Assembly (NCBI GenBank): GCA_017541365.1
Contig: JAFXZF010000020.1
Location: 1 to 60,312 of the forward strand
Origin: Prevotella sp.
GTDB taxonomy: Bacteria > Bacteroidota > Bacteroidia > Bacteroidales > Bacteroidaceae
Direction: 5' to 3'
Length of the DNA stretch: 60,312 bases
A program made the translations under genes and the position numbers. The notes under the pieces were generated by a model that had not been told where the DNA came from, searched no databases, and saw only the letters and a list, made by a program, of their open reading frames with translations. Within the stretch, counting starts at the first letter, position 1; every line of letters starts with the position of its first letter. Below, piece by piece: positions 1 through 60,312 of the stretch.

Positions 1-1433
1 ATGAGGAGAGGAGTACCTGCTGGTACTGCAGCTACCTCAGCTGTTGTTGCAGATGTAGTGCTGGTTGCTGTTACAACGTATGCCTTGATGGTACCGTCGA
101 TAGAAGAGAAGTCAACTGGGTTCTGTGTAACGTATGTCAGTACACCTGCCTCTGGGATAGAGATGGTCTCGGTAGCACCGGCGGGAGCACGCGTTACAAT
201 AATCTTTGTTGCATAGGATGTGGTAGCAGAGCCCGTTGCGCGACCTATATAGATTACAGAAGCATCCTGTTGAAGTACATATACCAGTTCTGTTGGATCA
301 TCGTCTACAAGGCGACCATTTATAAGCGCATCAGAAATTGCAACTTCCTTTCCTTCGGTATCAGTAGAAATACCGAGAAAAGCATCTTTCTCTGAACTAT
401 TGTTATAGCAACCTGCTATTGTTACCACATCGCCAGCTTTGAAGCCGCCATCAACAGTCACTGCTACGACTTTATCATATACACCTTCAGTCTCAGTAGT
501 AGTGCTACTAAATTTTATTCCATCTATGGTGGTTGTATTAGTCTTAACCTTTACTGTACCTGTCTCTGAATTAGTGTATGTAAAGTTACCTTTTGTATTC
601 CAGTTTACGAGAACTACTGGAGCTGCTGGGTCAATAACTTCAACTTCAATAACCGCCTCACCGGCAACATAACTATCATCTGCTGCTTGAGACACAGTGA
701 TATTAGCTGTACCAGCAGCAACACCAGTGATGGTGATGGTCTTTGTTGTCTCATCAACAGTAGCTGTAGCAATGGTTTCATCAGCAGACTCGACACTTAC
801 TGTACCTGTTGAAGAAGTGGTATATACAACATTTGTATTTTCGTTCATATTCACACTTGCTGATGTACTTACTGAAAGGTCTGATTCAGAACGGCTGTCG
901 TCACGTGTTACTTTTAACGTAAGAACATGTGTTCCAGTATTGCCTTGTCGACCAAAGTAGAGTGCGTCAACATTTTTTGTGAGCGTAAACTGCTCTGCTG
1001 TTGGATCATTTGCATTTGTTCTGCCGTTAATAAAGTTAGTGGTCAGGAAAAGCTGAGTGAAAGCACCTTCATTATCGTTGTCAAAATAATAAATACCTAT
1101 CGCAGCCTGTTTTGTGTCATCACTGTTGTTAAACACACCTGCAATGGTGATAATATCACCAGCCTTAAAGCCATCTGTTGGTTGAAGCTTCAGATAGTTC
1201 GCAGTGCCATCGGGTTTAATAGAACTGCCAAAGCTGATACCATAAACAGCATCAGTGTTTGTATGAATCTTCACACTGCTACTACCAATTGAAACATTAT
1301 TGGTTGTAACAGCAGATGCTCCTGTTGTGAATGCCTTCTGGCTCATGTCATACTCAACAAGAGTCACTTCTGCAGCTTGTGCTCCCGTAACTATCGCCAC
1401 GAGGAGCATAAAAAGAGATAATAGTTTTTTCAT
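1..1433 (-). CDS. Secreted Ig-like (BIG_2) surface protein, 3' end beyond window
   Basis: The reading frame runs open from an ATG at 1433 off the left edge, giving at least 477 residues with no stop. Residues 1-20 (MKKLLSLFMLLVAIVTGAQA) form a signal peptide ending in an AXA-like site. A beta-rich module at about residues 50-178 (FKAGDIITIAG, INGR, ALYFGR, KVTR) is repeated at about 285-415 (FKAGDVVTIAG, INGR, VIYIGR, IIVTR). A bacterial Ig-like fold with VAAGTANITV separates the two copies. From about residue 443 starts a TIKAYVVTA...VPAGTPLL segment, typical of C-terminal modules of Bacteroidales surface proteins. Function is unknown; a cell-surface or exported adhesin or glycan-binding role is inference. 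Confidence 0.85.
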   Translation of the reverse strand, partial: MKKLLSLFMLLVAIVTGAQAAEVTLVEYDMSQKAFTTGASAVTTNNVSIGSSSVKIHTNTDAVYGISFGSSIKPDGTANYLKLQPTDGFKAGDIITIAGVFNNSDDTKQAAIGIYYFDNDNEGAFTQLFLTTNFINGRTNANDPTAEQFTLTKNVDALYFGRQGNTGTHVLTLKVTRDDSRSESDLSVSTSASVNMNENTNVVYTTSSTGTVSVESADETIATATVDETTKTITITGVAAGTANITVSQAADDSYVAGEAVIEVEVIDPAAPVVLVNWNTKGNFTYTNSETGTVKVKTNTTTIDGIKFSSTTTETEGVYDKVVAVTVDGGFKAGDVVTIAGCYNNSSEKDAFLGISTDTEGKEVAISDALINGRLVDDDPTELVYVLQQDASVIYIGRATGSATTSYATKIIVTRAPAGATETISIPEAGVLTYVTQNPVDFSSIDGTIKAYVVTATSTTSATTAEVAAVPAGTPLL

Positions 1434-1522
1434 GTTTGTTAAAAATTTAGTTAATAAATAAATTGGTTATTTTGTTTGTTATTTTTTCACACGCTTACGC
1501 TTGCATTTATTAGTAACGAGGT

Positions 1523-2353
1523 CTATGGTTTTATCTCTTTTGTCTGCTCGTCATACCAGTGGAGTGAAATTGCATTTGGGGCGATATTTTTTCCTATTTC
1601 ACCACTTGGCGAGAGGTCTGCCGCAATATATTGGTTGTCATTCTCATCATCCCTGCATAGAGAGTAGAGAACGTAGTTGATAGGAACTGCATCTTTGCCT
1701 ATTACACTATCTATTACGTCATAAGCTTCTTTTAGTCTATTTTCTATCTTTTGCTTATCATCATAAGATATGACTGTATGGACAAAATATCTGATAGAAT
1801 CCTCTGTTTCTCCAGTGTTCTCATTTATCACCTTGTTTTCTTTCGGGTTGGCAAGTTTTACGAAGTCCTTTTGTATTTCTCGGTATCTCTTGCCTTCTTC
1901 AGCTTTCTCGTTTCCTGGGTAGTTGCATTTGAATTCTATCAGGCATACCCTATTCAAATTCTCATCATGAACTACGAGGTCGAAATTACCTGAACGCCCT
2001 TGCTTGTCGGAACTCTGATATGTTTTCAACTGACCTTTTGAGAAGCCATATCTCTCTACAGTCGGCGTTTCAACTGAAAAGCAGAGCTTTTTCTCCTTGT
2101 TTTCGAAATAGTCCTCGAAAGCTTCCACGAAAGCAAAGCGCATTTCCTGTTCGCTGCTTACACGAGTATAGTAGGAGTTAGGTGCTGATGAACCATGAGA
2201 GCGTTGGGGATACACCAAGAGTGTTGAAGGATTATTGTCCTCCAACGGAATACTTGAATAGCCTTCCCTATGATGAGCATAGGCATTCTGCACTCTCTTG
2301 AAAGCGTCAGTAATGATTTTTTCAATTATGTCCTTTATCTCCTGTGTTGCCAT
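1523..2353 (-). CDS. PD-(D/E)XK nuclease-like protein
   Basis: I start the gene at ATG 2353 (MATQEIKDI); an in-frame ATG at 2380 would add nine residues. The product has 276 residues and is cytosolic, with no signal peptide. The middle carries a PD-(D/E)XK signature: a helix with Glu (SSEQEMRFAFVEAF), then GNFDLVVHDE with the Asp on a strand, then LIEFKCN giving E-x-K. This predicts a Mg-dependent nuclease-type core. I do not recognise the subfamily, and the nucleic-acid target cannot be read from the sequence. It lies just downstream of a structured RNA and a toxin-antitoxin pair on the same strand, which suggests an accessory or defence-like neighbourhood. Confidence 0.75.
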   Translation of the reverse strand: MATQEIKDIIEKIITDAFKRVQNAYAHHREGYSSIPLEDNNPSTLLVYPQRSHGSSAPNSYYTRVSSEQEMRFAFVEAFEDYFENKEKKLCFSVETPTVERYGFSKGQLKTYQSSDKQGRSGNFDLVVHDENLNRVCLIEFKCNYPGNEKAEEGKRYREIQKDFVKLANPKENKVINENTGETEDSIRYFVHTVISYDDKQKIENRLKEAYDVIDSVIGKDAVPINYVLYSLCRDDENDNQYIAADLSPSGEIGKNIAPNAISLHWYDEQTKEIKP

Positions 2354-2636
2354 TTCTGTTTCATGCCTTTGCGCGCACATGTATAATGTATATATTACGT
2401 CCGTCCTCTAAAGAACGAGACTGGAAGTTCCTAAAGCCTCTCCCTACTCTCACGGGCAGGGAGAGATGACATTTGGGAAAATTTAGAAATTTCGCGTTGA
2501 CGCACAATAGATCTGGTATGCTACGCTACTCTTTTTCTCATGACTTATACCCACAGCAGCGCAAGGCATAGCCTCGATAGCGGCTGCCCTGAAAACTCCC
2601 TGTTCAGCAGTAATGGTGGTGATGATGTGTGGAAAC
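2354..2636. other. Non-coding stretch with degenerate reading frame
   Basis: No ATG-initiated gene is visible. On the minus strand an open frame without an ATG runs from the RNA terminator to a TAA at 2483-2485 and reads TITAEQGVFRAAAIEAMPC then SSVAYQIY. It could be a gene remnant, but nothing confirms it. A short inverted motif CTCTCCCT...AGGGAGAG sits at 2438-2465. Confidence 0.3.
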
Positions 2637-3040
2637 AAAAAAAGCGTGGGAGTTGTTTCCTCCGCGCTTATCCCCGAATTCAGGCCTTCGCATTGCCCCT
2701 AGAGTAAGGATAAGCAACGCAAGCCAGCCCACGCCAAGAGACTATATGCACTATGTGCCGACTGGGTACACCTTATTTATATAATAGGGTACACGCTCGG
2801 CTAAGGATATAATCATCCTGCGCAGACGCTTCCCGTTGCATTACCGCTGTACTCTAGTTCAAAGTTGCGAAGTTTGAATTCGACAGACAGTAACGTTAGA
2901 AAACGCCTTTTGAGGCGGTGCCAACACGTGGCGGTGCCTCGTTTCCAATATGTAATGGACCCCACCCTCCCGTGGGCTGGTTGAAGTCCTCTCTGCATAC
3001 GGCCACTGCCCATCGATATGGACACTTTACACCAATATGC
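2637..3040 (-). ncRNA. Structured non-coding RNA of ~400 nt, family not recognised
   Basis: A promoter at 3045-3075 and an intrinsic terminator at 2644-2668 bound a ~400-nt transcript with no credible ORF. The helices that can be drawn include a 10-bp perfect long-range helix CGTGGGCTGG/CCAGCCCACG (2971-2980 with 2724-2733), enclosing ~240 nt. Others are a hairpin GCTTATCC/GGATAAGC (2666-2673, 2708-2715), GAGGC-GCCA/TGGC-GCCTC (about 2912-2940), TTCAAA/TTTGAA (about 2858-2879), a GCCGA...TCGGC stem with GTAC and CCTATT/AATAAGG pairs (about 2757-2802), and CCAT/ATGG near the 5' end. I looked for and did not find tmRNA, RNase P, SRP or group II intron domain V core motifs. Confidence 0.7.
2644..2668 (-). 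terminator. Intrinsic terminator of the structured RNA
   Basis: The stem AGCG(C/T)GGG pairs around a 7-nt loop and is followed on the minus strand by seven U residues (2637-2643). Confidence 0.75.
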
Positions 3041-3044
3041 ACTG

Positions 3045-3075
3045 CAAAGATACATATTTATTTTGAAACTGCAAA
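3045..3075 (-). promoter_or_regulatory. Bacteroidetes promoter of the structured RNA
   Basis: On the minus strand TTTG (3072-3075) is followed by 19 nt and TATCTTTG (3045-3052), an exact match to TTTG-N19-TAnnTTTG. Start of transcription is expected near 3038-3040. Confidence 0.85.
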
Positions 3076-3081
3076 GAAAAA

Positions 3082-3114
3082 ACCGAAAAAGTTCAATTTG
3101 CGAACTTTTTCGGT
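3082..3114 (-). terminator. Intrinsic terminator of the toxin-antitoxin operon
   Basis: A perfect 13-bp stem (ACCGAAAAAGTTC with its complement) with a 7-nt loop is followed on the minus strand by a U tract. It also shields the RNA promoter 7 nt further on. Confidence 0.85.
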
Positions 3115-3136
3115 CTATAAGTCAGTGTGTAATATG

Positions 3137-3430
3137 TTAATGCATGTTCTGCTGATGGCAGGCATCGTGAATGGTTATCGTATCACCATCAATAGTATAT
3201 GCGTAGTACCAAACACCTGCATGCGCCATGTGATAGCCTTGCCAACGTTTAATTGTCGGCTTTCGACGTATGAGGGTGCGTTCAATTCCGTAAACAGCAT
3301 CAATCACATTGTTGATATACCTTACCATGTCTGAATAAGAATTAGTGTTAGAATATTTTATTAGCACGTGCCAGTAAAATGTCCTAATCTTATGCATTGC
3401 CAGAGGACGGATATTGTATTTATATCGCAT
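3137..3430 (-). CDS. RelE/ParE-type toxin
   Basis: A 97-residue basic protein. The C-terminal part GVWYYAYTIDGDTITIHDACHQQ is a strand pattern like that of RelE/ParE toxins, and HKIRTFYWHVL plus MVRYINNVIDAVYGIERTL give the usual N-terminal helices. Members act on ribosome-bound mRNA or on gyrase; which applies is not visible. The start ATG overlaps the stop of the upstream acidic gene by 11 nt (ATGCGATATAA), the coupling normal for antitoxin-toxin pairs. The family call is from pattern and context and is moderately sure. Confidence 0.6.
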   Translation of the reverse strand: MRYKYNIRPLAMHKIRTFYWHVLIKYSNTNSYSDMVRYINNVIDAVYGIERTLIRRKPTIKRWQGYHMAHAGVWYYAYTIDGDTITIHDACHQQNMH

Positions 3431-3671
3431 TTTTCTCAGCGTAAATCTTCTTTATATCCTCTAATAGCAAATTTCTAAATTCCTCAACGGTCAGGTCCCT
3501 GTCAATAATTGGAATGTTAGGGTCTTCTTCAAACAGCGAGGGATCGGAATAGTCTATGTCCAAATCATCCTCAGCATCCAACTGTACAAAGTGTCCCGTT
3601 GCAAGCAGGGTTGCAAGGCTTTTGATGGCTGTCTCGTCGTTTTTGTTATATGATAATGTTACTGTACACAT
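3420..3671 (-). CDS. Putative antitoxin paired with the RelE/ParE-type toxin
   Basis: An 83-residue acidic protein beginning MCTVTLSYNKNDE. The middle DAEDDLDIDYSDPSLFEEDP is strongly negative and probably extended, and the end TVEEFRNLLLEDIKKIYAEKN is helical, as in antitoxins that wrap around their toxin. It is the first gene of a two-gene unit with promoter 3695-3725 and a strong terminator at 3082-3114. There is no obvious DNA-binding fold. The role is inferred from charge, size and gene order. Confidence 0.6.
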   Translation of the reverse strand: MCTVTLSYNKNDETAIKSLATLLATGHFVQLDAEDDLDIDYSDPSLFEEDPNIPIIDRDLTVEEFRNLLLEDIKKIYAEKNAI

Positions 3672-3694
3672 ATCTCTTCTTATATCTTTTGTTG

Positions 3695-3725
3695 CAAAAT
3701 TACATTATTATTTTGAAACTGCAAA
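3695..3725 (-). promoter_or_regulatory. Promoter of the toxin-antitoxin pair
   Basis: TTTG (3722-3725), 19 nt, then TAATTTTG (3695-3702) on the minus strand. The stretch 3708-3725 carrying the -33 box is the same as that at 3058-3075 in the structured-RNA promoter. Confidence 0.85.
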
Positions 3726-3840
3726 GTTTTTTGAAAAAAAGTTTGTTCACCCATAAAATTCCTGTGCCTGACTTTGAGTGCCCCATGGGCAGGTTCGCTC
3801 ATCACGTTCGAGTCTCGCTCTGACAAGAGCGACTCCGGTC

Positions 3841-3861
3841 TATCCGTGCTATCCGTGGTCA
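3841..3861. repeat. ATCCGTG dispersed repeat, copy 1
   Basis: The stretch (T)ATCCGTGCTATCCGTGGTC recurs as CATCCGTGCCATCCGTGGTC at 23127-23147. Just before it, 3808-3833 holds an imperfect hairpin around GACA. The rest of 3726-3887 shows nothing else. Confidence 0.6.
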
Positions 3862-3887
3862 GACTACTCACCCCACACAAAAAAACG

Positions 3888-3917
3888 GGGCGCCACTGGC
3901 TGATGCCAAGGGCGCCC
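3888..3917 (-). terminator. Intrinsic terminator of thrS
   Basis: Stem GGGCGCC/GGCGCCC with an inner TGGC/GCCA pair, followed on the minus strand by CG and seven U residues. Confidence 0.8.
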
Positions 3918-3919
3918 TC

Positions 3920-3947
3920 TATACTTTATACTCTATACTCTATACTT
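3920..3947. repeat. Heptamer array (TATACTT), 4 units
   Basis: Four consecutive 7-nt units TATACTT/TATACTC directly 3' of the thrS stop codon. Confidence 0.8.
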
Positions 3948-3951
3948 TCGC

Positions 3952-5922
3952 TCAGTCACGTGGACGGATGTTCATAGCTGAGAGCTGCTCAGCGACTTCG
4001 CTGTTGATGCGTGAGCCAAACTCCTGCATAGTCATGACAGCCTGCTCGCCGCCACCCTGCTGGCGCATAGCCACAGTGCCGTCTGCCTGTTCCTTCTCGC
4101 CTACGATGACCATGTAAGGGATGCGCTTGATCTCGTTGTCACGCACCTTGCGGCCTATCTTCTCGTTGCGATTATCTACTACGGCGCGTACGCCTACGGT
4201 AGCGAGGTAGTCTTGTACCTGCTCGGCATAGTCGTTGTACTTCTCAGAGATAGGCAGGATAGCGACCTGCTCGGGGGTGAGCCAGAGTGGGAAGTGGCCT
4301 GCAGTATGCTCGATGAGTACGGCGGTGAAACGCTCCATGGAACCGAACGGTGCACGGTGTATCATGACAGGACGCTTCTTGGTATTGTCTTCAGCGGTGT
4401 ATTCGAGTTCGAAGCGGTTAGGCAACTGGTAGTCAACCTGAATAGTGCCAAGCTGCCAACGGCGTCCGATGGCGTCTTTTACCATACAGTCGAGCTTTGG
4501 ACCATAGAAGGCTGCCTCGCCTGTCTCGGTGCGGGCGTTGAGTCCGCGGTCGGCGCATGCGTCGATGATTGCCTTCTCGGCTGACTCCCACTGCTCGTCG
4601 GTGCCTATGTATTTCTCCTTGTCGTTAGGATCGCGGAGGGAAATCTGGAATTCTACCTGCTCGTCCTTGAAGCCGAAGATGGAGAATACTGCCTGGATGA
4701 TGTCGAGCACACGGAGGAACTCTGACTTCACTTGGTCCTGACGACAGAAGATGTGGGCATCGTCCTGAGTGAAGGAACGCACACGAGTGAGTCCGTGGAG
4801 CTCGCCTGACTGCTCATAGCGATATACGGTGCCAAACTCAGCACAGCGGAATGGGAGCTCACGATAAGAACGTGGCTTAGAAGCGAATATCTCACAGTGG
4901 TGAGGGCAGTTCATTGGCTTGAGCATATACTCCTCATCCTCCTCTGGTGTGTGGATAGGCTGGAAGGAGTCCTTGCCATAGTGTGCCCAGTGGCCTGAGG
5001 TGACGTAGAGGTTCTTGGAGCCGATATGGGGGGTGATAACCTCCTGATAGCCGAAACGCTTCTGTATGGTGCGCAGCATGTCCTGCAGGCGCAGACGGAG
5101 GTCGGTGCCCTTTGGCAACCATATTGGCAGGCCCTTGCCCACGCGCTCGGAGAACATGAAGAGTTCCATCTCCTTGCCTATCTTGCGGTGGTCGCGCTTC
5201 TTTGCCTCCTCAAGCATGACGAGGTACTCGTCGAGCATCTTTTTCTTTGGGAAGGTGATGCCGTAGAGACGCTGCAGCTGTGCCTTGCTTGCATCGCCAC
5301 GCCAGAAGGCGCCTGCGATAGAGGTGAGCTTGATAGCCTTGATGATGCCTGTGGAAACAATGTGCGGACCTTTACAAAGGTCAGTGAAGCTGCCCTGGGT
5401 GTAGGTAGTGATAGAACCGTCCTCAAGGTCCTCAGCGATGTGCTCCACCTTATACTCCTGACCCTGTGCCTTGAACTGTGAGATGGCGTCAGCCTTAGCC
5501 ACTTCACGGCGCACTACGGATTCGTCCTTGCGAGCGAGTTCGAGCATCTTGTCTTCTATCTGCTTGAAGTCGCCCTCCTTGATCATCTCGCCGTTAGGGA
5601 GCTGGACATCGTAGAAGAAGCCGTTCTCGGTAGCTGGGCCGAAGCCAAACTGTATGCCAGGGTAGAGCTCCTGCAGTGCCTCAGCAAGGAGGTGGGCAGA
5701 GGTGTGCCAGAAGGCGTGCTTGCCCTCCTCGTCCTCAAAACGGTAGAGGGCGATGGTGGCATCCTCTGTGATGGGACGGTTGAGTTCGGTGGTCTCACCG
5801 TTTATGCCACACGCCACAACGTTGCGTGCCAGGGCGGGTGATATACTTTCTGCTATCTGCATGCCTGTGACGCCGCTTTCATACTGGCGTACAGAGCCAT
5901 CGGGGAAGGTTATGTTTATCAT
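3952..5922 (-). CDS. thrS: Threonyl-tRNA synthetase
   Basis: Charges tRNA-Thr with threonine in the cytosol. The start is ATG 5922 ([10 protein letters not shown]), giving 656 residues; the open frame continues upstream into repeat sequence and is not used. Domains are TGS (1-60), the editing domain with HxxxH at H73-H77 and CKGPH, the class II catalytic core with Zn-binding MNCPHHCE, motif 2 around [12 protein letters not shown], motif 3 APFGSMERF, and the C-terminal anticodon domain ([10 protein letters not shown] to the end). The length fits the family (E. coli 642). A terminator follows, so it is not co-transcribed with infC-rpmI-rplT, which often lie next to thrS in this order. Confidence 0.97.
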
Positions 5923-5953
5923 ATTTTTTTGTTGTTTTATCTTTTTATAGGGA

Positions 5954-5986
5954 CTATAGTATCTATAGTGACTATAGTAACTATAG
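5954..5986. repeat. CTATAG ladder, 9-nt period, 4 units
   Basis: The palindrome CTATAG recurs at 5954, 5963, 5972 and 5981 with 3-nt spacers, in the leader between the 29-residue ORF and thrS. Similar ladders lie at 9231-9263 and 11370-11393. Confidence 0.85.
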
Positions 5987-5996
5987 CTTATTATTA

Positions 5997-6086
5997 TTAA
6001 CGCTTGGTTTTCTTCTTTTTCTTCTCCCACTCAGCTTTGCGCTTGAGGTACTCCTCGTAGTGGTTTTCGAGATAGTTGTCGGCCAT
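5997..6086 (-). CDS. Tiny basic protein (29 aa) upstream of thrS
   Basis: The frame ATG 6086 to TAA 5997 encodes 29 residues starting [20 protein letters not shown] and ending in a Lys-rich tail. It is a single charged helix, with no membrane segment. Very small proteins with the pattern NYLE-x-HYEEYxKRK are common in Bacteroidales genomes, so I think it is translated, but the role is unknown. It lies 6 nt downstream of the DUF4270 gene stop. Confidence 0.5.
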
Positions 6087-6092
6087 AGGGGG

Positions 6093-7679
6093 CTATTGTT
6101 TATATCGGGTGTAGATGACGCTTGCCTTGATGGCGCCATTGTCGGCGGTGCCCATCTTGAGGCGTGAACTCTCGAGTGCCATAGAGTGGCTCACCTTGGT
6201 GAGCACAGAACTGGTGGTGATGGTGGTGTAGGTGGTCTCGACAGGTACGAGGTACACCTTATTCCAGTTTTTGGTCTGCTCGTCGGCTGAGTACTCCTCT
6301 ATCGTCTTGCCTGACTTCTGCCACTCACGGTACATCTTTGCCACGAGTGAGGAGATATTGTTGAAGGTGTAGCCACCAACGCTTGAGGAGTAGGAGGCGA
6401 GGTATGATGTCTTGTTGTCGCTCACCTGCTTCTCGCTGAAGAAACGGCTCAGCGAGTCGGCATGTACCATGAGCAACGTGGCAGGTGGTGACTGAGCGTA
6501 GTCACCGTCTCTCAAATTGTCGAGGCAGGGCAGGAAGATGCGCACGGTGCTCAAAGAGTCGTTCTCATGGTCCTTCATGATGGATGCTACATCGAAGGTC
6601 AACTGGGTGTAGATGGCATCAGGGCTCTTGACATAGGTGTATGCATCTGAGCTGTTGGCAGTGCTGACGAGGTTATCGATGCTGCTGTCGGTGATGGCGG
6701 AGTGCTGTATGCTCTCCTCGGTACCCGTGAACAGTGCCTGCACATTGTGTATGGCGGTAGGGTCTTGTGATGAGGGGTAGCTTAAGCGGTAGTACACGGT
6801 GAGTGATGTAGCGGTGATGTTTGACAAAGCCCCCTCGCCACCGATATGCTTGAGATAGAAGCCCGGGCACAGCTCCTTGAGGAAGGTGACCTGAGTATTG
6901 TAACCGCTGTGGTAGGCGGCATTCTCATCGAGATACTGCTTCATGAGGTACGTGCCGTAGTTGGAGTAGGTATTGCCGTCACGTCCGGTATATGGCTTAT
7001 TGAGCGGTATGTTGATGTAATGGCTGTGCTGGGTGGTCTTTGCCGTACCCTCTACGACCATATTCTTGATGGAGTAGGTGCGTAGGGCATTGACGGCACC
7101 TGCATCGGTACGTATCATGCCTTCTGCCTCGGGATTGAAACTGATGGAGTAGTCCTTAGACTCTACGTAGGGCTGGCTGAGCTCCTTGACGGCAAGTGAC
7201 ATCTGTGCTGTGCTGTCGCCATCGAAGTCGGCTACATAGAATGTGAGATAGCAGGAGTCAGCTTTGAGGTACTGCATCTTCTTCTGTCGCACCTCGTCGC
7301 TGAGGTCCTTGCCGATGGGCAACAGTGTGCCATTGTCGTCATATACGACGATGGAGTCGATGTGGGAAAACATCGATACGGCATTGAATGACTTGAGAAA
7401 CTGATTGCTGAGGGGTATCACCTGCGTCATGAAGTCGGCAGTGATGTACGAGCCAGTCTCGCTGTCGTACATCTTGCCAAGGTAGGTGTAGTTGGAACGT
7501 GCGTTGATGTCGCCGAGTGAGGCACCCTTGACGGATGTGGAAGAGACATTGAACTCATTGGTGTAGAACTCGACATTGTCGGCTACATCGGTGAGTGAGC
7601 CTCCCAGTCCGTCGGTACTGTCATCGCACGATATAAGGAGAAGGGTTGTTATGAGTGTAAGGAAAAAAATCTTTTTCAT
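6093..7679 (-). CDS. DUF4270 family lipoprotein
   Basis: Start ATG 7679 (MKKIFFLTLITTLLLISCDD), 528 residues; the frame is open further upstream but that part lacks any signal. The lipobox LISC puts the lipidated cysteine at residue 18, so the mature protein is membrane anchored, most likely in the outer membrane. The rest is a beta-rich DUF4270 body (FNVSSTSVKGASLGDINARSNYTYLGKMYD near the N-terminus). Function is unknown. In Bacteroidales the family is often found beside the short GT5 synthase gene, as here (34 nt upstream), which hints at a link with polysaccharide handling but proves none. Confidence 0.85.
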   Translation of the reverse strand: MKKIFFLTLITTLLLISCDDSTDGLGGSLTDVADNVEFYTNEFNVSSTSVKGASLGDINARSNYTYLGKMYDSETGSYITADFMTQVIPLSNQFLKSFNAVSMFSHIDSIVVYDDNGTLLPIGKDLSDEVRQKKMQYLKADSCYLTFYVADFDGDSTAQMSLAVKELSQPYVESKDYSISFNPEAEGMIRTDAGAVNALRTYSIKNMVVEGTAKTTQHSHYINIPLNKPYTGRDGNTYSNYGTYLMKQYLDENAAYHSGYNTQVTFLKELCPGFYLKHIGGEGALSNITATSLTVYYRLSYPSSQDPTAIHNVQALFTGTEESIQHSAITDSSIDNLVSTANSSDAYTYVKSPDAIYTQLTFDVASIMKDHENDSLSTVRIFLPCLDNLRDGDYAQSPPATLLMVHADSLSRFFSEKQVSDNKTSYLASYSSSVGGYTFNNISSLVAKMYREWQKSGKTIEEYSADEQTKNWNKVYLVPVETTYTTITTSSVLTKVSHSMALESSRLKMGTADNGAIKASVIYTRYKQ

Positions 7680-7713
7680 AAAACCTGCGAAAAATAGGGG
7701 AGGGGAATAAGGA

Positions 7714-8508
7714 CTACAGCGTGTCGAAGAACTTGGTGTAAGCGGCTGTATTGTCTTCACCAGAATATTCGAGGATCTTCTTGCCAGCCTCACGGGCATA
7801 GCTCATCACTGCCTCGTTGCTGTCAGCCTGTGCTGCTATGATGCCGTCAGAATTGTCGATGGCAATCTTGGCAAGCTCCATGCCGTCGATACTGTCCTTG
7901 TAGTTGTCGAGGAACTGCTTTGTGACGTCCTTGTACAGGAGACTGTCCTTGAGGATGCTCTCCATAATCTGGTCAGGACTCTGATTGTATATGGCAGTGA
8001 CAATCTTGGCACCAGAGATGGCTGGCTCGTCCTTGTATGCCTGCTTGACATAGAGTGGCAAGAGTGCTGCCATCCATCCGTTGCATACTATGACATCGGG
8101 CACCCAACGCAACTTCTTGATGGTCTCGATGACGCCACGTGCAAAGAATACGGCACGCTCGCCATTGTCGCCGAAGGGCTTGCCGTCAGCATCGACGGTC
8201 TGCGCCTTGCGTGAGAAAAACTCTTCGTTGTCGATGAAATATACCTGCAGCTTGGTCTGGGGGATGCTTGCCACCTTGATGATGAGGGGGTGGTCGATTT
8301 CATTGATGGTGATATTGAGCCCTGAAAGGCGTATCACCTCATGGAGCTGGCCACGACGTTCGTTGATGTTACCCCATTTAGGCATGAAGATGCGCATCTC
8401 GTTGCCGCTTTCCTGCAGTTTGTTGGGAGCTGTCATGCCCATCTTGGCGAGGTACGTCTCTTCTACGTAGGGCACGGTGTCTTGATTTACGAAAAGTATT
8501 TTCTTCAT
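7714..8508 (-). CDS. Short GT5-type glycogen/starch synthase (N-terminal domain only)
   Basis: Start ATG 8508 (MKKILFVNQDTVPYVEETYL), 264 residues. It matches the N-terminal Rossmann half of family GT5 synthases: KVASIPQTKLQVYFIDNEEFFSRK, GERAVFFARGVIETIKKL, and PDVIVCNGWMAALLPLYVK, the last corresponding to the D-x-x-W-x-x-x-L-P region. The ADP-glucose-binding C-terminal domain of a full synthase (~475 aa) is absent. Such half-length proteins are usual in Bacteroidales, so this is not a local truncation, and it may not be catalytic alone. The gene has its own promoter at 8569-8576. Confidence 0.85.
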   Translation of the reverse strand: MKKILFVNQDTVPYVEETYLAKMGMTAPNKLQESGNEMRIFMPKWGNINERRGQLHEVIRLSGLNITINEIDHPLIIKVASIPQTKLQVYFIDNEEFFSRKAQTVDADGKPFGDNGERAVFFARGVIETIKKLRWVPDVIVCNGWMAALLPLYVKQAYKDEPAISGAKIVTAIYNQSPDQIMESILKDSLLYKDVTKQFLDNYKDSIDGMELAKIAIDNSDGIIAAQADSNEAVMSYAREAGKKILEYSGEDNTAAYTKFFDTL

Positions 8509-8568
8509 TGTCAGTGTAAGTAGTGTTGATGTGGTGACTATACGGACAGTGCACCATAAACAGTCGTG

Positions 8569-8576
8569 CAAAGTTA
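8569..8576 (-). promoter_or_regulatory. -7 element for the GT5/DUF4270 unit
   Basis: TAACTTTG on the minus strand, directly after the U tract of the terminator 8586-8621. No clear TTTG at -33. Confidence 0.6.
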
Positions 8577-8585
8577 CAAAAAAAT

Positions 8586-8621
8586 CCGCAAACTACGGAC
8601 AATGAGGCCAATAGTTTACGG
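8586..8621 (-). terminator. Intrinsic terminator of the decarboxylase operon
   Basis: Stem CCGxAAACTA/TAGTTTxCGG followed on the minus strand by ATTTTTTT (8578-8585). The next gene's -7 box begins 2 nt further. Confidence 0.75.
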
Positions 8622-8660
8622 ATTGTTAACGTTTTTATTGCAGATTACTCTAATCTCTTA

Positions 8661-9068
8661 TCACTCAAAGGTGACAAGCGGAGTATTCTCCTTTACTGCC
8701 TCGCCTTCGCTGACGAGTATCGCCTTCACCTTGCCATCACGCTCGGCAGTGAGGTTGTTGTTCATCTTCATGGCTTCGAGTACCACGAGGGTGTCGCCTT
8801 CCTTTACATCTTGTCCTACCTTTGCTGGTATATCGACAATGGTGCCTGGCAGTGGTGAGCGCAGTGCATCTTGCAGGTCGTCCTTCTCGCCCGACTGTGG
8901 CTTGGCAGCAGGTGCTGACACAACTACTTTCTTCTCTTTCACAGGTTCGGGGACGAGCATCACGTCGTATGTCTCGCCATTGACGGTGACGGCAGTCACG
9001 CCATCCTTGCGTTCGCCGACGGTGACAGCATACTCCTTGCCACTGATGGTATATTTATATTCTTTCAT
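8661..9068 (-). CDS. Biotin carrier protein, decarboxylase (copy 1)
   Basis: Carries the carboxyl group from the carboxyltransferase MmdA to the membrane decarboxylase. It has 135 residues from ATG 9068 (MKEYKYTISGKEYAVTV). A short N-terminal beta domain is followed by a flexible Ala/Pro/Lys linker (about 45-65) and a biotinyl domain with SPLPGTI and EAMKM; the biotinylated lysine is K101. Its ATG overlaps the upstream stop as ATGA, so it is translationally coupled to the small OadG-like gene. It is the last gene of the operon. A second carrier is encoded at 12608-13057. A role in another biotin enzyme is possible but less likely. Confidence 0.9.
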   Translation of the reverse strand: MKEYKYTISGKEYAVTVGERKDGVTAVTVNGETYDVMLVPEPVKEKKVVVSAPAAKPQSGEKDDLQDALRSPLPGTIVDIPAKVGQDVKEGDTLVVLEAMKMNNNLTAERDGKVKAILVSEGEAVKENTPLVTFE

Positions 9069-9214
9069 CGTAACTGTGTTATTTTTGCTTGTTTGGATGC
9101 CCACTCGGTGTCGTGCTGCGTGATGGTGAGTGTGCCTGACTCGCTATCGTGCATGTTATATCCCTGAGCATCGTGAAGCGCCATAGCAATGGCTGCAAAA
9201 ACTTCGTTATTCAT
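9065..9214 (-). CDS. 49-aa OadG C-terminal-like protein
   Basis: The frame from ATG 9214 encodes 49 residues starting MNNEVFAAIAMALHDAQGYN, then HDSESGTLTI and EWASKQAK. The pattern (x)VAAIxMALxxxxxxxHDxESGxLTI matches the C-terminal tail of the OadG-like protein at 13072-14073 (MYVAVISMALKQYLEDIHDVESGVLTI). The membrane segment and the LTD part are missing. In OadG/MmdD proteins this tail contacts the carboxyltransferase. Here it sits between mmdA and a biotin carrier with an ATGA overlap, so it probably serves as an adaptor in the complex. The assignment is by homology within this window. Confidence 0.75.
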   Translation of the reverse strand: MNNEVFAAIAMALHDAQGYNMHDSESGTLTITQHDTEWASKQAKITQLR

Positions 9215-9230
9215 TTTTTTTCTATGTTTT

Positions 9231-9263
9231 ATATAGTAGCTATAGTAACTATAGGGACTATAG
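9231..9263. repeat. CTATAG ladder, 9-nt period
   Basis: ATATAG at 9231 then CTATAG at 9240, 9249 and 9258, in the 55-nt gap between mmdA and the small OadG-like gene. Confidence 0.85.
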
Positions 9264-9269
9264 TTTGCC

Positions 9270-10835
9270 TTACATAGGAATACATCCATGCTTCTTGGCA
9301 GGCAGTGATTGACGCTTGGTAGCAAGCTGTGCCAGAGCACGGCAGATGCGGAAACGAGTGTTGCGGGGTTCGATGACGTCATCGATATAACCATACTTTG
9401 CAGCCTGATAGGGGTTGGCGAAGAGTTCGGAGTACTCTGCCTCCTTCTCGGCAAGGAATGCCTTGACATCGCCACCTTCTTCCTTAACCTGCTTGGCACC
9501 CTTAGCCTGAAGCACTGCTACGGCACCTGCAGAACCCATCACTGCTATCTCGGCTGATGGCCATGCGAGGTTGATATCGGCACGCAGCTGCTTACATCCC
9601 ATCACGATGTGTGAACCACCATATGACTTGCGCAGTGTCACCGTAACCTTGGGCACTGTAGCCTCACCATAGGCGTAGAGCAGTTTGGCACCATGCAGTA
9701 TGACAGCATTGTACTCCTGACCTGTGCCAGGGAGGAAGCCTGGTACGTCAACGAGGCTCACGATAGGGATGTTGAAGGCATCGCAGAAACGTACGAAGCG
9801 TGCACCCTTGCGTGAGGCATTGACATCGAGCACGCCAGCATATGCTGATGGCTGGTTTGCCACGATACCTACTGACTGACCATTGAAACGTGCAAAGCCC
9901 ACGATGATGTTCTTGGCAAACTTAGGCTGTACCTCGAAGAACTCGCCATCGTCAACGATGGCAGAGATGACCTTGTACATATCGTATGCCTGGTTGGGAT
10001 CTTCGGGGATAATCTCGTTGAGCGAGTCGTCAAGGCGTGATACGGGGTCGGTGCACTCCTTGCGTGGAGCTTCCTCCATATTGTTGGAAGGGATATATGA
10101 GATGAGTGTCTTTATCATCTCGATGCCCTCCTCCTCTGTCTTGGCAGTGAAGTGGGTGACGCCCGACTTGGAGCCATGTACGCTGGCACCGCCGAGATGC
10201 TCGGCATCGACATCCTCACCCGTTACGGTCTTTACCACCGCAGGACCAGTGAGGAACATATATGACGTGCCCTCCATCATAAGGGTGAAGTCGGTGAGGG
10301 CAGGGGAGTAAACAGCACCACCTGCACAGGGACCATAGATCATGGAGATCTGTGGTACTACTCCTGATGCGAGGATGTTGCGCTCGAATATCTCACCATA
10401 GCCGGCAAGAGCATCGATACCCTCCTGAATGCGTGCGCCACCAGAGTCGTTGATGCCGATGCAGGGAGCACCCATGGTCATTGCCATATCCATCACCTTG
10501 CAGATCTTCTCTGACATAGTCTTGGAGAGTGAACCGCCATTGACGGTGAAGTCTTGTGCGAAGACATATACCAAACGGCCATCGATGGTGCCTGAGCCTA
10601 CCACTACGCCATCACCGAGATACTGCTTCTTCTCCATACCAAAGTTGGTACAACGATGGAGCTTGAACATATCATACTCCTCAAACGAACCTTCGTCAAG
10701 GAGCATGTTGATGCGTTCGCGGGCAGTGTATTTACCTCGTGCGTGCTGCTTCTCGATAGCTTTTTCACCACCACCGAGACGTGCTTCTTCACGCTTTTCT
10801 ATCAGTTTCTTGATTTTTTCGGATTGTATAGACAT
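9270..10835 (-). CDS. mmdA: Methylmalonyl-CoA decarboxylase, carboxyltransferase (alpha) subunit
   Basis: Transfers the carboxyl group of (S)-methylmalonyl-CoA to biotin, releasing propionyl-CoA. It has 521 residues from ATG 10835 (MSIQSEKIKKLIEKREEARL), the family's normal size. Two crotonase-like halves are visible: the N-half with NDSGGARIQEGIDALAGYGE and GPCAGGAVYSPALTDF, the C-half with GVLDVNASRKGARF, DVPGFLPGTGQE and KSYGGSHIVMG. The same fold occurs in propionyl-CoA carboxylase beta (PccB). No biotin carboxylase gene is nearby while an OadB-type pump is, so the decarboxylase role is favoured. Confidence 0.93.
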   Translation of the reverse strand: MSIQSEKIKKLIEKREEARLGGGEKAIEKQHARGKYTARERINMLLDEGSFEEYDMFKLHRCTNFGMEKKQYLGDGVVVGSGTIDGRLVYVFAQDFTVNGGSLSKTMSEKICKVMDMAMTMGAPCIGINDSGGARIQEGIDALAGYGEIFERNILASGVVPQISMIYGPCAGGAVYSPALTDFTLMMEGTSYMFLTGPAVVKTVTGEDVDAEHLGGASVHGSKSGVTHFTAKTEEEGIEMIKTLISYIPSNNMEEAPRKECTDPVSRLDDSLNEIIPEDPNQAYDMYKVISAIVDDGEFFEVQPKFAKNIIVGFARFNGQSVGIVANQPSAYAGVLDVNASRKGARFVRFCDAFNIPIVSLVDVPGFLPGTGQEYNAVILHGAKLLYAYGEATVPKVTVTLRKSYGGSHIVMGCKQLRADINLAWPSAEIAVMGSAGAVAVLQAKGAKQVKEEGGDVKAFLAEKEAEYSELFANPYQAAKYGYIDDVIEPRNTRFRICRALAQLATKRQSLPAKKHGCIPM

Positions 10836-10843
10836 TTTTCTAA

Positions 10844-10864
10844 TTGAAAATTGAAGGTTGAAAG
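10844..10864. repeat. Heptamer array (TTGAANN), 3 units
   Basis: TTGAAAA, TTGAAGG, TTGAAAG in tandem just upstream of mmdA. Confidence 0.7.
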
Positions 10865-10870
10865 TTTATA

Positions 10871-10891
10871 CTCCGCAATGGCATTGCGGAG
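10871..10891. repeat. Palindromic hairpin CTCCGCAATG-G-CATTGCGGAG
   Basis: A perfect 10-bp stem with a 1-nt loop in the mce-mmdA gap. A sister element at 44287-44307 differs at paired positions that keep the stem intact. Confidence 0.85.
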
Positions 10892-10904
10892 TGGAGGTGA
10901 ATGT

Positions 10905-11315
10905 TTACTTCTTAGGTTCGCAGAGCTCAGTAAGGATGCCTGCTGTGCACTTGGGGTGCAAGAAACCTATCATCATGTTCTCAGCGCCTGGACGTGGAGT
11001 CTTGTCGATGAGGCGTATGTCCTTACCCTCGCACTCTACGAGAGCTTCTGCTACACCATCCTCTACTGCGAAGGCAACGTGATGTACGCCCTTACCACCT
11101 TTCTCCAACCATTTTGCTATGGGTGAGTCGGGAGATGTTGGCTCGAGGAGCTCAAGCTTTACTTCGCCAACTTTTAGAAAGGCGGTCTTAACCTTCTGGT
11201 CTGCGACTTCTTCTACTGCGTAGCACTTCAGTCCGAGGACATTCTCAAAGTAGGGGAGCATAGCCTCGATGCTCTCTACACCTATGCCAAGGTGGTCAAT
11301 ACGTGAAATCTTCAT
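10905..11315 (-). CDS. mce: Methylmalonyl-CoA epimerase
   Basis: Interconverts (R)- and (S)-methylmalonyl-CoA, linking the mutase to the decarboxylase. It has 136 residues, the family's usual length, of the vicinal-oxygen-chelate (glyoxalase) fold. Metal-ligand motifs are visible: ISRIDHLGIGV (His), VGEVKLELLEP (Glu), GKGVHHVAFAVED (His) and the C-terminal LTELCEPKK (Glu). It lies in the operon between the OadB-type pump (110 nt upstream) and mmdA (69 nt downstream). Confidence 0.95.
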   Translation of the reverse strand: MKISRIDHLGIGVESIEAMLPYFENVLGLKCYAVEEVADQKVKTAFLKVGEVKLELLEPTSPDSPIAKWLEKGGKGVHHVAFAVEDGVAEALVECEGKDIRLIDKTPRPGAENMMIGFLHPKCTAGILTELCEPKK

Positions 11316-11369
11316 TGTTTTGGTTGTTATTTGGTTTTCGTTATTTTTTTATATATTACCTATTAGTTC

Positions 11370-11393
11370 CTATAGTTCCTATAGTATCTATAG
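11370..11393. repeat. CTATAG ladder, 9-nt period
   Basis: CTATAG at 11370, 11379 and 11388, with a degenerate copy near 11360. It is followed by a tract in which GTTAATTTGTCA occurs twice (11397-11437), running into the end of the pump gene. Confidence 0.8.
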
Positions 11394-11425
11394 TCAATTT
11401 GTTAATTTGTCAATATGACAATTCG

Positions 11426-12586
11426 TTAATTTGTCAGGAAGCCCAGCAGTGTGCCTGCCGCCACGGCACTTCCGATGACGCCCGCTACGTTAGGTCCCAT
11501 AGCATGCATAAGGAGGAAGTTGTGGCGGTCGTACTCCAGTCCGAGGTTGTTGGATATGCGTGCTGCCATAGGCACGGCACTCACACCAGCATTGCCTATC
11601 AGTGGGTTTATCTTGTTGTCCTTAGAGAGGAAAATATTCATCAGTTTTACGAAGATGACACCACTTGCCGTTGCTATGATAAATGCCAAGGCACCGATAG
11701 CAAATATCTTGATAGTGTTGAGGGTGAGGAACTCGCTTGCCTGCGTAGAGCATCCTACGGTAAGTCCCAGCAGCACCACTACGATATTGTTGAGTGATGA
11801 CGATGCAGTCTTTGCCAAACGGTCGGTCTTGCCACTCTCCTTGAGCAGGTTGCCAAAGAACAGCATGCCCAGCAATGGCAAACCTGACGGTACGATGAAG
11901 GTGGTGAGGAGCAGGCCTATGATAGGGAAGAGAATTTTCTCTGTCTTTGACACCTTACGTCCAGGCTTCATCTTGATGAGACGCTCTTTCTTGGTGGTGA
12001 GCAGTCGCATTACTACTGGCTGTATCACAGGCACGAGAGCCATATATGAGTAGGCACACACGGCGATGGCACCCATGAGGTTGGGCGACAGTTTGCTGGA
12101 AAGGAAGATTGCCGTAGGACCATCAGCACCACCTATTATGGCGATGCCAGCCGCCTGATTGGGTTCGAAACCCAGCAGCAGGGCTATCATGTATGCACCA
12201 AAGATGCCAAACTGTGCTGCTGCTCCGATGAGTATGAGTTTGGGATTGGCTATGAGTGCCGAGAAGTCGGTCATGGCTCCTATGCCCAGAAAGACGAGTG
12301 GGGGATACCATCCCTGTCTCACGCCTTGATAGAATATGTTGAGTACTGAGTTGTCCTCGTACAGTCCTATCTCCAGTCCGGCATCACCCTTGAACGGTAT
12401 GTTGCCGAGTATTATGCCCAACCCTATAGGTACGAGTAGGAGGGGCTCAAAGTCTTTCTTTATTGCCAACCACACAAACAATGCTCCCACACATATCATG
12501 ATGACATTGCCTACCTCAGTGTTGGCAAAGCCTGTGTAACTTATGAAGTCGTTGAAATTGCTTATGATAAATTCGCCTATGCTCAT
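11426..12586 (-). CDS. mmdB: Sodium-pumping decarboxylase beta subunit (OadB/MmdB)
   Basis: An integral membrane protein that decarboxylates carboxybiotin and exports Na+. It has 386 residues from ATG 12586 with about ten hydrophobic segments. The diagnostic motif GGADGPTAIFLSSKL lies near residues 150-165 and carries the Asp used in ion transport. GWYPPLVFLGIGAMTDF and NPLIGNAGVSAVPMAARISN, which are other conserved blocks, are present. It lies between biotin carrier 2 (upstream, 21 nt) and mce. Specificity for methylmalonyl-CoA rather than oxaloacetate is taken from the neighbours. Confidence 0.94.
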   Translation of the reverse strand: MSIGEFIISNFNDFISYTGFANTEVGNVIMICVGALFVWLAIKKDFEPLLLVPIGLGIILGNIPFKGDAGLEIGLYEDNSVLNIFYQGVRQGWYPPLVFLGIGAMTDFSALIANPKLILIGAAAQFGIFGAYMIALLLGFEPNQAAGIAIIGGADGPTAIFLSSKLSPNLMGAIAVCAYSYMALVPVIQPVVMRLLTTKKERLIKMKPGRKVSKTEKILFPIIGLLLTTFIVPSGLPLLGMLFFGNLLKESGKTDRLAKTASSSLNNIVVVLLGLTVGCSTQASEFLTLNTIKIFAIGALAFIIATASGVIFVKLMNIFLSKDNKINPLIGNAGVSAVPMAARISNNLGLEYDRHNFLLMHAMGPNVAGVIGSAVAAGTLLGFLTN

Positions 12587-12607
12587 CTATTTGAGGAGTT
12601 AAAGGAG

Positions 12608-13057
12608 TTAAGCTATAGTTACCAGGACGGTACCCTCCATTACGGAGTCGCCCACGTTGACCATCACACTTGTCACGGTGCCTGCAGTCTCAGCCTCTAT
12701 GTTGTTCTGCATCTTCATGGCTTCGAGCACCACGACGGTGTCACCTACTGCTACGGCATCACCCACCTTTACTGTTACGCCTGTTATAATACCAGGCAGT
12801 GGTGATAGCACTTTTGTGCCCTCGCCAGCCTGTACGGGAGCTGGCTTGTCTGCAGCCTTGGGAGCATCGCCCTTCACTGGAGCCGCTACGGGCTTCACTG
12901 CTGCGGGTTTGCTTATGCGCTTGCCAGTGGAGATTGGGGTCTTCATCTCGACATCAAACTTTATGCCATTGACGCTTACCTTAGCCTGTGTGCCCTCTAC
13001 CTCTTCTATCTCTACCGTGTAGTCTACACCTTGTATTTTATATTCGTATTTTGCCAT
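12608..13057 (-). CDS. Biotin carrier protein, decarboxylase (copy 2)
   Basis: It has 149 residues from ATG 13057 (MAKYEYKIQGVDYTVEIEEV). The N-terminal beta part is followed by a Pro/Ala/Lys linker (about 45-80) and a biotinyl domain with LSPLPGIITGV and EAMKM; the biotinylated lysine is K115. It is a clear paralogue of the 135-aa carrier at 8661-9068. Its place between the OadG-LTD protein and the pump suggests it docks at the membrane side. Confidence 0.9.
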   Translation of the reverse strand: MAKYEYKIQGVDYTVEIEEVEGTQAKVSVNGIKFDVEMKTPISTGKRISKPAAVKPVAAPVKGDAPKAADKPAPVQAGEGTKVLSPLPGIITGVTVKVGDAVAVGDTVVVLEAMKMQNNIEAETAGTVTSVMVNVGDSVMEGTVLVTIA

Positions 13058-13071
13058 TTTTTTTGATACTG

Positions 13072-14073
13072 TTATTTTATATGCTTAGGGTTATGATTAA
13101 GGTTATGGTTAGTGTTATGATTAACGTTATTATTAAAAGAGGTGTGTGCTCCCCACGATGAGTGGTCGGGCTTGATAGTCAGCACTCCTGACTCCACATC
13201 ATGTATATCCTCCAAATACTGTTTCAGTGCCATAGATATAACAGCCACATACATTTCCTTGTCACGTCCTTTCATCTCCAGTCCCTCCTGCAGTATGTTT
13301 GACGTCATGTGTCGCACTTTGTTTATCTTCTTGGCAGTCTTGACTACGGGTTTTACGGGTTGTGTCGATGCTATACGGCTTCGGCGGTCAGCTATCCACC
13401 CGAATACGAGGAAGAACACATAAAGAAGTGCCAGACACAAGAATACTATGCCCATGCACAATGCCGTGATACCCAGTCCGTGAGGGTCGTCGCGCTTGAG
13501 TTTTTGTATCTTGGTCTCTGATGCTTGTATGTAGTTGTCAGTGCCTGGTGTCACATGGTCGGCATCCCTCATCACCCATGTGTCAGCGCCATCGCTTTTA
13601 CGTGCGTATGAGGTGTTTATTGGTATCACGGGTATGGTGACACTGTCGATGAGATCTATGGCATTGCCATCATATAGTGCTATCCACACGGGTTTGTTGC
13701 TCCTCACATTTGCATCGAGGTGCAGCAGTCCCTTATTATGATTGCTGTTGAGAAAGAATACTATGTGCTGGCGAGCAGAGAGGTTAGTGCGTGCATCGCC
13801 GTTGGGTATGATGCTCATGCGGCTCATGCGCTGTGGCACCGTAAGCGACTTATTGAGCACGGTGCGGTCGGTGGTGATAAACATACCACGTATGTTGTAC
13901 GTAGAAAATGCCGTATTGACAATCTCCACCCATGGATTGCGGTTGCCAAACTCATCCTGCAGACTCGTCTGGTTGCTTGTCATCACCTCGTTAATCCTGA
14001 TGTTGTTGGCACCCTGACCGAATATCATGATACTGGTCACCAGACTTAACATTATCGTTATTGCTCTCTTCAT
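13072..14073 (-). CDS. Lamin-tail domain - OadG fusion membrane protein
   Basis: The start is ATG 14073 (MKRAITIMLSLVTSIMIFGQ), 333 residues, with a signal peptide. Residues ~25-190 form an extracytoplasmic lamin-tail-like domain (IRINEVMTSNQTSLQDEFG, PWVEIVNTA, DADHVTPGTDNY). A membrane helix (~200-225, ITALCMGIVFLCLALLYVFF) is followed by a cytosolic OadG tail (YVAVISMALKQYLEDIHDVESGVLTI). OadG-type subunits anchor and stabilise decarboxylase complexes. The last ~16 residues (NVNH-NTNH-NLNH-NPKH) are encoded by a 12-nt tandem repeat and look like a recent extension. Confidence 0.85.
   Translation of the reverse strand: MKRAITIMLSLVTSIMIFGQGANNIRINEVMTSNQTSLQDEFGNRNPWVEIVNTAFSTYNIRGMFITTDRTVLNKSLTVPQRMSRMSIIPNGDARTNLSARQHIVFFLNSNHNKGLLHLDANVRSNKPVWIALYDGNAIDLIDSVTIPVIPINTSYARKSDGADTWVMRDADHVTPGTDNYIQASETKIQKLKRDDPHGLGITALCMGIVFLCLALLYVFFLVFGWIADRRSRIASTQPVKPVVKTAKKINKVRHMTSNILQEGLEMKGRDKEMYVAVISMALKQYLEDIHDVESGVLTIKPDHSSWGAHTSFNNNVNHNTNHNLNHNPKHIK
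13089..13136. repeat. 12-nt tandem repeat (GTTATNATTAA type), 4 units
   Basis: Units GGTTATGATTAA, GGTTATGGTTAG, TGTTATGATTAA and CGTTATTATTAA run in perfect 12-nt register. They encode the 4-residue periodic end of the OadG-LTD protein. Confidence 0.85.
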
Positions 14074-14087
14074 CAAAATAGATTATT

Positions 14088-15776
14088 TTATGCGCAGCAT
14101 AGCATCACTATCATCTGTGCTGTGAATATTCTGAGAAACATGCTCAGTGGATATACCGTAGAATAGCCTATAGATGGTGCGTCATTGGAACAGCTGGCAT
14201 TGGCAAATGCCAGTGCCGGTGGGTCGGTAGAGGCGCCAGCGAGCAATCCCATGATGGTAAAATAATTGAATCTGTATACCTTGCGTGCTATAATTCCAAT
14301 GATGAGTACCGGTATCACAGTGATGAGAAAACCTGTCATCACGTACAGCAGTCCGTCGCCGTTTACTACCGTGTTGACAAAGTTGGCACCAGCCTTGATG
14401 CCTACGCTGGCAAGAAACAGTACCAGTCCTATCTCTCTCAGCATGAGGTTGGCAGAGGTGGTGGTATATGTTACCAAGTGTACCTTATATCCATATCGTC
14501 CTATCAGTATGGCTACTATCAGCGGTCCGCCTGCCAGACCCAGTTTGATGGGCACGGGAGTACCAGGGATGGAGAATGGTATGCTACCGAGGATGATGCC
14601 GAGTATTATACCCACGAAGATTGTTGCTATGTTGGGGGTGTCGAGGCGTTTCACTGCATTGCCCAACACTGACGACACACGGTTTACCGACACCTGGTCG
14701 CCTACAACCATAACGCGGTCGCCCACCTGTAGGGGCAGGTCCTGACGTGCAAAGATCTCCATGCCCTGACGTGTCACACGGGTGAGGTTTACGCCATATA
14801 CGCTGGCAAAATGGAGTTTGGCGGGTGTCTTGCCGTTTATCTCGGGTTTGGTGATGACTATGCGTCGGCTTACCATCTGCTTTGTCTTCTCCTGCTCGGC
14901 AAACTCGGGTACGATGGTCTCTTTGCCTATAAAAGCCTGTACGGCGTCCTTGTCTGCCTCTGAGCATACTATAAATATCTTGTCGCCCATCTCCAGCGTG
15001 GTGGCACTCTTGGGAAATATCAGTTCGCCGTTGCGCAGTATGCGTGAGCATACAAAGTCGCGACGCATAAAGTCGTGCAGCTCCAGTATGGTATGTCCGG
15101 CTATAAACTGGTTTTGTACTATGAGATGCATCAAGTGTGGCACTTGTGTCAGGTCGGTATCATGACTCTCAAGGTCTTTCTCTTCCTCGGCAAGTTTTAC
15201 ACGGCATATATACCTTATGGCTATCGTGGCACCTATGATGCCCACTACGCCGAGCGGATAGGCACAGGCATATCCATTGGCTATGGCAGGTGTGTCATTG
15301 CCCATTATTGACTGCAGAGCCTCTTGGGCAGCACCCAGACCTGGCGTGTTGGTCACGGCACCATACAGCGTGCCTATCATCATGGGTAGGTTGTGACGGT
15401 TGTCAGTGTCAAGAAAGGCAAAGTAGCAGGCGAACATCACTGCGATGCTGAGCACTATCATTGATACGGCAAGACCGTTGAGCCTTAGGCCACCCTCCTT
15501 GAATGACGAGAAGAATCCTGGTCCCACCTGCAGACCTATCATAAATACGAAGAGTATAAGTCCGAAGTCTTGCACAAAGTTGATAGTAGGAAGTGGGGCA
15601 GAGAAACCTACATGGCCAGCCAGGATGCCAGCAAACAACACAAAGGTGGCCCCCAGTGATATACCTCCCACCTTTATCTTACCCAGGTATATGCCAACAG
15701 CGATGACGATAGCATAGAGTATCGCAATATGTGCCATACTCTCGTTGTTGGTGAAAAGATTTAGTAACCAGTCCAT
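14088..15776 (-). CDS. AspT/YidE-family antiporter with TrkA-C domains
   Basis: It has 562 residues. Two membrane halves of about five to six segments each (1-185 and 380-562, both with the duplication-type blocks [18 protein letters not shown] and [18 protein letters not shown]) flank two cytosolic TrkA-C (RCK_C) domains (about 205-375: [25 protein letters not shown]). Family members exchange aspartate/alanine or carry dicarboxylates. It is the first gene of the decarboxylase operon (14 nt before the OadG-LTD gene), so exchange of succinate or a related acid is a reasonable inference. Confidence 0.9.
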
Positions 15777-15816
15777 TGGCGTGTCTCTTGTATAGAGAGA
15801 AATGTATTTTGAGACG

Positions 15817-15824
15817 CAAAGTTA
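15817..15824 (-). promoter_or_regulatory. -7 element of the antiporter/decarboxylase operon
   Basis: TAACTTTG on the minus strand; the -33 position is occupied by the TCAATTA heptamer array. The operon reads through to the terminator at 8586-8621, about 7.2 kb. Confidence 0.7.
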
Positions 15825-15835
15825 CAAAATAATTT

Positions 15836-15863
15836 TCAATTATCAATTATCAATTATCAATTA
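15836..15863. repeat. Heptamer array (TCAATTA), 4 units, between divergent promoters
   Basis: Four exact 7-nt units lie between the -7 element of the decarboxylase operon (15817-15824) and the -33 box of mutAB (15897). Confidence 0.9.
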
Positions 15864-15896
15864 TTTTAATAAGGTGTATTAAATTCTGCGAAATTA

Positions 15897-15927
15897 TTTG
15901 ACATATGTTCAAAAAATATTAACTTTG
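15897..15927 (+). promoter_or_regulatory. Promoter of mutAB
   Basis: TTTG (15897-15900), 19 nt, TAACTTTG (15920-15927): full consensus. The predicted leader is about 60 nt, too short for a cobalamin riboswitch. Confidence 0.9.
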
Positions 15928-15993
15928 CAATCCACAGGGGCATTATGCCCTTTTCGCTGCGATCTAAACAATATATTACGATACAAGAAAAAT

Positions 15994-17799
15994 ATGAGTA
16001 ACACTAAGGAGAAACTCTTTCCGGAGTTTCAATCACCTACCACCCAAGAATGGCTTGATAAGATAGAAGTCGATCTTAAGGGTGCAGACTTTCAGAAGCG
16101 CCTCGTATGGCGTACTCCTGAGGGATTTAATGTTCAGCCCTTCTATCGCAGGGAGGATGTAGAGAAACTTGACACGCCCAATGCCATGCCTGGTGAATTC
16201 CCCTATGTCAGAGGCAACAAGAAGGACGACAATACATGGTACATACGTCAGGAGATTAATGCTACTGATGCTAAGGTGGCCAATGCTAAAGCTCTCGATG
16301 TCCTCAACAAAGGCATCGACTCACTCAGTTTTGACATTCCTCGAGACAATGTGAGCAAGGAGTTCATCGCCCAACTGCTCGAGGGTATCTATTGTGATAT
16401 CGTCGAAGTAAATTTCAGCACATGCAAGCGTCGTAGCATCGAACTGGCACAGATACTTGCCGACTATTTCGAAGAGAAAGGCTACGACAAGGAGAAGGTC
16501 GTGGGTTCCATCGACTGGGACCCTATCGAGAAGATGCTCAAGGGCAAGACCCATGCTGAAGGCGTGCTACAGTTTGCTGCACCTATAATTGATATCCTCA
16601 AGGACTATCCTAACTTCCGTTGTGTAACGGTCAATTCACTTTTCCTCAACAATAGTGGTGCTTACATCACTCAGGAACTGGGTTATGCCCTCGCTTGGGG
16701 TAATGAGTATATGCAACTGCTCACCGAGGCTGGCGTAGAACCTACGCTTGCTGCCAAGAAGATAAAGTTTAATATGGGTATCTCCGAAAACTACTTCATG
16801 GAGATTGCCAAATTCCGTGCTGCACGTATGCTTTGGGCTCAGATAGTGAAGCAGTACGAGCCCAAGTGCGACTGCGCTTGCCAGATGTGCGTCAATGCTG
16901 TGACGACGGAGTACAACATGACCATCTTCGATGCCCATGTTAATCTGCTTCGCTCACAGACCGAGACCATGTCGGCAGCCCTTGCTGGAGTGCATTCCAT
17001 CGTGGTGACACCTTTTGATGCTGCCTACGAGACCCCTGATGATTTCTCTGAGCGTATAGCACGCAATCAGCAGTTGCTGTTGAAAGAGGAGTGCCATTTC
17101 AATACTGTTGTTGACCCAGGTGCTGGCTCTTACTACATCGAAGAACTCACCACCAACATTGCTCAGGAGGCATGGAAACTCTTCCTCAGCATAGAGGACG
17201 AAGGCGGTTTCCTCGCTATGGTAAAGGCAGGCAAGGTACAGGAAGATATCAATGCCACCAACGACAAACGTCACACTCTCGCCGCCCAGCGTCGTGAGTT
17301 TATCCTTGGCACTAACCAGTTCCCTAACTTCAATGAGAAGTCTGAGGGTAAGCAGCCTCTTAACACTACTCGTCTGGCAGCCGACTTCGAAACTCTTCGC
17401 TTGGCTACCGAGAAGGCTCCAAAGCAACCTGTTGCCTTTATGCTCACCATCGGTAACTTGGTATGGCGTCAGGCTCGTGCGCAGTTCTCTACCAACTTCC
17501 TCGCCTGTGCAGGCTACAAGGTTATTGACAACCTCGGATTCCCAACGGTCGAGGAGGGCATCGATGCTGCTCTTGAGGCTGGAGCCGACATCGTGGTCAT
17601 CTGTTCTTCTGATGATGAATACGCTGAATATGCTCCAGCTGCCTTCAAATATCTCGATGGCAGGGCTATGTTTGTTGTTGCTGGTGCCCCAGCCTGTGCA
17701 GATGACCTCAAGGCTCTTGGCATAGAGCACTTCATCCATGTTAAGGTCAATCAGCTCGAGACTCTCAAAATGTTTAACGAAAAATTAGGTATAAAATAA
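15994..17799 (+). CDS. mutA: Methylmalonyl-CoA mutase small (beta) subunit
   Basis: Non-catalytic partner of the B12-dependent mutase. I start at ATG 15994 (MSNTKEKLFPEFQSPTTQEW), which lies downstream of the promoter; the open frame starting 96 nt earlier includes the promoter itself. It has 601 residues: a TIM-barrel domain to about 480 (PFYRREDVEKLDTPNAMPGE, GAGSYYIEEL), then a B12-binding-like fold. That fold lacks D-x-H-x-x-G, as is normal for small subunits. The stop is followed after 6 nt by mutB. Confidence 0.95.
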   Translation: MSNTKEKLFPEFQSPTTQEWLDKIEVDLKGADFQKRLVWRTPEGFNVQPFYRREDVEKLDTPNAMPGEFPYVRGNKKDDNTWYIRQEINATDAKVANAKALDVLNKGIDSLSFDIPRDNVSKEFIAQLLEGIYCDIVEVNFSTCKRRSIELAQILADYFEEKGYDKEKVVGSIDWDPIEKMLKGKTHAEGVLQFAAPIIDILKDYPNFRCVTVNSLFLNNSGAYITQELGYALAWGNEYMQLLTEAGVEPTLAAKKIKFNMGISENYFMEIAKFRAARMLWAQIVKQYEPKCDCACQMCVNAVTTEYNMTIFDAHVNLLRSQTETMSAALAGVHSIVVTPFDAAYETPDDFSERIARNQQLLLKEECHFNTVVDPGAGSYYIEELTTNIAQEAWKLFLSIEDEGGFLAMVKAGKVQEDINATNDKRHTLAAQRREFILGTNQFPNFNEKSEGKQPLNTTRLAADFETLRLATEKAPKQPVAFMLTIGNLVWRQARAQFSTNFLACAGYKVIDNLGFPTVEEGIDAALEAGADIVVICSSDDEYAEYAPAAFKYLDGRAMFVVAGAPACADDLKALGIEHFIHVKVNQLETLKMFNEKLGIK

Positions 17800-17805
17800 A
17801 GCTCT

Positions 17806-19953
17806 ATGGCAAGAAAAGATTTCAAAAACATAAATATCTTCTCTGGCATAGAGAAGAAAGACGGCGCTGCTTGGCAGAAGCAGAACAATATACAGTATGT
17901 GTGGAAAACTCCTGAGCATATCGAGGTGAAGCCAGCCTATACCAAGGAAGACCTTGAGGGCATGGAACATCTCGATTTCGTGGCAGGCATACCTCCTTAC
18001 CTTCGTGGACCTTACTCCATGATGTATCCCTTCCGTCCTTGGACCATACGTCAGTATGCTGGATTCTCTACGGCAGAGGAGTCAAATGCTTTCTATCGCC
18101 GTAACCTCGCCTCTGGTCAGAAAGGTCTCTCCGTAGCCTTCGACCTCCCTACCCACCGTGGCTATGACCCCGACAACCTTCGTGTCGTAGGCGATGTAGG
18201 TAAGGCTGGCGTTAGCATCTGTTCTGTTGAGAACATGAAGGTGCTCTTCGATGGCATACCTCTTAACAAGATGTCTGTCTCCATGACCATGAACGGTGCC
18301 GTACTGCCCATCATGGCATTCTACATTGTGGCAGGACTGGAGCAGGGTGCCAAACTCGAAGAGATGGCTGGTACCATTCAGAATGATATTCTCAAGGAGT
18401 TCATGGTGCGCAACACCTATATCTACCCACCAGCATTCTCCATGAGGATTATCGCCGATATCTTTGAGTACACCTCACAGAACATGCCTAAGTTCAACTC
18501 CATCTCTATCTCTGGCTACCACATGCAAGAGGCAGGTGCCACGGCCGACATCGAGCTCGCCTACACCCTTGCCGACGGACTGGAGTACCTGCGTGCTGGT
18601 GTCAATGCAGGTATCGACATAGATGCTTTTGCACCACGCCTCAGTTTCTTCTGGGCTATTGGCACCAACCACTTCATGGAGATTGCCAAGATGCGTGCCG
18701 GTCGTCTGTTGTGGGCTAAGATTGTCAAGAGCTTCGGAGCCAAGAACCCCAAGTCCATGGCACTGCGTACCCACTCCCAGACATCAGGATGGTCGCTCAC
18801 TGAGCAAGATCCGTTCAACAACGTAGGACGTACTGCTATAGAGGCGATGGCAGCAGTATTGGGACATACCCAGTCGCTCCATACCAACTCCCTCGATGAG
18901 GCTATCGCACTGCCTACCGACTTCTCCGCCCGCATAGCTCGTAACACTCAGATCTACATCCAGAACGAGACCAAGGTGTGCAAGGAGATAGACCCATGGG
19001 CAGGCTCTTACTATGTGGAGTATCTCACCAACGAACTCGTTCACAAGGCATGGGCTCTCATTCAGGAGATTGAGGAACTGGGCGGCATGGCAAAGGCTAT
19101 TGAGACAGGTGTGCCAAAGATGCGCATCGAGGAAGCAGCAGCACGCACTCAGGCTCGTATCGACTCTGGTCAGCAGACCATCGTGGGCACCAACAAGTAT
19201 CGTCTTGACCATGAAGACCCCATCGACATCCTCGAGGTTGACAATACCACAGTGCGCAAGCAGCAGGAGGAGGCTCTCAAAGAACTCAAGGCTAACCGTG
19301 ATGAGACAAAGGTAAAAGAGACTCTCGACGCTCTCACCAAGGTGGTGGAGACAGGTGAAGGCAACCTTCTTGCAGCAGCAGTAGAGTGTGCCAAGGTGCG
19401 TTGTACCCTTGGTGAGATAAGTGATGCCTGCGAGAAGATCGTAGGACGTTATAAGGCAGTAATCAGAACAATATCAGGCGTGTATAAATCAGAAACAAAC
19501 AACGACAAGGACTTTGAGAAGGCTTGTCAACTTACTCAGCAGTTTGCTGATAGGTTTGGTCGTCGCCCTCGTATCTTCGTGGCAAAGATGGGACAGGACG
19601 GACACGACCGCGGCGCAAAGGTTGTAGCAACGGGCTATGCAGACTGTGGCTACGATGTTGATATGGGACCACTCTTCCAAACTCCGGAAGAGGCTGCCCG
19701 TGAGGCAGTGGAGAATGATGTCAACATTATCGGTGTTTCATCTCTTGCTGCTGGTCACAAGACTCTCATCCCTCAGCTCTTCGAGGAACTGAAGAAACTC
19801 GGTCGTGAGGATATCATGGTCATCGCAGGTGGTGTCATCCCTGCACAGGACTACGACTTCCTCTACAAGGCTGGTGTGGCGGCTATCTTCGGACCTGGCA
19901 CACCAGTTGCCAAGTCTGCCATCGAGATGATGCGCATACTTCTTGATGAATAA
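17806..19953 (+). CDS. mutB: Methylmalonyl-CoA mutase large (alpha) subunit
   Basis: Catalyses the adenosylcobalamin-dependent rearrangement of succinyl-CoA to (R)-methylmalonyl-CoA. It has 715 residues, the usual length. The barrel shows [34 protein letters not shown] and [16 protein letters not shown]. The C-terminal cobalamin domain has the base-off motif D598-G-H600-D-R-G603 ([14 protein letters not shown]), H600 being the lower Co ligand. It forms a two-gene operon with mutA, ended by the hairpin at 19995-20028. It opposes the epimerase/decarboxylase operon, so both halves of the succinate-propionate route share one control region. Confidence 0.97.
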
Positions 19954-19994
19954 GAAAAGCCCCTTCATTCCCCCTGCATAGGGGGACTTAAAGA

Positions 19995-20028
19995 AACCCC
20001 TCTGAATCTTATGAGATTTGGAGGGGTT
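19995..20028. terminator. Bidirectional terminator between mutB and the AEC transporter
   Basis: Stem AACCCCTC/GAGGGGTT; CCTTTTT follows on the plus strand and TCTTT on the minus strand. A second G/C inverted motif lies at 19957-19990. Confidence 0.75.
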
Positions 20029-20051
20029 CCTTTTTATAGGGTTATGGCTTT

Positions 20052-21020
20052 TTATGAGAAAAACTGCGAGAGCAGTGGTATGGTCAGCAATGACATTATC
20101 GTGGTGGTAAACGTCAGTTCCGTCATCAGGGTAGTGTCCTTGCCGTTTATCAGGCACAGTATGGTGCCGTATGTCGCTACGGGCATGGCGACGATCACCG
20201 TATTGATGTTTACCACGTATTCGCTGAATCCCATAGCGCTGAACAACAAGTAGAGAGCACCAGGTATCAGCACCAGTCGGCATACCGATGTGGCATACAC
20301 CGTCACGTTGCCCAGCATCGACTTGCCCGATAGCTGTGCCATCGTCGAACCTATGATGAGCAGTGCCCCCGGCACGGTGATGTTGCCCACCATGGTGAGA
20401 GTCTTGCTTATCTCCGTAGGAATCCCCTTTATGCCCGCCGCCACGATTATCATTGACATGTAGGCAGCAATCATTGGAGTGCTGTACAGCACCTTCTTCT
20501 TGAATTTTCTCTTCAGGTTTTCGTAGCTCCGAAGGAGCGTTTCGTTTTCGTTAAGGTTATCGTTAACGTTATCGTCCCCGTTAGCAATCAGCATATTCCC
20601 CACCGTAAACACGAAAAAGGTGTTAGCCACGTTGAGTATGGCAGCATAGAATACCGCTTCATAGCCGAATATGCTCGCCACTATAGGGTAGCCTATGAAC
20701 CCTACGTTGCCAAACATCAGTGCGAAGCCCACTACGCCCATGTCCTCCCTTCTGCGCGTCAGCAGTCGGGGTAGGGTAAGGCTCACCCCCGTCAGCAGTA
20801 TGTAGGTGAGAAAACTTATGCCCAGCAGAGGCAGTATCATGTTGCGGTCGGGTAGGATGTCTCCCATCGTCGATGACAGTATCAGTGCCGGACATGTGAT
20901 GTTGACTATAAGGGCAGAGAGCTTCTTGTCAAACTCCTCATTCATATATCCCACCTTGCCGGCAATGAAGCCGATGACCACGATAGCCACCAGTGATATC
21001 ATTACTTCCAAATTAGCCAT
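20052..21020 (-). CDS. AEC (auxin efflux carrier) family transporter
   Basis: A 322-residue inner-membrane protein of about ten helices in two halves. It has the AEC features GFIAGKVGYMNEEFDKKLSA in helix 1 with its loop and VNITCPALILSS (Asn/Pro-containing unwound helix), repeated in the second half as TMVGNITVPGALLIIGSTMA. Family members export organic acids such as malate or malonate; the substrate here is unknown. The middle cytosolic loop (residues about 147-176) is encoded by repeat elements (20517-20577): two 12-nt units giving DNVNDNLNEN, then a GTTTCGTA-hairpin element giving ETLLRSYEN. The gene follows the L,D-transpeptidase by 6 nt. Confidence 0.92.
   Translation of the reverse strand: MANLEVMISLVAIVVIGFIAGKVGYMNEEFDKKLSALIVNITCPALILSSTMGDILPDRNMILPLLGISFLTYILLTGVSLTLPRLLTRRREDMGVVGFALMFGNVGFIGYPIVASIFGYEAVFYAAILNVANTFFVFTVGNMLIANGDDNVNDNLNENETLLRSYENLKRKFKKKVLYSTPMIAAYMSMIIVAAGIKGIPTEISKTLTMVGNITVPGALLIIGSTMAQLSGKSMLGNVTVYATSVCRLVLIPGALYLLFSAMGFSEYVVNINTVIVAMPVATYGTILCLINGKDTTLMTELTFTTTIMSLLTIPLLSQFFS
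20517..20577. repeat. GTTTCGTA mini-hairpin element plus 12-nt repeats, in frame in a gene
   Basis: GTTTTCGTA (20517-20525), hairpin GCTCCGAAGGAGC (20526-20538), GTTTCG, then GTTAAGGTTATC and GTTAACGTTATC (20550-20573). Confidence 0.85.
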
Positions 21021-21026
21021 TTTCTA

Positions 21027-22583
21027 TCAGAAGAGAGATTGTATCTTTTCGTAAACGGGTTTGTCGTAGCCATATATGTCGGGGAACGTCTCCATCACCC
21101 CCGTCTGTGGATTAGGGTACATCGTGTAGTACATTATAAATATGGGTACGCGCGGAGAAATCTTGTGGTATGTCAGCAGGCGGTAGGGGCGCTGCTCGTT
21201 ACGGTGCGAGGCGAGCCACCTCATGCCGCGCTCCGTCTCAGGCTGCATGTCCATCGATATGCGCAGGCAGTCGCGTGTCCACTCGCTTATGCCAGGCAGG
21301 AGGAATATGGCGAGGTCATAAGGGCGCTCCACACGTATGCAGCCATGCGACACCGTGCGGCGGTCACGGCTGAATACCCCTGGCGAGTTGGTGTCATGCA
21401 GATATATCGAAAAACTATTGCTGAAGCGAAATACTATCCTTCCCAGCGCATTGCCCTGTCCGCCACGCTGCACGAAGCGTATCGCGGCGTTTTTGAAACT
21501 CTCGCCCCCCATGTGTGCTATGTTTATGGTATCGCCGGTGCCGCGGTGCACGGCGAAGTAGCGGTGACGTGCAAACCATGCCGAGTCGCCCGCATGCCGT
21601 GTGAAGTCCGATGCCGCTATCTTTGGTGGCAGGCTCCATTCCGGATTCACCTGCATGTACGCAATCTCGCTGCACAGTAGTGGTGTCTTGGTGTCCCATG
21701 CCCCCACGGCAACCTTCATCGTAAGCATCGTGTCACGCGCTATCGCCCACAGGTACTGTGACGGTATGTTGACCATCACTCTGCGCTCGTCCGCCGCAGG
21801 ATGTTTTATCCTCCATCGGCATCGTTCCATGTTGGTGAGTATTCTCCATCGCTTCTCGCCGTCGGTGGTGCCCGTCAGTTCCTCCTGCAGTGCGCTGTAC
21901 AGCGATGTGTAGGCAGGCATCGAGCCATGCAAGTGCTCCATGCGGCTGTCCGCCGAGAGCATGCCCAGTGCCTCGCCATAGTCAGGCACCGCCGTAGCGT
22001 AGTCATAGAGGTGAGCGTACGATGTCACACCTGTCATCCCGTTAGTCTTTTGGTACAGACGGTTGAGGAGTTTGGCAGGCTGCATAAAGCCGTATCTCAT
22101 GCCCGTGACATACTTCACGTATGCCTTGGAGAGGTTGTAGTCCAATCGTGGCAGTATCTCGTTGATGTCCAGTCCGAGAGAGTCAAAGGCGAGATGGCGC
22201 ACCGTAGCCACATCCTGCGTTATCTCGGGCAGACAGAAAGCCTCCACCGCCATTCCGTGGCGTGGCAGCTCATCCTCCATGAAGCGTACGAAGTCGTCAG
22301 CATCGTCAGACAGTCCCTCCTCAGCCGAAAACCACACCCACAGTGCCTTGCCCGCCGTGTCGGCTAAGCTGTCATAGCGGTGCTTCACCATGATGTCCGC
22401 CTTCCATGCCGACGAGTCAGCCGCCGTCACCCCGTGCAGAGCGCCCCTCATGCGGTTCTCATTCAGTGAGTCTTGGTATGCGCCGAAGGGCTTTTCTTCC
22501 ATCACGCCCACCATACTGCCTATGCGCCCGCACCCAGTTAGGAGTAGTGTTATGAATATGACGGTATATGCTGACCTTATCAT
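21027..22583 (-). CDS. L,D-transpeptidase (YkuD) lipoprotein
   Basis: Probably cross-links peptidoglycan or attaches proteins to it in the periplasm. It has 518 residues starting MIRSAYTVIFITLLLTGCGR, a lipoprotein signal with Cys18. The scaffold-type N-terminal domain carries DEILPRLDYNLSKAYVKYV-like helices. The YkuD domain contains HMGGESFKNAAIRFVQRGGQ and the active-site motif S-H413-G-C415-I-R. This two-domain layout is that of the YcbB/LdtD type. It lies 12 nt after the TSCPD gene, probably one transcript with it and the AEC transporter. Confidence 0.92.
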   Translation of the reverse strand: MIRSAYTVIFITLLLTGCGRIGSMVGVMEEKPFGAYQDSLNENRMRGALHGVTAADSSAWKADIMVKHRYDSLADTAGKALWVWFSAEEGLSDDADDFVRFMEDELPRHGMAVEAFCLPEITQDVATVRHLAFDSLGLDINEILPRLDYNLSKAYVKYVTGMRYGFMQPAKLLNRLYQKTNGMTGVTSYAHLYDYATAVPDYGEALGMLSADSRMEHLHGSMPAYTSLYSALQEELTGTTDGEKRWRILTNMERCRWRIKHPAADERRVMVNIPSQYLWAIARDTMLTMKVAVGAWDTKTPLLCSEIAYMQVNPEWSLPPKIAASDFTRHAGDSAWFARHRYFAVHRGTGDTINIAHMGGESFKNAAIRFVQRGGQGNALGRIVFRFSNSFSIYLHDTNSPGVFSRDRRTVSHGCIRVERPYDLAIFLLPGISEWTRDCLRISMDMQPETERGMRWLASHRNEQRPYRLLTYHKISPRVPIFIMYYTMYPNPQTGVMETFPDIYGYDKPVYEKIQSLF

Positions 22584-22595
22584 TTTTCTTAGCTG

Positions 22596-22856
22596 TCAGG
22601 AGTCTCTCAGCGTCTTCAGTGCCTCGCTCAGTTGGTCTGGGCACGAAGTAGTCTTCATGCCACATCGTATGCCGTGCAGTTTCTCTATTACGTCATCTAT
22701 CTTCTGTCCCGTCACCAGTTTGCTGATACCCTGCAGGTTTCCGTTGCATCCACCCACGAAGTGCACCTGTTGTATAATACCATTCTCGTCAGCCGTTACG
22801 TCGATAGCCTTGGAGCATACCCCTGACGGTGTAAACATAATGTGCTTTGTCTTCAT
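22596..22856 (-). CDS. TIGR03905 family TSCPD-domain protein
   Basis: An 86-residue soluble protein. The C-terminal motif KTTSCPDQLSEAL is the TSCPD signature, and CSKAIDV, GGCNGNLQGIS and GIRCGMKTTSC give four regularly placed cysteines. TSCPD domains are also found at the end of some B12-dependent ribonucleotide reductases, where the cysteines probably bind metal. The function of the stand-alone family is unknown. Confidence 0.88.
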   Translation of the reverse strand: MKTKHIMFTPSGVCSKAIDVTADENGIIQQVHFVGGCNGNLQGISKLVTGQKIDDVIEKLHGIRCGMKTTSCPDQLSEALKTLRDS

Positions 22857-22881
22857 ACCTTGTTTTTGTGCTATTTATGTG

Positions 22882-22912
22882 CAAAGTTACGAAAAGTCGA
22901 GCACAAAACAAA
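22882..22912 (-). promoter_or_regulatory. Promoter of the TSCPD - L,D-transpeptidase - AEC unit
   Basis: TTTG (22909-22912), 19 nt, TAACTTTG (22882-22889) on the minus strand: full consensus. Confidence 0.85.
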
Positions 22913-23045
22913 GAAACTCCTTTCTTTTTTTGTCGAGACGGAGTAACTTGACTCAGCACGAGTCAGAGTTACATTTTTTTTAAAGTGGGTACAAACGTGA
23001 TTTATTTCTTTTGTTGAGCGTGAGAAAAATACCATAAAATAGGTA

Positions 23046-23076
23046 TTGTGTATTATATGAAATCGCCGTACCTTTG
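23046..23076 (+). promoter_or_regulatory. Promoter of the putative small RNA
   Basis: TTG (23046-23048), 20 nt, TACCTTTG (23069-23076). The initial transcribed stretch 23084-23104 nearly repeats that after the promoter at 23680-23710. Confidence 0.75.
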
Positions 23077-23083
23077 CAAAAGA

Positions 23084-23221
23084 TTTCACGCTTGGCATAG
23101 AGAGGCATGTACTTCGCATCAGTGTTCATCCGTGCCATCCGTGGTCACTTTTGTTAATAAGATAAAGTTCATAATGTTTTTGTATGATAAAAGGGCAGGC
23201 TGTGAAGTCCGCCCTTTTATC
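23084..23221 (+). ncRNA. Candidate small RNA (~140 nt)
   Basis: It begins at a full promoter and ends at a perfect 11-bp hairpin (23186-23221). No convincing ORF lies between. It contains the dispersed ATCCGTG repeat at 23127-23147. The 5' end TTTCACGCTYGGCATAGAGA is shared with the leader of the gene at 23816. Function is unknown; expression is predicted, not seen. Confidence 0.5.
23186..23221 (+). terminator. Hairpin ending the candidate small RNA
   Basis: GATAAAAGGGC/GCCCTTTTATC, 11 bp, with a 14-nt loop. The T run is inside the 3' arm, so it could work in both directions. Confidence 0.6.
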
Positions 23222-23579
23222 ATTATGCCGTCTATGCATACCTTCCAACATGCTGATGCTATGATATAACATTATCTTCTGTCATTAAGTGACAATTCCT
23301 TTGTCGTCTCAACAACCTAAGTTCGCTTCGCCATTTTTTATGGAAGTACGAAAAAAATAATAAAAAACATTCTTAAGGTAAATATTCCCCCATGTTTTTT
23401 ATGAATAAAGTGTTTTTAATTGCTTCAGTATCAATATGTTTCTATACTATAAGGTTTGAACGCTGATTATGTTTAGTCGGTAAAAACGGTTAAATAGCAT
23501 GTGACAGGAGCAGTTCGGCAATGCAAAAAGCCAAGTGTTGAAGACAGCGTGCTAACCATCACAAATATAGGCAGTTACT
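23222..23579. other. Gap with no recognisable gene
   Basis: AT-rich sequence with only a 21-codon frame at 23401. I see no further signal here. Confidence 0.4.
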
Positions 23580-23660
23580 AAAACATATCCTTTTGGCCTC
23601 TAAAAGGATATGTTTTAGCCCTCAAAAGGATAACTTTTAGCCCCTAAAAGGATATGTTTT
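23580..23660. repeat. 22-bp phased array of AAAAGGATATGTTTT units
   Basis: Four 15-nt units start at 23580, 23602, 23624 and 23646. The first is the inverse (AAAACATATCCTTTT), so units one and two can form a perfect 15-bp hairpin. The 7-nt spacers are GGCCTCT, AGCCCTC and AGCCCCT. Confidence 0.9.
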
Positions 23661-23679
23661 CCAAACGCGGTGCAAAATG

Positions 23680-23739
23680 TTGTGTATTTTGCGGAAATGT
23701 TGTACCTTTGCATAAAAATTTCACGCTCGGCATAGAGAG
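23680..23739 (+). promoter_or_regulatory. Promoter and conserved leader of the secreted repeat protein
   Basis: TTG (23680-23682), 20 nt, TACCTTTG (23703-23710), then TTTCACGCTCGGCATAGAGA at 23719. The leader can fold GAGA/TCTC within GGC/GCC just after it. Confidence 0.75.
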
Positions 23740-23815
23740 CAGGTTCTCTGCCCTCGCTTAATCAATTTTTTGTCCTCCAAAGGATATTATTGACCGAACA
23801 ATTACTGATTTTATT

Positions 23816-24919
23816 ATGAAACGTAGAAAGACTTATATGATGATGGCACTGGCTGCCATGTTTGCATTCAGCACTCCTGCTGATGCACAGTTTGGACTGG
23901 GCAAACTGGCTCGCAAGGTGCGTAAGGCTGTGGGCGTGGAGACACAGCAGGATAAGTACGAGGAGTTTAGGGAGCAACAGGCGAAAGAGGATAAGATACG
24001 CCAGCACAAGCGCGACTCGATAAAGGCGGTGATGGCAAGCATCACACCAACGATACCACAGCCTGCTGCTGAGGGTACGGCGCCTATCGCCATCAAATGG
24101 AAGGGTACGCAGATTGGTACGTGGGACCCCGTAAGCCTTGTGATAACTTTCAACCAGACTTATGACGACGGCGCGTATGCGGGTCAGAAGGTGATATACA
24201 AACTCGACCCTGCCACGGGTAAATGGAAGAGTAGGAAGGGTACTGACGTGGGACAGATGAGTAACGACGGTACCATAGTGTCGCCCAACCTGGGAACGAT
24301 AAAGTTTAATCCGCAGACCAACAAGGTGGTGAGAAATGGCGAGATAATAGGCGAGGTGAATATGCTGAGCGCCTATAGCTACGGTACTACGATAGGTGGC
24401 TACGAAACGCATGTGAGCCCCTTGCTCGTGGCTTTCACTTTCCATGGGTCGCTGATCTCTGAGAAACAGATAACTGAGTGGAAAGAGGCTAAGAAACAGC
24501 GTGACCTGGCGGCTGCCAAGGCTCGTCAGGAGGCTGCTGCGAGGGCTGCAAGCAGTAGTTCGAGCAGCAGTAGCAGCAGTTCTAACAGCAGTATGGAACT
24601 ATGGCGCGGCGGCAGCAGGTTTGGCGAGATAAAGTCTAACGATGAGGTGTATATGGGTGGCAGCTACAAGGGTAAGTTCTCGGGCAACGAGATTTATGTG
24701 GGTGGCAGCTACAAGGGCAAGATAAGCGGTAACGAGATTTACAAGGACGGCAGATACATAGGCAAGGTTAGTTCGGGCGACGTCTATATCGGCGGTAGCC
24801 GAGTAGGCGAGGTGAAATCAAATGGCGATGTATATAAAGGCGGATCGTATATCGGTCGTGTGACTAATATGAGGGATGCGAACAAGGTTGCCGTCATCTA
24901 CTTCTTTGACTTCTTCTAA
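23816..24919 (+). CDS. Secreted protein with Ser linker and six-fold GGSYxGxIxSNGDVY repeats
   Basis: It has 367 residues from ATG 23816. Signal peptide 1-25 (MMMALAAMFAFSTPADAQFG). A charged helical stretch (~30-70) and a middle domain (~90-240) precede an Ala/Arg helix, then a serine run at about residues 241-258. The C-terminal ~95 residues contain about six ~15-residue units of the type Y-x-G-G-S-Y-x-G-x-(I/V)-x-S-x-G-(D/E)-(V/I). This resembles small beta-flower or MORN-like sheets. I do not recognise the family. It lies in an operon-like pair with the PIG-L gene, 31 nt downstream. Confidence 0.8.
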   Translation: MKRRKTYMMMALAAMFAFSTPADAQFGLGKLARKVRKAVGVETQQDKYEEFREQQAKEDKIRQHKRDSIKAVMASITPTIPQPAAEGTAPIAIKWKGTQIGTWDPVSLVITFNQTYDDGAYAGQKVIYKLDPATGKWKSRKGTDVGQMSNDGTIVSPNLGTIKFNPQTNKVVRNGEIIGEVNMLSAYSYGTTIGGYETHVSPLLVAFTFHGSLISEKQITEWKEAKKQRDLAAAKARQEAAARAASSSSSSSSSSSNSSMELWRGGSRFGEIKSNDEVYMGGSYKGKFSGNEIYVGGSYKGKISGNEIYKDGRYIGKVSSGDVYIGGSRVGEVKSNGDVYKGGSYIGRVTNMRDANKVAVIYFFDFF

Positions 24920-24950
24920 AAACGAAATCGTAAACCATAGTGCTGTCGGC

Positions 24951-26354
24951 ATGGTAGAAACCGCTTTAATCATAGTGCCCCATCCTGATGATGAGATAAA
25001 TCTGGCGGGAGGGGTGTTGGGACTGCTTCATGACAGTGGAGTGCGTACTACGGTGCTGATATGCACGAATGGTGACTATATGGGGGAAAGGGCTGCCCGG
25101 AGAATCAGTGAGGCAAGGAAGACACAAGGGTTGTTCGGGTATGATGAACTGATTTTTTTAGGGTATGGCGACACATATGTGGGCACTCATGTGTATGACA
25201 TGAGGGATAATGCGGTGGCGACGTCGCATGCAGGGCACAGGGAGACGTATGTCGCCGGGGATGAGAGGGAGTATTGCCTTGACCGAACGGGGAGGCACCA
25301 TGCTTATACCCGCGAGAACTACAAAAACGACATGCGCGACGTGGTGCTCGAAAAGAGGGCAGACCTCATAATATGCATAGACCTGGACAGGCATCCCGAT
25401 CACAGATGTGTCTCGCTGCTGTTTGACGAGTGCATGGGCGAGATACTCAAATGGAATCAGAGCTACCGCCCCATCATCCTGAAGGGTTTTGCTTATAATG
25501 GCGTATGGTTTGGTCCGCATGATTTCTTTGATACGCCGGTAAAGCCGACAAGCGTCTTGCTGGAGGAGGGACGCACGATAGAGGAGGAGTGTTTTCCTTA
25601 CGACTGGAAGCAACGCATACGGGTAAAGAGCGACGACAGGACACAGTCGCTGAAGCTATGGCGGAACCCTGTGTTTAAGGCGCTGTGGTATCAGAATACG
25701 CAAAACGACTACAGCCGGTTGGGATATTGTGCCCTGAACCGTTTCCCCAAGGTAGCCAACCCTGACTGCTGCTATTGGTACCGTAACACGTGCAACCTCG
25801 CGCTGTCGGCACGCGTGGAAGTGTCGTCGGGTGACGCCGTGTATTTGAACGATTTCATGCTGGCGGTTCCGGAAAACTCTCTCTCTGATGACTTGTGTCA
25901 TCACTCAAGGGGATGGACTCCTGACGCTGAGGACAAACTGCCTACGGTCTCCTTGCTGTTTCAAAGGCCCGTACGCCTTTCGCATATCGTGATATACCAG
26001 AATAGCGACTCAGCACTGGAGGTCGTTACCGTCAAGACGGACAATGGTGATGAAACACGCTGCCAATGTACTCATGGCAATGTAGTGACGATAGGGCTGC
26101 CTGCTCAGGGGGAGGGAACGACATTGCCTGCTACAACGACGAGACTGACGCTGCGGATGGACTCGTATGACAATCTTGTGATAAATGAGATAGAGTGCTA
26201 TGAACAAGATAGCGGTTTTCCATGGGATAAGGTGCCATTCTGCATGTATGACGGCCGCCCTGCCACGCGCAACAGGTTGTTTGCTTTTCTCGCAGAACGT
26301 TGTTTCAAAGCCCTTGTAGGCATGGCAAAACGATTCAGCAAGAGGAATTTTTAG
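24951..26354 (+). CDS. PIG-L family zinc deacetylase with C-terminal carbohydrate-type domain
   Basis: Start ATG 24951 (MVETALIIVPHPDDEINLAGG), 467 residues. The N-terminal ~220 residues are a PIG-L/LmbE fold: P-H11-P-D13-D14-E15 gives two zinc ligands and the catalytic Asp, and DLDRHPDHRCVSLLFDE gives the third ligand. Residues ~290-420 are beta-rich (VEVSSGDAVYLND, RLSHIVIYQNSD, LVINEIECYE) like a discoidin/F5-8 domain. Relatives remove N-acetyl groups from sugars. No signal peptide is seen, so it acts in the cytosol, perhaps in LPS or capsule synthesis. Confidence 0.85.
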   Translation: MVETALIIVPHPDDEINLAGGVLGLLHDSGVRTTVLICTNGDYMGERAARRISEARKTQGLFGYDELIFLGYGDTYVGTHVYDMRDNAVATSHAGHRETYVAGDEREYCLDRTGRHHAYTRENYKNDMRDVVLEKRADLIICIDLDRHPDHRCVSLLFDECMGEILKWNQSYRPIILKGFAYNGVWFGPHDFFDTPVKPTSVLLEEGRTIEEECFPYDWKQRIRVKSDDRTQSLKLWRNPVFKALWYQNTQNDYSRLGYCALNRFPKVANPDCCYWYRNTCNLALSARVEVSSGDAVYLNDFMLAVPENSLSDDLCHHSRGWTPDAEDKLPTVSLLFQRPVRLSHIVIYQNSDSALEVVTVKTDNGDETRCQCTHGNVVTIGLPAQGEGTTLPATTTRLTLRMDSYDNLVINEIECYEQDSGFPWDKVPFCMYDGRPATRNRLFAFLAERCFKALVGMAKRFSKRNF

Positions 26355-26375
26355 CTGAAGTGGGGTGTTGGTAGG

Positions 26376-27050
26376 TTAACGGTATATGTGATATGTGCCT
26401 CCGTCGCTGTTGCAGTATCTGCGGAGCAGGTCCTGGATATACTCTGCATTTTCCCTTACCCGCTGCTCGTCACCGTCATAACCGTTGATGAGTACTACGA
26501 GATGATGGGTGGATGGGGTGATCTTGGTGCGCTCGTTGTCGCTGGTAGGGGTGCCTACTCCGCCGATGGCATCACGATATACGGGCAGTCCCTGTATGTT
26601 GAGCATGCCGCGTCCGATGCCTTCGTAGGGTTCGCCCTCGCGTCCGATGCCTAATGTCAGGGTGTCGCCCTCGAACTTGTCGGCATCGAAGCCGCCAATG
26701 CTGTAGCCATAGGCTATTGATGCCAGATTGACAAGGTCAACGAGGGTGTTGAGCTGATAGAGTGCCTTGCCTTGCAGCACGCGGCGTATCAGCGCCTCGG
26801 AGGCTGGGCGGTAGCGTGAGGGGTCCTTGCCGCATGACTTGTATATGCGACGGGTGGCGGCGATACTGGTGAGATCCTTGAGGGACTCCGTGGTGAGGCT
26901 GCTGCGATACATGGCGCACAAGGCATCAATCTTTGCCCACAGCGCATCGCTATAAGGGCTGTTGGTGACGGTGGCTTCTACGCAGGCTCCGACAAAGTGA
27001 GGACATACGTCCTTAATCTCCTGTGATACTATGACAGTGATAGTTGACAA
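26376..27050 (-). CDS. B3/B4 tRNA-binding domain protein
   Basis: It has 224 residues and the B3/B4 fold of phenylalanyl-tRNA synthetase beta as a stand-alone protein: SIAATRRIYKSCGKDPSRYRPASEALIRRVLQG and LVDLVNLASIAYGYSIGGFD. Stand-alone forms are thought to edit mischarged tRNA or bind amino-acid-like ligands. No ATG is available: the frame upstream is closed by TAA at ~27117 and the best start is TTG 27050, which lies inside a TTGANNN heptamer array. It is convergent with the PIG-L gene, 21 nt apart. Confidence 0.85.
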   Translation of the reverse strand: MSTITVIVSQEIKDVCPHFVGACVEATVTNSPYSDALWAKIDALCAMYRSSLTTESLKDLTSIAATRRIYKSCGKDPSRYRPASEALIRRVLQGKALYQLNTLVDLVNLASIAYGYSIGGFDADKFEGDTLTLGIGREGEPYEGIGRGMLNIQGLPVYRDAIGGVGTPTSDNERTKITPSTHHLVVLINGYDGDEQRVRENAEYIQDLLRRYCNSDGGTYHIYR

Positions 27051-27078
27051 TTGATAGTTGATAATTGAAAATTGAATA
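27044..27078. repeat. Heptamer array (TTGANNN), 5 units
   Basis: TTGACAA, TTGATAG, TTGATAA, TTGAAAA, TTGAATA in register; the array spans the predicted TTG start codon at 27048-27050. Confidence 0.85.
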
Positions 27079-27106
27079 TTAGCTTCGCTGACCCTCTCGT
27101 GAGGTG

Positions 27107-27256
27107 CTATGCGTTAATGTAGTTTTTTGTTGACATGTCATAGTACAGCGCTTCAAGTTCGGGCAGTGTCAACTGTTCTATGGCATGCTCTATGGCTTGT
27201 ATCAGCTCTTCACGCCGATATGCGTCTGAATGTGTGAATCGGTTGAAACTTGACAT
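27107..27256 (-). CDS. Small conserved-type protein (49 aa)
   Basis: ATG 27256 opens 49 residues, MSSFNRFTHSDAYRREELIQ followed by AIEHAIEQLTLPELEALYYDMSTKNYINA. It is a two-helix soluble protein. It is 56 nt upstream of the B3/B4 gene on the same strand. I do not know its function; helical amphipathicity and in-order spacing support a real gene. Confidence 0.55.
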   Translation of the reverse strand: MSSFNRFTHSDAYRREELIQAIEHAIEQLTLPELEALYYDMSTKNYINA

Positions 27257-27307
27257 TTGATAATGGATGATTGATGATGGAACGCTCGTACTGTAATAAA
27301 ACAAAAA

Positions 27308-27331
27308 AAAGGAGTCGTTATAACCTCCTTT
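27308..27331 (-). terminator. Hairpin terminator next to the tRNA fragment
   Basis: AAAGGAG/CTCCTTT with a U tract on the minus strand, mirroring the real tRNA terminator 136 nt away. Confidence 0.55.
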
Positions 27332-27354
27332 CTTTATACACCCTCAGGGATTCG
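27328..27354 (-). repeat. Duplicate of the tRNA-Lys 3' end
   Basis: 27 nt here match 27464-27490 at 26 positions (TTTCTTTnTACACCCTCAGG...). It covers 18 nt of the tRNA 3' end plus 3' flank. The sequence beyond it (27355-27430) has mini-stems such as GGCTC/GAGCC and GCACC/GGTGC but no functional tRNA. Confidence 0.85.
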
Positions 27355-27445
27355 TAATCGGACGCACCACAGGTGCTACGCTTTTACAAAGAGCTGGAGG
27401 CTCGACTGAAAGAGCCCTTGGGTGAGAAGCCCTGACAAAACAAAA

Positions 27446-27466
27446 AAGCAACCGTAAGGGTTGCTT
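27446..27466 (-). terminator. Terminator of tRNA-Lys
   Basis: AAGCAACC/GGTTGCTT stem with a U tract on the minus strand just downstream of the tRNA. Confidence 0.8.
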
Positions 27467-27472
27467 TCTTTG

Positions 27473-27545
27473 TACACCCTCAGGGATTCGAACCCTGGAC
27501 CCACTGATTAAGAGTCAGTTGCTCTACCAACTGAGCTAAGGGTGC
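27473..27545 (-). tRNA. tRNA-Lys (anticodon CTT)
   Basis: A 73-nt cloverleaf: acceptor GCACCCT/AGGGTGT, D arm AGCTCAGTTGGTAGAGC, anticodon stem ACTGA/TCAGT with loop CTCTTAA (anticodon CTT, reads AAG), and T arm with GTTCGAATC. Discriminator A. CCA is not encoded (ACA follows). Confidence 0.95.
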
Positions 27546-27643
27546 ATGCTTTTTGTAATTGCGAGTGACAAACGTGTTCGCACAAAGCAAAAAACGAGTG
27601 TCTGTGCAACAGGCTCGTGTAAGCCTTAGCTTTTTTGCGAGTG

Positions 27644-27651
27644 CAAAGGTA
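27644..27651 (-). promoter_or_regulatory. -7 element upstream of tRNA-Lys
   Basis: TACCTTTG on the minus strand; the GTTGAAA heptamer array begins 9 nt upstream of it. The leader before the tRNA would be about 90 nt. Confidence 0.65.
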
Positions 27652-27660
27652 CTAATAAAA

Positions 27661-27688
27661 GTTGAAAGTTGAAGGTTGAAAGTTGAAA
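27661..27688. repeat. Heptamer array (GTTGAAA), 4 units
   Basis: GTTGAAA, GTTGAAG, GTTGAAA, GTTGAAA in tandem directly upstream of the tRNA -7 box. Confidence 0.9.
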
Positions 27689-27743
27689 GTTTACTCGTTT
27701 TTAGCGTTTATTAACAAACACAAGTAGGTAACCTTGATATTTA

Positions 27744-28667
27744 TCAGTTTATCTTGTCGATATCGTATGGGGTCTTCTGGTAGATGTAGTAGTTGACCCA
27801 GTTGTGGTAGAAGAGGTTGGCATGGGCGCGCCATGTGACGTTGGGACCCTTGGCAGGGTCGTTGTCGATATAGTAGTTGACGGGCATGGCGACGTCGTCG
27901 CGCTTATCCATATCGCGCTTGTACTCGGTGTCGAGGGTGTCGGGGTTGTACTCCAGATGACCAGTGACGAAGATTTCTCTGCCTTCACGAGCTGCTGCTA
28001 TGCCGATGCCTGAGAGTGGCGACTCGGCGAGGACAGTGATATCGGGGATGGCGAGCACGTCTTCGGAGTTGATCTCGGTGTGGCGACTCTGGGGCATATT
28101 GAACTTGTCATCGAAACCACGGAAGAGAGGTTTGTTTGCCTCGTCGGGGTTGATGGTCTGAGGGAAGATACCAAAGAGCTTCTTGGGCAGCATGTGTTTC
28201 TCGATGCCATAGAAATGGTAGAGTGCTGCCTGAGCTGCCCAACATATATATAAGGTGGAGGTGACATGGGTGCGAGCCCAGTCGAAGATGCCGCTTATCT
28301 CATCCCAATAGGTGACGTCCTCGAAGGGTTTGTCTTCAACAGGAGCACCTGTGATAATCATGCCGTCAAACTTACGGTTGCGCAGTTCCTCGAAGTTGAT
28401 GTAGAACTGCTTCATGTGTTCGATAGGAGTGTTCTTTGAGGTGTGCGACTTGAGTTTCATGAAGGTGATGTCAAGTTGCAACGGAGTGTTGGAGAGTAGG
28501 CGTATGAGGTCTGTCTCGGTGGTTATCTTCAGTGGCATGAGGTTGAGTACCACGATCTTGAGGGGACGGATGTCCTGTGAGTGACCGCGTGTCTCGTCGA
28601 TGACGAAGATGTTTTCGTCTTCGAGCAGCTTTATTGCTGGTAGGTTATCGGGGAGTCGTAGGGGCAT
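27744..28667 (-). CDS. metA: Homoserine O-acetyltransferase (MetA family)
   Basis: Acylates homoserine, the first committed step of methionine synthesis. It has 307 residues. The catalytic cysteine is C142 (YICWAAQAALY), and H237 and E239 (VTGHLEY) complete the triad. The acyl-selecting residue 111 is Glu (TGAPVEDKPF); in this family Glu here goes with acetyl-CoA and Gly with succinyl-CoA, so acetyl transfer is expected. No SAM riboswitch is visible upstream; instead there is a repeat-filled gap of 159 nt after the ABC-F gene. Confidence 0.94.
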   Translation of the reverse strand: MPLRLPDNLPAIKLLEDENIFVIDETRGHSQDIRPLKIVVLNLMPLKITTETDLIRLLSNTPLQLDITFMKLKSHTSKNTPIEHMKQFYINFEELRNRKFDGMIITGAPVEDKPFEDVTYWDEISGIFDWARTHVTSTLYICWAAQAALYHFYGIEKHMLPKKLFGIFPQTINPDEANKPLFRGFDDKFNMPQSRHTEINSEDVLAIPDITVLAESPLSGIGIAAAREGREIFVTGHLEYNPDTLDTEYKRDMDKRDDVAMPVNYYIDNDPAKGPNVTWRAHANLFYHNWVNYYIYQKTPYDIDKIN

Positions 28668-28679
28668 ATCTTAATGGTT

Positions 28680-28760
28680 CAAAAGTTCAAGAGTTTAAAA
28701 GTTCAAGTCGCTTCGCTGGTTCAAACGCTCGCTGGTGCGAGCTAGTTCAAGAGTTCGAAA
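28680..28760. repeat. GTTCAA-type repeat tract with mini-hairpins
   Basis: GTTCAA recurs about six times, first with short AT spacers, then around GCTTCGC and the hairpin GCTCGC-TGGT-GCGAGC. It runs straight into the GTTTCGTA array. Confidence 0.75.
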
Positions 28761-28761
28761 G

Positions 28762-28830
28762 TTTTCGTAGCACCTTTAAGGTGCGTTTCGTAGCGAAGCG
28801 TTTCGTAAGTGCAAAGCACTGTTTCGTTAT
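28762..28830. repeat. GTTTCGTA / mini-hairpin array, 3 hairpins
   Basis: GTTTTCGTA - GCACCTTTAAGGTGC (28771-28785) - GTTTCGTA - GCGAAGC (28794-28800) - GTTTCGTA - AGTGCAAAGCACT (28809-28821) - GTTTCGTTA. The last TTA is the complement of the ABC-F stop codon. Confidence 0.9.
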
Positions 28831-30752
28831 ATGTTATTAAAGTATTCTTCTTCAAGTTTCTCGAGTTCTGCCTGCAGGTCGGTATATTCGTTTACCATCT
28901 GCATGTTGGCACCGTTTTCGGGCAGCATTAGGAGGTTGTCGAGTTCTGCCTTGCGTGTTTCGAGTTTCTCTATTTTTTCTTCGAGTTGCTTTTGGCGCTT
29001 AGACTCCCTCCTTGATTCTCTCTTTGGGGGTGGGGAAGTATTACCCTTGTCTTTGTGCTTCTTATTGACTTTGGGCTCATTTGGTTCTACTCTCTTCGAG
29101 AGAGGGGTTAGGGGTGAGTCTTTGTTTATCGCCTCATTGATGGTCTGTGCATTCTTGGTGCGCAGGTAATCGTATATGCCACCGAGGTGCTCGCGTACTG
29201 TGCCTCCGCCAAATTCATAGACCTTGTCAACGAGTCCATCAAGGAACTCACGGTCGTGGGATACTACGATGACGGTGCCGTCGAATGCCTTGATGGCTTC
29301 CTTGAGCACATCTTTGCTCATCATGTCGAGGTGGTTGGTGGGCTCGTCAAGTATGAGGAAGTTGACGGGCTCGAGCAACAGGCGTATCATGGCGAGGCGT
29401 GAGCGTTCGCCTCCTGAGAGGAACTTGACGTATTTGTCGCTCTCCTCGCCTCCGAACATGAAAGCGCCGAGGATGTCCTTTATGCGCAGGCGTATCTCGC
29501 CGCGTGCCACGTTGTCGATGGTCTGGAAGACGGTGAGACTCTCGTCGAGCAACTGTGCCTGGTTTTGGGCGAAATAGCCTATCTGTATGTTATGGCCTAC
29601 CTTGAGTGTGCCTTCAAAGGGTATCTCTCCCATGATGCACTTAACGAGGGTGGACTTGCCCTCACCGTTCTTGCCCACGAAGGCTACCTTCTCGCCACGC
29701 TTGATGGTGAGTGCGACATCGTGAAAGACATTGTGCTCGCCATAGTCTTTCTTGACCTCATCGCAGATGACGGGGTAGTCGCCTGAACGGAGGCAGGGAG
29801 GGAACTTGAGGCGCAGGGCTGAGTTATCCACTTCATCTACCTCGATGGGCACTATCTTCTCCAGCTGGCGTATGCGCTGCTGCACCTGCACTGCTTTGGT
29901 TGCCTGATAGCGGAAGCGCTCTATGAATGCCTTGGTGTCGGCTATCTCCTTCTGCTGGTTTTCGTAGGCGCGGAGCTGCTGCTCACGGCGCTCCTTGCGC
30001 AGAACGACGTACTCATCGTACTTCACGCGGTAGTCGATGACGTGCGAGCAGGATATTTCGAGGGTGCGGTCGGTTACATTATTTATAAAGGCACGGTCGT
30101 GGCTGACGAGCACCACTGCCTGCGAACTGCTTGCGAGAAACTGCTCGAGCCACTGTATGGACTCGATGTCGAGGTGGTTGGTGGGCTCGTCGAGGAGTAT
30201 AACGTCATGATGGTGCAGAAGGAGCTTGGCGAGTTCGATACGCATGCGCCATCCTCCTGAGAACTCTGACGTGGGACGGTCGAAATCGGTGCGCTCAAAC
30301 CCCAGACCAATAAGGGTGCGCTCCATCTCAGCCTCTCGGCTCTCGGCTCCCATCATGAGGTATCGCTCATGGGCGAGGGTAAAGCGCTCCACCAGTTCCA
30401 TATAGGAGTCGCTCTCGTAGTCGGTGCGCTCCTCCATTTCTTTCTGCAGTCGGTCCACCTTTGCCTTCATCTTGTCGACATCGGCGAATGCCTTGCGCGT
30501 CTCTTCACGCACGGTGGTGTCGTCCTGTAGGTTCATCACCTGTGGCAGGTAGCCTATGGTGCAGTCGTTGGGCACTGAGACGGTGCCTGAGGTGGGTGTC
30601 TTGATACCAGCAAGGATTTTGAGCATAGTAGATTTGCCTGCGCCGTTTTTTCCGACGAGGGCTATACGATCACGCTCATTGATAACAAACGAAACGTCTG
30701 CAAACAATGGCTTAACGCCAAACTCTACTTTTAAACCTTCTACTGATATCAT
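28827..30752 (-). CDS. ABC-F family ATPase (ribosome-associated)
   Basis: It has 641 residues, with two ABC ATPase cassettes and no membrane part. Walker A motifs are GKNGAGKST (near 36) and GKNGEGKST (near 350), with signatures FSGGWRMR and LSGGERSR and Walker B ILLDEPTNHLD and LILDEPTNHLD. The ARE/P-site linker between cassettes is at about 235-320. ABC-F proteins act on stalled ribosomes or ribosome assembly. The C-terminal extension (~550-641) has a low-complexity part (SPLTPLSKRVEPNEPKVNKK) whose DNA holds a CTCTC/GAGAG palindrome, then a coiled coil. The start overlaps the aroE stop as ATGA. Confidence 0.92.
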   Translation of the reverse strand: MISVEGLKVEFGVKPLFADVSFVINERDRIALVGKNGAGKSTMLKILAGIKTPTSGTVSVPNDCTIGYLPQVMNLQDDTTVREETRKAFADVDKMKAKVDRLQKEMEERTDYESDSYMELVERFTLAHERYLMMGAESREAEMERTLIGLGFERTDFDRPTSEFSGGWRMRIELAKLLLHHHDVILLDEPTNHLDIESIQWLEQFLASSSQAVVLVSHDRAFINNVTDRTLEISCSHVIDYRVKYDEYVVLRKERREQQLRAYENQQKEIADTKAFIERFRYQATKAVQVQQRIRQLEKIVPIEVDEVDNSALRLKFPPCLRSGDYPVICDEVKKDYGEHNVFHDVALTIKRGEKVAFVGKNGEGKSTLVKCIMGEIPFEGTLKVGHNIQIGYFAQNQAQLLDESLTVFQTIDNVARGEIRLRIKDILGAFMFGGEESDKYVKFLSGGERSRLAMIRLLLEPVNFLILDEPTNHLDMMSKDVLKEAIKAFDGTVIVVSHDREFLDGLVDKVYEFGGGTVREHLGGIYDYLRTKNAQTINEAINKDSPLTPLSKRVEPNEPKVNKKHKDKGNTSPPPKRESRRESKRQKQLEEKIEKLETRKAELDNLLMLPENGANMQMVNEYTDLQAELEKLEEEYFNNI

Positions 30753-31495
30753 TTATTCCAAATCTCCCATCCTGCCTGTGCCTGTAGGAGGAGCATCTCG
30801 AGTCCATTTTTCGTGATGGCTCCCTTTTGTTTTCCTTTTTTGAGGAAGAGGGTTTCATCAGGGTTGTATATGAGGTCGAAGAGCAGATGATGCGTGGTAA
30901 GGGCCTCATATGGTATGTTGGGACACTCATCGAAGTGTGGTGCCATGCCTTTTGGAGTGCAGTTGACGATGACGGTGTACTCCTCGAGCAACTGTGGTGT
31001 AATCTGTTCGTAGGTGATGGTGTCGTTCTTGTGGAAACGACTTACGAGGAGCGTGTCGAGACCCAACTGGCGCAGTCCGTAGTTGACGGCCTTGCTTGCG
31101 CCTCCTGTGCCGAGTACGAGTGCTTTCTTGTGAAAGAGAGGATTGAGCAGTGGCTGTATACTACGTGTAAAACCTATGATGTCGCTATTGAAACCTTCGA
31201 GGTGTGGTGTGCCATTATCCCTGTGTGTGACCTTGACGACATTGACGGCTCCTATGGCACGTGCCTCAGGCGATATGTAGTCGAGGTATGACATGACCTT
31301 CTCCTTATAGGGGATGGTGACGTTGAAACCACACAGTTCGGGTGTGTAGTCGAGTACAGCCTGTAGGTCGGTGATGACGGGCAGTTCGTACTTCTCATAC
31401 ACGGCGTCGATTTTCTCATTTTGAAACTTCTCGTTGAAGTATCCTGGTGAGAACGAGTGTCCGAGAGGATAGCCTATGATACCAAATTTTTTCAT
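30749..31495 (-). CDS. aroE: Shikimate dehydrogenase
   Basis: NADPH-dependent reduction of 3-dehydroshikimate to shikimate in aromatic amino acid synthesis. It has 248 residues from ATG 31495. Shikimate-binding motifs are GYPLGHSFSPGYFN and FNVTIPYKEKV (catalytic Lys), with the NADP loop VLGTGGASKAVNYGL. It is slightly short (typical ~270). It is 8 nt downstream of menG and coupled to the ABC-F gene. Confidence 0.94.
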   Translation of the reverse strand: MKKFGIIGYPLGHSFSPGYFNEKFQNEKIDAVYEKYELPVITDLQAVLDYTPELCGFNVTIPYKEKVMSYLDYISPEARAIGAVNVVKVTHRDNGTPHLEGFNSDIIGFTRSIQPLLNPLFHKKALVLGTGGASKAVNYGLRQLGLDTLLVSRFHKNDTITYEQITPQLLEEYTVIVNCTPKGMAPHFDECPNIPYEALTTHHLLFDLIYNPDETLFLKKGKQKGAITKNGLEMLLLQAQAGWEIWNK

Positions 31496-31503
31496 TGTAA
31501 ACT

Positions 31504-32235
31504 CTATTTATATGCAACGTACATGGTGCAGATACCAAAGGTGAGCCTTTGAAACGATGCTCTGCGGAAGCCTACGCGGTGCAGTATCTCTATCATCGTC
31601 TCGCCCTGAGGGAAGGCAGCGATGGACTTATTGAGATAGTCGTATGCCTGTGCATCCTTGCTTATGAGGCGACCATAGATGGGCAACACTGTATGACTGT
31701 ATATGCCAAAGAGCTGCTTCATGGGTGTGCTGATGGGAGTGGTGAGCTCGAGTATGCAGAGCATACCATTGGGTTTCAGCACGCGACACATCTCGCCCAG
31801 TCCCTGTTCGAGGTTTTGGAAGTTGCGTATGCCAAATGCCGATGTCACGGCGTCGAAAGAGTGTGAGGGGTAGGAGAGGGCAGTGCAGTCTTCATGCTCA
31901 AAGGTTATGATGTCCTGCAATCCTCGTTGTTGCACCTTGTCACGTCCTATCGCCATCATGCCATTGGATATATCCACAGCCTTGATGCTCTGTGGTCTCA
32001 GGCGGAGTGCTTGCATTATAGCAAAGTCGCCCGTACCTGTCGCCACGTCGAGTATGCTTTGAGGTCTGTGAGCAGCCAGTGCCTTTATAGCCCTGCCTCG
32101 CCAGTAGCGATCGATGTTCCATGAGAGACGGTGGTTGAGAGTGTCGTAGATAGGAGCGATGTTGTCGAACATAGCTTCTACCTGCTCATGCTTCTCGCCT
32201 TCCTCAGAATAGGGCTTTACGCTTTCAACCTTCAA
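31504..32235 (-). CDS. menG: Demethylmenaquinone methyltransferase
   Basis: SAM-dependent methylation of demethylmenaquinone, the last step of menaquinone synthesis; consistent with fumarate respiration in an anaerobe. It has 243 residues and family motifs MFDNIAPIYDTLNHRLSWNID and ILDVATGTGDFAI (SAM loop), SAFGIRNFQNLEQGL and LELTTP. The only start is TTG 32235 (KVESVKPYSEEG follows); a TAA lies two codons upstream and the codons come from the intergenic repeat tract. Confidence 0.93.
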   Translation of the reverse strand: MKVESVKPYSEEGEKHEQVEAMFDNIAPIYDTLNHRLSWNIDRYWRGRAIKALAAHRPQSILDVATGTGDFAIMQALRLRPQSIKAVDISNGMMAIGRDKVQQRGLQDIITFEHEDCTALSYPSHSFDAVTSAFGIRNFQNLEQGLGEMCRVLKPNGMLCILELTTPISTPMKQLFGIYSHTVLPIYGRLISKDAQAYDYLNKSIAAFPQGETMIEILHRVGFRRASFQRLTFGICTMYVAYK

Positions 32236-32237
32236 AC

Positions 32238-32267
32238 CTTAACCTTAACCTTAACGTTAACCTTAAC
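32238..32267. repeat. Hexamer array (CTTAAC), 5 units
   Basis: Five 6-nt units CTTAAC/GTTAAC between purC and menG, flowing into TTCAACC/TTCAAAC units at the menG start. Confidence 0.85.
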
Positions 32268-32273
32268 TAAATC

Positions 32274-33224
32274 TTATGCTTTCTTCAACCACTCGCTGAC
32301 GTTCTTCTCGATACGAGCAGCGATGTCACTCTGGTCGGTGGTGCGGTCGAACTTCTCGCCTGTGATGTGCTCGTAGAGTTCGATGTAGCGCTCTGCCACA
32401 GACTCTGCATACTCATCAGTAATCTCTGGCATCTGCTGTCCAGGTTCGTTCATGAAGTTGTGCTCAATGAGCCACTGGCGCACAAACTCCTTTGAGAGCT
32501 GCTTCTGAGGCTCACCCTTGGCAAATTTCTCTTCGTAGCCGTCAGCGTAGAAATAGCGTGAAGAGTCGGGTGTGTGAATCTCGTCGATGAGATACACCTT
32601 GCCGTCACGCTTGCCGAACTCATACTTGGTGTCAACCAGAATCAGTCCCTGCTTGGCAGCTATCTCCTGACCGCGTGCGAAGAGTTTGCGGGTGTAGTCT
32701 TCCATCACCTCGTAATCTTCTTTTGACACTATGCCCTGGGCAATGATTTCCTCCTTGGAGATGTTGAGGTCGTGACCCTCGTCAGCCTTTGTCGTTGGGG
32801 TGATGATAGGTTCTGGGAAACGCTCGTTCTCACGCATTCCCTCTGGCAGTTTCACGCCACATATCTCACGCACGCCCTTCTGGTAGTCACGCCATGCCGA
32901 GCCGGTGAGTATGCCACGGATGATCATCTCCACGCGAAAACCCTCGCACTTCAGTCCTACGGTAACCTGTGGGTCTGGTGTGGCAAGTTTCCAGTTAGGG
33001 CAGATATCCTTCGTAGCGTCAAGGAACTTTGCTGCAATCTGGTTCAGCACCTGTCCCTTGAAAGGTATTCCCTTGGGAAGGATAACGTCAAAAGCGCTGA
33101 TGCGGTCTGTTGCCACCATTACCATGATATCATCGTTGATGGTATAAACGTCACGCACTTTTCCGTGATACACTGCTGTCTGTCCAGCAAACTTAAACTC
33201 TGTAGATGTTAAAGCGTTGTTCAT
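32274..33224 (-). CDS. purC: Phosphoribosylaminoimidazole-succinocarboxamide synthase
   Basis: Purine synthesis: joins aspartate to CAIR using ATP (SAICAR synthetase). It has 316 residues, the longer form known from Bacteroidetes and yeast. Motifs [47 protein letters not shown] and [14 protein letters not shown] are intact. It lies between phoH and menG on the same strand. Confidence 0.95.
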
Positions 33225-33261
33225 TGTTCTATATTTTTTGTTTTAGGGTCTTTAGGGTACA

Positions 33262-34197
33262 TTAAGGATTCTTCTCCTTAAAAGCGTTGACAATCTTGGT
33301 GACGAGGCGGTGCCTTACGATGTCTTTGTCATTAAAATTCACAATGGCGATATCGTCGATGTCCTTGAGAGTGTCGATGGCGTCACGCAGTCCTGACTTG
33401 ACGCCATGTGGCAGGTCCACCTGTGTGAGGTCACCTGTGATGATCATCTTGGTGTTCCACCCCATGCGGGTGAGAAACATACGTATCTGTGCAGGTGAGG
33501 TGTTTTGCGCCTCGTCGAGTATCACCACAGCATCGCTCAGTGTCCTGCCTCGCATAAAGGCGAGAGGGGCAATCTGTATCACGTGCTTGTCCATCATGTC
33601 CTGCAGTTTGACCTGTGGTATCATGTCCTCGAGGGCATCATAGAGGGGTTGCAGATAGGGGTCGATCTTGTCCTTCATGTCGCCAGGCAGGAAGCCCAGT
33701 TTCTCACCTGCCTCTACTGCTGGTCGTGAGAGTATTATTTTCTTTGCCGTCTTCTCCTTGAGGGCTTTTACGGCAAGTGCTATAGAGAGGTATGTCTTAC
33801 CCGTGCCCGCTGGTCCTACGGCAAACACCATATCCTTGTTGCTGAAGGCATCGATGAGTGCCTGCTGGTTGGCAGAACGGCTCTTGATAGGTTTGCCGGC
33901 GAGGGAATATACCACCACGTTCTTTGATACGTCGGACTTGGTAAGTTCGCCCTTGGTGATATTGAGTATGTCCTCCTCTGTGATGACGTTGTACTTCAAC
34001 ACATGGCGACGCATTTTCTCGATATCCTCCTCAAACTGGCACATCACCTCATCATCGCCCAGCACGCGTATCACGTTGTCACGTGCCATGATGCGCAGTT
34101 TGGGATATAGCGAGCGCACCATCTGCAGGTGTGAGTTGTTCACACCATAGAAGGTTACAGGGTCTATGTCTTCTAAAACGATATGCTTCTCTATCAC
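33262..34197 (-). CDS. phoH: PhoH-family ATPase
   Basis: A 311-residue cytosolic P-loop ATPase, with the N-terminal KH-like part to about 90 and then the ATPase: Walker A FAVGPAGTGKTYLSIALAV, EAGEKLGFLPGDMKDKIDPYL, and Walker B AVVILDEAQNTSPAQIRMFLTR. Relatives (YbeZ) work with the rRNA endonuclease YbeY. The start codon is GTG 34197. It has a full promoter and opens a minus-strand run phoH-purC-menG-aroE-ABC-F. Confidence 0.92.
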   Translation of the reverse strand: MIEKHIVLEDIDPVTFYGVNNSHLQMVRSLYPKLRIMARDNVIRVLGDDEVMCQFEEDIEKMRRHVLKYNVITEEDILNITKGELTKSDVSKNVVVYSLAGKPIKSRSANQQALIDAFSNKDMVFAVGPAGTGKTYLSIALAVKALKEKTAKKIILSRPAVEAGEKLGFLPGDMKDKIDPYLQPLYDALEDMIPQVKLQDMMDKHVIQIAPLAFMRGRTLSDAVVILDEAQNTSPAQIRMFLTRMGWNTKMIITGDLTQVDLPHGVKSGLRDAIDTLKDIDDIAIVNFNDKDIVRHRLVTKIVNAFKEKNP

Positions 34198-34226
34198 TTA
34201 TCTTTGACGCATTTCAATATTTTGTG

Positions 34227-34258
34227 CAAAAGTACAAAAAAAGTATAAATTGAGCAAA
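34227..34258 (-). promoter_or_regulatory. Promoter of the phoH-purC-menG-aroE run
   Basis: TTTG (34255-34258), 20 nt, TACTTTTG (34227-34234) on the minus strand. Confidence 0.85.
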
Positions 34259-34261
34259 CTT

Positions 34262-34289
34262 TTCAACCTTCAACTTTCAACTTTCAACT
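34262..34289. repeat. Heptamer array (TTCAACT), 4 units, between divergent promoters
   Basis: TTCAACC, TTCAACT x3, between the phoH -33 box and the -7 box of the DUF5715 gene. Confidence 0.9.
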
Positions 34290-34298
34290 ATTTATTTG

Positions 34299-34306
34299 TA
34301 CCTTTG
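34299..34306 (+). promoter_or_regulatory. -7 element of the DUF5715 gene
   Basis: TACCTTTG, only 4 nt before the GTG start at 34311; no TTTG at -33, where the heptamer array lies. Confidence 0.65.
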
Positions 34307-34310
34307 CATA

Positions 34311-35111
34311 GTGAAAATTAGCAAAACACAATATTTACACATTTTTACTGCCATCGTGATAGTGCTCGCTCTCTATCGCTGTGCTCATGACTATGGTGCT
34401 ACAGATGGTGGTCTCTCGGCTGGCAGTCAGGCGGATACAACAGTTGTTGACACCCTGGCGACGATGCCTTCGGAAGAGCCATTGTCAGCGGAGCCTTCAC
34501 CATCGGCTGTCGCCAGGCAGGAAAATATCGTCAAACCACGCCAGTGGCATCGTATCAACTCTGTGCCGAGCTACAAGGATGCCTTCCCTGATAGCAATGA
34601 GGTACAACTCGCATCAGCGAGAAAGTATGGCGTGACTCCCGTAAAAGACCGTGCCGATGCTGAGCGCCGCAAGACAGAACTGGTCTATGTCGCTGCCAAT
34701 CCCTATTTCCATGTTGACAGGCTGAGGGAGAGCATACCTTATCTGGTGCCACGTGCCAGCATACTGTTGCAGGACATAGGCAGGACATTTTACGACTCGT
34801 TGTACGTGAAGGGGGTGCCTCTGCACAAGATAATAGTGACGAGTGTCTTGAGGTCTGAGGAAGATGTGGCAAGACTGCGCAAGCACAATATCAATGCCTC
34901 GGAAAACTCATGCCATCGCTTCGGCACTACGTTCGATATTTGCTATAACCGCTATATGACAGTGCAAACAGAGAAGGAACCGCGCAGACAAGTGCAGAAC
35001 GATACTTTGAAATGGGTGCTCTCGGAAGTGCTCCGCGATATGCGTGAGTCTGGGCGCTGCCACATAAAGTACGAGGTAAAGCAAGGGTGTTTTCACATCA
35101 CGACGAGGTAG
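34311..35111 (+). CDS. DUF5715 family protein
   Basis: It has 266 residues from GTG 34311 (KISKTQYLHIFTAIVIVLAL). The N-terminal hydrophobic segment is a membrane anchor or signal. A Ser/Thr/Pro-rich linker (~30-80) precedes the conserved domain, with HVDRLRESIPYLVPRASILL, IIVTSVLRSEEDVARLRKHN, NSCHRFGTTFDICYNRY and CHIKYEVKQGCFHITTR. The pattern of SVLRS, SxHxxGxxxD and a final H is like that of M15/VanY-type zinc peptidases, so a periplasmic cell-wall role is possible. Longer starts would place the promoter inside the gene. Confidence 0.8.
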   Translation: MKISKTQYLHIFTAIVIVLALYRCAHDYGATDGGLSAGSQADTTVVDTLATMPSEEPLSAEPSPSAVARQENIVKPRQWHRINSVPSYKDAFPDSNEVQLASARKYGVTPVKDRADAERRKTELVYVAANPYFHVDRLRESIPYLVPRASILLQDIGRTFYDSLYVKGVPLHKIIVTSVLRSEEDVARLRKHNINASENSCHRFGTTFDICYNRYMTVQTEKEPRRQVQNDTLKWVLSEVLRDMRESGRCHIKYEVKQGCFHITTR

Positions 35112-35112
35112 A

Positions 35113-35149
35113 AAAAAAGTGGAACTCTCAGCAGAGCTCCACTTTTTTT
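35113..35149. terminator. Bidirectional terminator DUF5715 / pyrI
   Basis: A-tract stem AGTGGAxCTC/GAGxTCCACT, T-tract. The loop includes the pyrI stop codon (35128-35130). Confidence 0.85.
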
Positions 35150-35580
35150 ATGTTTTGTTCTTTGTCGCAGTAGTGACAGCGCACCGTGCCGGCCAGTTTG
35201 TCGACGTTGAAATACGTCAGCATGGGTTCGTTGTTGGTGATGCACTTAGGATTGTTGCAACGTATTATGCCGCGCAGTTCGTCAGGTGTTTCCACAGTTT
35301 TCTTTTCCACCACTTCGTAGTCCTTGATGATGCTCAGCACCACCTTGGGTGCTACCACGGAGAGGCGTGATATCTCTTCGTCGGAAAAGATTCTGTCAGT
35401 AACCTTTATCAATCCCTTCTTGCCCACCTTTGACGAGGGGTAGTTCTGACCTATGGTGATAGGCTCGGAGAGTTCGTTGAGCTTTAGCAGCGATACCACC
35501 TGGTATGTCTTCTCTGCTGGTATGTGGTCTATGACGGTGCCGTTCTCAATGGCAGCCACGAGGCGTTCTTTCTTATTCAT
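35128..35580 (-). CDS. pyrI: Aspartate carbamoyltransferase regulatory chain
   Basis: It has 150 residues and gives nucleotide feedback control to PyrB. The N-terminal allosteric domain ([20 protein letters not shown], with the nucleotide-site Lys/His pattern) is followed by the C-terminal zinc domain with four Cys (CNNPKCITN ... [10 protein letters not shown]). The gene starts 19 nt after pyrB across a heptamer tract, and its stop lies in the terminator hairpin. Confidence 0.95.
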
Positions 35581-35585
35581 AACGG

Positions 35586-35606
35586 TTAATTATCAATTGT
35601 CAATTA
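35586..35606. repeat. Heptamer array (TCAATTN), 3 units
   Basis: TTAATTA, TCAATTG, TCAATTA; it supplies the pyrB stop codon (35600-35602). Confidence 0.75.
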
Positions 35607-36547
35607 ATGATCGTTTTGTCGTTCTTGATGTCATCGAGTGTTATGCCGAGGCATCGGCAGAATATCGCCTCACGTGCATAGAGGCCGTTCTGTGCCTGTT
35701 GTATGTAGTATGCGTGTGGGTCGTCATCCACGTCGTATGCTATCTCGTTGACTCTGGGCAGCGGGTGCAGTATCTTCATGTTGGGCTTGCTCTTGGCGAG
35801 CATGGCACGGTTGAGGATATACACATTTTTGACGCGCTCATACTCCATGAGGTCCGAGAAGCGTTCCTTCTGCACTCGTGTCATATACAGTATGTCGGCA
35901 TCAGCAATCACGTCTTCGTTGAATGCCGTATGTTCACTAAACTTCACATCGTGCTCCTTGCAGTACATTTTGTACTCCTGTGGCATTGCCAATTCCTTGG
36001 GTGCCACAAAGTGAAACGTAGGGTTGAAATGCCTCATGGCAGTAATCAGCGAGTGTACGGTCCTGCCATATTTCAGGTCGCCCACGAGGTATATGTTGAG
36101 GTTTTCCAGCGTGCCCTGTGTCTTGTATATGGAGTAGAGGTCAAGCAGACACTGTGATGGGTGCATGTGTGCTCCGTCGCCGGCGTTGACGATGGGCACG
36201 GGTGCTATCTCCGAGGCATACTGCGCAGCGCCCTCTATATAGTGGCGCATGGCGATGATGTCTGCATAGTTGCTTACCATGAGCAGTGTGTCTTTGAGAG
36301 TCTCACCCTTAGTGGTGCTGGTCACCTTGGCATCGCTGAATCCTATGACGCGGGCACCAAGACGGTTGGCAGCGGTCTCAAATGACAGACGGGTTCTCGT
36401 ACTGGGCTCAAAGAAAAGGGTGGCAACGACCTTACCCTTGAGTAGTTCGCGGTTAGGATGTTTTTCAAATTCCTCCGCCATGGAGATAAGGTACATGATG
36501 TCGTCCTTCGACAAGTCGGCGATAGTGACAAAATTTTGCTTTCCCAT
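35600..36547 (-). CDS. pyrB: Aspartate carbamoyltransferase catalytic chain
   Basis: Condenses carbamoyl phosphate with aspartate, the first committed pyrimidine step. Start ATG 36547 ([20 protein letters not shown]), 315 residues; the open frame upstream crosses the promoter. Motifs are [13 protein letters not shown] (carbamoyl-phosphate site), the [10 protein letters not shown] block and [10 protein letters not shown]. It is the first gene of pyrBI. Confidence 0.96.
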
Positions 36548-36586
36548 TTGTGTGGTTGCTGAGATGTGAAATACTGTAATTGAGTG

Positions 36587-36594
36587 CGAAGTTA
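36587..36594 (-). promoter_or_regulatory. Probable -7 element of pyrBI
   Basis: TAACTTCG on the minus strand, one mismatch to TAnnTTTG. Confidence 0.45.
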
Positions 36595-36638
36595 AGATTT
36601 TTTTTTCTAAAAAAGGCATTTTTCTCAAAGTTTTATTG

Positions 36639-36646
36639 TATTTTTG
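36639..36646 (+). promoter_or_regulatory. -7 element of the PBP1A gene
   Basis: TATTTTTG, 25 nt before the start codon; the -33 box is weak. Confidence 0.6.
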
Positions 36647-36671
36647 CACTTCAGAAGAGAATTTTTATAAA

Positions 36672-38984
36672 ATGAGAAAGAAATTCGTACATTTCCTGTG
36701 GAAAATGATGGCGGCAGTCATTGCCTTAGTGGTCATCGTTTTCGTCTTTATCTGGAACGGATGGATAGGCTATATGCCTGACATGGAGGATCTGCAGAAT
36801 CCTATCGATAAGTACGCCACGCAGATATATAGCGCCGACGGCAAGGTCATCGGCACTTGGAATCAGGATAGGGCAAACCGTATCCTCGTGAGTTTCGACA
36901 AGGTGTCGCCATACGTCGTTCAGGCGCTGGTGGCAACGGAGGATGTACGCTACTATGAGCATTCTGGCATCGACTTCATTGCTCTCGCCCGTGCCGTAGT
37001 CAAGAGAGGACTGTTGGGACAGACCAGTGCCGGTGGTGGCTCTACCATCACCCAGCAGCTTGCCAAACAGCTTTACTCTGACAAAGCGCATAGCACTTTC
37101 GAGCGTCTGCTGCAGAAACCCATAGAGTGGGTGATAGCCATAAAGCTGGAGCGCAACTTCACCAAGGAGGAGATAGTCATGATGTACCTCAACCAGTTTG
37201 ACTTTCTCCACAACGCCGTGGGTATCAAGACCGCCTCTAATACCTATTTCAGCAAGGAACCACAGGACCTCACCCTCGAGGAGTCAGCACTTCTCATCGG
37301 ACTGTGTAAAAACCCATCGTACTTCAATCCCGTGCGCCATGAGGAGCGCTGTAAGGAACGTCGCAACGTAGTGCTGCAGCAGATGGAAAAAGCTGGATAT
37401 ATATCCCATGAGGAATATACTGCCACAGCAGCAAAGCCTGTAGAACTGAAGTTTCATCGTACTGACCACAAAGATGGTACGGCAACATATTTCCGCGAGT
37501 TTCTCAGAAGGTATATGATGGCCAACAAGCCAGAGCGTGACAAGTACCCCTCATGGCAGAATGTGCAATATACCATCGACTCCATAGCATGGGAACAAGA
37601 CCCCCTGTACGGATGGTGCAACAAAAATCTCAAGAAGGATGGCACACCTTATAATATATACAAGGACGGCCTGAAGGTATATACCACCATCGACTCACGT
37701 ATGCAGCAGTATGCCGAGGAGGCTGTCTATTCCCACGTGGCGAAATACCTGCAACCAGCCTTCAACCGTGAGAACCGCCACAAGCCTAATGCTCCGTTTA
37801 CCAACCAGCTGACACCCAGCGAGGTCAATCAGATAATGAATCGTTCCATAGTGCAGAGCGAGCGCTATCGCAATATGAAGGCAGCAGGCTATTCGGAGGA
37901 GGAAATCAGGGCTTCGTTCAAGGAAAAGACGGAGATGACAGTCTTCTCATACAGTGGTGAGATAGACACCGTCATGACACCTCTCGACTCCATACGTTAC
38001 TACAAGTCGTTCCTGCGTTCTGGATTCTGTTCTATGGACGTCAGGACGGGTGCCGTGAAGGCATACGTTGGCGGACTCGACTTCACCCACTTCCAGTATG
38101 ACATGGTGATGGAAGGTCGTCGTCAGGTGGGTTCCACCATAAAGCCCTTCCTATACTCCCTTGCCATGGAGAACGGCTTCTCACCCTGCGACTGTGCTCC
38201 CAATGTGCAGCAGACATATATCGTGGCAGGCAAACCGTGGACACCACGCAATGGCTCACGTTCGCGCTATGGTGAGAGCGTGACGCTCAAGTGGGGTCTG
38301 GCACAGTCCAACAACTGGATATCAGCCTACCTCATGTCACGTCTTGACCCTCAGCAGTTTGTCAACCTGCTCCACGAGTATGGCATCAACAACCCCGACA
38401 TACACCCCTCTATGGCACTCTGTCTCGGACCGTGCGACATCACCGTGGGTGAGATGACAAGCGCCTATACCGCCTTTGCCAACCACGGCATCCGCTGTGC
38501 ACCGCTCTTTGTCACGAGGATAGAAGATGCCAACGGACAGGTGGTGGCACACTTCGAGCCACGTGTCAACGAGGTTATCTCCGAGGAGTCATCATTCAAG
38601 ATGCTTACCCTCCTGCAGGGCGTTGTCGATGGCGGCACGGGTAGCCGTCTGCGCTTCAAGTACAATGTCAACGCCCAGATGGGTGGCAAGACGGGTACCA
38701 CCAACCGCAACTCCGATGCGTGGTTTATGGCTGTCACCCCCGACCTCGTCAGTGGCACGTGGGTAGGTGGCGAAGATCGTGACATACACTTCGACTCTAT
38801 GGCGATGGGTCAGGGTGCCACTATGGCACTGCCTATCTATGCCTATTTCATCAAGAAGGTGTATGCCAACAGCGCACTGCCTTATAAGCCCGATGCCACC
38901 TTCGACCTCCCAGAGGATTTCGATGGCTGTGGCAGAGCTGTCGAGGCAGATGACTTTATGGATATAGAAAACGTTTTTGAGTAG
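36672..38984 (+). CDS. Penicillin-binding protein 1A (class A, bifunctional)
   Basis: Polymerises and cross-links peptidoglycan at the outer face of the inner membrane. Start ATG 36672 (MRKKFVHFLWKMMAAVIALV), 770 residues. One membrane helix (about 11-29) is followed by a GT51 transglycosylase with catalytic E90 in VATEDVRYYEHSGID and STITQQLAKQL. The transpeptidase has S488-T-I-K (QVGSTIKPFLYSL), SNN (LAQSNNWISA) and KTG (GGKTGTTNRNSDAW). All catalytic motifs are intact. It is transcribed divergently from pyrBI. Confidence 0.95.
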   Translation: MRKKFVHFLWKMMAAVIALVVIVFVFIWNGWIGYMPDMEDLQNPIDKYATQIYSADGKVIGTWNQDRANRILVSFDKVSPYVVQALVATEDVRYYEHSGIDFIALARAVVKRGLLGQTSAGGGSTITQQLAKQLYSDKAHSTFERLLQKPIEWVIAIKLERNFTKEEIVMMYLNQFDFLHNAVGIKTASNTYFSKEPQDLTLEESALLIGLCKNPSYFNPVRHEERCKERRNVVLQQMEKAGYISHEEYTATAAKPVELKFHRTDHKDGTATYFREFLRRYMMANKPERDKYPSWQNVQYTIDSIAWEQDPLYGWCNKNLKKDGTPYNIYKDGLKVYTTIDSRMQQYAEEAVYSHVAKYLQPAFNRENRHKPNAPFTNQLTPSEVNQIMNRSIVQSERYRNMKAAGYSEEEIRASFKEKTEMTVFSYSGEIDTVMTPLDSIRYYKSFLRSGFCSMDVRTGAVKAYVGGLDFTHFQYDMVMEGRRQVGSTIKPFLYSLAMENGFSPCDCAPNVQQTYIVAGKPWTPRNGSRSRYGESVTLKWGLAQSNNWISAYLMSRLDPQQFVNLLHEYGINNPDIHPSMALCLGPCDITVGEMTSAYTAFANHGIRCAPLFVTRIEDANGQVVAHFEPRVNEVISEESSFKMLTLLQGVVDGGTGSRLRFKYNVNAQMGGKTGTTNRNSDAWFMAVTPDLVSGTWVGGEDRDIHFDSMAMGQGATMALPIYAYFIKKVYANSALPYKPDATFDLPEDFDGCGRAVEADDFMDIENVFE

Positions 38985-39007
38985 TTAAAATATATTAAAG
39001 GGGTTAC

Positions 39008-39042
39008 AACTTTAAACTTTAAACTTTAAACTTTAAACTTTT
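39008..39042. repeat. Heptamer array (AACTTTA), 5 units
   Basis: Five consecutive AACTTTA/AACTTTT units ending 5 nt before the uxaC -7 box. Confidence 0.92.
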
Positions 39043-39047
39043 CTTTG

Positions 39048-39055
39048 TACTTTTG
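39048..39055 (+). promoter_or_regulatory. -7 element of uxaC
   Basis: TACTTTTG; the -33 region is wholly occupied by the heptamer array. Confidence 0.7.
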
Positions 39056-39113
39056 CAGAACGTACATTTTATTGAAGCGAAAAAATATAAAGCAAAACTT
39101 AATAACAAGAAAA

Positions 39114-40529
39114 ATGAAGAAATTTAATGACAAGGATTTCCTTCTGGAAACCGAAACCGCGAAGGATCTTTACCACAACCATGCGGCTAAGATGCCTATC
39201 ATCGACTACCACTGTCACCTCATCCCTCAGATGGTAGCTGAGAACAAAAAATTTGACTCTATTGCTCAGATATGGCTCATGGGCGACCACTACAAGTGGC
39301 GTGCTATGCGTTCTAACGGCATCGACGAGCGTTACTGCACAGGTAAGGATACCACCGACTGGGAGAAGTTCGAGAAGTGGGCAGAGACAGTGCCTTACAC
39401 CTTCCGTAACCCACTCTATCACTGGACACACCTCGAGCTCAAGACCGCTTTCGGCATTGACAAACTCCTCAACCCTGAGACGGCAAAGGAAATCTACGAC
39501 AAGTGTAACGATATGATAAAGAACGAGGACCGTTTCTGTCCTCGTGGCATGATGGAGCACTATAATGTTGAGGTAGTGTGCACCACCGATGACCCTGCTG
39601 ACTCACTCGAGTGGCACAAGGTGGTTAAAGAAGACCCTACAGCCAAGACCCGCATGCTCCCAACATGGCGTCCTGACGCTGGTATGAACATCGAGGCAGC
39701 TACATGGTGTGACTACATCAAGAAACTCTCTGACGTTTCAGGCGTTCAGATTACTGGTTTCGCTGAGCTCACTGAGGCGCTGCAGAAGCGTCACGAATTC
39801 TTCGAGTCAATGGGCTGTAAGCTCTCTGACCACGGCATCGAGGAGTTCTACGATGAGCCATACACTGATGCAGAGGTTGACGCCATCATGAAGAAGGCAC
39901 TCGCTGGCGAGGCTATCACCGTTGAGGAGCAGCGCAAGTACAAGCACGCTTACATGAAGGAGCAGGGCAAGATGGACTACGCTTCAGGCTGGACACAGCA
40001 GTACCACTACGGCGCCATCCGCAACAACAACTCCAAGATGTTCGCCAAGCTCGGTGCCGACACAGGCTTCGACTCTATCGGTGAGTTCACCACCGCAAAG
40101 GCTATGAGCCACTTCCTCGACGAGCTCAACTCCGAGGGCAAGCTCGCCAAGACCATCCTCTACTGCCTCAACCCATCAGCCAACGAGGTTATCGCCACCA
40201 TGCTTGGCAACTTCCAGGACGGCTCCGTTGCAGGTAAGATACAGTTCGGTTCAGGTTGGTGGTTCCTCGATCAGAAAGACGGCATGGAGAAGCAGATGAA
40301 CGCACTCTCAGTGCTCGGTCTCCTCTCACGTTTCGTGGGTATGCTCACCGACTCACGCTCATTCCTCTCTTACCCACGTCATGAGTACTTCCGTCGTACA
40401 CTATGTAACCTTGTGGGCAACGACATCGAGGCAGGACTTATCCCATTTGAGGGCTATGAGAAGCAGCGTGTATATCAGATGATAGAAGACATCTGCTACA
40501 ACAACGCCAAGAACTTCTTCCAGTTCTAA
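39114..40529 (+). CDS. uxaC: Glucuronate isomerase
   Basis: Isomerises glucuronate/galacturonate to fructuronate/tagaturonate, the entry to uronate use from plant polysaccharides. Start ATG 39114 (MKKFNDKDFLLETETAKDLY), 471 residues. Metal-site motif YHCHLIP near the N-terminus, with the family blocks MRSNGIDERYCTG, EVVCTTDDPADSLEWH and DSRSFLSYPRHEYFRR. It is a single-gene unit with promoter and terminator; no other uronate gene lies beside it. Codon use looks more biased (many AAG, CTC, GGT) than in its neighbours, hinting at high expression. Confidence 0.96.
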   Translation: MKKFNDKDFLLETETAKDLYHNHAAKMPIIDYHCHLIPQMVAENKKFDSIAQIWLMGDHYKWRAMRSNGIDERYCTGKDTTDWEKFEKWAETVPYTFRNPLYHWTHLELKTAFGIDKLLNPETAKEIYDKCNDMIKNEDRFCPRGMMEHYNVEVVCTTDDPADSLEWHKVVKEDPTAKTRMLPTWRPDAGMNIEAATWCDYIKKLSDVSGVQITGFAELTEALQKRHEFFESMGCKLSDHGIEEFYDEPYTDAEVDAIMKKALAGEAITVEEQRKYKHAYMKEQGKMDYASGWTQQYHYGAIRNNNSKMFAKLGADTGFDSIGEFTTAKAMSHFLDELNSEGKLAKTILYCLNPSANEVIATMLGNFQDGSVAGKIQFGSGWWFLDQKDGMEKQMNALSVLGLLSRFVGMLTDSRSFLSYPRHEYFRRTLCNLVGNDIEAGLIPFEGYEKQRVYQMIEDICYNNAKNFFQF

Positions 40530-40573
40530 GAGCGTCAGGTGTAGCCGATTTTTTAGGTTCACAATAGATTTCT

Positions 40574-40614
40574 TCTCCCTGTTACGGCATCATCCGTTGC
40601 AGGGAGATTTTTTT
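40574..40614 (+). terminator. Intrinsic terminator of uxaC
   Basis: CTCCCTG/CAGGGAG outer stem and ACGG/CCGT inner stem, followed by ATTTTTTTG. Confidence 0.88.
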
Positions 40615-40916
40615 GTTTGCAAGCAGAAAAAAGTTTTCTGCTTTTTTTTGTTGTTTCAGTCAACAGACGGTCTTATCTATAAGACCAATAATCTAATGCA
40701 CTGTGGTGGAAGCATCTTTCTTACACTCTATAATCAAGGGCGGGGTGGTTGCGTATTAGAGTGACAAGCAAAACTCTTAAGCGATTTCGTCTTTCCAGAA
40801 AATCAACGGAAATGTCTGGAATTGGCTCCTTTGGAAACAAAAATCCTTGCACTTGGGGTGGAGGTGCAAGGAAATATGGTTAGGTACAGGCGCATATTAT
40901 GGTTGATTTGATGATT
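40615..40916. other. Long intergenic gap, left part
   Basis: No gene seen. An isolated hairpin CCTTGCAC/GTGCAAGG at about 40845-40871 is the only structure I can point to. Confidence 0.4.
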
Positions 40917-40982
40917 GCATAGCTATAACCATACAGAAGCATAGCGATAACCCGATAGAAGCACAGTGATAACCCTATGGAA
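40917..40982. repeat. 22-nt tandem repeat, 3 units
   Basis: Imperfect units of the type GCATAGCGATAACCCGATAG-AA start at 40917, 40939 and 40961 in exact 22-nt register. A 10-bp inverted pair GAAGCTTAGC (40980-40989) / GCTAAGCTTC (41005-41014) follows. Confidence 0.85.
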
Positions 40983-41020
40983 GCTTAGCCTTTAATTTGC
41001 TGCTGCTAAGCTTCTGTATA

Positions 41021-41083
41021 AAATTAACTAGTTAATTTCGCAAATTAACCAGTTAATTTTTAAAATTTACTAGTTAATTTTTG
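41021..41083. repeat. 21-nt array of AAATTAACTAGTTAATTT palindromes, 3 units
   Basis: The first unit is a perfect 18-bp palindrome; copies start at 41021, 41042 and 41063, exact 21-nt register. From 41084 to 41253 I see only TTAGC/GCTAA and CATGC-type short inverted motifs. Confidence 0.88.
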
Positions 41084-41253
41084 GACGTTGCTAAGCTTTT
41101 AGCACCAAGAGGCTTAGTTTCCACATGCGGAAGTGTGTGCTTCAGCATGCTGAAACTTAGTGCAGGATGCTGATGGGAGATGTATAGGTGATAAATGAAA
41201 CATTGGACTTTTCAGGTGATGTTATTAGATAAGGTGTATTTTTTGTGTTTTTA

Positions 41254-41285
41254 TTTGTCTATGTCGCAGAAAAGTAGTAATTTTG
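41254..41285 (+). promoter_or_regulatory. Promoter of the leu operon
   Basis: TTTG (41254-41257), 20 nt, TAATTTTG (41278-41285). The ~45-nt leader has ATAAAGT heptamers (41314-41327) and no leucine attenuator. Confidence 0.85.
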
Positions 41286-41334
41286 CACCTTAATAGTGTA
41301 TAAAGTATAGAGAATAAAGTATAAAGTATAATTT

Positions 41335-42849
41335 ATGGCAGACAGATTATTCATCTTTGACACCACCCTGAGGGATGGTGAACAGGTTCCAGGATGTCAG
41401 CTGAACACCGTTGAGAAGATTCAGGTGGCTAAGCAACTGGAACAGTTGGGAGTTGACGTCATAGAGGCTGGTTTCCCCATCAGTTCTCCTGGCGATTTCA
41501 ACTCAGTGATTGAAATATCAAAGGCCGTCACATGGCCAACGATCTGTGCCCTTACACGTGCCGTGGAAAAGGACATAGACTGTGCTGCCGAAGCCCTACA
41601 ATATGCCAAGCACAAGCGCATACACACTGGCATAGGTACTAGTCCTACGCACATTAAGTACAAGTTTAACAGTACCCCCGAGGAGATCATCGAGCGCGCT
41701 GTTGCAGCAGTGAAGTATGCCAAAAAGTATGTGGAGGATGTGGAGTTCTATGCAGAGGATGCAGGCCGTACGGACAATGAGTATCTGGCTCGCGTCATCG
41801 ACGCGGTGACCAAGGCTGGCGCTACGGTGTGCAACATCCCTGACACTACGGGCTTCCGCACCCCATACGAGTACGGCGAGAAAATTAAGTACCTCTACGA
41901 GCACGTCGATGCCTTCGCAGCAGGCAAGTCTATCCTCTCTACCCACTGCCACAACGACCTCGGCATGGCAACAGCCAATACCTGTGCAGGTGTGCTGAAC
42001 GGTGCACGTCAGGTGGAGGTTACCATTAATGGCATCGGTGAGCGTGCGGGCAACACCTCGCTCGAGGAGATAGCGATGATATTCAAGACCCACCCCGACC
42101 TTGGCATAGAGACAAATATCAATACACAGAAGATATGGCCCACCTCACGCATGGTGAGCACGCTTATGAATATGCCAGTGCAGCCCAACAAGGCTATCGT
42201 GGGCAAGAACGCCTTTGCACACTCGTCAGGCATACACCAGGATGGAGTACTTAAAAATACCTCCACCTACGAGATTATGGACCCCAAGGAGGTGGGTATC
42301 GACGAAAACTCTATCGTACTCACAGCACGCTCTGGACGTGCGGCACTGAAGCACCGCCTCTCTATCCTCGGCATAGAGATGGAGAGCCAGGAGCAGCTCG
42401 ACAAACTCTACAAGAAGTTCCTCGAGATGGCTGACAAGAAGAAGCAGCTGGGCGACGAAGACCTTCTCGTACTTGCTGGTGTGACATCTTCTACCGACAA
42501 CCTCGTACAGCTGGAGTCGCTGCAGGTGACATCAGGCAAGGGCGTCACGCCTATTGCGGCAATCAAGCTGAAGATAGCCAACGAAGTCTTTGAGGCTGCT
42601 GCTACGGGTAATGGTCCTGTGGATGCCTCAGTAAAGGCTCTCAAGCAGATCATACATCGTCAGATGGAGCTCAAGGAACTCACCATCCAGGCTATCAACA
42701 AGGGTTCTGACGACCTCTGTAAGGTTCACGTACAGGTAGAGCATGAGGGCGTGGTATATTACGGCTTTGGCTCTAATACCGACATTGTGACCGCCACCAT
42801 GGAGGCGTATATCGATTGTATCAACAAATTTAAGGTAGCGAAGCTGTAA
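41335..42849 (+). CDS. leuA: 2-isopropylmalate synthase
   Basis: Condenses acetyl-CoA with 2-oxoisovalerate, the first leucine step. It has 504 residues. TIM-barrel motifs are [16 protein letters not shown] (metal-binding Asp), [18 protein letters not shown] (metal-binding His pair) and [14 protein letters not shown]. The C-terminal LeuA dimer domain (~385-504) is the leucine-sensing part ([19 protein letters not shown]), so feedback control is expected. Confidence 0.95.
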
Positions 42850-42889
42850 ACCTTCTGACCTTTGAACTTTTATAACATTTGAACTTTCA

Positions 42890-44284
42890 ATGAATACATT
42901 ATTTGACAAAATCTGGGACGCCCACGTGGTACAGAACGTGGAAGACGGTCCCACACAGTTGTATATCGACCGCCTCTACGCCCACGAGGTAACGAGTCCG
43001 CAGGCTTTCGACACCCTGCGCGACAAGGGCATCAAGGTGTTCCGCCCTGACCACGTGGTGGCTATGCCTGACCACAACACCCCTTCCGACCAGCAGGAGC
43101 GCATCGACGACCCTGTAGGCCGCAAGCAGGTGGAGACACTGGCAAAGAACTGCGCCGAGTTTGGCATCAAGCACTTCGCTATGGGCACCAAGGACAACGG
43201 TATCATCCACGTAGTAGGTCCTGAGAAGGCACTCTCACTGCCAGGCATGACAATCGTCTGCGGTGACTCCCACACCTCTACCCACGGCGCCGTAGGAGCG
43301 CTCGCAATGGGTATAGGAACATCAGAGGTAGCACAGGTGCTCGCATCAGAGACCATTCTGCAGTCAAAGCCCAAGTCTATGCGCATCAATATAGAGGGTG
43401 AGCTGAAGCCAGGCGTGACAGCCAAGGACGTGGCACTCTACATCATGGCTCAGATGACCACCTCAGGCGCCACGGGCTACGTCGTGGAATATGCTGGTTC
43501 AACCATCAAGAATATGTCGATGGAAGGCCGTCTGACTCTCTCCAACCTCTCTATCGAGATGGGTTCACGAGCTGGTATCATAGCACCTGACGAGACCACC
43601 TTCGCCTACCTCAAAGGCAGGGAGTACGCTCCTAAGGGCTCAGAATGGGACAAGGCTGTGGAATACTGGAAGACCCTCAAGAGCGAGGATGACGCAGTAT
43701 TTGACAAGGAAGTGACATACCGCGCTGAGGACATAGCTCCACGTATCACCTACGGCACCAACCCCGGAGCAGGCATCGCCATCGACGGCACAGTGCCCAC
43801 ATACGACTCTGTATCAGCAGAGGAGAAGGCACAATTGGAGGCTCAGCTCAGCTACATGCAGTTTGAGCCTGGACAGAAGCTGGAGGGCACACCAGTCGAT
43901 TACTGTTTCCTCGGAGCATGTACCAACGGCCGCATAGAGGACTTCCGCGCCTTCGCCTCAATCGTGAAGGGTAAGAAGAAGGCTGACTCAGTAGTGGCAT
44001 GGCTGGTGCCAGGCTCATGGCTGGTACGTCAGCAGATTATCGACGAGGGCATAGACAAGATACTTGAGGAGGCTGGCTTCGAGCTGCGTCTGCCATCATG
44101 CTCCAGCTGTCTTGCGATGAACCCCGATAAGGTGCCTGCAGGCAAACTTTCTATATCTACCTCCAACCGCAACTTCGTAGGTCGTCAGGGACCTGGTGCA
44201 CGCACCATCCTTGCGTCACCCCTCACCGTGGCGGCTTCAGCTATAACAGGCAAGATTACCGACCCACGCACAATGATAGATTAA
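42890..44284 (+). CDS. leuC: 3-isopropylmalate dehydratase large subunit
   Basis: With LeuD it isomerises 2- to 3-isopropylmalate using a [4Fe-4S] cluster. It has 464 residues. Cluster cysteines lie in [13 protein letters not shown] and in [13 protein letters not shown]. Other aconitase-type blocks are present: [31 protein letters not shown] and [14 protein letters not shown]. Confidence 0.96.
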
Positions 44285-44286
44285 TA

Positions 44287-44307
44287 CTCTGAAATGTCAT
44301 TTCAGAG
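44287..44307. repeat. Palindromic hairpin CTCTGAAATG-T-CATTTCAGAG
   Basis: Perfect 10-bp stem, 1-nt loop, in the leuC-leuD gap; a co-varying sister of 10871-10891. Confidence 0.85.
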
Positions 44308-44324
44308 CCTAACAAAAACAAACC

Positions 44325-44939
44325 ATGGCTAAGGAAAAATTCAACATAATAAAGTCAACATGTCTGCCAATAAACATTGACAATTGTAACACCGACCTCA
44401 TCATTCCGGCACGATACTTGGCATCCACCACACGTGATCCAAAATTCTTTGGAGATGCCTTCATGCACGACCTGCGTTATGATGCCGACGGCAATCCAGT
44501 GGCAGACTTCGTAATGAATAAGCCTGAATTCTCTGAGACACCCCGTGAGGGCGTCCGTCAGATAATAGTTGGTGGCAAGAACTGGGGTTCTGGTTCTTCT
44601 CGCGAGCATGCTGCATGGGCTATCGCAGGATATGGAGTAAGGGTGGTTATCAGCAGTAGTTTTGCTGACATACACCGCAACAACCTCCTCAACTGCTTTG
44701 TGTTACCAGTCATAGTAACACCTGAGTTTCAGGCAGAGCTGTTCGCCTCAATAGAGAAAGACCCACAGACCCTCGTCACCGTTGACGTGCCTAACCAGAC
44801 CGTGACCAACGAGGCAACAGGTCACAGCGAGAAGTTTGACATCAACGGCTACAAGAAGTACTGCCTTGAAAATGCTCTCGACGACATCGACTTCCTCCTC
44901 AAGAATCAGGACAAGATTGTCGCTTGGGAAAATAAGTAA
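44325..44939 (+). CDS. leuD: 3-isopropylmalate dehydratase small subunit
   Basis: It has 204 residues and is the swivel domain partner of LeuC. Motifs are CNTDLIIPARYLAS, GGKNWGSGSSREHAAWAI and SSFADIHRNNLLNCFVLPV. The next gene follows after 12 nt. leuB (3-isopropylmalate dehydrogenase) is not in the window. Confidence 0.96.
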   Translation: MAKEKFNIIKSTCLPINIDNCNTDLIIPARYLASTTRDPKFFGDAFMHDLRYDADGNPVADFVMNKPEFSETPREGVRQIIVGGKNWGSGSSREHAAWAIAGYGVRVVISSSFADIHRNNLLNCFVLPVIVTPEFQAELFASIEKDPQTLVTVDVPNQTVTNEATGHSEKFDINGYKKYCLENALDDIDFLLKNQDKIVAWENK

Positions 44940-44951
44940 AGAATTAGGACA

Positions 44952-45185
44952 ATGATAATCGGCATCATCACAGGTATCCTTGCAGGCTTCATTGCCAGCA
45001 AGATAACCAATGGTAAGGGCAAGGGATGTCTCATCGACCTCCTCTTAGGTCTCGTAGGCGGTTTCGTAGGTGGCACGCTGTTTGGTCTCGTCGGCATTGG
45101 TCCAGCATACAACTGGCTCGGCGAACTTATCACCTCTGTATGCGGTGCGGTAGCAGTCCTCTGGCTGTGGAACAAACTGAAGTAA
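44952..45185 (+). CDS. GlsB/YeaQ/YmgE-family small membrane protein
   Basis: A 77-residue protein of three hydrophobic helices rich in glycine (IIGIITGILAGFIASKI, GCLIDLLLGLVGGFVGGTLF, LITSVCGAVAVLWLWNKL), typical of the YeaQ/transglycosylase-associated family. Members are often stress-induced and their biochemical role is unsettled. It sits where leuB is often found, but has no relation to leucine synthesis that I can see. Confidence 0.85.
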   Translation: MIIGIITGILAGFIASKITNGKGKGCLIDLLLGLVGGFVGGTLFGLVGIGPAYNWLGELITSVCGAVAVLWLWNKLK

Positions 45186-45217
45186 GTTCAGATTGTTTCT
45201 AAGGCACGAGAACATAT

Positions 45218-46015
45218 GTGATTGTTGTGGGGACAAAGAGAAATGACATAATACGATTGAGGACGCAGCGATTGCTGGACAGTAGAGCAGAACTGGCGAC
45301 ACTGCCTGATGGTAAGCTGCTCATCAATACTATCAATGCTTTCTCGTACAACAATGCGAAGAAGGATAGAGCCTTTGCTGAGGCGCTGGCAGGTGGCGAC
45401 GTACTGATACCTGATGGCATGAGCGTGGTGAAGGCGTGTCAGTGGCTCGGTAATGAGAATGCTCCTGCGGAACGTGTGGCAGGATGGGACCTCTTCGTGG
45501 CGGAGATGGCACGCCTGAATGAACTAAAGCCCCTTGAGACGACGATACACCATAAGCCGAGAAAGGTGATGTTTTTCGGCTCGAGCGACAGGGTGCTGGA
45601 GATGATAAGGGAACGCTGCAGCAAGGATTATCCTAACGTGGAGGTGGTGACGTACAGTCCGCCATACAAGGAGACGTTCACGGAGGAGGATAGCCGTGAG
45701 ATGGTGGGGGCGATAAATGATGCTGATCCTGACCTGCTATGGATAGGCATGACGGCTCCCAAACAGGAGAAATGGACATGGGAGCACTGGAGGGAGTTGA
45801 ACGTGCACTGCCACGTGGGTACAATAGGGGCTGTCTTTGACTTCTATGCGGGTACGACGAAGAGGGCACCGTTGTGGTGGCAACAGCATGGCATAGAGTG
45901 GCTGTACAGACTGATAAAGGAACCTCGCCGCATGTGGCGCAGATATATCATAGGCAATGTGGAGTTTGTGATGTATATGATAGGAGAGAGGGTTCGAGGT
46001 GTTAAAAAAACATAA
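45218..46015 (+). CDS. WecG/TagA/CpsF-family glycosyltransferase
   Basis: It has 265 residues starting at GTG 45218. Family GT26 blocks are LLINTINAFSYNNAKKD, LIPDGMSVVKACQWLG (the DGxxVV acidic site), VMFFGSSDRVLEM, NDADPDLLWIGMTAPKQEKW and HVGTIGAVFDFYAGTTKRAP. Relatives transfer N-acetylmannosaminuronate or a similar sugar onto a lipid-linked acceptor at the inner membrane. It is 32 nt after the YeaQ gene. Confidence 0.92.
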   Translation: MIVVGTKRNDIIRLRTQRLLDSRAELATLPDGKLLINTINAFSYNNAKKDRAFAEALAGGDVLIPDGMSVVKACQWLGNENAPAERVAGWDLFVAEMARLNELKPLETTIHHKPRKVMFFGSSDRVLEMIRERCSKDYPNVEVVTYSPPYKETFTEEDSREMVGAINDADPDLLWIGMTAPKQEKWTWEHWRELNVHCHVGTIGAVFDFYAGTTKRAPLWWQQHGIEWLYRLIKEPRRMWRRYIIGNVEFVMYMIGERVRGVKKT

Positions 46016-46038
46016 TTAACAACTTGTGGAACTCAATC

Positions 46039-46066
46039 TTTCAATTTTCGTTTTTCAATTCTCAAT
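46039..46066. repeat. Heptamer array (TTTCAAT), 4 units
   Basis: TTTCAAT, TTTCGTT, TTTCAAT, TCTCAAT, ending 9 nt before the rplU -7 box. Confidence 0.8.
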
Positions 46067-46075
46067 TAATTTTCG

Positions 46076-46083
46076 TACCTTTG
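46076..46083 (+). promoter_or_regulatory. -7 element of rplU-rpmA
   Basis: TACCTTTG; the -33 region is occupied by heptamers. Confidence 0.7.
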
Positions 46084-46089
46084 CAGCCG

Positions 46090-46196
46090 ATTTTGTCCGT
46101 CATGGGCTCGAGTAAGTGCCGGCCGTAAGCAGTGATGCTATGCTAAGTGATGCCAGCCGCCCAGCGGAGGTAACCCAGTTTTACAATAAAAAAAGC
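46090..46196 (+). promoter_or_regulatory. ~107-nt leader of rplU
   Basis: A GC-rich untranslated leader in an AT-rich gap, with AGTGATGC twice (about 46131 and 46144) and possible stems GGC/GCC. The position suggests an autoregulatory ribosomal-protein leader; this is inference. Confidence 0.4.
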
Positions 46197-46514
46197 ATGT
46201 ACGCAATTGTAGAAATTCAGGGTCAGCAGTTTAAGGCAGAGGAAGGCAAGAAGCTCTTCGTACACCACATGAACGACGTGGAAGAGGGCCAGGCTGTTGA
46301 GTTTGACAAGGTACTGCTCGTTGACAATGACGGCGCAGTGACAGTAGGCGCACCAACAGTAAGCGGTGCAAAAGTAGTTTGTGAAGTAGTGAACCCACTC
46401 GTAAAGGGCGACAAGGTCATCGTATTCAAGATGAAGCGTCGTAAGGACGAGCGCAAGCGCAACGGTTTCCGTGCTCAGTTCACTGAATTAGTAATCAAAT
46501 CAGTAGTAGCTTAA
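46197..46514 (+). CDS. rplU: 50S ribosomal protein L21
   Basis: Start ATG 46197 ([20 protein letters not shown]), 105 residues; the open frame upstream is leader. Family blocks are [27 protein letters not shown] and [20 protein letters not shown]. It binds 23S rRNA. Followed by rpmA after 20 nt, the universal order. Confidence 0.97.
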
Positions 46515-46534
46515 AACCAAAGGAGGACTAAGAA

Positions 46535-46798
46535 ATGGCACATAAGAAAGGTGTAGGTAGTTCTAAGAACGGACGTGAATCAGCTTCACAGCGACTTGGT
46601 ATTAAGATTTTCGGTGGTCAGCAGGTTGTAGCAGGCAACATCATCGTTCGCCAGCGTGGCAACAAGCACTTCCCTGGTGCTGGCGTAGCACAGGGTAAGG
46701 ATGACACACTGTATGCTCTCGTAGATGGTACTGTAAACTTCCACAAGGGAAAGTACGACAAGAGCGTGGTGTCAGTGATACCTGCAGCAGAGGCTTAA
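46535..46798 (+). CDS. rpmA: 50S ribosomal protein L27
   Basis: It has 87 residues. The N-terminus [20 protein letters not shown] has the standard tail reaching the peptidyl-transferase centre, with no Firmicute-type cleaved leader. [20 protein letters not shown] is intact. A strong terminator follows. Confidence 0.97.
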
Positions 46799-46888
46799 GG
46801 ATATAGTCTATGCCTACAAAGTCCACGAAGCTCCAAACACTTCAATGACTTAAAACTTACAAAAACAAAACAACTTATTCCAAACAAT

Positions 46889-46926
46889 AAAAGGGCGTCA
46901 CCAAATGGTGACAGCCCTTTTTTTAG
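46889..46926 (+). terminator. Intrinsic terminator of rplU-rpmA
   Basis: AAAGGGC/GCCCTTT and TCACC/GGTGA, then TTTTTTT. Confidence 0.85.
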
Positions 46927-46934
46927 TTGACAAG

Positions 46935-47495
46935 TTAACGAGTTAACTTATTAAACATCATGCCCTCGCGGAGTGCTGTGGCCTGCTCGCCATATCCGAG
47001 CATGTCGAGGATAGCATAGGAGTAGGGCAGGGTAGCAGCGGGTCCGCAACCTGTTATCACGTTGCCATCGACGGTGTAGATGTCGGCAGTGTATTCTGCT
47101 CCTGTCATCTGCTCTTCAAAACCTGGATAGCATGTAGCCTTCTTGCCCTCGAGAATACCGAGACCGCCCAGCACGAGTGGCGCAGCACAGATGGCGCCGA
47201 CCTTGCCGCCCTTCTGCCACTGCTGGAGCATGGCATGGCGCACCCCGTCATGGTCATTGAGATTGGTGGCGCCGGGCAGTCCGCCAGGGAGCAACAGCAT
47301 GTCGGCATCGCTAAGGTCTGCCTCCTCTATGGTGGTGTCGCAGAGCATGATGACGCCATGTGACATGGTGACCTCACGAGAACCCGTGATGCTGACAGTG
47401 GTGATGTCAACGCCAGCCCTTCTCAGTACATCGACAACGGTGAGAGCTTCTATCTCTTCGGAGCCGTTGGCTATAAATTCATAAACTTTTGCCAT
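46935..47495 (-). CDS. DJ-1/PfpI-family protein
   Basis: It has 186 residues of DJ-1 fold. The nucleophile elbow is GAIC103AAP with the partner Glu in NGSEEIEAL (E13 or E14). LLLPGGLPGATNL is the family signature. It is closest in pattern to YajL/ThiJ, linked to oxidative or glyoxal stress. The precise activity is not set. It is transcribed away from nadK. Confidence 0.92.
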   Translation of the reverse strand: MAKVYEFIANGSEEIEALTVVDVLRRAGVDITTVSITGSREVTMSHGVIMLCDTTIEEADLSDADMLLLPGGLPGATNLNDHDGVRHAMLQQWQKGGKVGAICAAPLVLGGLGILEGKKATCYPGFEEQMTGAEYTADIYTVDGNVITGCGPAATLPYSYAILDMLGYGEQATALREGMMFNKLTR

Positions 47496-47557
47496 GTTTT
47501 TTTGTCTGTTTAGCTAAAAAACTTATACTTTATTCTTTATACTTTATTTTTTTTATG

Positions 47558-47600
47558 TAATTTTGTATGCAAATATACTAAATGTTTGTGAAACCGCAAA
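47558..47600. promoter_or_regulatory. Overlapping divergent promoters of the DJ-1 gene and nadK
   Basis: Minus strand: TTTG (47597-47600), 19 nt, TATATTTG (47570-47577). Plus strand: TAATTTTG (47558-47565). The two -7 boxes are 4 nt apart, so the polymerases should exclude each other. Confidence 0.75.
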
Positions 47601-47640
47601 CGTATTGCGGTAAAAAATAATAATTCCAGCATAGATATAC

Positions 47641-48531
47641 ATGAATAACGAGAAATTGCGTTTCGCCATCTTTGGTAATGAGTATCAGGCAAAGAAGTCG
47701 CAGGCTATACAGAAAATCGTCGCCATACTGCAGCAACACGAGGCGGAGATACTGATGGACAAGCCATTCTATGACTTTGTCACCGAGGGACAGCATATAG
47801 CGATTAAGGTCGATGGGGTGTTTGAGGATGGTGACTTTGATGCTGACTTCGCCATCTCAATGGGTGGCGACGGCACATTGCTTAAGACTGCTGCGAGGGT
47901 GAGCGACAAGGGCACTCCCGTGATAGGTGTCAATATAGGCAGACTGGGATTTCTCGCTGATGTAAACCCATCGGAGATAGAGAGTGCCATAGCGGCGATA
48001 TACGAGGGTGGATATGACGTGCAGGAGCATGAGGTGATAAAGATAGAGACTGATGGCAGTGACGACATGGTGAAGGGTTCGCCATACGCCCTCAACGACA
48101 TAGCGGTGCTGAAGCGTGACTTGGCATCGATGATATCAGTGAGGGTCAACGTGAATGGCGAGTACCTCATGACCTACCAGGCTGACGGTCTGATAGTGAC
48201 CACGCCGACGGGTTCGACGGCATACAGCCTATCTAACGGCGGACCTATCATAACACCAGGCACGGGTACGCTGTGTATCACTGCTGTGGCACCACACAGT
48301 CTTAATGTGCGTCCTATCATACTGCCCGATACGGCAGTGATAACGATGAAGGTGGAGAGCCGCAGCCACAACTTCCTGGCAGCGGTGGACGGACGCAGCA
48401 CCAGTCTCGACGAGAACACGGTGGTGAAGATAAGCAAGGCTCCGTATGCTGCACGTATAGTACGTTTCAACGAGCACAGATATTTCTCTACCCTGCGCGA
48501 AAAGATGATGTGGGGCATGGATCAGCGATGA
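47641..48531 (+). CDS. nadK: NAD kinase
   Basis: ATP-dependent phosphorylation of NAD to NADP. It has 296 residues. Motifs are SMGGDGTLLKTA (catalytic Asp), NIGRLGFLADV and TTPTGSTAYSLSNGGPI. Its TGA overlaps the ABC exporter ATG (ATGA). Confidence 0.96.
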   Translation: MNNEKLRFAIFGNEYQAKKSQAIQKIVAILQQHEAEILMDKPFYDFVTEGQHIAIKVDGVFEDGDFDADFAISMGGDGTLLKTAARVSDKGTPVIGVNIGRLGFLADVNPSEIESAIAAIYEGGYDVQEHEVIKIETDGSDDMVKGSPYALNDIAVLKRDLASMISVRVNVNGEYLMTYQADGLIVTTPTGSTAYSLSNGGPIITPGTGTLCITAVAPHSLNVRPIILPDTAVITMKVESRSHNFLAAVDGRSTSLDENTVVKISKAPYAARIVRFNEHRYFSTLREKMMWGMDQR

Positions 48532-50210
48532 GACTGCCCAATAAGACATATCCGACAAAGACCATCGTGAAGTGGCTGTGGCAGTCGTCGAGCGACAACC
48601 GCTTGCAGGCGATACTCAACACGGTGATAGGACTGCTACAGGTGGTGGTGAGCCTCGCCTCGGTATGGGCGGTGCAGAGAGCCATTGACATCGCCTCACA
48701 CGACAGGGGCGGCAGCGTCATAACAGCAGTAGTGGTGATGGCATGTCTGGTGATATGTGGCTTTGCCCTCAACATCGCCTCAGTGTGGGTACGCAATATA
48801 CTGGGTATAAAGGCGCAAAATCGTATGCAGCGACGCATGCTCGGCAGAATACTGCACTCTGAGTGGCAGGGACGCGACTCGATGCACAGTGGCGATGTGC
48901 TGAACCGCCTGGAACAAGATGTCAACAACGTGGTAACCTTTGTTGCCGAGACACTGCCCAATGCCGTTTCAGTCGTGGCACTGTTCCTTGGAGCATTCGT
49001 ATATCTCTTTACCATGGACCACATGCTGGCGATGATAATCGTGGTGATGTTCCCATTATTCCTTGTGCTCAGCAAGATATACATGGGTAGGATGCGAAAG
49101 CTGACACGCGAGGTGCGTGAGTCGGACAGCATAGTGCAGAGCATACTGCAGGAGTCGGTGCAAAACCGTATATTGGTGAAAACGCTCGAGAGCGAGGACG
49201 AGATAGTGGACCGTCTGGGCGACCAGCACAGCATACTGCGACAGAAGGTGGTGAGAAAGACGCGTTTCTCAATATTGTCTAACCTCATCGTCAACGTGGG
49301 ATTTGCATCGGGCTACTTGGTAGCATTCGGATGGAGCGCACTGCGACTGTCGGCAGGTTCGCTGTCGTATGGCGGCATGACGGCATTTCTACAGTTGGTC
49401 AACAAGATACAAAATCCTGCCCGTAACCTGTCACGACTCGTGCCACAGTTCGTATCCGTCTTTACCGCTGCAGAACGTCTGATGCTCTTTGAGGATATAC
49501 CACTTGAGAGGAAGGGTGAGCCGCAGGAATTGAAAAGCCCTTGCGGAGTGCTGGTACACGATGTCACCTTTGCCTATGCCGACGAGCCGGACAAGAAGAT
49601 TGTGGATCATCTGACATTTGACTTCAAACCAGGCACATGTACTGCCATAGTAGGTGAGACGGGTGCTGGCAAGACCACGCTGTTGCGCATGATACTGGCA
49701 TTGATACGCCCTGACAGTGGCTTTGTGTATATGTATGACGCCCATGAGAGAATCGTCGCATCACCACTGACCCGCTGCAATATCACATATGTGCCACAGG
49801 GCAACACGATGCTGAGTGGTACGATACGCGACAACCTGCTGTTGGGCAATGTCGATGCTACGGACGAGGAGATGTATGCAGCTCTCGATGAGGCGTGTGC
49901 CGACTTCGTACGCGAACTACCTGACGGCCTCGATACCGAGATGTCGGAGCAGGGCGTGGGACTGAGTGAGGGACAGGCGCAGAGAGTATGTATAGCAAGG
50001 GCACTGCTGCGTAACAGTCCGCTGATGATACTCGACGAGGCAACAAGTGCTCTCGACCCTGAGACGGAGAAGAAACTACTCAACAATATACTCGAAGAGC
50101 GCTCACATACGGTGATATTCATAACACACCGCCCTGTGGTGCTCAACTACTGCGATGCCTCACTCAACATGGAGAGGCTGCGTAGTGCACAATTCACAGT
50201 TCATAGTTGA
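48528..50210 (+). CDS. ABC exporter, fused permease and ATPase
   Basis: It has 560 residues from ATG 48528 (MRLPNKTYPTKTIVKWLWQS). The N-terminal six-helix export domain (about 20-310) is followed by an ATPase: Walker A IVGETGAGKTTLLRMI, Q-loop VPQGNTMLSGTIRDNLLLG, signature LSEGQAQRVCIAR and Walker B PLMILDEATSALD. A lipid or peptide exporter (MsbA-like type IV fold); substrate unknown. The C-terminal residues TVHS and the stop are encoded by a heptamer tract. Confidence 0.92.
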   Translation: MRLPNKTYPTKTIVKWLWQSSSDNRLQAILNTVIGLLQVVVSLASVWAVQRAIDIASHDRGGSVITAVVVMACLVICGFALNIASVWVRNILGIKAQNRMQRRMLGRILHSEWQGRDSMHSGDVLNRLEQDVNNVVTFVAETLPNAVSVVALFLGAFVYLFTMDHMLAMIIVVMFPLFLVLSKIYMGRMRKLTREVRESDSIVQSILQESVQNRILVKTLESEDEIVDRLGDQHSILRQKVVRKTRFSILSNLIVNVGFASGYLVAFGWSALRLSAGSLSYGGMTAFLQLVNKIQNPARNLSRLVPQFVSVFTAAERLMLFEDIPLERKGEPQELKSPCGVLVHDVTFAYADEPDKKIVDHLTFDFKPGTCTAIVGETGAGKTTLLRMILALIRPDSGFVYMYDAHERIVASPLTRCNITYVPQGNTMLSGTIRDNLLLGNVDATDEEMYAALDEACADFVRELPDGLDTEMSEQGVGLSEGQAQRVCIARALLRNSPLMILDEATSALDPETEKKLLNNILEERSHTVIFITHRPVVLNYCDASLNMERLRSAQFTVHS

Positions 50211-50213
50211 TAA
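50193..50213. repeat. Heptamer array at a stop/start junction, 3 units
   Basis: TTCACAG, TTCATAG, TTGATAA; it holds the ABC exporter stop (50208-50210) and abuts the next ATG (50213). Confidence 0.75.
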
Positions 50214-51058
50214 TGAGAAAAGGCATTCTAATATTTATGGCTGTCATAGTTATGACAGTGCTGTTCTCCACAGGATGTACGGAGAAGAATAGTGGAGGTA
50301 GCGACTCGCTGATGGCCGATACCCTGTTGGCCGATACTGTTGACTCTATATCAAAGGTGGTAGATAGTACACCTATGCCGAGTGCTGCCGATGAACTGTT
50401 TGACGACTTCTTCTTTAACTTTGCAGGAAGCCGTAAGGTGCAGTTGAGCCGCATAGTATTTCCCCTCACAAAGATGGAGAATGGCAAGAGCAGCGTCATC
50501 AGCAAGGATAAATGGCAGGTGGAGCATTACTTTATGAAGCAAGGTTACTACACGTTGATATTTGACAACAAGAAGCAACTTAGCATCATGAAGGACACCA
50601 CGGTCAACGAGGCGACGGTGGAGAGAGTTTCCACGGCAAAGGGTAAGGTGACACAGTGGCATTTTGAGAGAGTCAGAGGACTGTGGAAGCTATGCAGTAT
50701 CAGCGTGATACCGCTGAAACAGCATCCTGATGCTGCCTTCCTTATGTTTTACAACAGATTTGCTACCGACCAACAGTTTCAGCAGTCATCACTCACGGAG
50801 TATGTCACTTTTACGGGTCCTGACCCAGAGGATGACTTCTCGACTATGACAGGCGAGATAATGCCTGAGCAGTGGCCTATGTTTGCACCTTGGATGCCGT
50901 CAGGCACCATATATAATATAGTATATGGCAAGCAGACAGCCCATGTTGCATCGAACGTGCGATATTTTCTCGTGAGAGGTATCGCCAACGGCTTGCAGAC
51001 CGACATGATGTTTGTAAGGCAAGGGGGTAAGTGGAGACTGAAGAAAGTGGAAACATAA
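50213..51058 (+). CDS. DUF4348 family lipoprotein
   Basis: Start ATG 50213, 281 residues. The signal RKGILIFMAVIVMTVLFSTGC carries a lipobox with the lipidated Cys near 22. A Ser/Asp/Thr-rich linker leads to the conserved domain (DELFDDFFFNFAGSRKVQLS, FERVRGLWKLCSI, ending in FVRQGGKWRLKKVE). Function is unknown; it is expected to be attached to the outer membrane. It lies between the exporter and murB, in a run of cell-envelope genes. Confidence 0.85.
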   Translation: MRKGILIFMAVIVMTVLFSTGCTEKNSGGSDSLMADTLLADTVDSISKVVDSTPMPSAADELFDDFFFNFAGSRKVQLSRIVFPLTKMENGKSSVISKDKWQVEHYFMKQGYYTLIFDNKKQLSIMKDTTVNEATVERVSTAKGKVTQWHFERVRGLWKLCSISVIPLKQHPDAAFLMFYNRFATDQQFQQSSLTEYVTFTGPDPEDDFSTMTGEIMPEQWPMFAPWMPSGTIYNIVYGKQTAHVASNVRYFLVRGIANGLQTDMMFVRQGGKWRLKKVET

Positions 51059-51074
51059 AAAATGCATTAACCAT

Positions 51075-52088
51075 ATGTTGAAGGATGTCAGAGAGTATAG
51101 CTTGCTGAAGCACAACACATTTGCCATCGATGCTAAGTGTAGCCGTTACCTGGAGTATGGTACCATAGAGGAAGCACAGCAGGTGGCAGAGATATTGCAT
51201 GAGGCAGGACAGCCGTATATCATAATCGGTGGTGGCAGCAATCTGTTGCTGACACATGATTATGATGGCATCGTTGTACGCTCAGCCCTGAAAGGGATAA
51301 GTTTTGACGGCAACAAGATGATGTGTGGCTCAGGCGAGGTGTGGGACGATGCGGTGGCACGGAGTCTGCAACACGAGCTGTATGGCTTGGAGAACCTCTC
51401 GTTGATACCAGGCGATGTGGGAGCGAGTGCAGTGCAGAATATCGGGGCATATGGTATAGATGCACAGACATTTCTGGAAGAGATACATGCCGTAGAGATA
51501 GATACGGGAAAGATATGCACCATACCGGTGACAGATTGTAAGTATGGGTATCGTGACAGCCGCTTCAAAAATGAATGGAAAAACAAATACCTCATCTGCG
51601 CAGTTACATATACTCTGTCCAAAACATTCTTCCCACGTCTTGGCTATGGCAATATACGTGCCGAACTGGATAAGAGGGGTATCAAAGAGGATAAGGTGAC
51701 GGCACAGCAGGTGAGGGATATCATCATAGAAATACGCAATGCCAAACTGCCCGATCCCAAGGTGATGGGCAATGGGGGCAGCTTTTTCATGAACCCCGTA
51801 GTGGATGTTGAGGTGTACGAGAGGCTGGCACAACAATATCCCGATATGCCACACTACATGACTACTGACGAGACAAAGGTGAAGATACCTGCAGGCTGGA
51901 TGATAGAACAATGTGGATGGAAAGGCAAAAGCCTCGGCAGGGCAGGGGTGTATGAGAAACAAGCCCTCGTGCTGGTCAACAGAGGTGGTGCCACGGGCAA
52001 GGAGGTTGTTGACTTGTGCAATGCCATCAGGGTTGATGTGTTCAATAAGTTTGGCATAATGATACAACCAGAGGTCAACATTATATGA
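51075..52088 (+). CDS. murB: UDP-N-acetylenolpyruvoylglucosamine reductase
   Basis: FAD-dependent reduction in peptidoglycan precursor synthesis. It has 337 residues, type I. FAD motifs are IIGGGSNLLLTHDYDG and PGDVGASAVQNIGAYG; NPKVMGNGGSFFMNP carries the catalytic Ser, and the C-terminal Glu lies in MIQPEVNII. It overlaps the next gene by 4 nt. Confidence 0.96.
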   Translation: MLKDVREYSLLKHNTFAIDAKCSRYLEYGTIEEAQQVAEILHEAGQPYIIIGGGSNLLLTHDYDGIVVRSALKGISFDGNKMMCGSGEVWDDAVARSLQHELYGLENLSLIPGDVGASAVQNIGAYGIDAQTFLEEIHAVEIDTGKICTIPVTDCKYGYRDSRFKNEWKNKYLICAVTYTLSKTFFPRLGYGNIRAELDKRGIKEDKVTAQQVRDIIIEIRNAKLPDPKVMGNGGSFFMNPVVDVEVYERLAQQYPDMPHYMTTDETKVKIPAGWMIEQCGWKGKSLGRAGVYEKQALVLVNRGGATGKEVVDLCNAIRVDVFNKFGIMIQPEVNII

Positions 52089-52987
52089 AACTGACATTTC
52101 TCGGAACAGGCACATCGATAGGAGTACCCGCCATAGGTTGCAACTGCGAGGTATGTCGCAGTACTGATGCGAGGGACAAGCGCTTGCGCTCTTCTGCCAT
52201 GATAGAGACGGAGGGTGGGCTGAGAGTGCTCATAGACTGTGGGCCGGACTTTCGCCAGCAGATTATACGTTACCGCTCGCCCTATGCTGCACCGAGTGAT
52301 GACAGGGTGTTTTTTGACAAGATAGATGCCGTACTGCTGACCCACATACACTACGACCATGTCGGAGGTGCCGATGACCTGAGACCATTCGCTTGGTTTG
52401 GCGATGTCGATGTGTATGCTCAACGTGATGTCATCGATGGACTGCATCAGACCATGCCATACTGTTTCAAGGAGGTTCTGTACCCTGGAGTGCCCCACTT
52501 GAAACTGCGTCCCGTACGCTCTGGCACCCCATTTGTGATACGCCGTCCCTATGAGGAGACCGTCGATGCCTTTGTGGGCGGTTCGACACTTGATGGTGTG
52601 ATGTCACACTATCGCACCAAGAGGCTCGTGCCAGCTGCTACCGACGAACTTGAGATAACTCCATTGGCGGTAATGCACGGCACGCTGCCCATACTCGGAT
52701 ATCGTATCGGCACGATGGCATATATCACTGATATGAAGGCGATACCCGATACCAGTCTCCCACTGCTTGATGGCGTGGAGACACTGGTGGTCAATGCCCT
52801 GCGCTTTGAGATAGAGCACCACAGCCATCAACTTGTGGACGATGCCATAAACTTTGCACGTAAGATAGGTGCCAGAAAAACACACTTCATACATCTCACA
52901 CACGATATCGGAACCCATGAGTGGGCAAACTCCCAACTGCCAGAGGGATTTGAGTTTGCTTACGACGGTCAGACTATCGATTGTTGA
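52085..52987 (+). CDS. MBL-fold metallohydrolase (PhnP-like)
   Basis: It has 300 residues. The N-terminal FLGTGTSIGVPAIGCNCEVC with its cysteines is typical of the PhnP-type phosphodiesterase subgroup. Metal ligands lie in TH-x-H-x-D-H (LTHIHYDHVGG), HGTLPILGYRIG and FIHLTHDIG. It probably hydrolyses a cyclic phosphate diester; the substrate is not known. ATGA coupling to murB. Confidence 0.9.
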   Translation: MKLTFLGTGTSIGVPAIGCNCEVCRSTDARDKRLRSSAMIETEGGLRVLIDCGPDFRQQIIRYRSPYAAPSDDRVFFDKIDAVLLTHIHYDHVGGADDLRPFAWFGDVDVYAQRDVIDGLHQTMPYCFKEVLYPGVPHLKLRPVRSGTPFVIRRPYEETVDAFVGGSTLDGVMSHYRTKRLVPAATDELEITPLAVMHGTLPILGYRIGTMAYITDMKAIPDTSLPLLDGVETLVVNALRFEIEHHSHQLVDDAINFARKIGARKTHFIHLTHDIGTHEWANSQLPEGFEFAYDGQTIDC

Positions 52988-53095
52988 TGCTTACACTTTG
53001 TCAATTTTAAGGTGAAAAATTGATACTTTGTTAAGCAAATGAGGTAAAAAACATAAAAAGTGCATTTTTTTTTGAAAAAAAACGGCAAAATGTTA

Positions 53096-53124
53096 TTGAG
53101 TTACAATAATTATTTGTAACTTTG
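53096..53124 (+). promoter_or_regulatory. Promoter of gdhA
   Basis: TTG (53096-53098), 18 nt, TAACTTTG (53117-53124); leader about 100 nt. Confidence 0.7.
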
Positions 53125-53230
53125 CACTCGCAAAGAGGAAATAAGTATCTTTTTGATAAAAACGCCTATATATAATAAGGTAAGAGGATATATTTCATTA
53201 TAACAACAACCAAAAAAAAGAAAAAAGAAA

Positions 53231-54565
53231 ATGAATGCACAGAAAGTGATTGAGAATCTTAAGCAGAGATTCCCTAACGAGCCAGAGTACATCCAGGCTG
53301 TATCACAGGTTCTTCCTACTATTGAGGAGGAGTACAACAAGCACCCAGAGTTTGACCGCGCTAACCTCATCGAGCGTCTCTGTATTCCAGATCGCGTTAT
53401 CGAGTTCCGCGTTTCATGGGTTGACGACAAGGGCAACGTACAGACCAACATGGGTTACCGTATCCAGCACAACAATGTGATTGGTCCTTACAAAGGCGGT
53501 ATCCGTTTCCACCGTTCTGTAAACCTCGGTATCCTGAAGTTCCTTGCTTTCGAGCAGACTTTCAAGAACTCTCTGACTACTCTCCCAATGGGTGGCGCAA
53601 AGGGTGGTTCTGACTTCTCACCACGTGGTAAGTCTGACGCAGAGGTAATGCGTTTCTGCCAGGCATTCATGACTGAGCTCTATCGTCACGTAGGTGCTGA
53701 CGAGGACGTTCCAGCAGGTGATATCGGCGTAGGTGGCCGTGAGGTAGGTTACATGTTCGGTATGTACAAGAAGCTCACACACCAGTTCACAGGTATGCTC
53801 ACAGGTAAGGGTCTCGAGTTTGGTGGTTCACTCATCCGTCCTGAAGCTACAGGTTACGGTAATGTTTACTTCCTCCTGAACATGCTCAAGACTCGTAACA
53901 TCGACATCAAGGGCAAGACTGTCCTCGTATCAGGTTCTGGTAACGTAGCTCAGTATACCACAGAGAAGCTTATCCAGCTTGGTGCTAAGCCTGTTACTCT
54001 CTCTGACTCTGATGGTTACATCTATGATCCAGACGGCATCACACGTGAGAAGCTCGACTACGTAATGGAGCTTAAGAACGTACAGCGCGGTCGTATCAAG
54101 GAGTATGCTGAAAAGTACGGTTGTAAGTATGTAGAGGGTGCTAAGCCATGGGGCGAGAAGGCTGACATAGCTCTTCCATCAGCTACACAGAACGAGATCA
54201 ACGAGGAGGCAGCTAAGACTCTCGTAGCAAACGGCGTATTCGCAGTTTCTGAGGGTGCTAACATGCCTACCACTCCTGAGGCTATCAAGGTGTTCCAGGA
54301 CGCTAAGATACTCTACTCTCCTGGTAAGGCTGCCAACGCTGGTGGTGTATCAGTATCAGGTCTTGAGATGTCACAGAACTCAGAGCGTCTGCGTTGGACT
54401 TCAGAGGAGGTTGACAACTACCTGCACCGCATCATGGACGATATCCACGCTAACTGCGTGAAGTATGGTACAGAGCCTGACGGTTACATCAACTACGTCA
54501 AGGGTGCTAACGTTGCTGGCTTCATCAAGGTCGCTAAGGCTATGATGGCACAGGGTATCGTATAA
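53231..54565 (+). CDS. gdhA: NADP-type glutamate dehydrogenase
   Basis: Fixes ammonia into 2-oxoglutarate; the main ammonia entry in rumen and gut Prevotella. It has 444 residues, a hexameric-type family I enzyme. Motifs are GPYKGGIRFH, the catalytic-site PMGGAKGGSDF, DIGVGGREVGYM and the NAD(P) loop VSGSGNVAQYT. Strong codon bias points to high expression. Own promoter and terminator. Confidence 0.97.
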   Translation: MNAQKVIENLKQRFPNEPEYIQAVSQVLPTIEEEYNKHPEFDRANLIERLCIPDRVIEFRVSWVDDKGNVQTNMGYRIQHNNVIGPYKGGIRFHRSVNLGILKFLAFEQTFKNSLTTLPMGGAKGGSDFSPRGKSDAEVMRFCQAFMTELYRHVGADEDVPAGDIGVGGREVGYMFGMYKKLTHQFTGMLTGKGLEFGGSLIRPEATGYGNVYFLLNMLKTRNIDIKGKTVLVSGSGNVAQYTTEKLIQLGAKPVTLSDSDGYIYDPDGITREKLDYVMELKNVQRGRIKEYAEKYGCKYVEGAKPWGEKADIALPSATQNEINEEAAKTLVANGVFAVSEGANMPTTPEAIKVFQDAKILYSPGKAANAGGVSVSGLEMSQNSERLRWTSEEVDNYLHRIMDDIHANCVKYGTEPDGYINYVKGANVAGFIKVAKAMMAQGIV

Positions 54566-54599
54566 TAAATACGACAATAAGAAAGCATTAAATAAAAAG

Positions 54600-54634
54600 G
54601 AGGTGTTGGGATAACAATCTCAGCACCTCTTTTG
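54600..54634 (+). terminator. Intrinsic terminator of gdhA
   Basis: GAGGTG/CACCTC outer stem with GAT/ATC inside, then TTTTGTCTTTTT. Confidence 0.8.
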
Positions 54635-54648
54635 TCTTTTTATATAGA

Positions 54649-57600
54649 ATGTCAGAACTTAACCTTAAAGACACAACGTTTCTCAACCTGATGCAACGTC
54701 GCATCTTCAACGTGTTGATAATAGCCAACCCGTATGATGCCTTTATGCTCGAAGATGACGGTCGTGTGGATGAGAAGATTTTCTCAGAGTATATGCAGTT
54801 GGGACTGCGCTACCCGCCTTCATTCACTCAGGTATCGACGATAGAAGAGGCTGATGAAGCCCTCTCCGTCACTCAGTATGACCTTGTGATATGTATGCCA
54901 GGCAACGTTGATAACGATGCCTTTGACGTGGCATATGCCGTAAAGCAGATGTCGCCGCTCACACCGTGCGTGGTGCTCACGCCATTCTCACATGGCATCA
55001 GCCGTCGCATGCAGAACCTCGACCTCAGCATCTTCGACTATATCTTCTGCTGGTTGGGCAATACCGAACTGATACTTTCCATTATAAAACTTATAGAGGA
55101 CCGCATGAACATCGACAACGATGTGCGTGAGGCAGGAGTGAAGTGCGTCCTGCTGGTCGAAAACTCTATACGCTTCTATTCGTCAATACTTCCACACCTG
55201 TATAAGTACATCCTTACGCAGAGTCTTAACTTTGCCACCGAGGCACTCAACTCGCAGGCAGAGATGCTTCGTATGCGCGGACGCCCTAAGGTGCTCCTCG
55301 CTCGTAACTACGAGGAGGCATGGAAACTTTATGAGAAGTATCAAGACAATATGCTCGGAGTAATCTCCGACAGCCGTTTTGACAAAGATGGCAAGGAGGA
55401 TGCCAAGGCAGGACTCAAACTGCTTCATGATATCAGGGAGGCAGACGAGTATCTGCCACTGATACTACAGACGTCAGAGCCCGATGTTACCTCAAAAACT
55501 CAGGGCATACGCATACTCGACAAAAACTCCAAGAAGTTTGACGTTGACCTGCGTGATACCATTGCCGAGCATTTCGGCTTTGGAGATTTCCTCTTTCGCG
55601 ACCCTGTCACCCGTGAGGTGATATGCCGCGTACGCAACCTCAAGGAACTTCAGGACAACATCTTCAAGATACCAGATAACTCCATGCACTACCATATCAG
55701 CCGCAACCACATGTCGCGCTGGTTGGCAGCACGTGCCATATTCCCCGTATCCGAGTTTCTTAAGCATATTACGTGGCACAAACTGCAGGATGTGGAGAAG
55801 CACCGTCAGATCATCTTTGATGCTATCGTGGCATACCGTCACATGAAAAATTTCGGTGTCGTAGCAGTATTCAATAAGGATCGCTTCGACAGCTATTCGC
55901 ATTTCGCACGCATTGGCGATGGTTCATTGGGCGGCAAGGGTAGGGGACTCGCCTTTCTCGACAATATTATAAAGCGCCATAAGGAGTTCCATCAGTTTCC
56001 TAACGCCAAGGTGTATATCCCCAAGACGGTGGTGCTGTGTACTGACCTCTTCGATCAGTTTATGGACAACAACCACTTGTGGGAGGTAGCCCTCAGCGAT
56101 GCACCAGATGAGCAGATACTTGAGGCATTTCTCCATGCTCAGTTGCCAGCATCACTGCTCGATGACTTCAGCACCATCATCGATGCTACGCAGAAGCCTC
56201 TCGCCGTACGCTCGTCATCCTTGCTTGAGGACAGCCACTACCAACCCTTCGCTGGTATATACAGCACCTATATGATATCATACTCCGACGATCGCAAGAA
56301 AATGCTTGCCGACCTTGCGGAGGCTGTCAAGGGCGTGTATGCATCGGTATATTATCGTGACTCCAAGGCATATATGACGGCTACCCAGAATGTCATCGAC
56401 CAAGAGAAGATGGCAGTCATCATACAGGAGGTGGTGGGACAACAGTATGGCGACCATTACTATCCCAATATATCAGGAGTGTTGCGCTCGCTCAACTACT
56501 ATCCTGTGGGTGATGAGAAGCCCGAGGAGGGCATCGCCTCTCTCGCACTCGGACTGGGTAGGTACATCGTGGATGGCGGACAGACCCTTCGAGTCTCACC
56601 ATACTACCCTGCACAGGTCATGCAGATGTCCGAGATGGAGATAGCACTGCGACAGACGCAGACAAGTTTCTATGCTATAAATAACGGGACTCGAAGAGAT
56701 GATCCGCAGGTGAATCACGTGGGCGTGGCAGAGTCTCGACTCATGGTGGCTGATGCCGATGCCGATGGTTCGCTGCAGTATATCGCCTCCACCTTCGATC
56801 CCTACGATCAGGTGATACGACCAGGCTTGTACGAGGGTGGCAGAAAGATTATCTCCATGAATGGCGTACTGGAGCAGGGCGTATTCCCCCTGCCCGAGCT
56901 GATGCAACTGTCGTTGAGGCTTGGTGAGGAGGAGATGCGCCGTCCCGTTGAGATAGAGATGGCATGCAACATACATCCCGACAAGACGGGTTGCTACTAC
57001 CTGCTGCAGATACGTCCTATCGTCGATTCCAAGCAGGAGCTCAACGAAGACCTCCTCGCCATACCCGACGGGGAGTGCATACTGCGCTCCCACAACTCTC
57101 TCGGTCACGGCATCATAGAGGGCGTGCGCGACATAGTATATGTCAAGACGGGCGATGACTACAGCGCTTCATGCAATGATGCCATCGCCGATGAGATACA
57201 GCGTATCAACCGCAGGTTCCTTGACGCACGTTCAGCAGATGATGTTTCTCAGGAGGAAAAGTCATGTGGCGAGGCAGGGTACATCCTCATTGGCCCAGGC
57301 AGGTGGGGCAGTAGCGACTCATGGCTTGGCATACCCGTCAAGTGGCCACATATCTCCGCTGCACGCCTCATAGTAGAGGAGATACTGCCCACCTACTATG
57401 TTGACCCCTCGCAGGGCACCCACTTCTTCCAAAACCTCACCTCCCTCGGCGTAGGCTATTTCACCATCGACGTCAACCACGACCGTGAGGGCAATCCGAT
57501 TAGTAAAGTTAACGTTAACGATAACCTTGACAATTTCCATAACGCCTCGCTTGAGATACTCAATCATGCATATCTCGACTCCCTCCCCGCTATCGAGGAG

Positions 57601-57696
57601 ACGCGGTACGTGCGCCATGTGCGCCTGCCAGAGCCCTGCACCATCAAGATGGACGGCATGAAGCAAGAGGGAGTGGTGATAAGAGCGGCGACATAA
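54649..57696 (+). CDS. PEP-synthase/PPDK-like protein with receiver-like N-terminus
   Basis: It has 1015 residues. Residues 1-~300 contain two receiver-like folds (VLIIANPYDAFMLEDDGR and KCVLLVENSIRFYSS). A PEP/pyruvate-binding ATP-grasp domain follows from ~395: DGSLGGKGRGLAFLDNII, FPNAKVYIPKTVVL, AVRSSSLLEDSHYQPFAGIY, and CNIHPDKTGCYYLLQIRPI near ~775. The catalytic-His PEP-utilising domain is not evident, so it may not make PEP by itself. Its ending GTHFFQNLTSLGVGYFTID is special to this Bacteroidetes family. Near residue ~955, VNVNDNL is encoded by a repeat unit (57508-57526). Confidence 0.8.
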   Translation: MSELNLKDTTFLNLMQRRIFNVLIIANPYDAFMLEDDGRVDEKIFSEYMQLGLRYPPSFTQVSTIEEADEALSVTQYDLVICMPGNVDNDAFDVAYAVKQMSPLTPCVVLTPFSHGISRRMQNLDLSIFDYIFCWLGNTELILSIIKLIEDRMNIDNDVREAGVKCVLLVENSIRFYSSILPHLYKYILTQSLNFATEALNSQAEMLRMRGRPKVLLARNYEEAWKLYEKYQDNMLGVISDSRFDKDGKEDAKAGLKLLHDIREADEYLPLILQTSEPDVTSKTQGIRILDKNSKKFDVDLRDTIAEHFGFGDFLFRDPVTREVICRVRNLKELQDNIFKIPDNSMHYHISRNHMSRWLAARAIFPVSEFLKHITWHKLQDVEKHRQIIFDAIVAYRHMKNFGVVAVFNKDRFDSYSHFARIGDGSLGGKGRGLAFLDNIIKRHKEFHQFPNAKVYIPKTVVLCTDLFDQFMDNNHLWEVALSDAPDEQILEAFLHAQLPASLLDDFSTIIDATQKPLAVRSSSLLEDSHYQPFAGIYSTYMISYSDDRKKMLADLAEAVKGVYASVYYRDSKAYMTATQNVIDQEKMAVIIQEVVGQQYGDHYYPNISGVLRSLNYYPVGDEKPEEGIASLALGLGRYIVDGGQTLRVSPYYPAQVMQMSEMEIALRQTQTSFYAINNGTRRDDPQVNHVGVAESRLMVADADADGSLQYIASTFDPYDQVIRPGLYEGGRKIISMNGVLEQGVFPLPELMQLSLRLGEEEMRRPVEIEMACNIHPDKTGCYYLLQIRPIVDSKQELNEDLLAIPDGECILRSHNSLGHGIIEGVRDIVYVKTGDDYSASCNDAIADEIQRINRRFLDARSADDVSQEEKSCGEAGYILIGPGRWGSSDSWLGIPVKWPHISAARLIVEEILPTYYVDPSQGTHFFQNLTSLGVGYFTIDVNHDREGNPISKVNVNDNLDNFHNASLEILNHAYLDSLPAIEETRYVRHVRLPEPCTIKMDGMKQEGVVIRAAT
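57508..57526. repeat. GTTAACGTTAACGATAACC unit inside a gene
   Basis: AACGTTAACGATAACCTT here is identical to the reverse complement within 20544-20570 of the AEC gene; both encode NVNDNL. Confidence 0.75.
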
Positions 57697-57720
57697 AGTC
57701 CAGAATTATGACATACCAAA

Positions 57721-57748
57721 AAGCCCAGGGGCGTGAGCCTCTGGGCTT
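57721..57748. terminator. Terminator between convergent genes
   Basis: AAGCCCAG/CTGGGCTT stem; T-rich on both exits (CTTCTCCTTTT plus, CTTTTTGG minus). Confidence 0.75.
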
Positions 57749-57763
57749 CTCCTTTTCCTCTCC

Positions 57764-58177
57764 TCACGGAGAAAGGTACTTCCTCTGCCACGCCTCGTAG
57801 AAGTCGGGCAGGTCAAGGAGTTGGTTGCCGTCTTTGTCGATAAAAAGCTGGGTGGTGCTGCCCTTACAGCATAGGGCATTGTCACCCTCTCGGTATATCT
57901 CGAACTCAAAGTCTATGCGTGCGCCACGTTTGGGTACGTAGCGGGTATGTATGACGGCGATGTCATTGAGCCTCAGGGGGGCGAGGCACTTCACCTGTAT
58001 GTCGTAGATGGGGGCAGGGGTGTGGTTCGTCAGCATAGTCTGGTAGTCTATGCCAGGGTAGTGACGGTTGAACGACTCCCTGCCGTCCTCGAAGTACTTC
58101 ACGTAGTTGCCGTGCCATACGCACAGCATGGCATCAATCTCCGAAAACTTTACCCGTATCTTGCAAATGTCTTCCAT
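57764..58177 (-). CDS. Acyl-CoA thioesterase (hotdog fold, YbgC/4HBT type)
   Basis: It has 137 residues. The 4HBT signature KFSEIDAMLCVWHGNYVKYFEDGRE gives the catalytic Asp and the hotdog helix. Hydrolyses acyl-CoA or acyl-ACP thioesters. The start ATG overlaps the lolA TAA by 1 nt (TAATG), so it is translationally coupled. Its partners suggest a role in an unusual acyl chain or pigment. Confidence 0.9.
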   Translation of the reverse strand: MEDICKIRVKFSEIDAMLCVWHGNYVKYFEDGRESFNRHYPGIDYQTMLTNHTPAPIYDIQVKCLAPLRLNDIAVIHTRYVPKRGARIDFEFEIYREGDNALCCKGSTTQLFIDKDGNQLLDLPDFYEAWQRKYLSP

Positions 58178-58767
58178 TATTTAAAGAGTTTCTCGTCAAC
58201 AGTTGCGCCGAGCTTATAGCCAGAGAAGATGTACTCGGTGTATGAGCCACCCTTCTGGTTGAGTCGCAGTGAACGCATCTCCTGTGCCTTGCCGTCGATG
58301 GTTACCACGAATGAGGTGAACATCATCTTCTTTTGTGACGAAGGGGTGATGGTGAGCACTACGTTGGTGCCAGACTTTGCCATCTTTACGTCGCTGTTCT
58401 TCGTGAGGTCTGTCTGTCCGCCGTTGAATATTGCCTCGAGCACATCGTGGAATGTCTTGTAGCGAGAGTCGGTAGCGGCATTGGTCTTTGCCTTGAGTGG
58501 TCCCTTCTTCATGGTGAAATTGTTGCCATTCATGATGAGGGCGTCCTTGCCATTGACTATCGCCACCTTGCCGCCATTCTTTACTGACAGTGTGCCAGCC
58601 ACCACCTTGTCCTTGGTTGATGCCGCCTTGTGCACCGTGCGAGTGGCGGTAGCGGTGAGTGATGTCACGTTCTTATACTTAGCCACAGCCTTCTTGAAGT
58701 CTTGGCTCTGCGCAAAGGCGCAGAAGGTAATAAGTGATAATGCAAATGTAAAAAGTAGTTTCTTCAT
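58177..58767 (-). CDS. LolA-like outer-membrane lipoprotein carrier
   Basis: It has 196 residues with a signal peptide MKKLLFTFALSLITFCAFAQ. The mature part is an unclosed beta-barrel LolA type (VTSLTATATRTVHKAAST, VVLTITPSSQKKMMFTSFVV, MRSLRLNQKGGSYTEYIFSG). The housekeeping lolA usually stands elsewhere; LolA homologues coupled to a thioesterase occur in aryl-polyene and flexirubin clusters, which I infer here. Confidence 0.85.
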   Translation of the reverse strand: MKKLLFTFALSLITFCAFAQSQDFKKAVAKYKNVTSLTATATRTVHKAASTKDKVVAGTLSVKNGGKVAIVNGKDALIMNGNNFTMKKGPLKAKTNAATDSRYKTFHDVLEAIFNGGQTDLTKNSDVKMAKSGTNVVLTITPSSQKKMMFTSFVVTIDGKAQEMRSLRLNQKGGSYTEYIFSGYKLGATVDEKLFK

Positions 58768-58801
58768 ATCTGTAAATTTTGAGTTGACGAGTTTACTTGT
58801 T

Positions 58802-58829
58802 AACTGTGAACTGTCAACTGTGAACTGTT
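58802..58829. repeat. Heptamer array (AACTGTG), 4 units, at a stop codon
   Basis: AACTGTG, AACTGTC, AACTGTG, AACTGTT; it contains the stop codon of the oxidoreductase (58814-58816). Confidence 0.88.
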
Positions 58830-60289
58830 TTCAACACTTCCTCGCACGTGTATTTCGCCGTCATCACCACGCCGTGCAGTCCGTGCAGCATGAGGCTCTG
58901 CCCTGTGAGGAAGAGGTTGGGCAGCGGTGTCCTTGGTGAGAGTATCGTGCCCAGCACGTTGCTGTAGTCCTTGCGGAGTCCGTAGGCTGAGCCGTATGGC
59001 GAATTGTTGTACGTGTAGTAGGTCAGTGGGGTAGAGGTGTAGCTCCGCTCTATCATGTCTGTCAGTCCAGGTATCACCTGCTCGGCAAGTGCCAGGCACT
59101 GGCGACTGATGTTGTTCTTCATCTCCACGTAGTCGTCACCACGCTTTCCTGGTGTCTTGTCAGCCCAAGGTTCCACGCACTCCCACTTCATCGGGGTGAG
59201 TATGTCCACCACGTTGGCGTAACAGTTTTCGTAGCGAAGCGTTTCGTAGCCCGCAGGGCGTATCGTAGCCGCAGGCGTTTCGTACTCCGTAGGAGTCGGG
59301 CAACTTATCAATACCCCCTTCACTTCATGCCTGTCAGGCTCCACCGCTATATTGCTCCACACATCATCGGTGGCATATACGAACTTATTGTGATTGAAGT
59401 ACTTTAGTGCACCGGGCTTGAGCTTTAGTTGCAGGGTGAACATGCCACACGTATTCTTCATTGTCGTCATGCGCATGCGGAATATCTTCTTTATCACGCA
59501 GCTGTCCTTTATCATGTTTACCGTCACTGCGGGGTGGGCATCAGATATAAAGGTGTCAGCCTCAAACTCCCTGCCGTCACTGCATACGGCCTTGGCGATT
59601 CTGCCGTCCTGCTCCTTCAGTTCCACCACGTCGGCGCTGCATACCACCTCGCCGCCATGCTGCTCTATCTGGTCTGTGAGGCGCCTTACCAGCATGTTGC
59701 CGTCGCCCATCAGTCGCCAACTGCTCTCTATGAAACTGCCGTTGCCGTGGGCAAAGGTGAAGAGGGGCAGCGTCTTCTTGCGTAGCTCCATCTTGAGGCT
59801 CGCTCCGCTGATGATGCTGATGAGCAGTTTGCTGCGTATGATGGAGCACAGGTACTCGTATGCATTGGTCTGCTGCAACCACTGTTCGTCGGTAGTCTGC
59901 AGCATCTCCACATACTTCTCCAGTCCCTCGCGCTCCTCTGGGAAGTGCTTCGCCAGTTCTTCGACGAAGTTCTCATATCCCTCTTTGAAGCGGTACGTCC
60001 TGCCCCCTATCGTTATCTCGTCGAAGCCCTCTGGGTCGAGCCTTTGCCAAGGCAGGTCGAGCAGCCCCAGTTCCTTGAAGGCATCGTGCAGCGGCTGTCC
60101 CTCATCCAGTCCGCCCACGTAGTGCAGACCCGTGTCGAGCATGCACCCCTGGCGCTTATAGCTCTGCATACAGCCTCCAGGCTGCCACTGCCTCTCGAGC
60201 ACCAGCACCCTCTTGCCTGCACGGCTCAGCGTCACTCCGCATGCCAAGCCACCCAGTCCGCTACCTATTATAATAACGTCGTACTTCAC
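58814..60289 (-). CDS. CrtI-like NAD(P)/FAD-dependent oxidoreductase
   Basis: It has 491 residues from GTG 60289 (KYDVIIIGSGLGGLACGVTL). The N-terminal dinucleotide motif GSGLGGLACG with LERQWQPGGCMQSY and the C-terminal LPNLFLTGQSLMLHGLHGVV are typical of phytoene-desaturase/retinol-saturase relatives. About 25 residues near 325-360 (TPTEYETPAATIRPAGYETL, then RYEN) are encoded by a GTTTCGTA-hairpin array; this segment looks inserted in a loop. The C-terminal TVHS comes from a heptamer tract. It is first in an operon with lolA and the thioesterase. Confidence 0.88.
   Translation of the reverse strand: MKYDVIIIGSGLGGLACGVTLSRAGKRVLVLERQWQPGGCMQSYKRQGCMLDTGLHYVGGLDEGQPLHDAFKELGLLDLPWQRLDPEGFDEITIGGRTYRFKEGYENFVEELAKHFPEEREGLEKYVEMLQTTDEQWLQQTNAYEYLCSIIRSKLLISIISGASLKMELRKKTLPLFTFAHGNGSFIESSWRLMGDGNMLVRRLTDQIEQHGGEVVCSADVVELKEQDGRIAKAVCSDGREFEADTFISDAHPAVTVNMIKDSCVIKKIFRMRMTTMKNTCGMFTLQLKLKPGALKYFNHNKFVYATDDVWSNIAVEPDRHEVKGVLISCPTPTEYETPAATIRPAGYETLRYENCYANVVDILTPMKWECVEPWADKTPGKRGDDYVEMKNNISRQCLALAEQVIPGLTDMIERSYTSTPLTYYTYNNSPYGSAYGLRKDYSNVLGTILSPRTPLPNLFLTGQSLMLHGLHGVVMTAKYTCEEVLKTVHS
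59225..59296. repeat. GTTTCGTA / mini-hairpin array, 4 hairpins, in frame in a gene
   Basis: GTTTTCGTA - GCGAAGC (59234-59240) - GTTTCGTA - GCCCGCAGGGC (59249-59259) - GTATCGTA - GCCGCAGGC (59268-59276) - GTTTCGTA - CTCCGTAGGAG (59285-59295). Confidence 0.9.
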
Positions 60290-60299
60290 TTTATGGGTG

Positions 60300-60307
60300 C
60301 AAAGTTA
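60300..60307 (-). promoter_or_regulatory. -7 element of the CrtI-like operon
   Basis: TAACTTTG on the minus strand, 10 nt before the GTG start; a very short or absent leader. The -33 box is beyond the window. Confidence 0.6.
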
Positions 60308-60312
60308 CGAAT

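Follow-up and report, generated by a model that had tools for sequence, protein, structure and literature searches.

Known bacterial palindromic repeats keep the sequence of their stems, and sequence and shape are therefore inseparable as the target of selection or copying. In organelles, the fungal double hairpin elements form hairpins of divergent sequence that are scattered and show intergenic spread. In the parts of the literature that describe them, REP/BIME elements and the GTAG- and CGTC-tagged repeats are short hairpins, single or clustered, dispersed in spacers and sometimes in coding sequence, with a short motif next to the hairpin and with a strand polarity (PMC3733652, PMC6006769). 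Rickettsia palindromic elements (mentioned in PMC3733652; see also PMC10969869) can sit in frame inside protein genes. The repetitive hairpin-forming elements of sponge mitochondria keep their fold while their scattered, intergenically spread sequences diverge (PMC2800124), and the coding palindromes of Nematomorpha mitochondria are perfect inverted repeats kept even in genes (PMC6649704), in both cases according to the passages devoted to them. As far as the relevant sections of the sources go, template-switch hairpins illustrate a mutational route to perfect stems (PMC8794818), and the BrickBuilt minisatellite/MITE of Porphyromonas gingivalis is an example, within Bacteroidales, of tandem short repeats with a strain-variable copy number (PMC4596501).

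Hairpin arrays in the window

The window is the whole stretch of 60,312 nucleotides of Prevotella sp. DNA. A preliminary description of it had noticed a constant octamer alternating with different perfect mini-hairpins. One relative is Prevotella sp. RGIG9994 (G001), the source of locus L088, which is 88-95% identical to the window; other relatives are the assemblies UBA4332 (G356), UBA2738 (G522) and RGIG5030 (G705). The features discussed below are as follows.

28763-28828, + strand: TTTCGTA array of four boxes and three hairpins (GCACCTTTAAGGTGC, GCGAAGC, AGTGCAAAGCACT), read directly; it sits between an ABC-ATPase ORF (28827-30752, - strand) and a homoserine O-succinyltransferase ORF (27744-28667, - strand)
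59227-59296, + strand: TTTCGTA array of four boxes and four hairpins (GCGAAGC, GCCCGCAGGGC, GCCGCAGGC, CTCCGTAGGAG), read directly
20519-20546, + strand: single unit TTTCGTA-GCTCCGAAGGAGC-G-TTTCGTT with one hairpin, read as TTTCGTA-GCTCCGAAGGAGC-GTTTCGTT
28701-28757, - strand: array with a second linker (TTGAAC type), holding GCGAAGC and GCTCGCACCAGCGAGC; the same sequence is found in locus L257 of G001
30749-30755, no strand: junction of two overlapping ORFs, with presence or absence of an array between relatives

The first array runs TTTCGTA-GCACCTTTAAGGTGC-GTTTCGTA-GCGAAGC-GTTTCGTA-AGTGCAAAGCACT-GTTTCGTT, and its last box overlaps the stop codon of the ABC-ATPase ORF. Within 28701-28828 it adjoins the TTGAAC-type array, which has the opposite polarity. 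The array at 59227-59296 runs TTTCGTA-GCGAAGC-GTTTCGTA-GCCCGCAGGGC-GTATCGTA-GCCGCAGGC-GTTTCGTA-CTCCGTAGGAG-T and is antisense within a FAD-dependent amine-oxidase-like ORF (58814-60289, - strand), at about residues 332-355, where the frame is open. The single unit is antisense within an ORF of the Mem_trans family (20052-21020, - strand), whose frame also stays open.

The octamer had been called constant; the box, of TTTCGTA type, is only nearly so, as the variant GTATCGTA and a terminal GTTTCGTT also occur. Two further arrays had been announced as well: one is indeed present at 59227-59296, but the stretch at 20519-20546 is one unit only and no array, since the exact octamer GTTTCGTA is absent there. 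Whether this octamer is commoner than chance was a check proposed with the preliminary description, and it is: the window holds six copies where 1.15 are expected, and none of 100 shuffles reaches six. Four of the six lie within the two larger arrays.

Other repeats are found nearby. A dispersed repeat of about 85 bp at 27634-27718, just downstream of the homoserine O-succinyltransferase ORF, has dozens of matches in G001, G356, G522 and G705, mostly at about 80-96% identity. Short stretches at 23578-23660, 22880-22972 and 58798-58828 also recur many times in relatives, those of 23578-23660 in both orientations. At the gathering threshold, the sole Rfam match in the window is a tRNA gene (27473-27545, - strand), and Rfam has no match at the window arrays.

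Pairing and turnover of the hairpins

A first contig scan used the pattern TTTCGTAGCN{3,22}GCGTTTCGTA and returned 96 stretches: 69 belong to records with the title Prevotella, Prevotellaceae, Bacteroidaceae, Muribaculaceae or Sodaliphilus, many of them from ruminants or horses, one belongs to a Cloacimonetes record (L021), and the others are 26 scattered records. Because this pattern presets two base pairs (GC...GC), an unbiased count was taken on the whole of G001 with TTTCGTAN{3,33}GTTTCGTA, in which a hairpin is not demanded. It gave 47 matches, against two with the reversed pattern. Perfect hairpins, 29 of them distinct, make up 42 of the 47 inserts, where shuffling yields a mean of 1.5 and a maximum of 6 in 1000; the remaining five are two units fused via a degenerate box.

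The same holds more widely. In the loci of 14 assemblies together with the window, 198/225 inserts are perfect (loop of at most 6) against 8.8 when shuffled, and for inserts of at least 11 nt in these loci the count is 122/149 against 2.1. Each array in the 225-insert count was required to contain at least one hairpin; with one hairpin per array removed, 102/129 are still perfect. These array statistics omit the loci of the 26 scattered records, L021, which has one two-unit array, and 120 viral loci. Overlapping loci were deduplicated by sequence context and the array at 28763 was merged with its identical copy in G001, so that the window contributes two arrays. The 225-insert set and a 268-insert set used below (5' box ending in A; 226 good) rest on different box definitions.

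Hardly any credence is left for the reading in which box and palindrome pair up by chance or through an assembly artefact, and the present results refute it. The gapped pattern does match unrelated genomes too, at chance level. Of the 28 inserts in the 26 scattered records without arrays, where the pattern presets GC...GC, five can pair. A viral control (IMG/VR, same spacing pattern, at least 120 stretches) has no hairpin in 104 deduplicated inserts among the matches listed, on which scope viral carriage of the arrays was also rejected. Against chance or artefact stand the 42/47 perfect inserts of G001 beside a shuffled mean of 1.5, the presence of arrays in assemblies from different projects and their sharing between orthologous sites. 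The alternation of boxes with variable, nearly always self-complementary inserts is thus real, in G001 as in the wider loci; the outcome that the preliminary description had named as damaging, inserts elsewhere that mostly fail to pair, did not occur.

The stems covary. Among 30 distinct 13-nt inserts (two misparsed double boxes kept in), 96.7% of cells are paired against 60.9% when shuffled, and the covariation score is 0.933 against 0.218 when shuffled and 0.043-0.144 with slid partners. For 35 distinct 15-nt inserts, 92.9% against 61.5% are paired, with a score of 0.818 against 0.206 (slid, 0.037-0.113). What appears to be the same unit in G001 and G705 differs by a compensatory change (GGGCTGCAAGCCC, GGACTGAAAGTCC), and two Muribaculaceae-type loci provide a series with a G-T intermediate (GGCCACGCAGTGGCC, GGTCACGCAGTGGCC, GGTCACGCAGTGACC). 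The earlier idea that hairpins are copied or templated fits these compensatory stem changes.

Presence and absence at orthologous sites had also been suggested for comparison, and the arrays do differ between relatives. At site 20517, both G001 and G522 carry GTGAGCTTGCTCAC, GGCGCTTGCGCC and GCGAAGC/GCGCAGC, the window has another hairpin, and G705 and G356 have no such boxes. Between G001 and G522 the order of the hairpins is shared while the four boxes all differ alike (TTTCGT vs TATCGT). The array at 28763 has the same hairpins in L088 of G001 and is absent in G356 and G522, and the array at 59227 is absent in G356, G522 and G705. At the junction 30749-30755, G001 has a 206-bp insert made of a five-hairpin TTTCGTA/TATCGTA array and a TTGAAC-type array; the window has none, G522 has another array with different long hairpins, and G356 has other spacer DNA.

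How units are added is constrained by their neighbours. Neighbouring long hairpins (at least 9 nt) are identical in just 1/48 cases, and those of different arrays of one genome in 38/2910. Since neighbours are no more alike than random hairpins, simple tandem duplication is not the origin of the arrays, and duplication of whole units was rejected. Neighbouring linker variants agree in 294/342 cases, against 248 on average and at most 270 in 2000 within-genome shuffles. Within an array, then, linkers resemble each other and hairpins do not depend on their neighbours, a pattern that plain unit duplication would not produce.

Two further observations concern the spacers. TTTCGTA arrays in L022 (4480-4770), L045 (580-800) and L030 (5618-5800), which are one Prevotellaceae and two Muribaculaceae/Sodaliphilus records, occupy the same spacer beside a conserved ORF, and owing to their opposite orientation these sites look like shared hot spots, less like one inherited array. 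In L003, L006, L018, L029, L088 and L253, degenerate 8-9 nt tandem repeats (for example AGTTCACAGTTCATAG, AGTTGATAGTTGATAG) often lie 5' of arrays, so that the spacer DNA of these genomes is partly built of short degenerate repeats.

The hairpin module, its strand and its carriers

In 221/225 inserts a G lies directly 3' of the hairpin, and 194/198 stems begin with G. The 226 good hairpins of the larger set comprise 120 distinct sequences. Hairpins of the same kind are also strung on the second linker. By a loose rule, 23 of 55 TTGAAC-TTGAAC gaps of 7-26 nt hold a hairpin, with A on the 5' side in 18/23, G on the 3' side in 19/23 and a GNA loop in 12; these scans covered the non-viral loci minus the dropped records, including loci taken for Y1 matches only. 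At one orthologous site, TTTCGTA arrays are found in L026 and a TTGAACC array in G001. When hairpins with a repeated 6-7-mer on either side were sought de novo, the TTTCGTA and TATCGTA types came first by far; TTGAAC types came next, at 3-7 cases apiece and interspersed with low-complexity repeats. As the same hairpins occur in the TTGAACC linker, the octamer is dispensable and the constant module is A-[stem-loop-stem]-G. This also speaks against a protein obliged to bind the octamer, one of the two possibilities raised in the preliminary description. GNA hairpins lie beside a third repeat kind, CTTTGCGTAA or CTTTGCGTGA, in L036 (3529-3654, and 4626 on the - strand), L075 (2370-2492) and L008 (2024); these repeats are possibly another linker family.

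The loops distinguish the two strands. On the box strand, with one count per genome, GNA triloops outnumber TNC by 64 to 4 (P 6e-15), and by 21 to 4 for stems of at least 5 bp; for such stems GNA and TNC together account for 25/59 triloops, against 111/774 for triloop hairpins that lie elsewhere in these loci, not in arrays (P 7e-7). In 59/63 hairpins with a 2-bp stem the loop is GNA (48) or GNNA (11). Among DNA tetraloops, cGNNAg and gCNNGc are stable ones. Of 28 imperfect inserts, 13 depart from perfect pairing by precisely a tandem G-A/A-G mismatch, and all 13 come from the Muribaculaceae/Sodaliphilus trio; such tandem pairs are known to be stable on the box strand only. The minihairpin d(GCGAAGC) and GNA loops are described, in the part of the source concerned, as extraordinarily stable in DNA (PMC11101458, citing Hirao 1994, Yoshizawa 1997). 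Against this, ViennaRNA DNA energies put the three arrays of the window only weakly to moderately ahead of shuffles (z -0.6 to -3.0), with no clear preference for the box strand.

With ORFs called by simple rules and no gene caller, 28 of 96 arrays lie inside ORFs (26 antisense, 2 sense), 41 between co-directed ORFs, 9 between divergent and 9 between convergent ones, and 9 at contig edges. The 26-to-2 excess of antisense arrays agrees with the TAG stop present in CGTA-G on the box strand. Between co-directed ORFs the two orientations are taken 22 and 19 times (P 0.76). It is quite improbable that the arrays work at the RNA level by stabilising, attenuating or terminating mRNA: while a good share of them lie at most 20 bases from a called ORF end, and CTTG and some GNA loops are good RNA loops as well, this even orientation contrasts with strongly strand-specific loops, Rfam has no match at the arrays at its gathering threshold, and an mRNA function was rejected on the lack of orientation bias. 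Because the loops are strand-specific although intergenic arrays face genes either way, folded single-stranded DNA is favoured over mRNA. We infer that the units fold as single-stranded DNA.

The arrays are rare. Among 349 genomes sampled from the family of G001, only G001 (47) and G118 (11) are prominent, the rest having at most 4 matches. Among 398 sampled from its genus, the genomes rich in hairpin units are G001 (47), G522 (26), G356 (19) and G705 (10); G534 has 3 units and some others match up to 5, while G695 (10) and G550 (6) match via a different 22-bp tandem repeat. Genomes reached via loci have 25 (G732), 14 (G735), 11 (G733 and G118), 4 (G737), 3 (G734 and G534), 2 (G739 and G736) and 1 (G738 and G740) pattern matches, some of which are not hairpins. 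In the genus of G732, titled Muribaculaceae and from a horse, a stricter pattern matches 3/101 genomes, all three already known. From these family and genus counts, the arrays are rare in each sampled genus and occur in at least two separate groups, which by record titles are Prevotella-type and Muribaculaceae/Sodaliphilus.

Far outside Bacteroidales, L021 (Cloacimonetes, G736) has one two-unit TTTCGTA array with the hairpins GCAGAGC and GCGGAGC. Through the reversed control pattern, dozens of 22-bp repeats surfaced in other genomes of the sampled genus, G359, G545, G558, G601 and G661 (loci L361-L370); they are often in tandem, and in them the octamer ATGCTTTG is constant and the other 14 nt vary; the 22-bp repeat of G695 and G550 is a TTTCGTAC... 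counterpart.

A host service, for instance the buffering of supercoils by cruciforms or the binding of a nucleoid or repair protein that accepts whatever stem is present, is in our opinion unlikely. It would agree with arrays kept in place where flanks differ by about 17-24% (G001/G522 at site 20517; G001/G705 at L034/L082) and with the great stability of GNA hairpins reported in the source quoted above (PMC11101458, citing Hirao 1994, Yoshizawa 1997), but relatives differ in whether they have arrays at the window sites and the 30749 junction, the 96 arrays have no common gene context, and within the sampled genus they are confined to a small number of genomes.

The preliminary description had suggested that a Y1/RAYT transposase might co-occur with the arrays. 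PF01797 (Y1) has no match in any of the six Prevotella-type array assemblies (G001, G356, G522, G705, G735 and G534, the last counted as array-bearing with only 3 units), so that this co-occurrence is not borne out there. It is present in G732 (12), G733 (5), G734 (8) and G118 (2), and in 21 of the 40 genomes searched. Likewise, PF00078 (RVT_1) has no match in these six assemblies, nor in G118 and G734, and is present in G732 and G733. Both a RAYT/Y1 link and a reverse transcriptase (telomerase-, retron- or DGR-like) were rejected for the six on these searches. For loss of SbcCD as a cause of hairpin accumulation, SbcD was compared between carriers and others: it is above the cut-off in 2/12 array carriers (G732, G733) and in 6/24 array-poor genomes, the other 18/24 array-poor genomes being without a match above it too. 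As assembly completeness is unstated, the lack of a gene says little in either direction.

These searches bear on a possible, if less probable, explanation than the one we prefer: that a trans-acting enzyme, neither Y1 nor reverse transcriptase, would recognise, in single-stranded DNA, the shape of the mini-hairpin (A-G foot, GNA-type loop) and copy or insert it, the linkers being targets or target duplications and either the factor or the arrays having spread horizontally between Prevotella-type and Muribaculaceae-type bacteria. It ranks close behind template switching because the same rules hold in two groups and with two linkers. Indeed, TTGAACCAGN{4,26}CGTTTGAAC matches 3/398 genus genomes, G522 (16), G001 (6) and G356 (5), all TTTCGTA-rich; for three TTGAACC-positive genomes among the four TTTCGTA-rich ones of 398, the hypergeometric P is 4e-7 if genomes are independent, a value that ignores kinship, as these genomes may be one clade. 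The trio among 101 genomes of another genus follows the same rules, loops are strand-specific with constant A/G edges, and one and the same gene junction may have the insert in one genome and lack it in another. No candidate gene was found, however, PF01797 and PF00078 being without a match in 6/6 Prevotella-type array assemblies. A bolder form of the proposal seems to us possible, though clearly less likely than not: the arrays would be a structure-only DNA replicator, in which a mini-hairpin of free sequence is recognised and re-copied by its folded single-stranded shape and planted into interchangeable direct-repeat scaffolds by a putative hairpin-reading activity that spreads horizontally.

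Our tentative preference, held at somewhat less than even confidence, goes to small structure-maintained DNA hairpin repeats, REP-like yet distinct, that would be renewed by template switching and by exchange between linkers. In these repeats the shape is kept and the stem sequence is nearly free; the loop, on a particular strand, is often a GNA, GNNA or CTTG loop, and short direct repeats (TTTCGTA, TATCGTA or TTGAACC) would serve as the scaffold. They would most likely live as REP-like selfish or neutral spacer DNA, in which case neither a dedicated enzyme nor a host function would be called for. During replication, the hairpin may fold on single-stranded DNA; template switching could then re-copy one arm from the other, giving perfect stems and compensatory changes, and slippage or microhomology between linkers could homogenise these and drop or shuffle units. 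According to the part of the source concerned, perfect hairpins can arise and persist through template switching (PMC8794818).

Such renewal by template switching is consistent with perfect pairing, covariation, compensatory differences and the G-T series, with the GNA strand bias and the 22 vs 19 gene orientation, and with linkers that agree within arrays and differ at site 20517 where the hairpins are shared. The near-random identity of neighbouring long hairpins (1/48, near the 38/2910 between-array rate), the A (18/23) and G (19/23) edges in the second linker and the lack of Y1 and RT matches in the six assemblies argue for it too. It fits less well in several respects: a passive process without transfer leaves the same box and module rules in two separate groups unexplained, strand-specific loops and A...G edges resemble recognition by something, and 2-bp stems (GCGAAGC) are too short for repair through arm copying. 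The window-array folding energies (z -0.6 to -3.0) do not clearly favour the box strand, and since neighbours are not duplicates, simple slippage adds no units.

Comparison with known systems

The preliminary description had set the arrays apart from REP/BIME, with their conserved stem, and from CRISPR, and the variable palindromic inserts uphold both distinctions. In the REP literature consulted here in part, a family shares its stem, while the present arrays vary their stems even within one array, with 120 distinct of 226 hairpins overall and 29 of 42 in G001. As for a 5' tag of GTAG/GGAG type, CGTA-G does precede most hairpins, but its G is the first paired base, and where the linker is TTGAACC the hairpin is mostly preceded by CCA. 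The Y1 partner of RAYT-associated REP/BIME is without a match here, in the Prevotella-type six only; from derivatives of IS200/IS605, with their cognate TnpA and conserved subterminal hairpins, the arrays differ by the same lack of a PF01797 match in these six and by their variable stems. The spacers are short hairpins, unlike the non-palindromic unique spacers of CRISPR, and the arrays differ from diversity-generating retroelements and retrons in that PF00078 has no match in the six assemblies. Integron attC sites have R boxes GTTRRRY/RYYYAAC, and by eye GTTTCGT misfits GTTRRRY. Rickettsia palindromic elements are longer and of one sequence family, while the units here are of 7-17 nt, of free sequence and in arrays. 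For mitochondrial hairpin-forming elements we know of no constant octamer and no loop strand rule.

These elements are organellar, and from what is given of them the present arrays behave alike, their covariation showing a fold kept while the sequence diverges, but are not members (PMC2800124). Nematomorpha palindromes and template-switch hairpins, as covered in the sections concerned, do not form dispersed arrays of short units, nor are they bound to linkers (PMC6649704, PMC8794818). BrickBuilt has a 23-nt unit without spacers and a leader and tail with inverted-repeat ends, and the portion of its description considered here mentions no variable hairpins (PMC4596501). In a search of open-licence papers, such arrays were not described among the matches listed, which is weak evidence of novelty.

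Altogether, these short arrays in a few gut Prevotella-like bacteria suggest that DNA can be kept or copied via its folded shape and not its exact letters. They provide a natural set of stable mini-hairpins in DNA, and a way to search for a new hairpin-dependent enzyme or for template switching as it happens in vivo. With the shape kept and the sequence free, on one strand, with two linkers, in and out of genes, it becomes directly testable whether palindromic repeats spread because their sequence is recognised or through folded single-stranded DNA.
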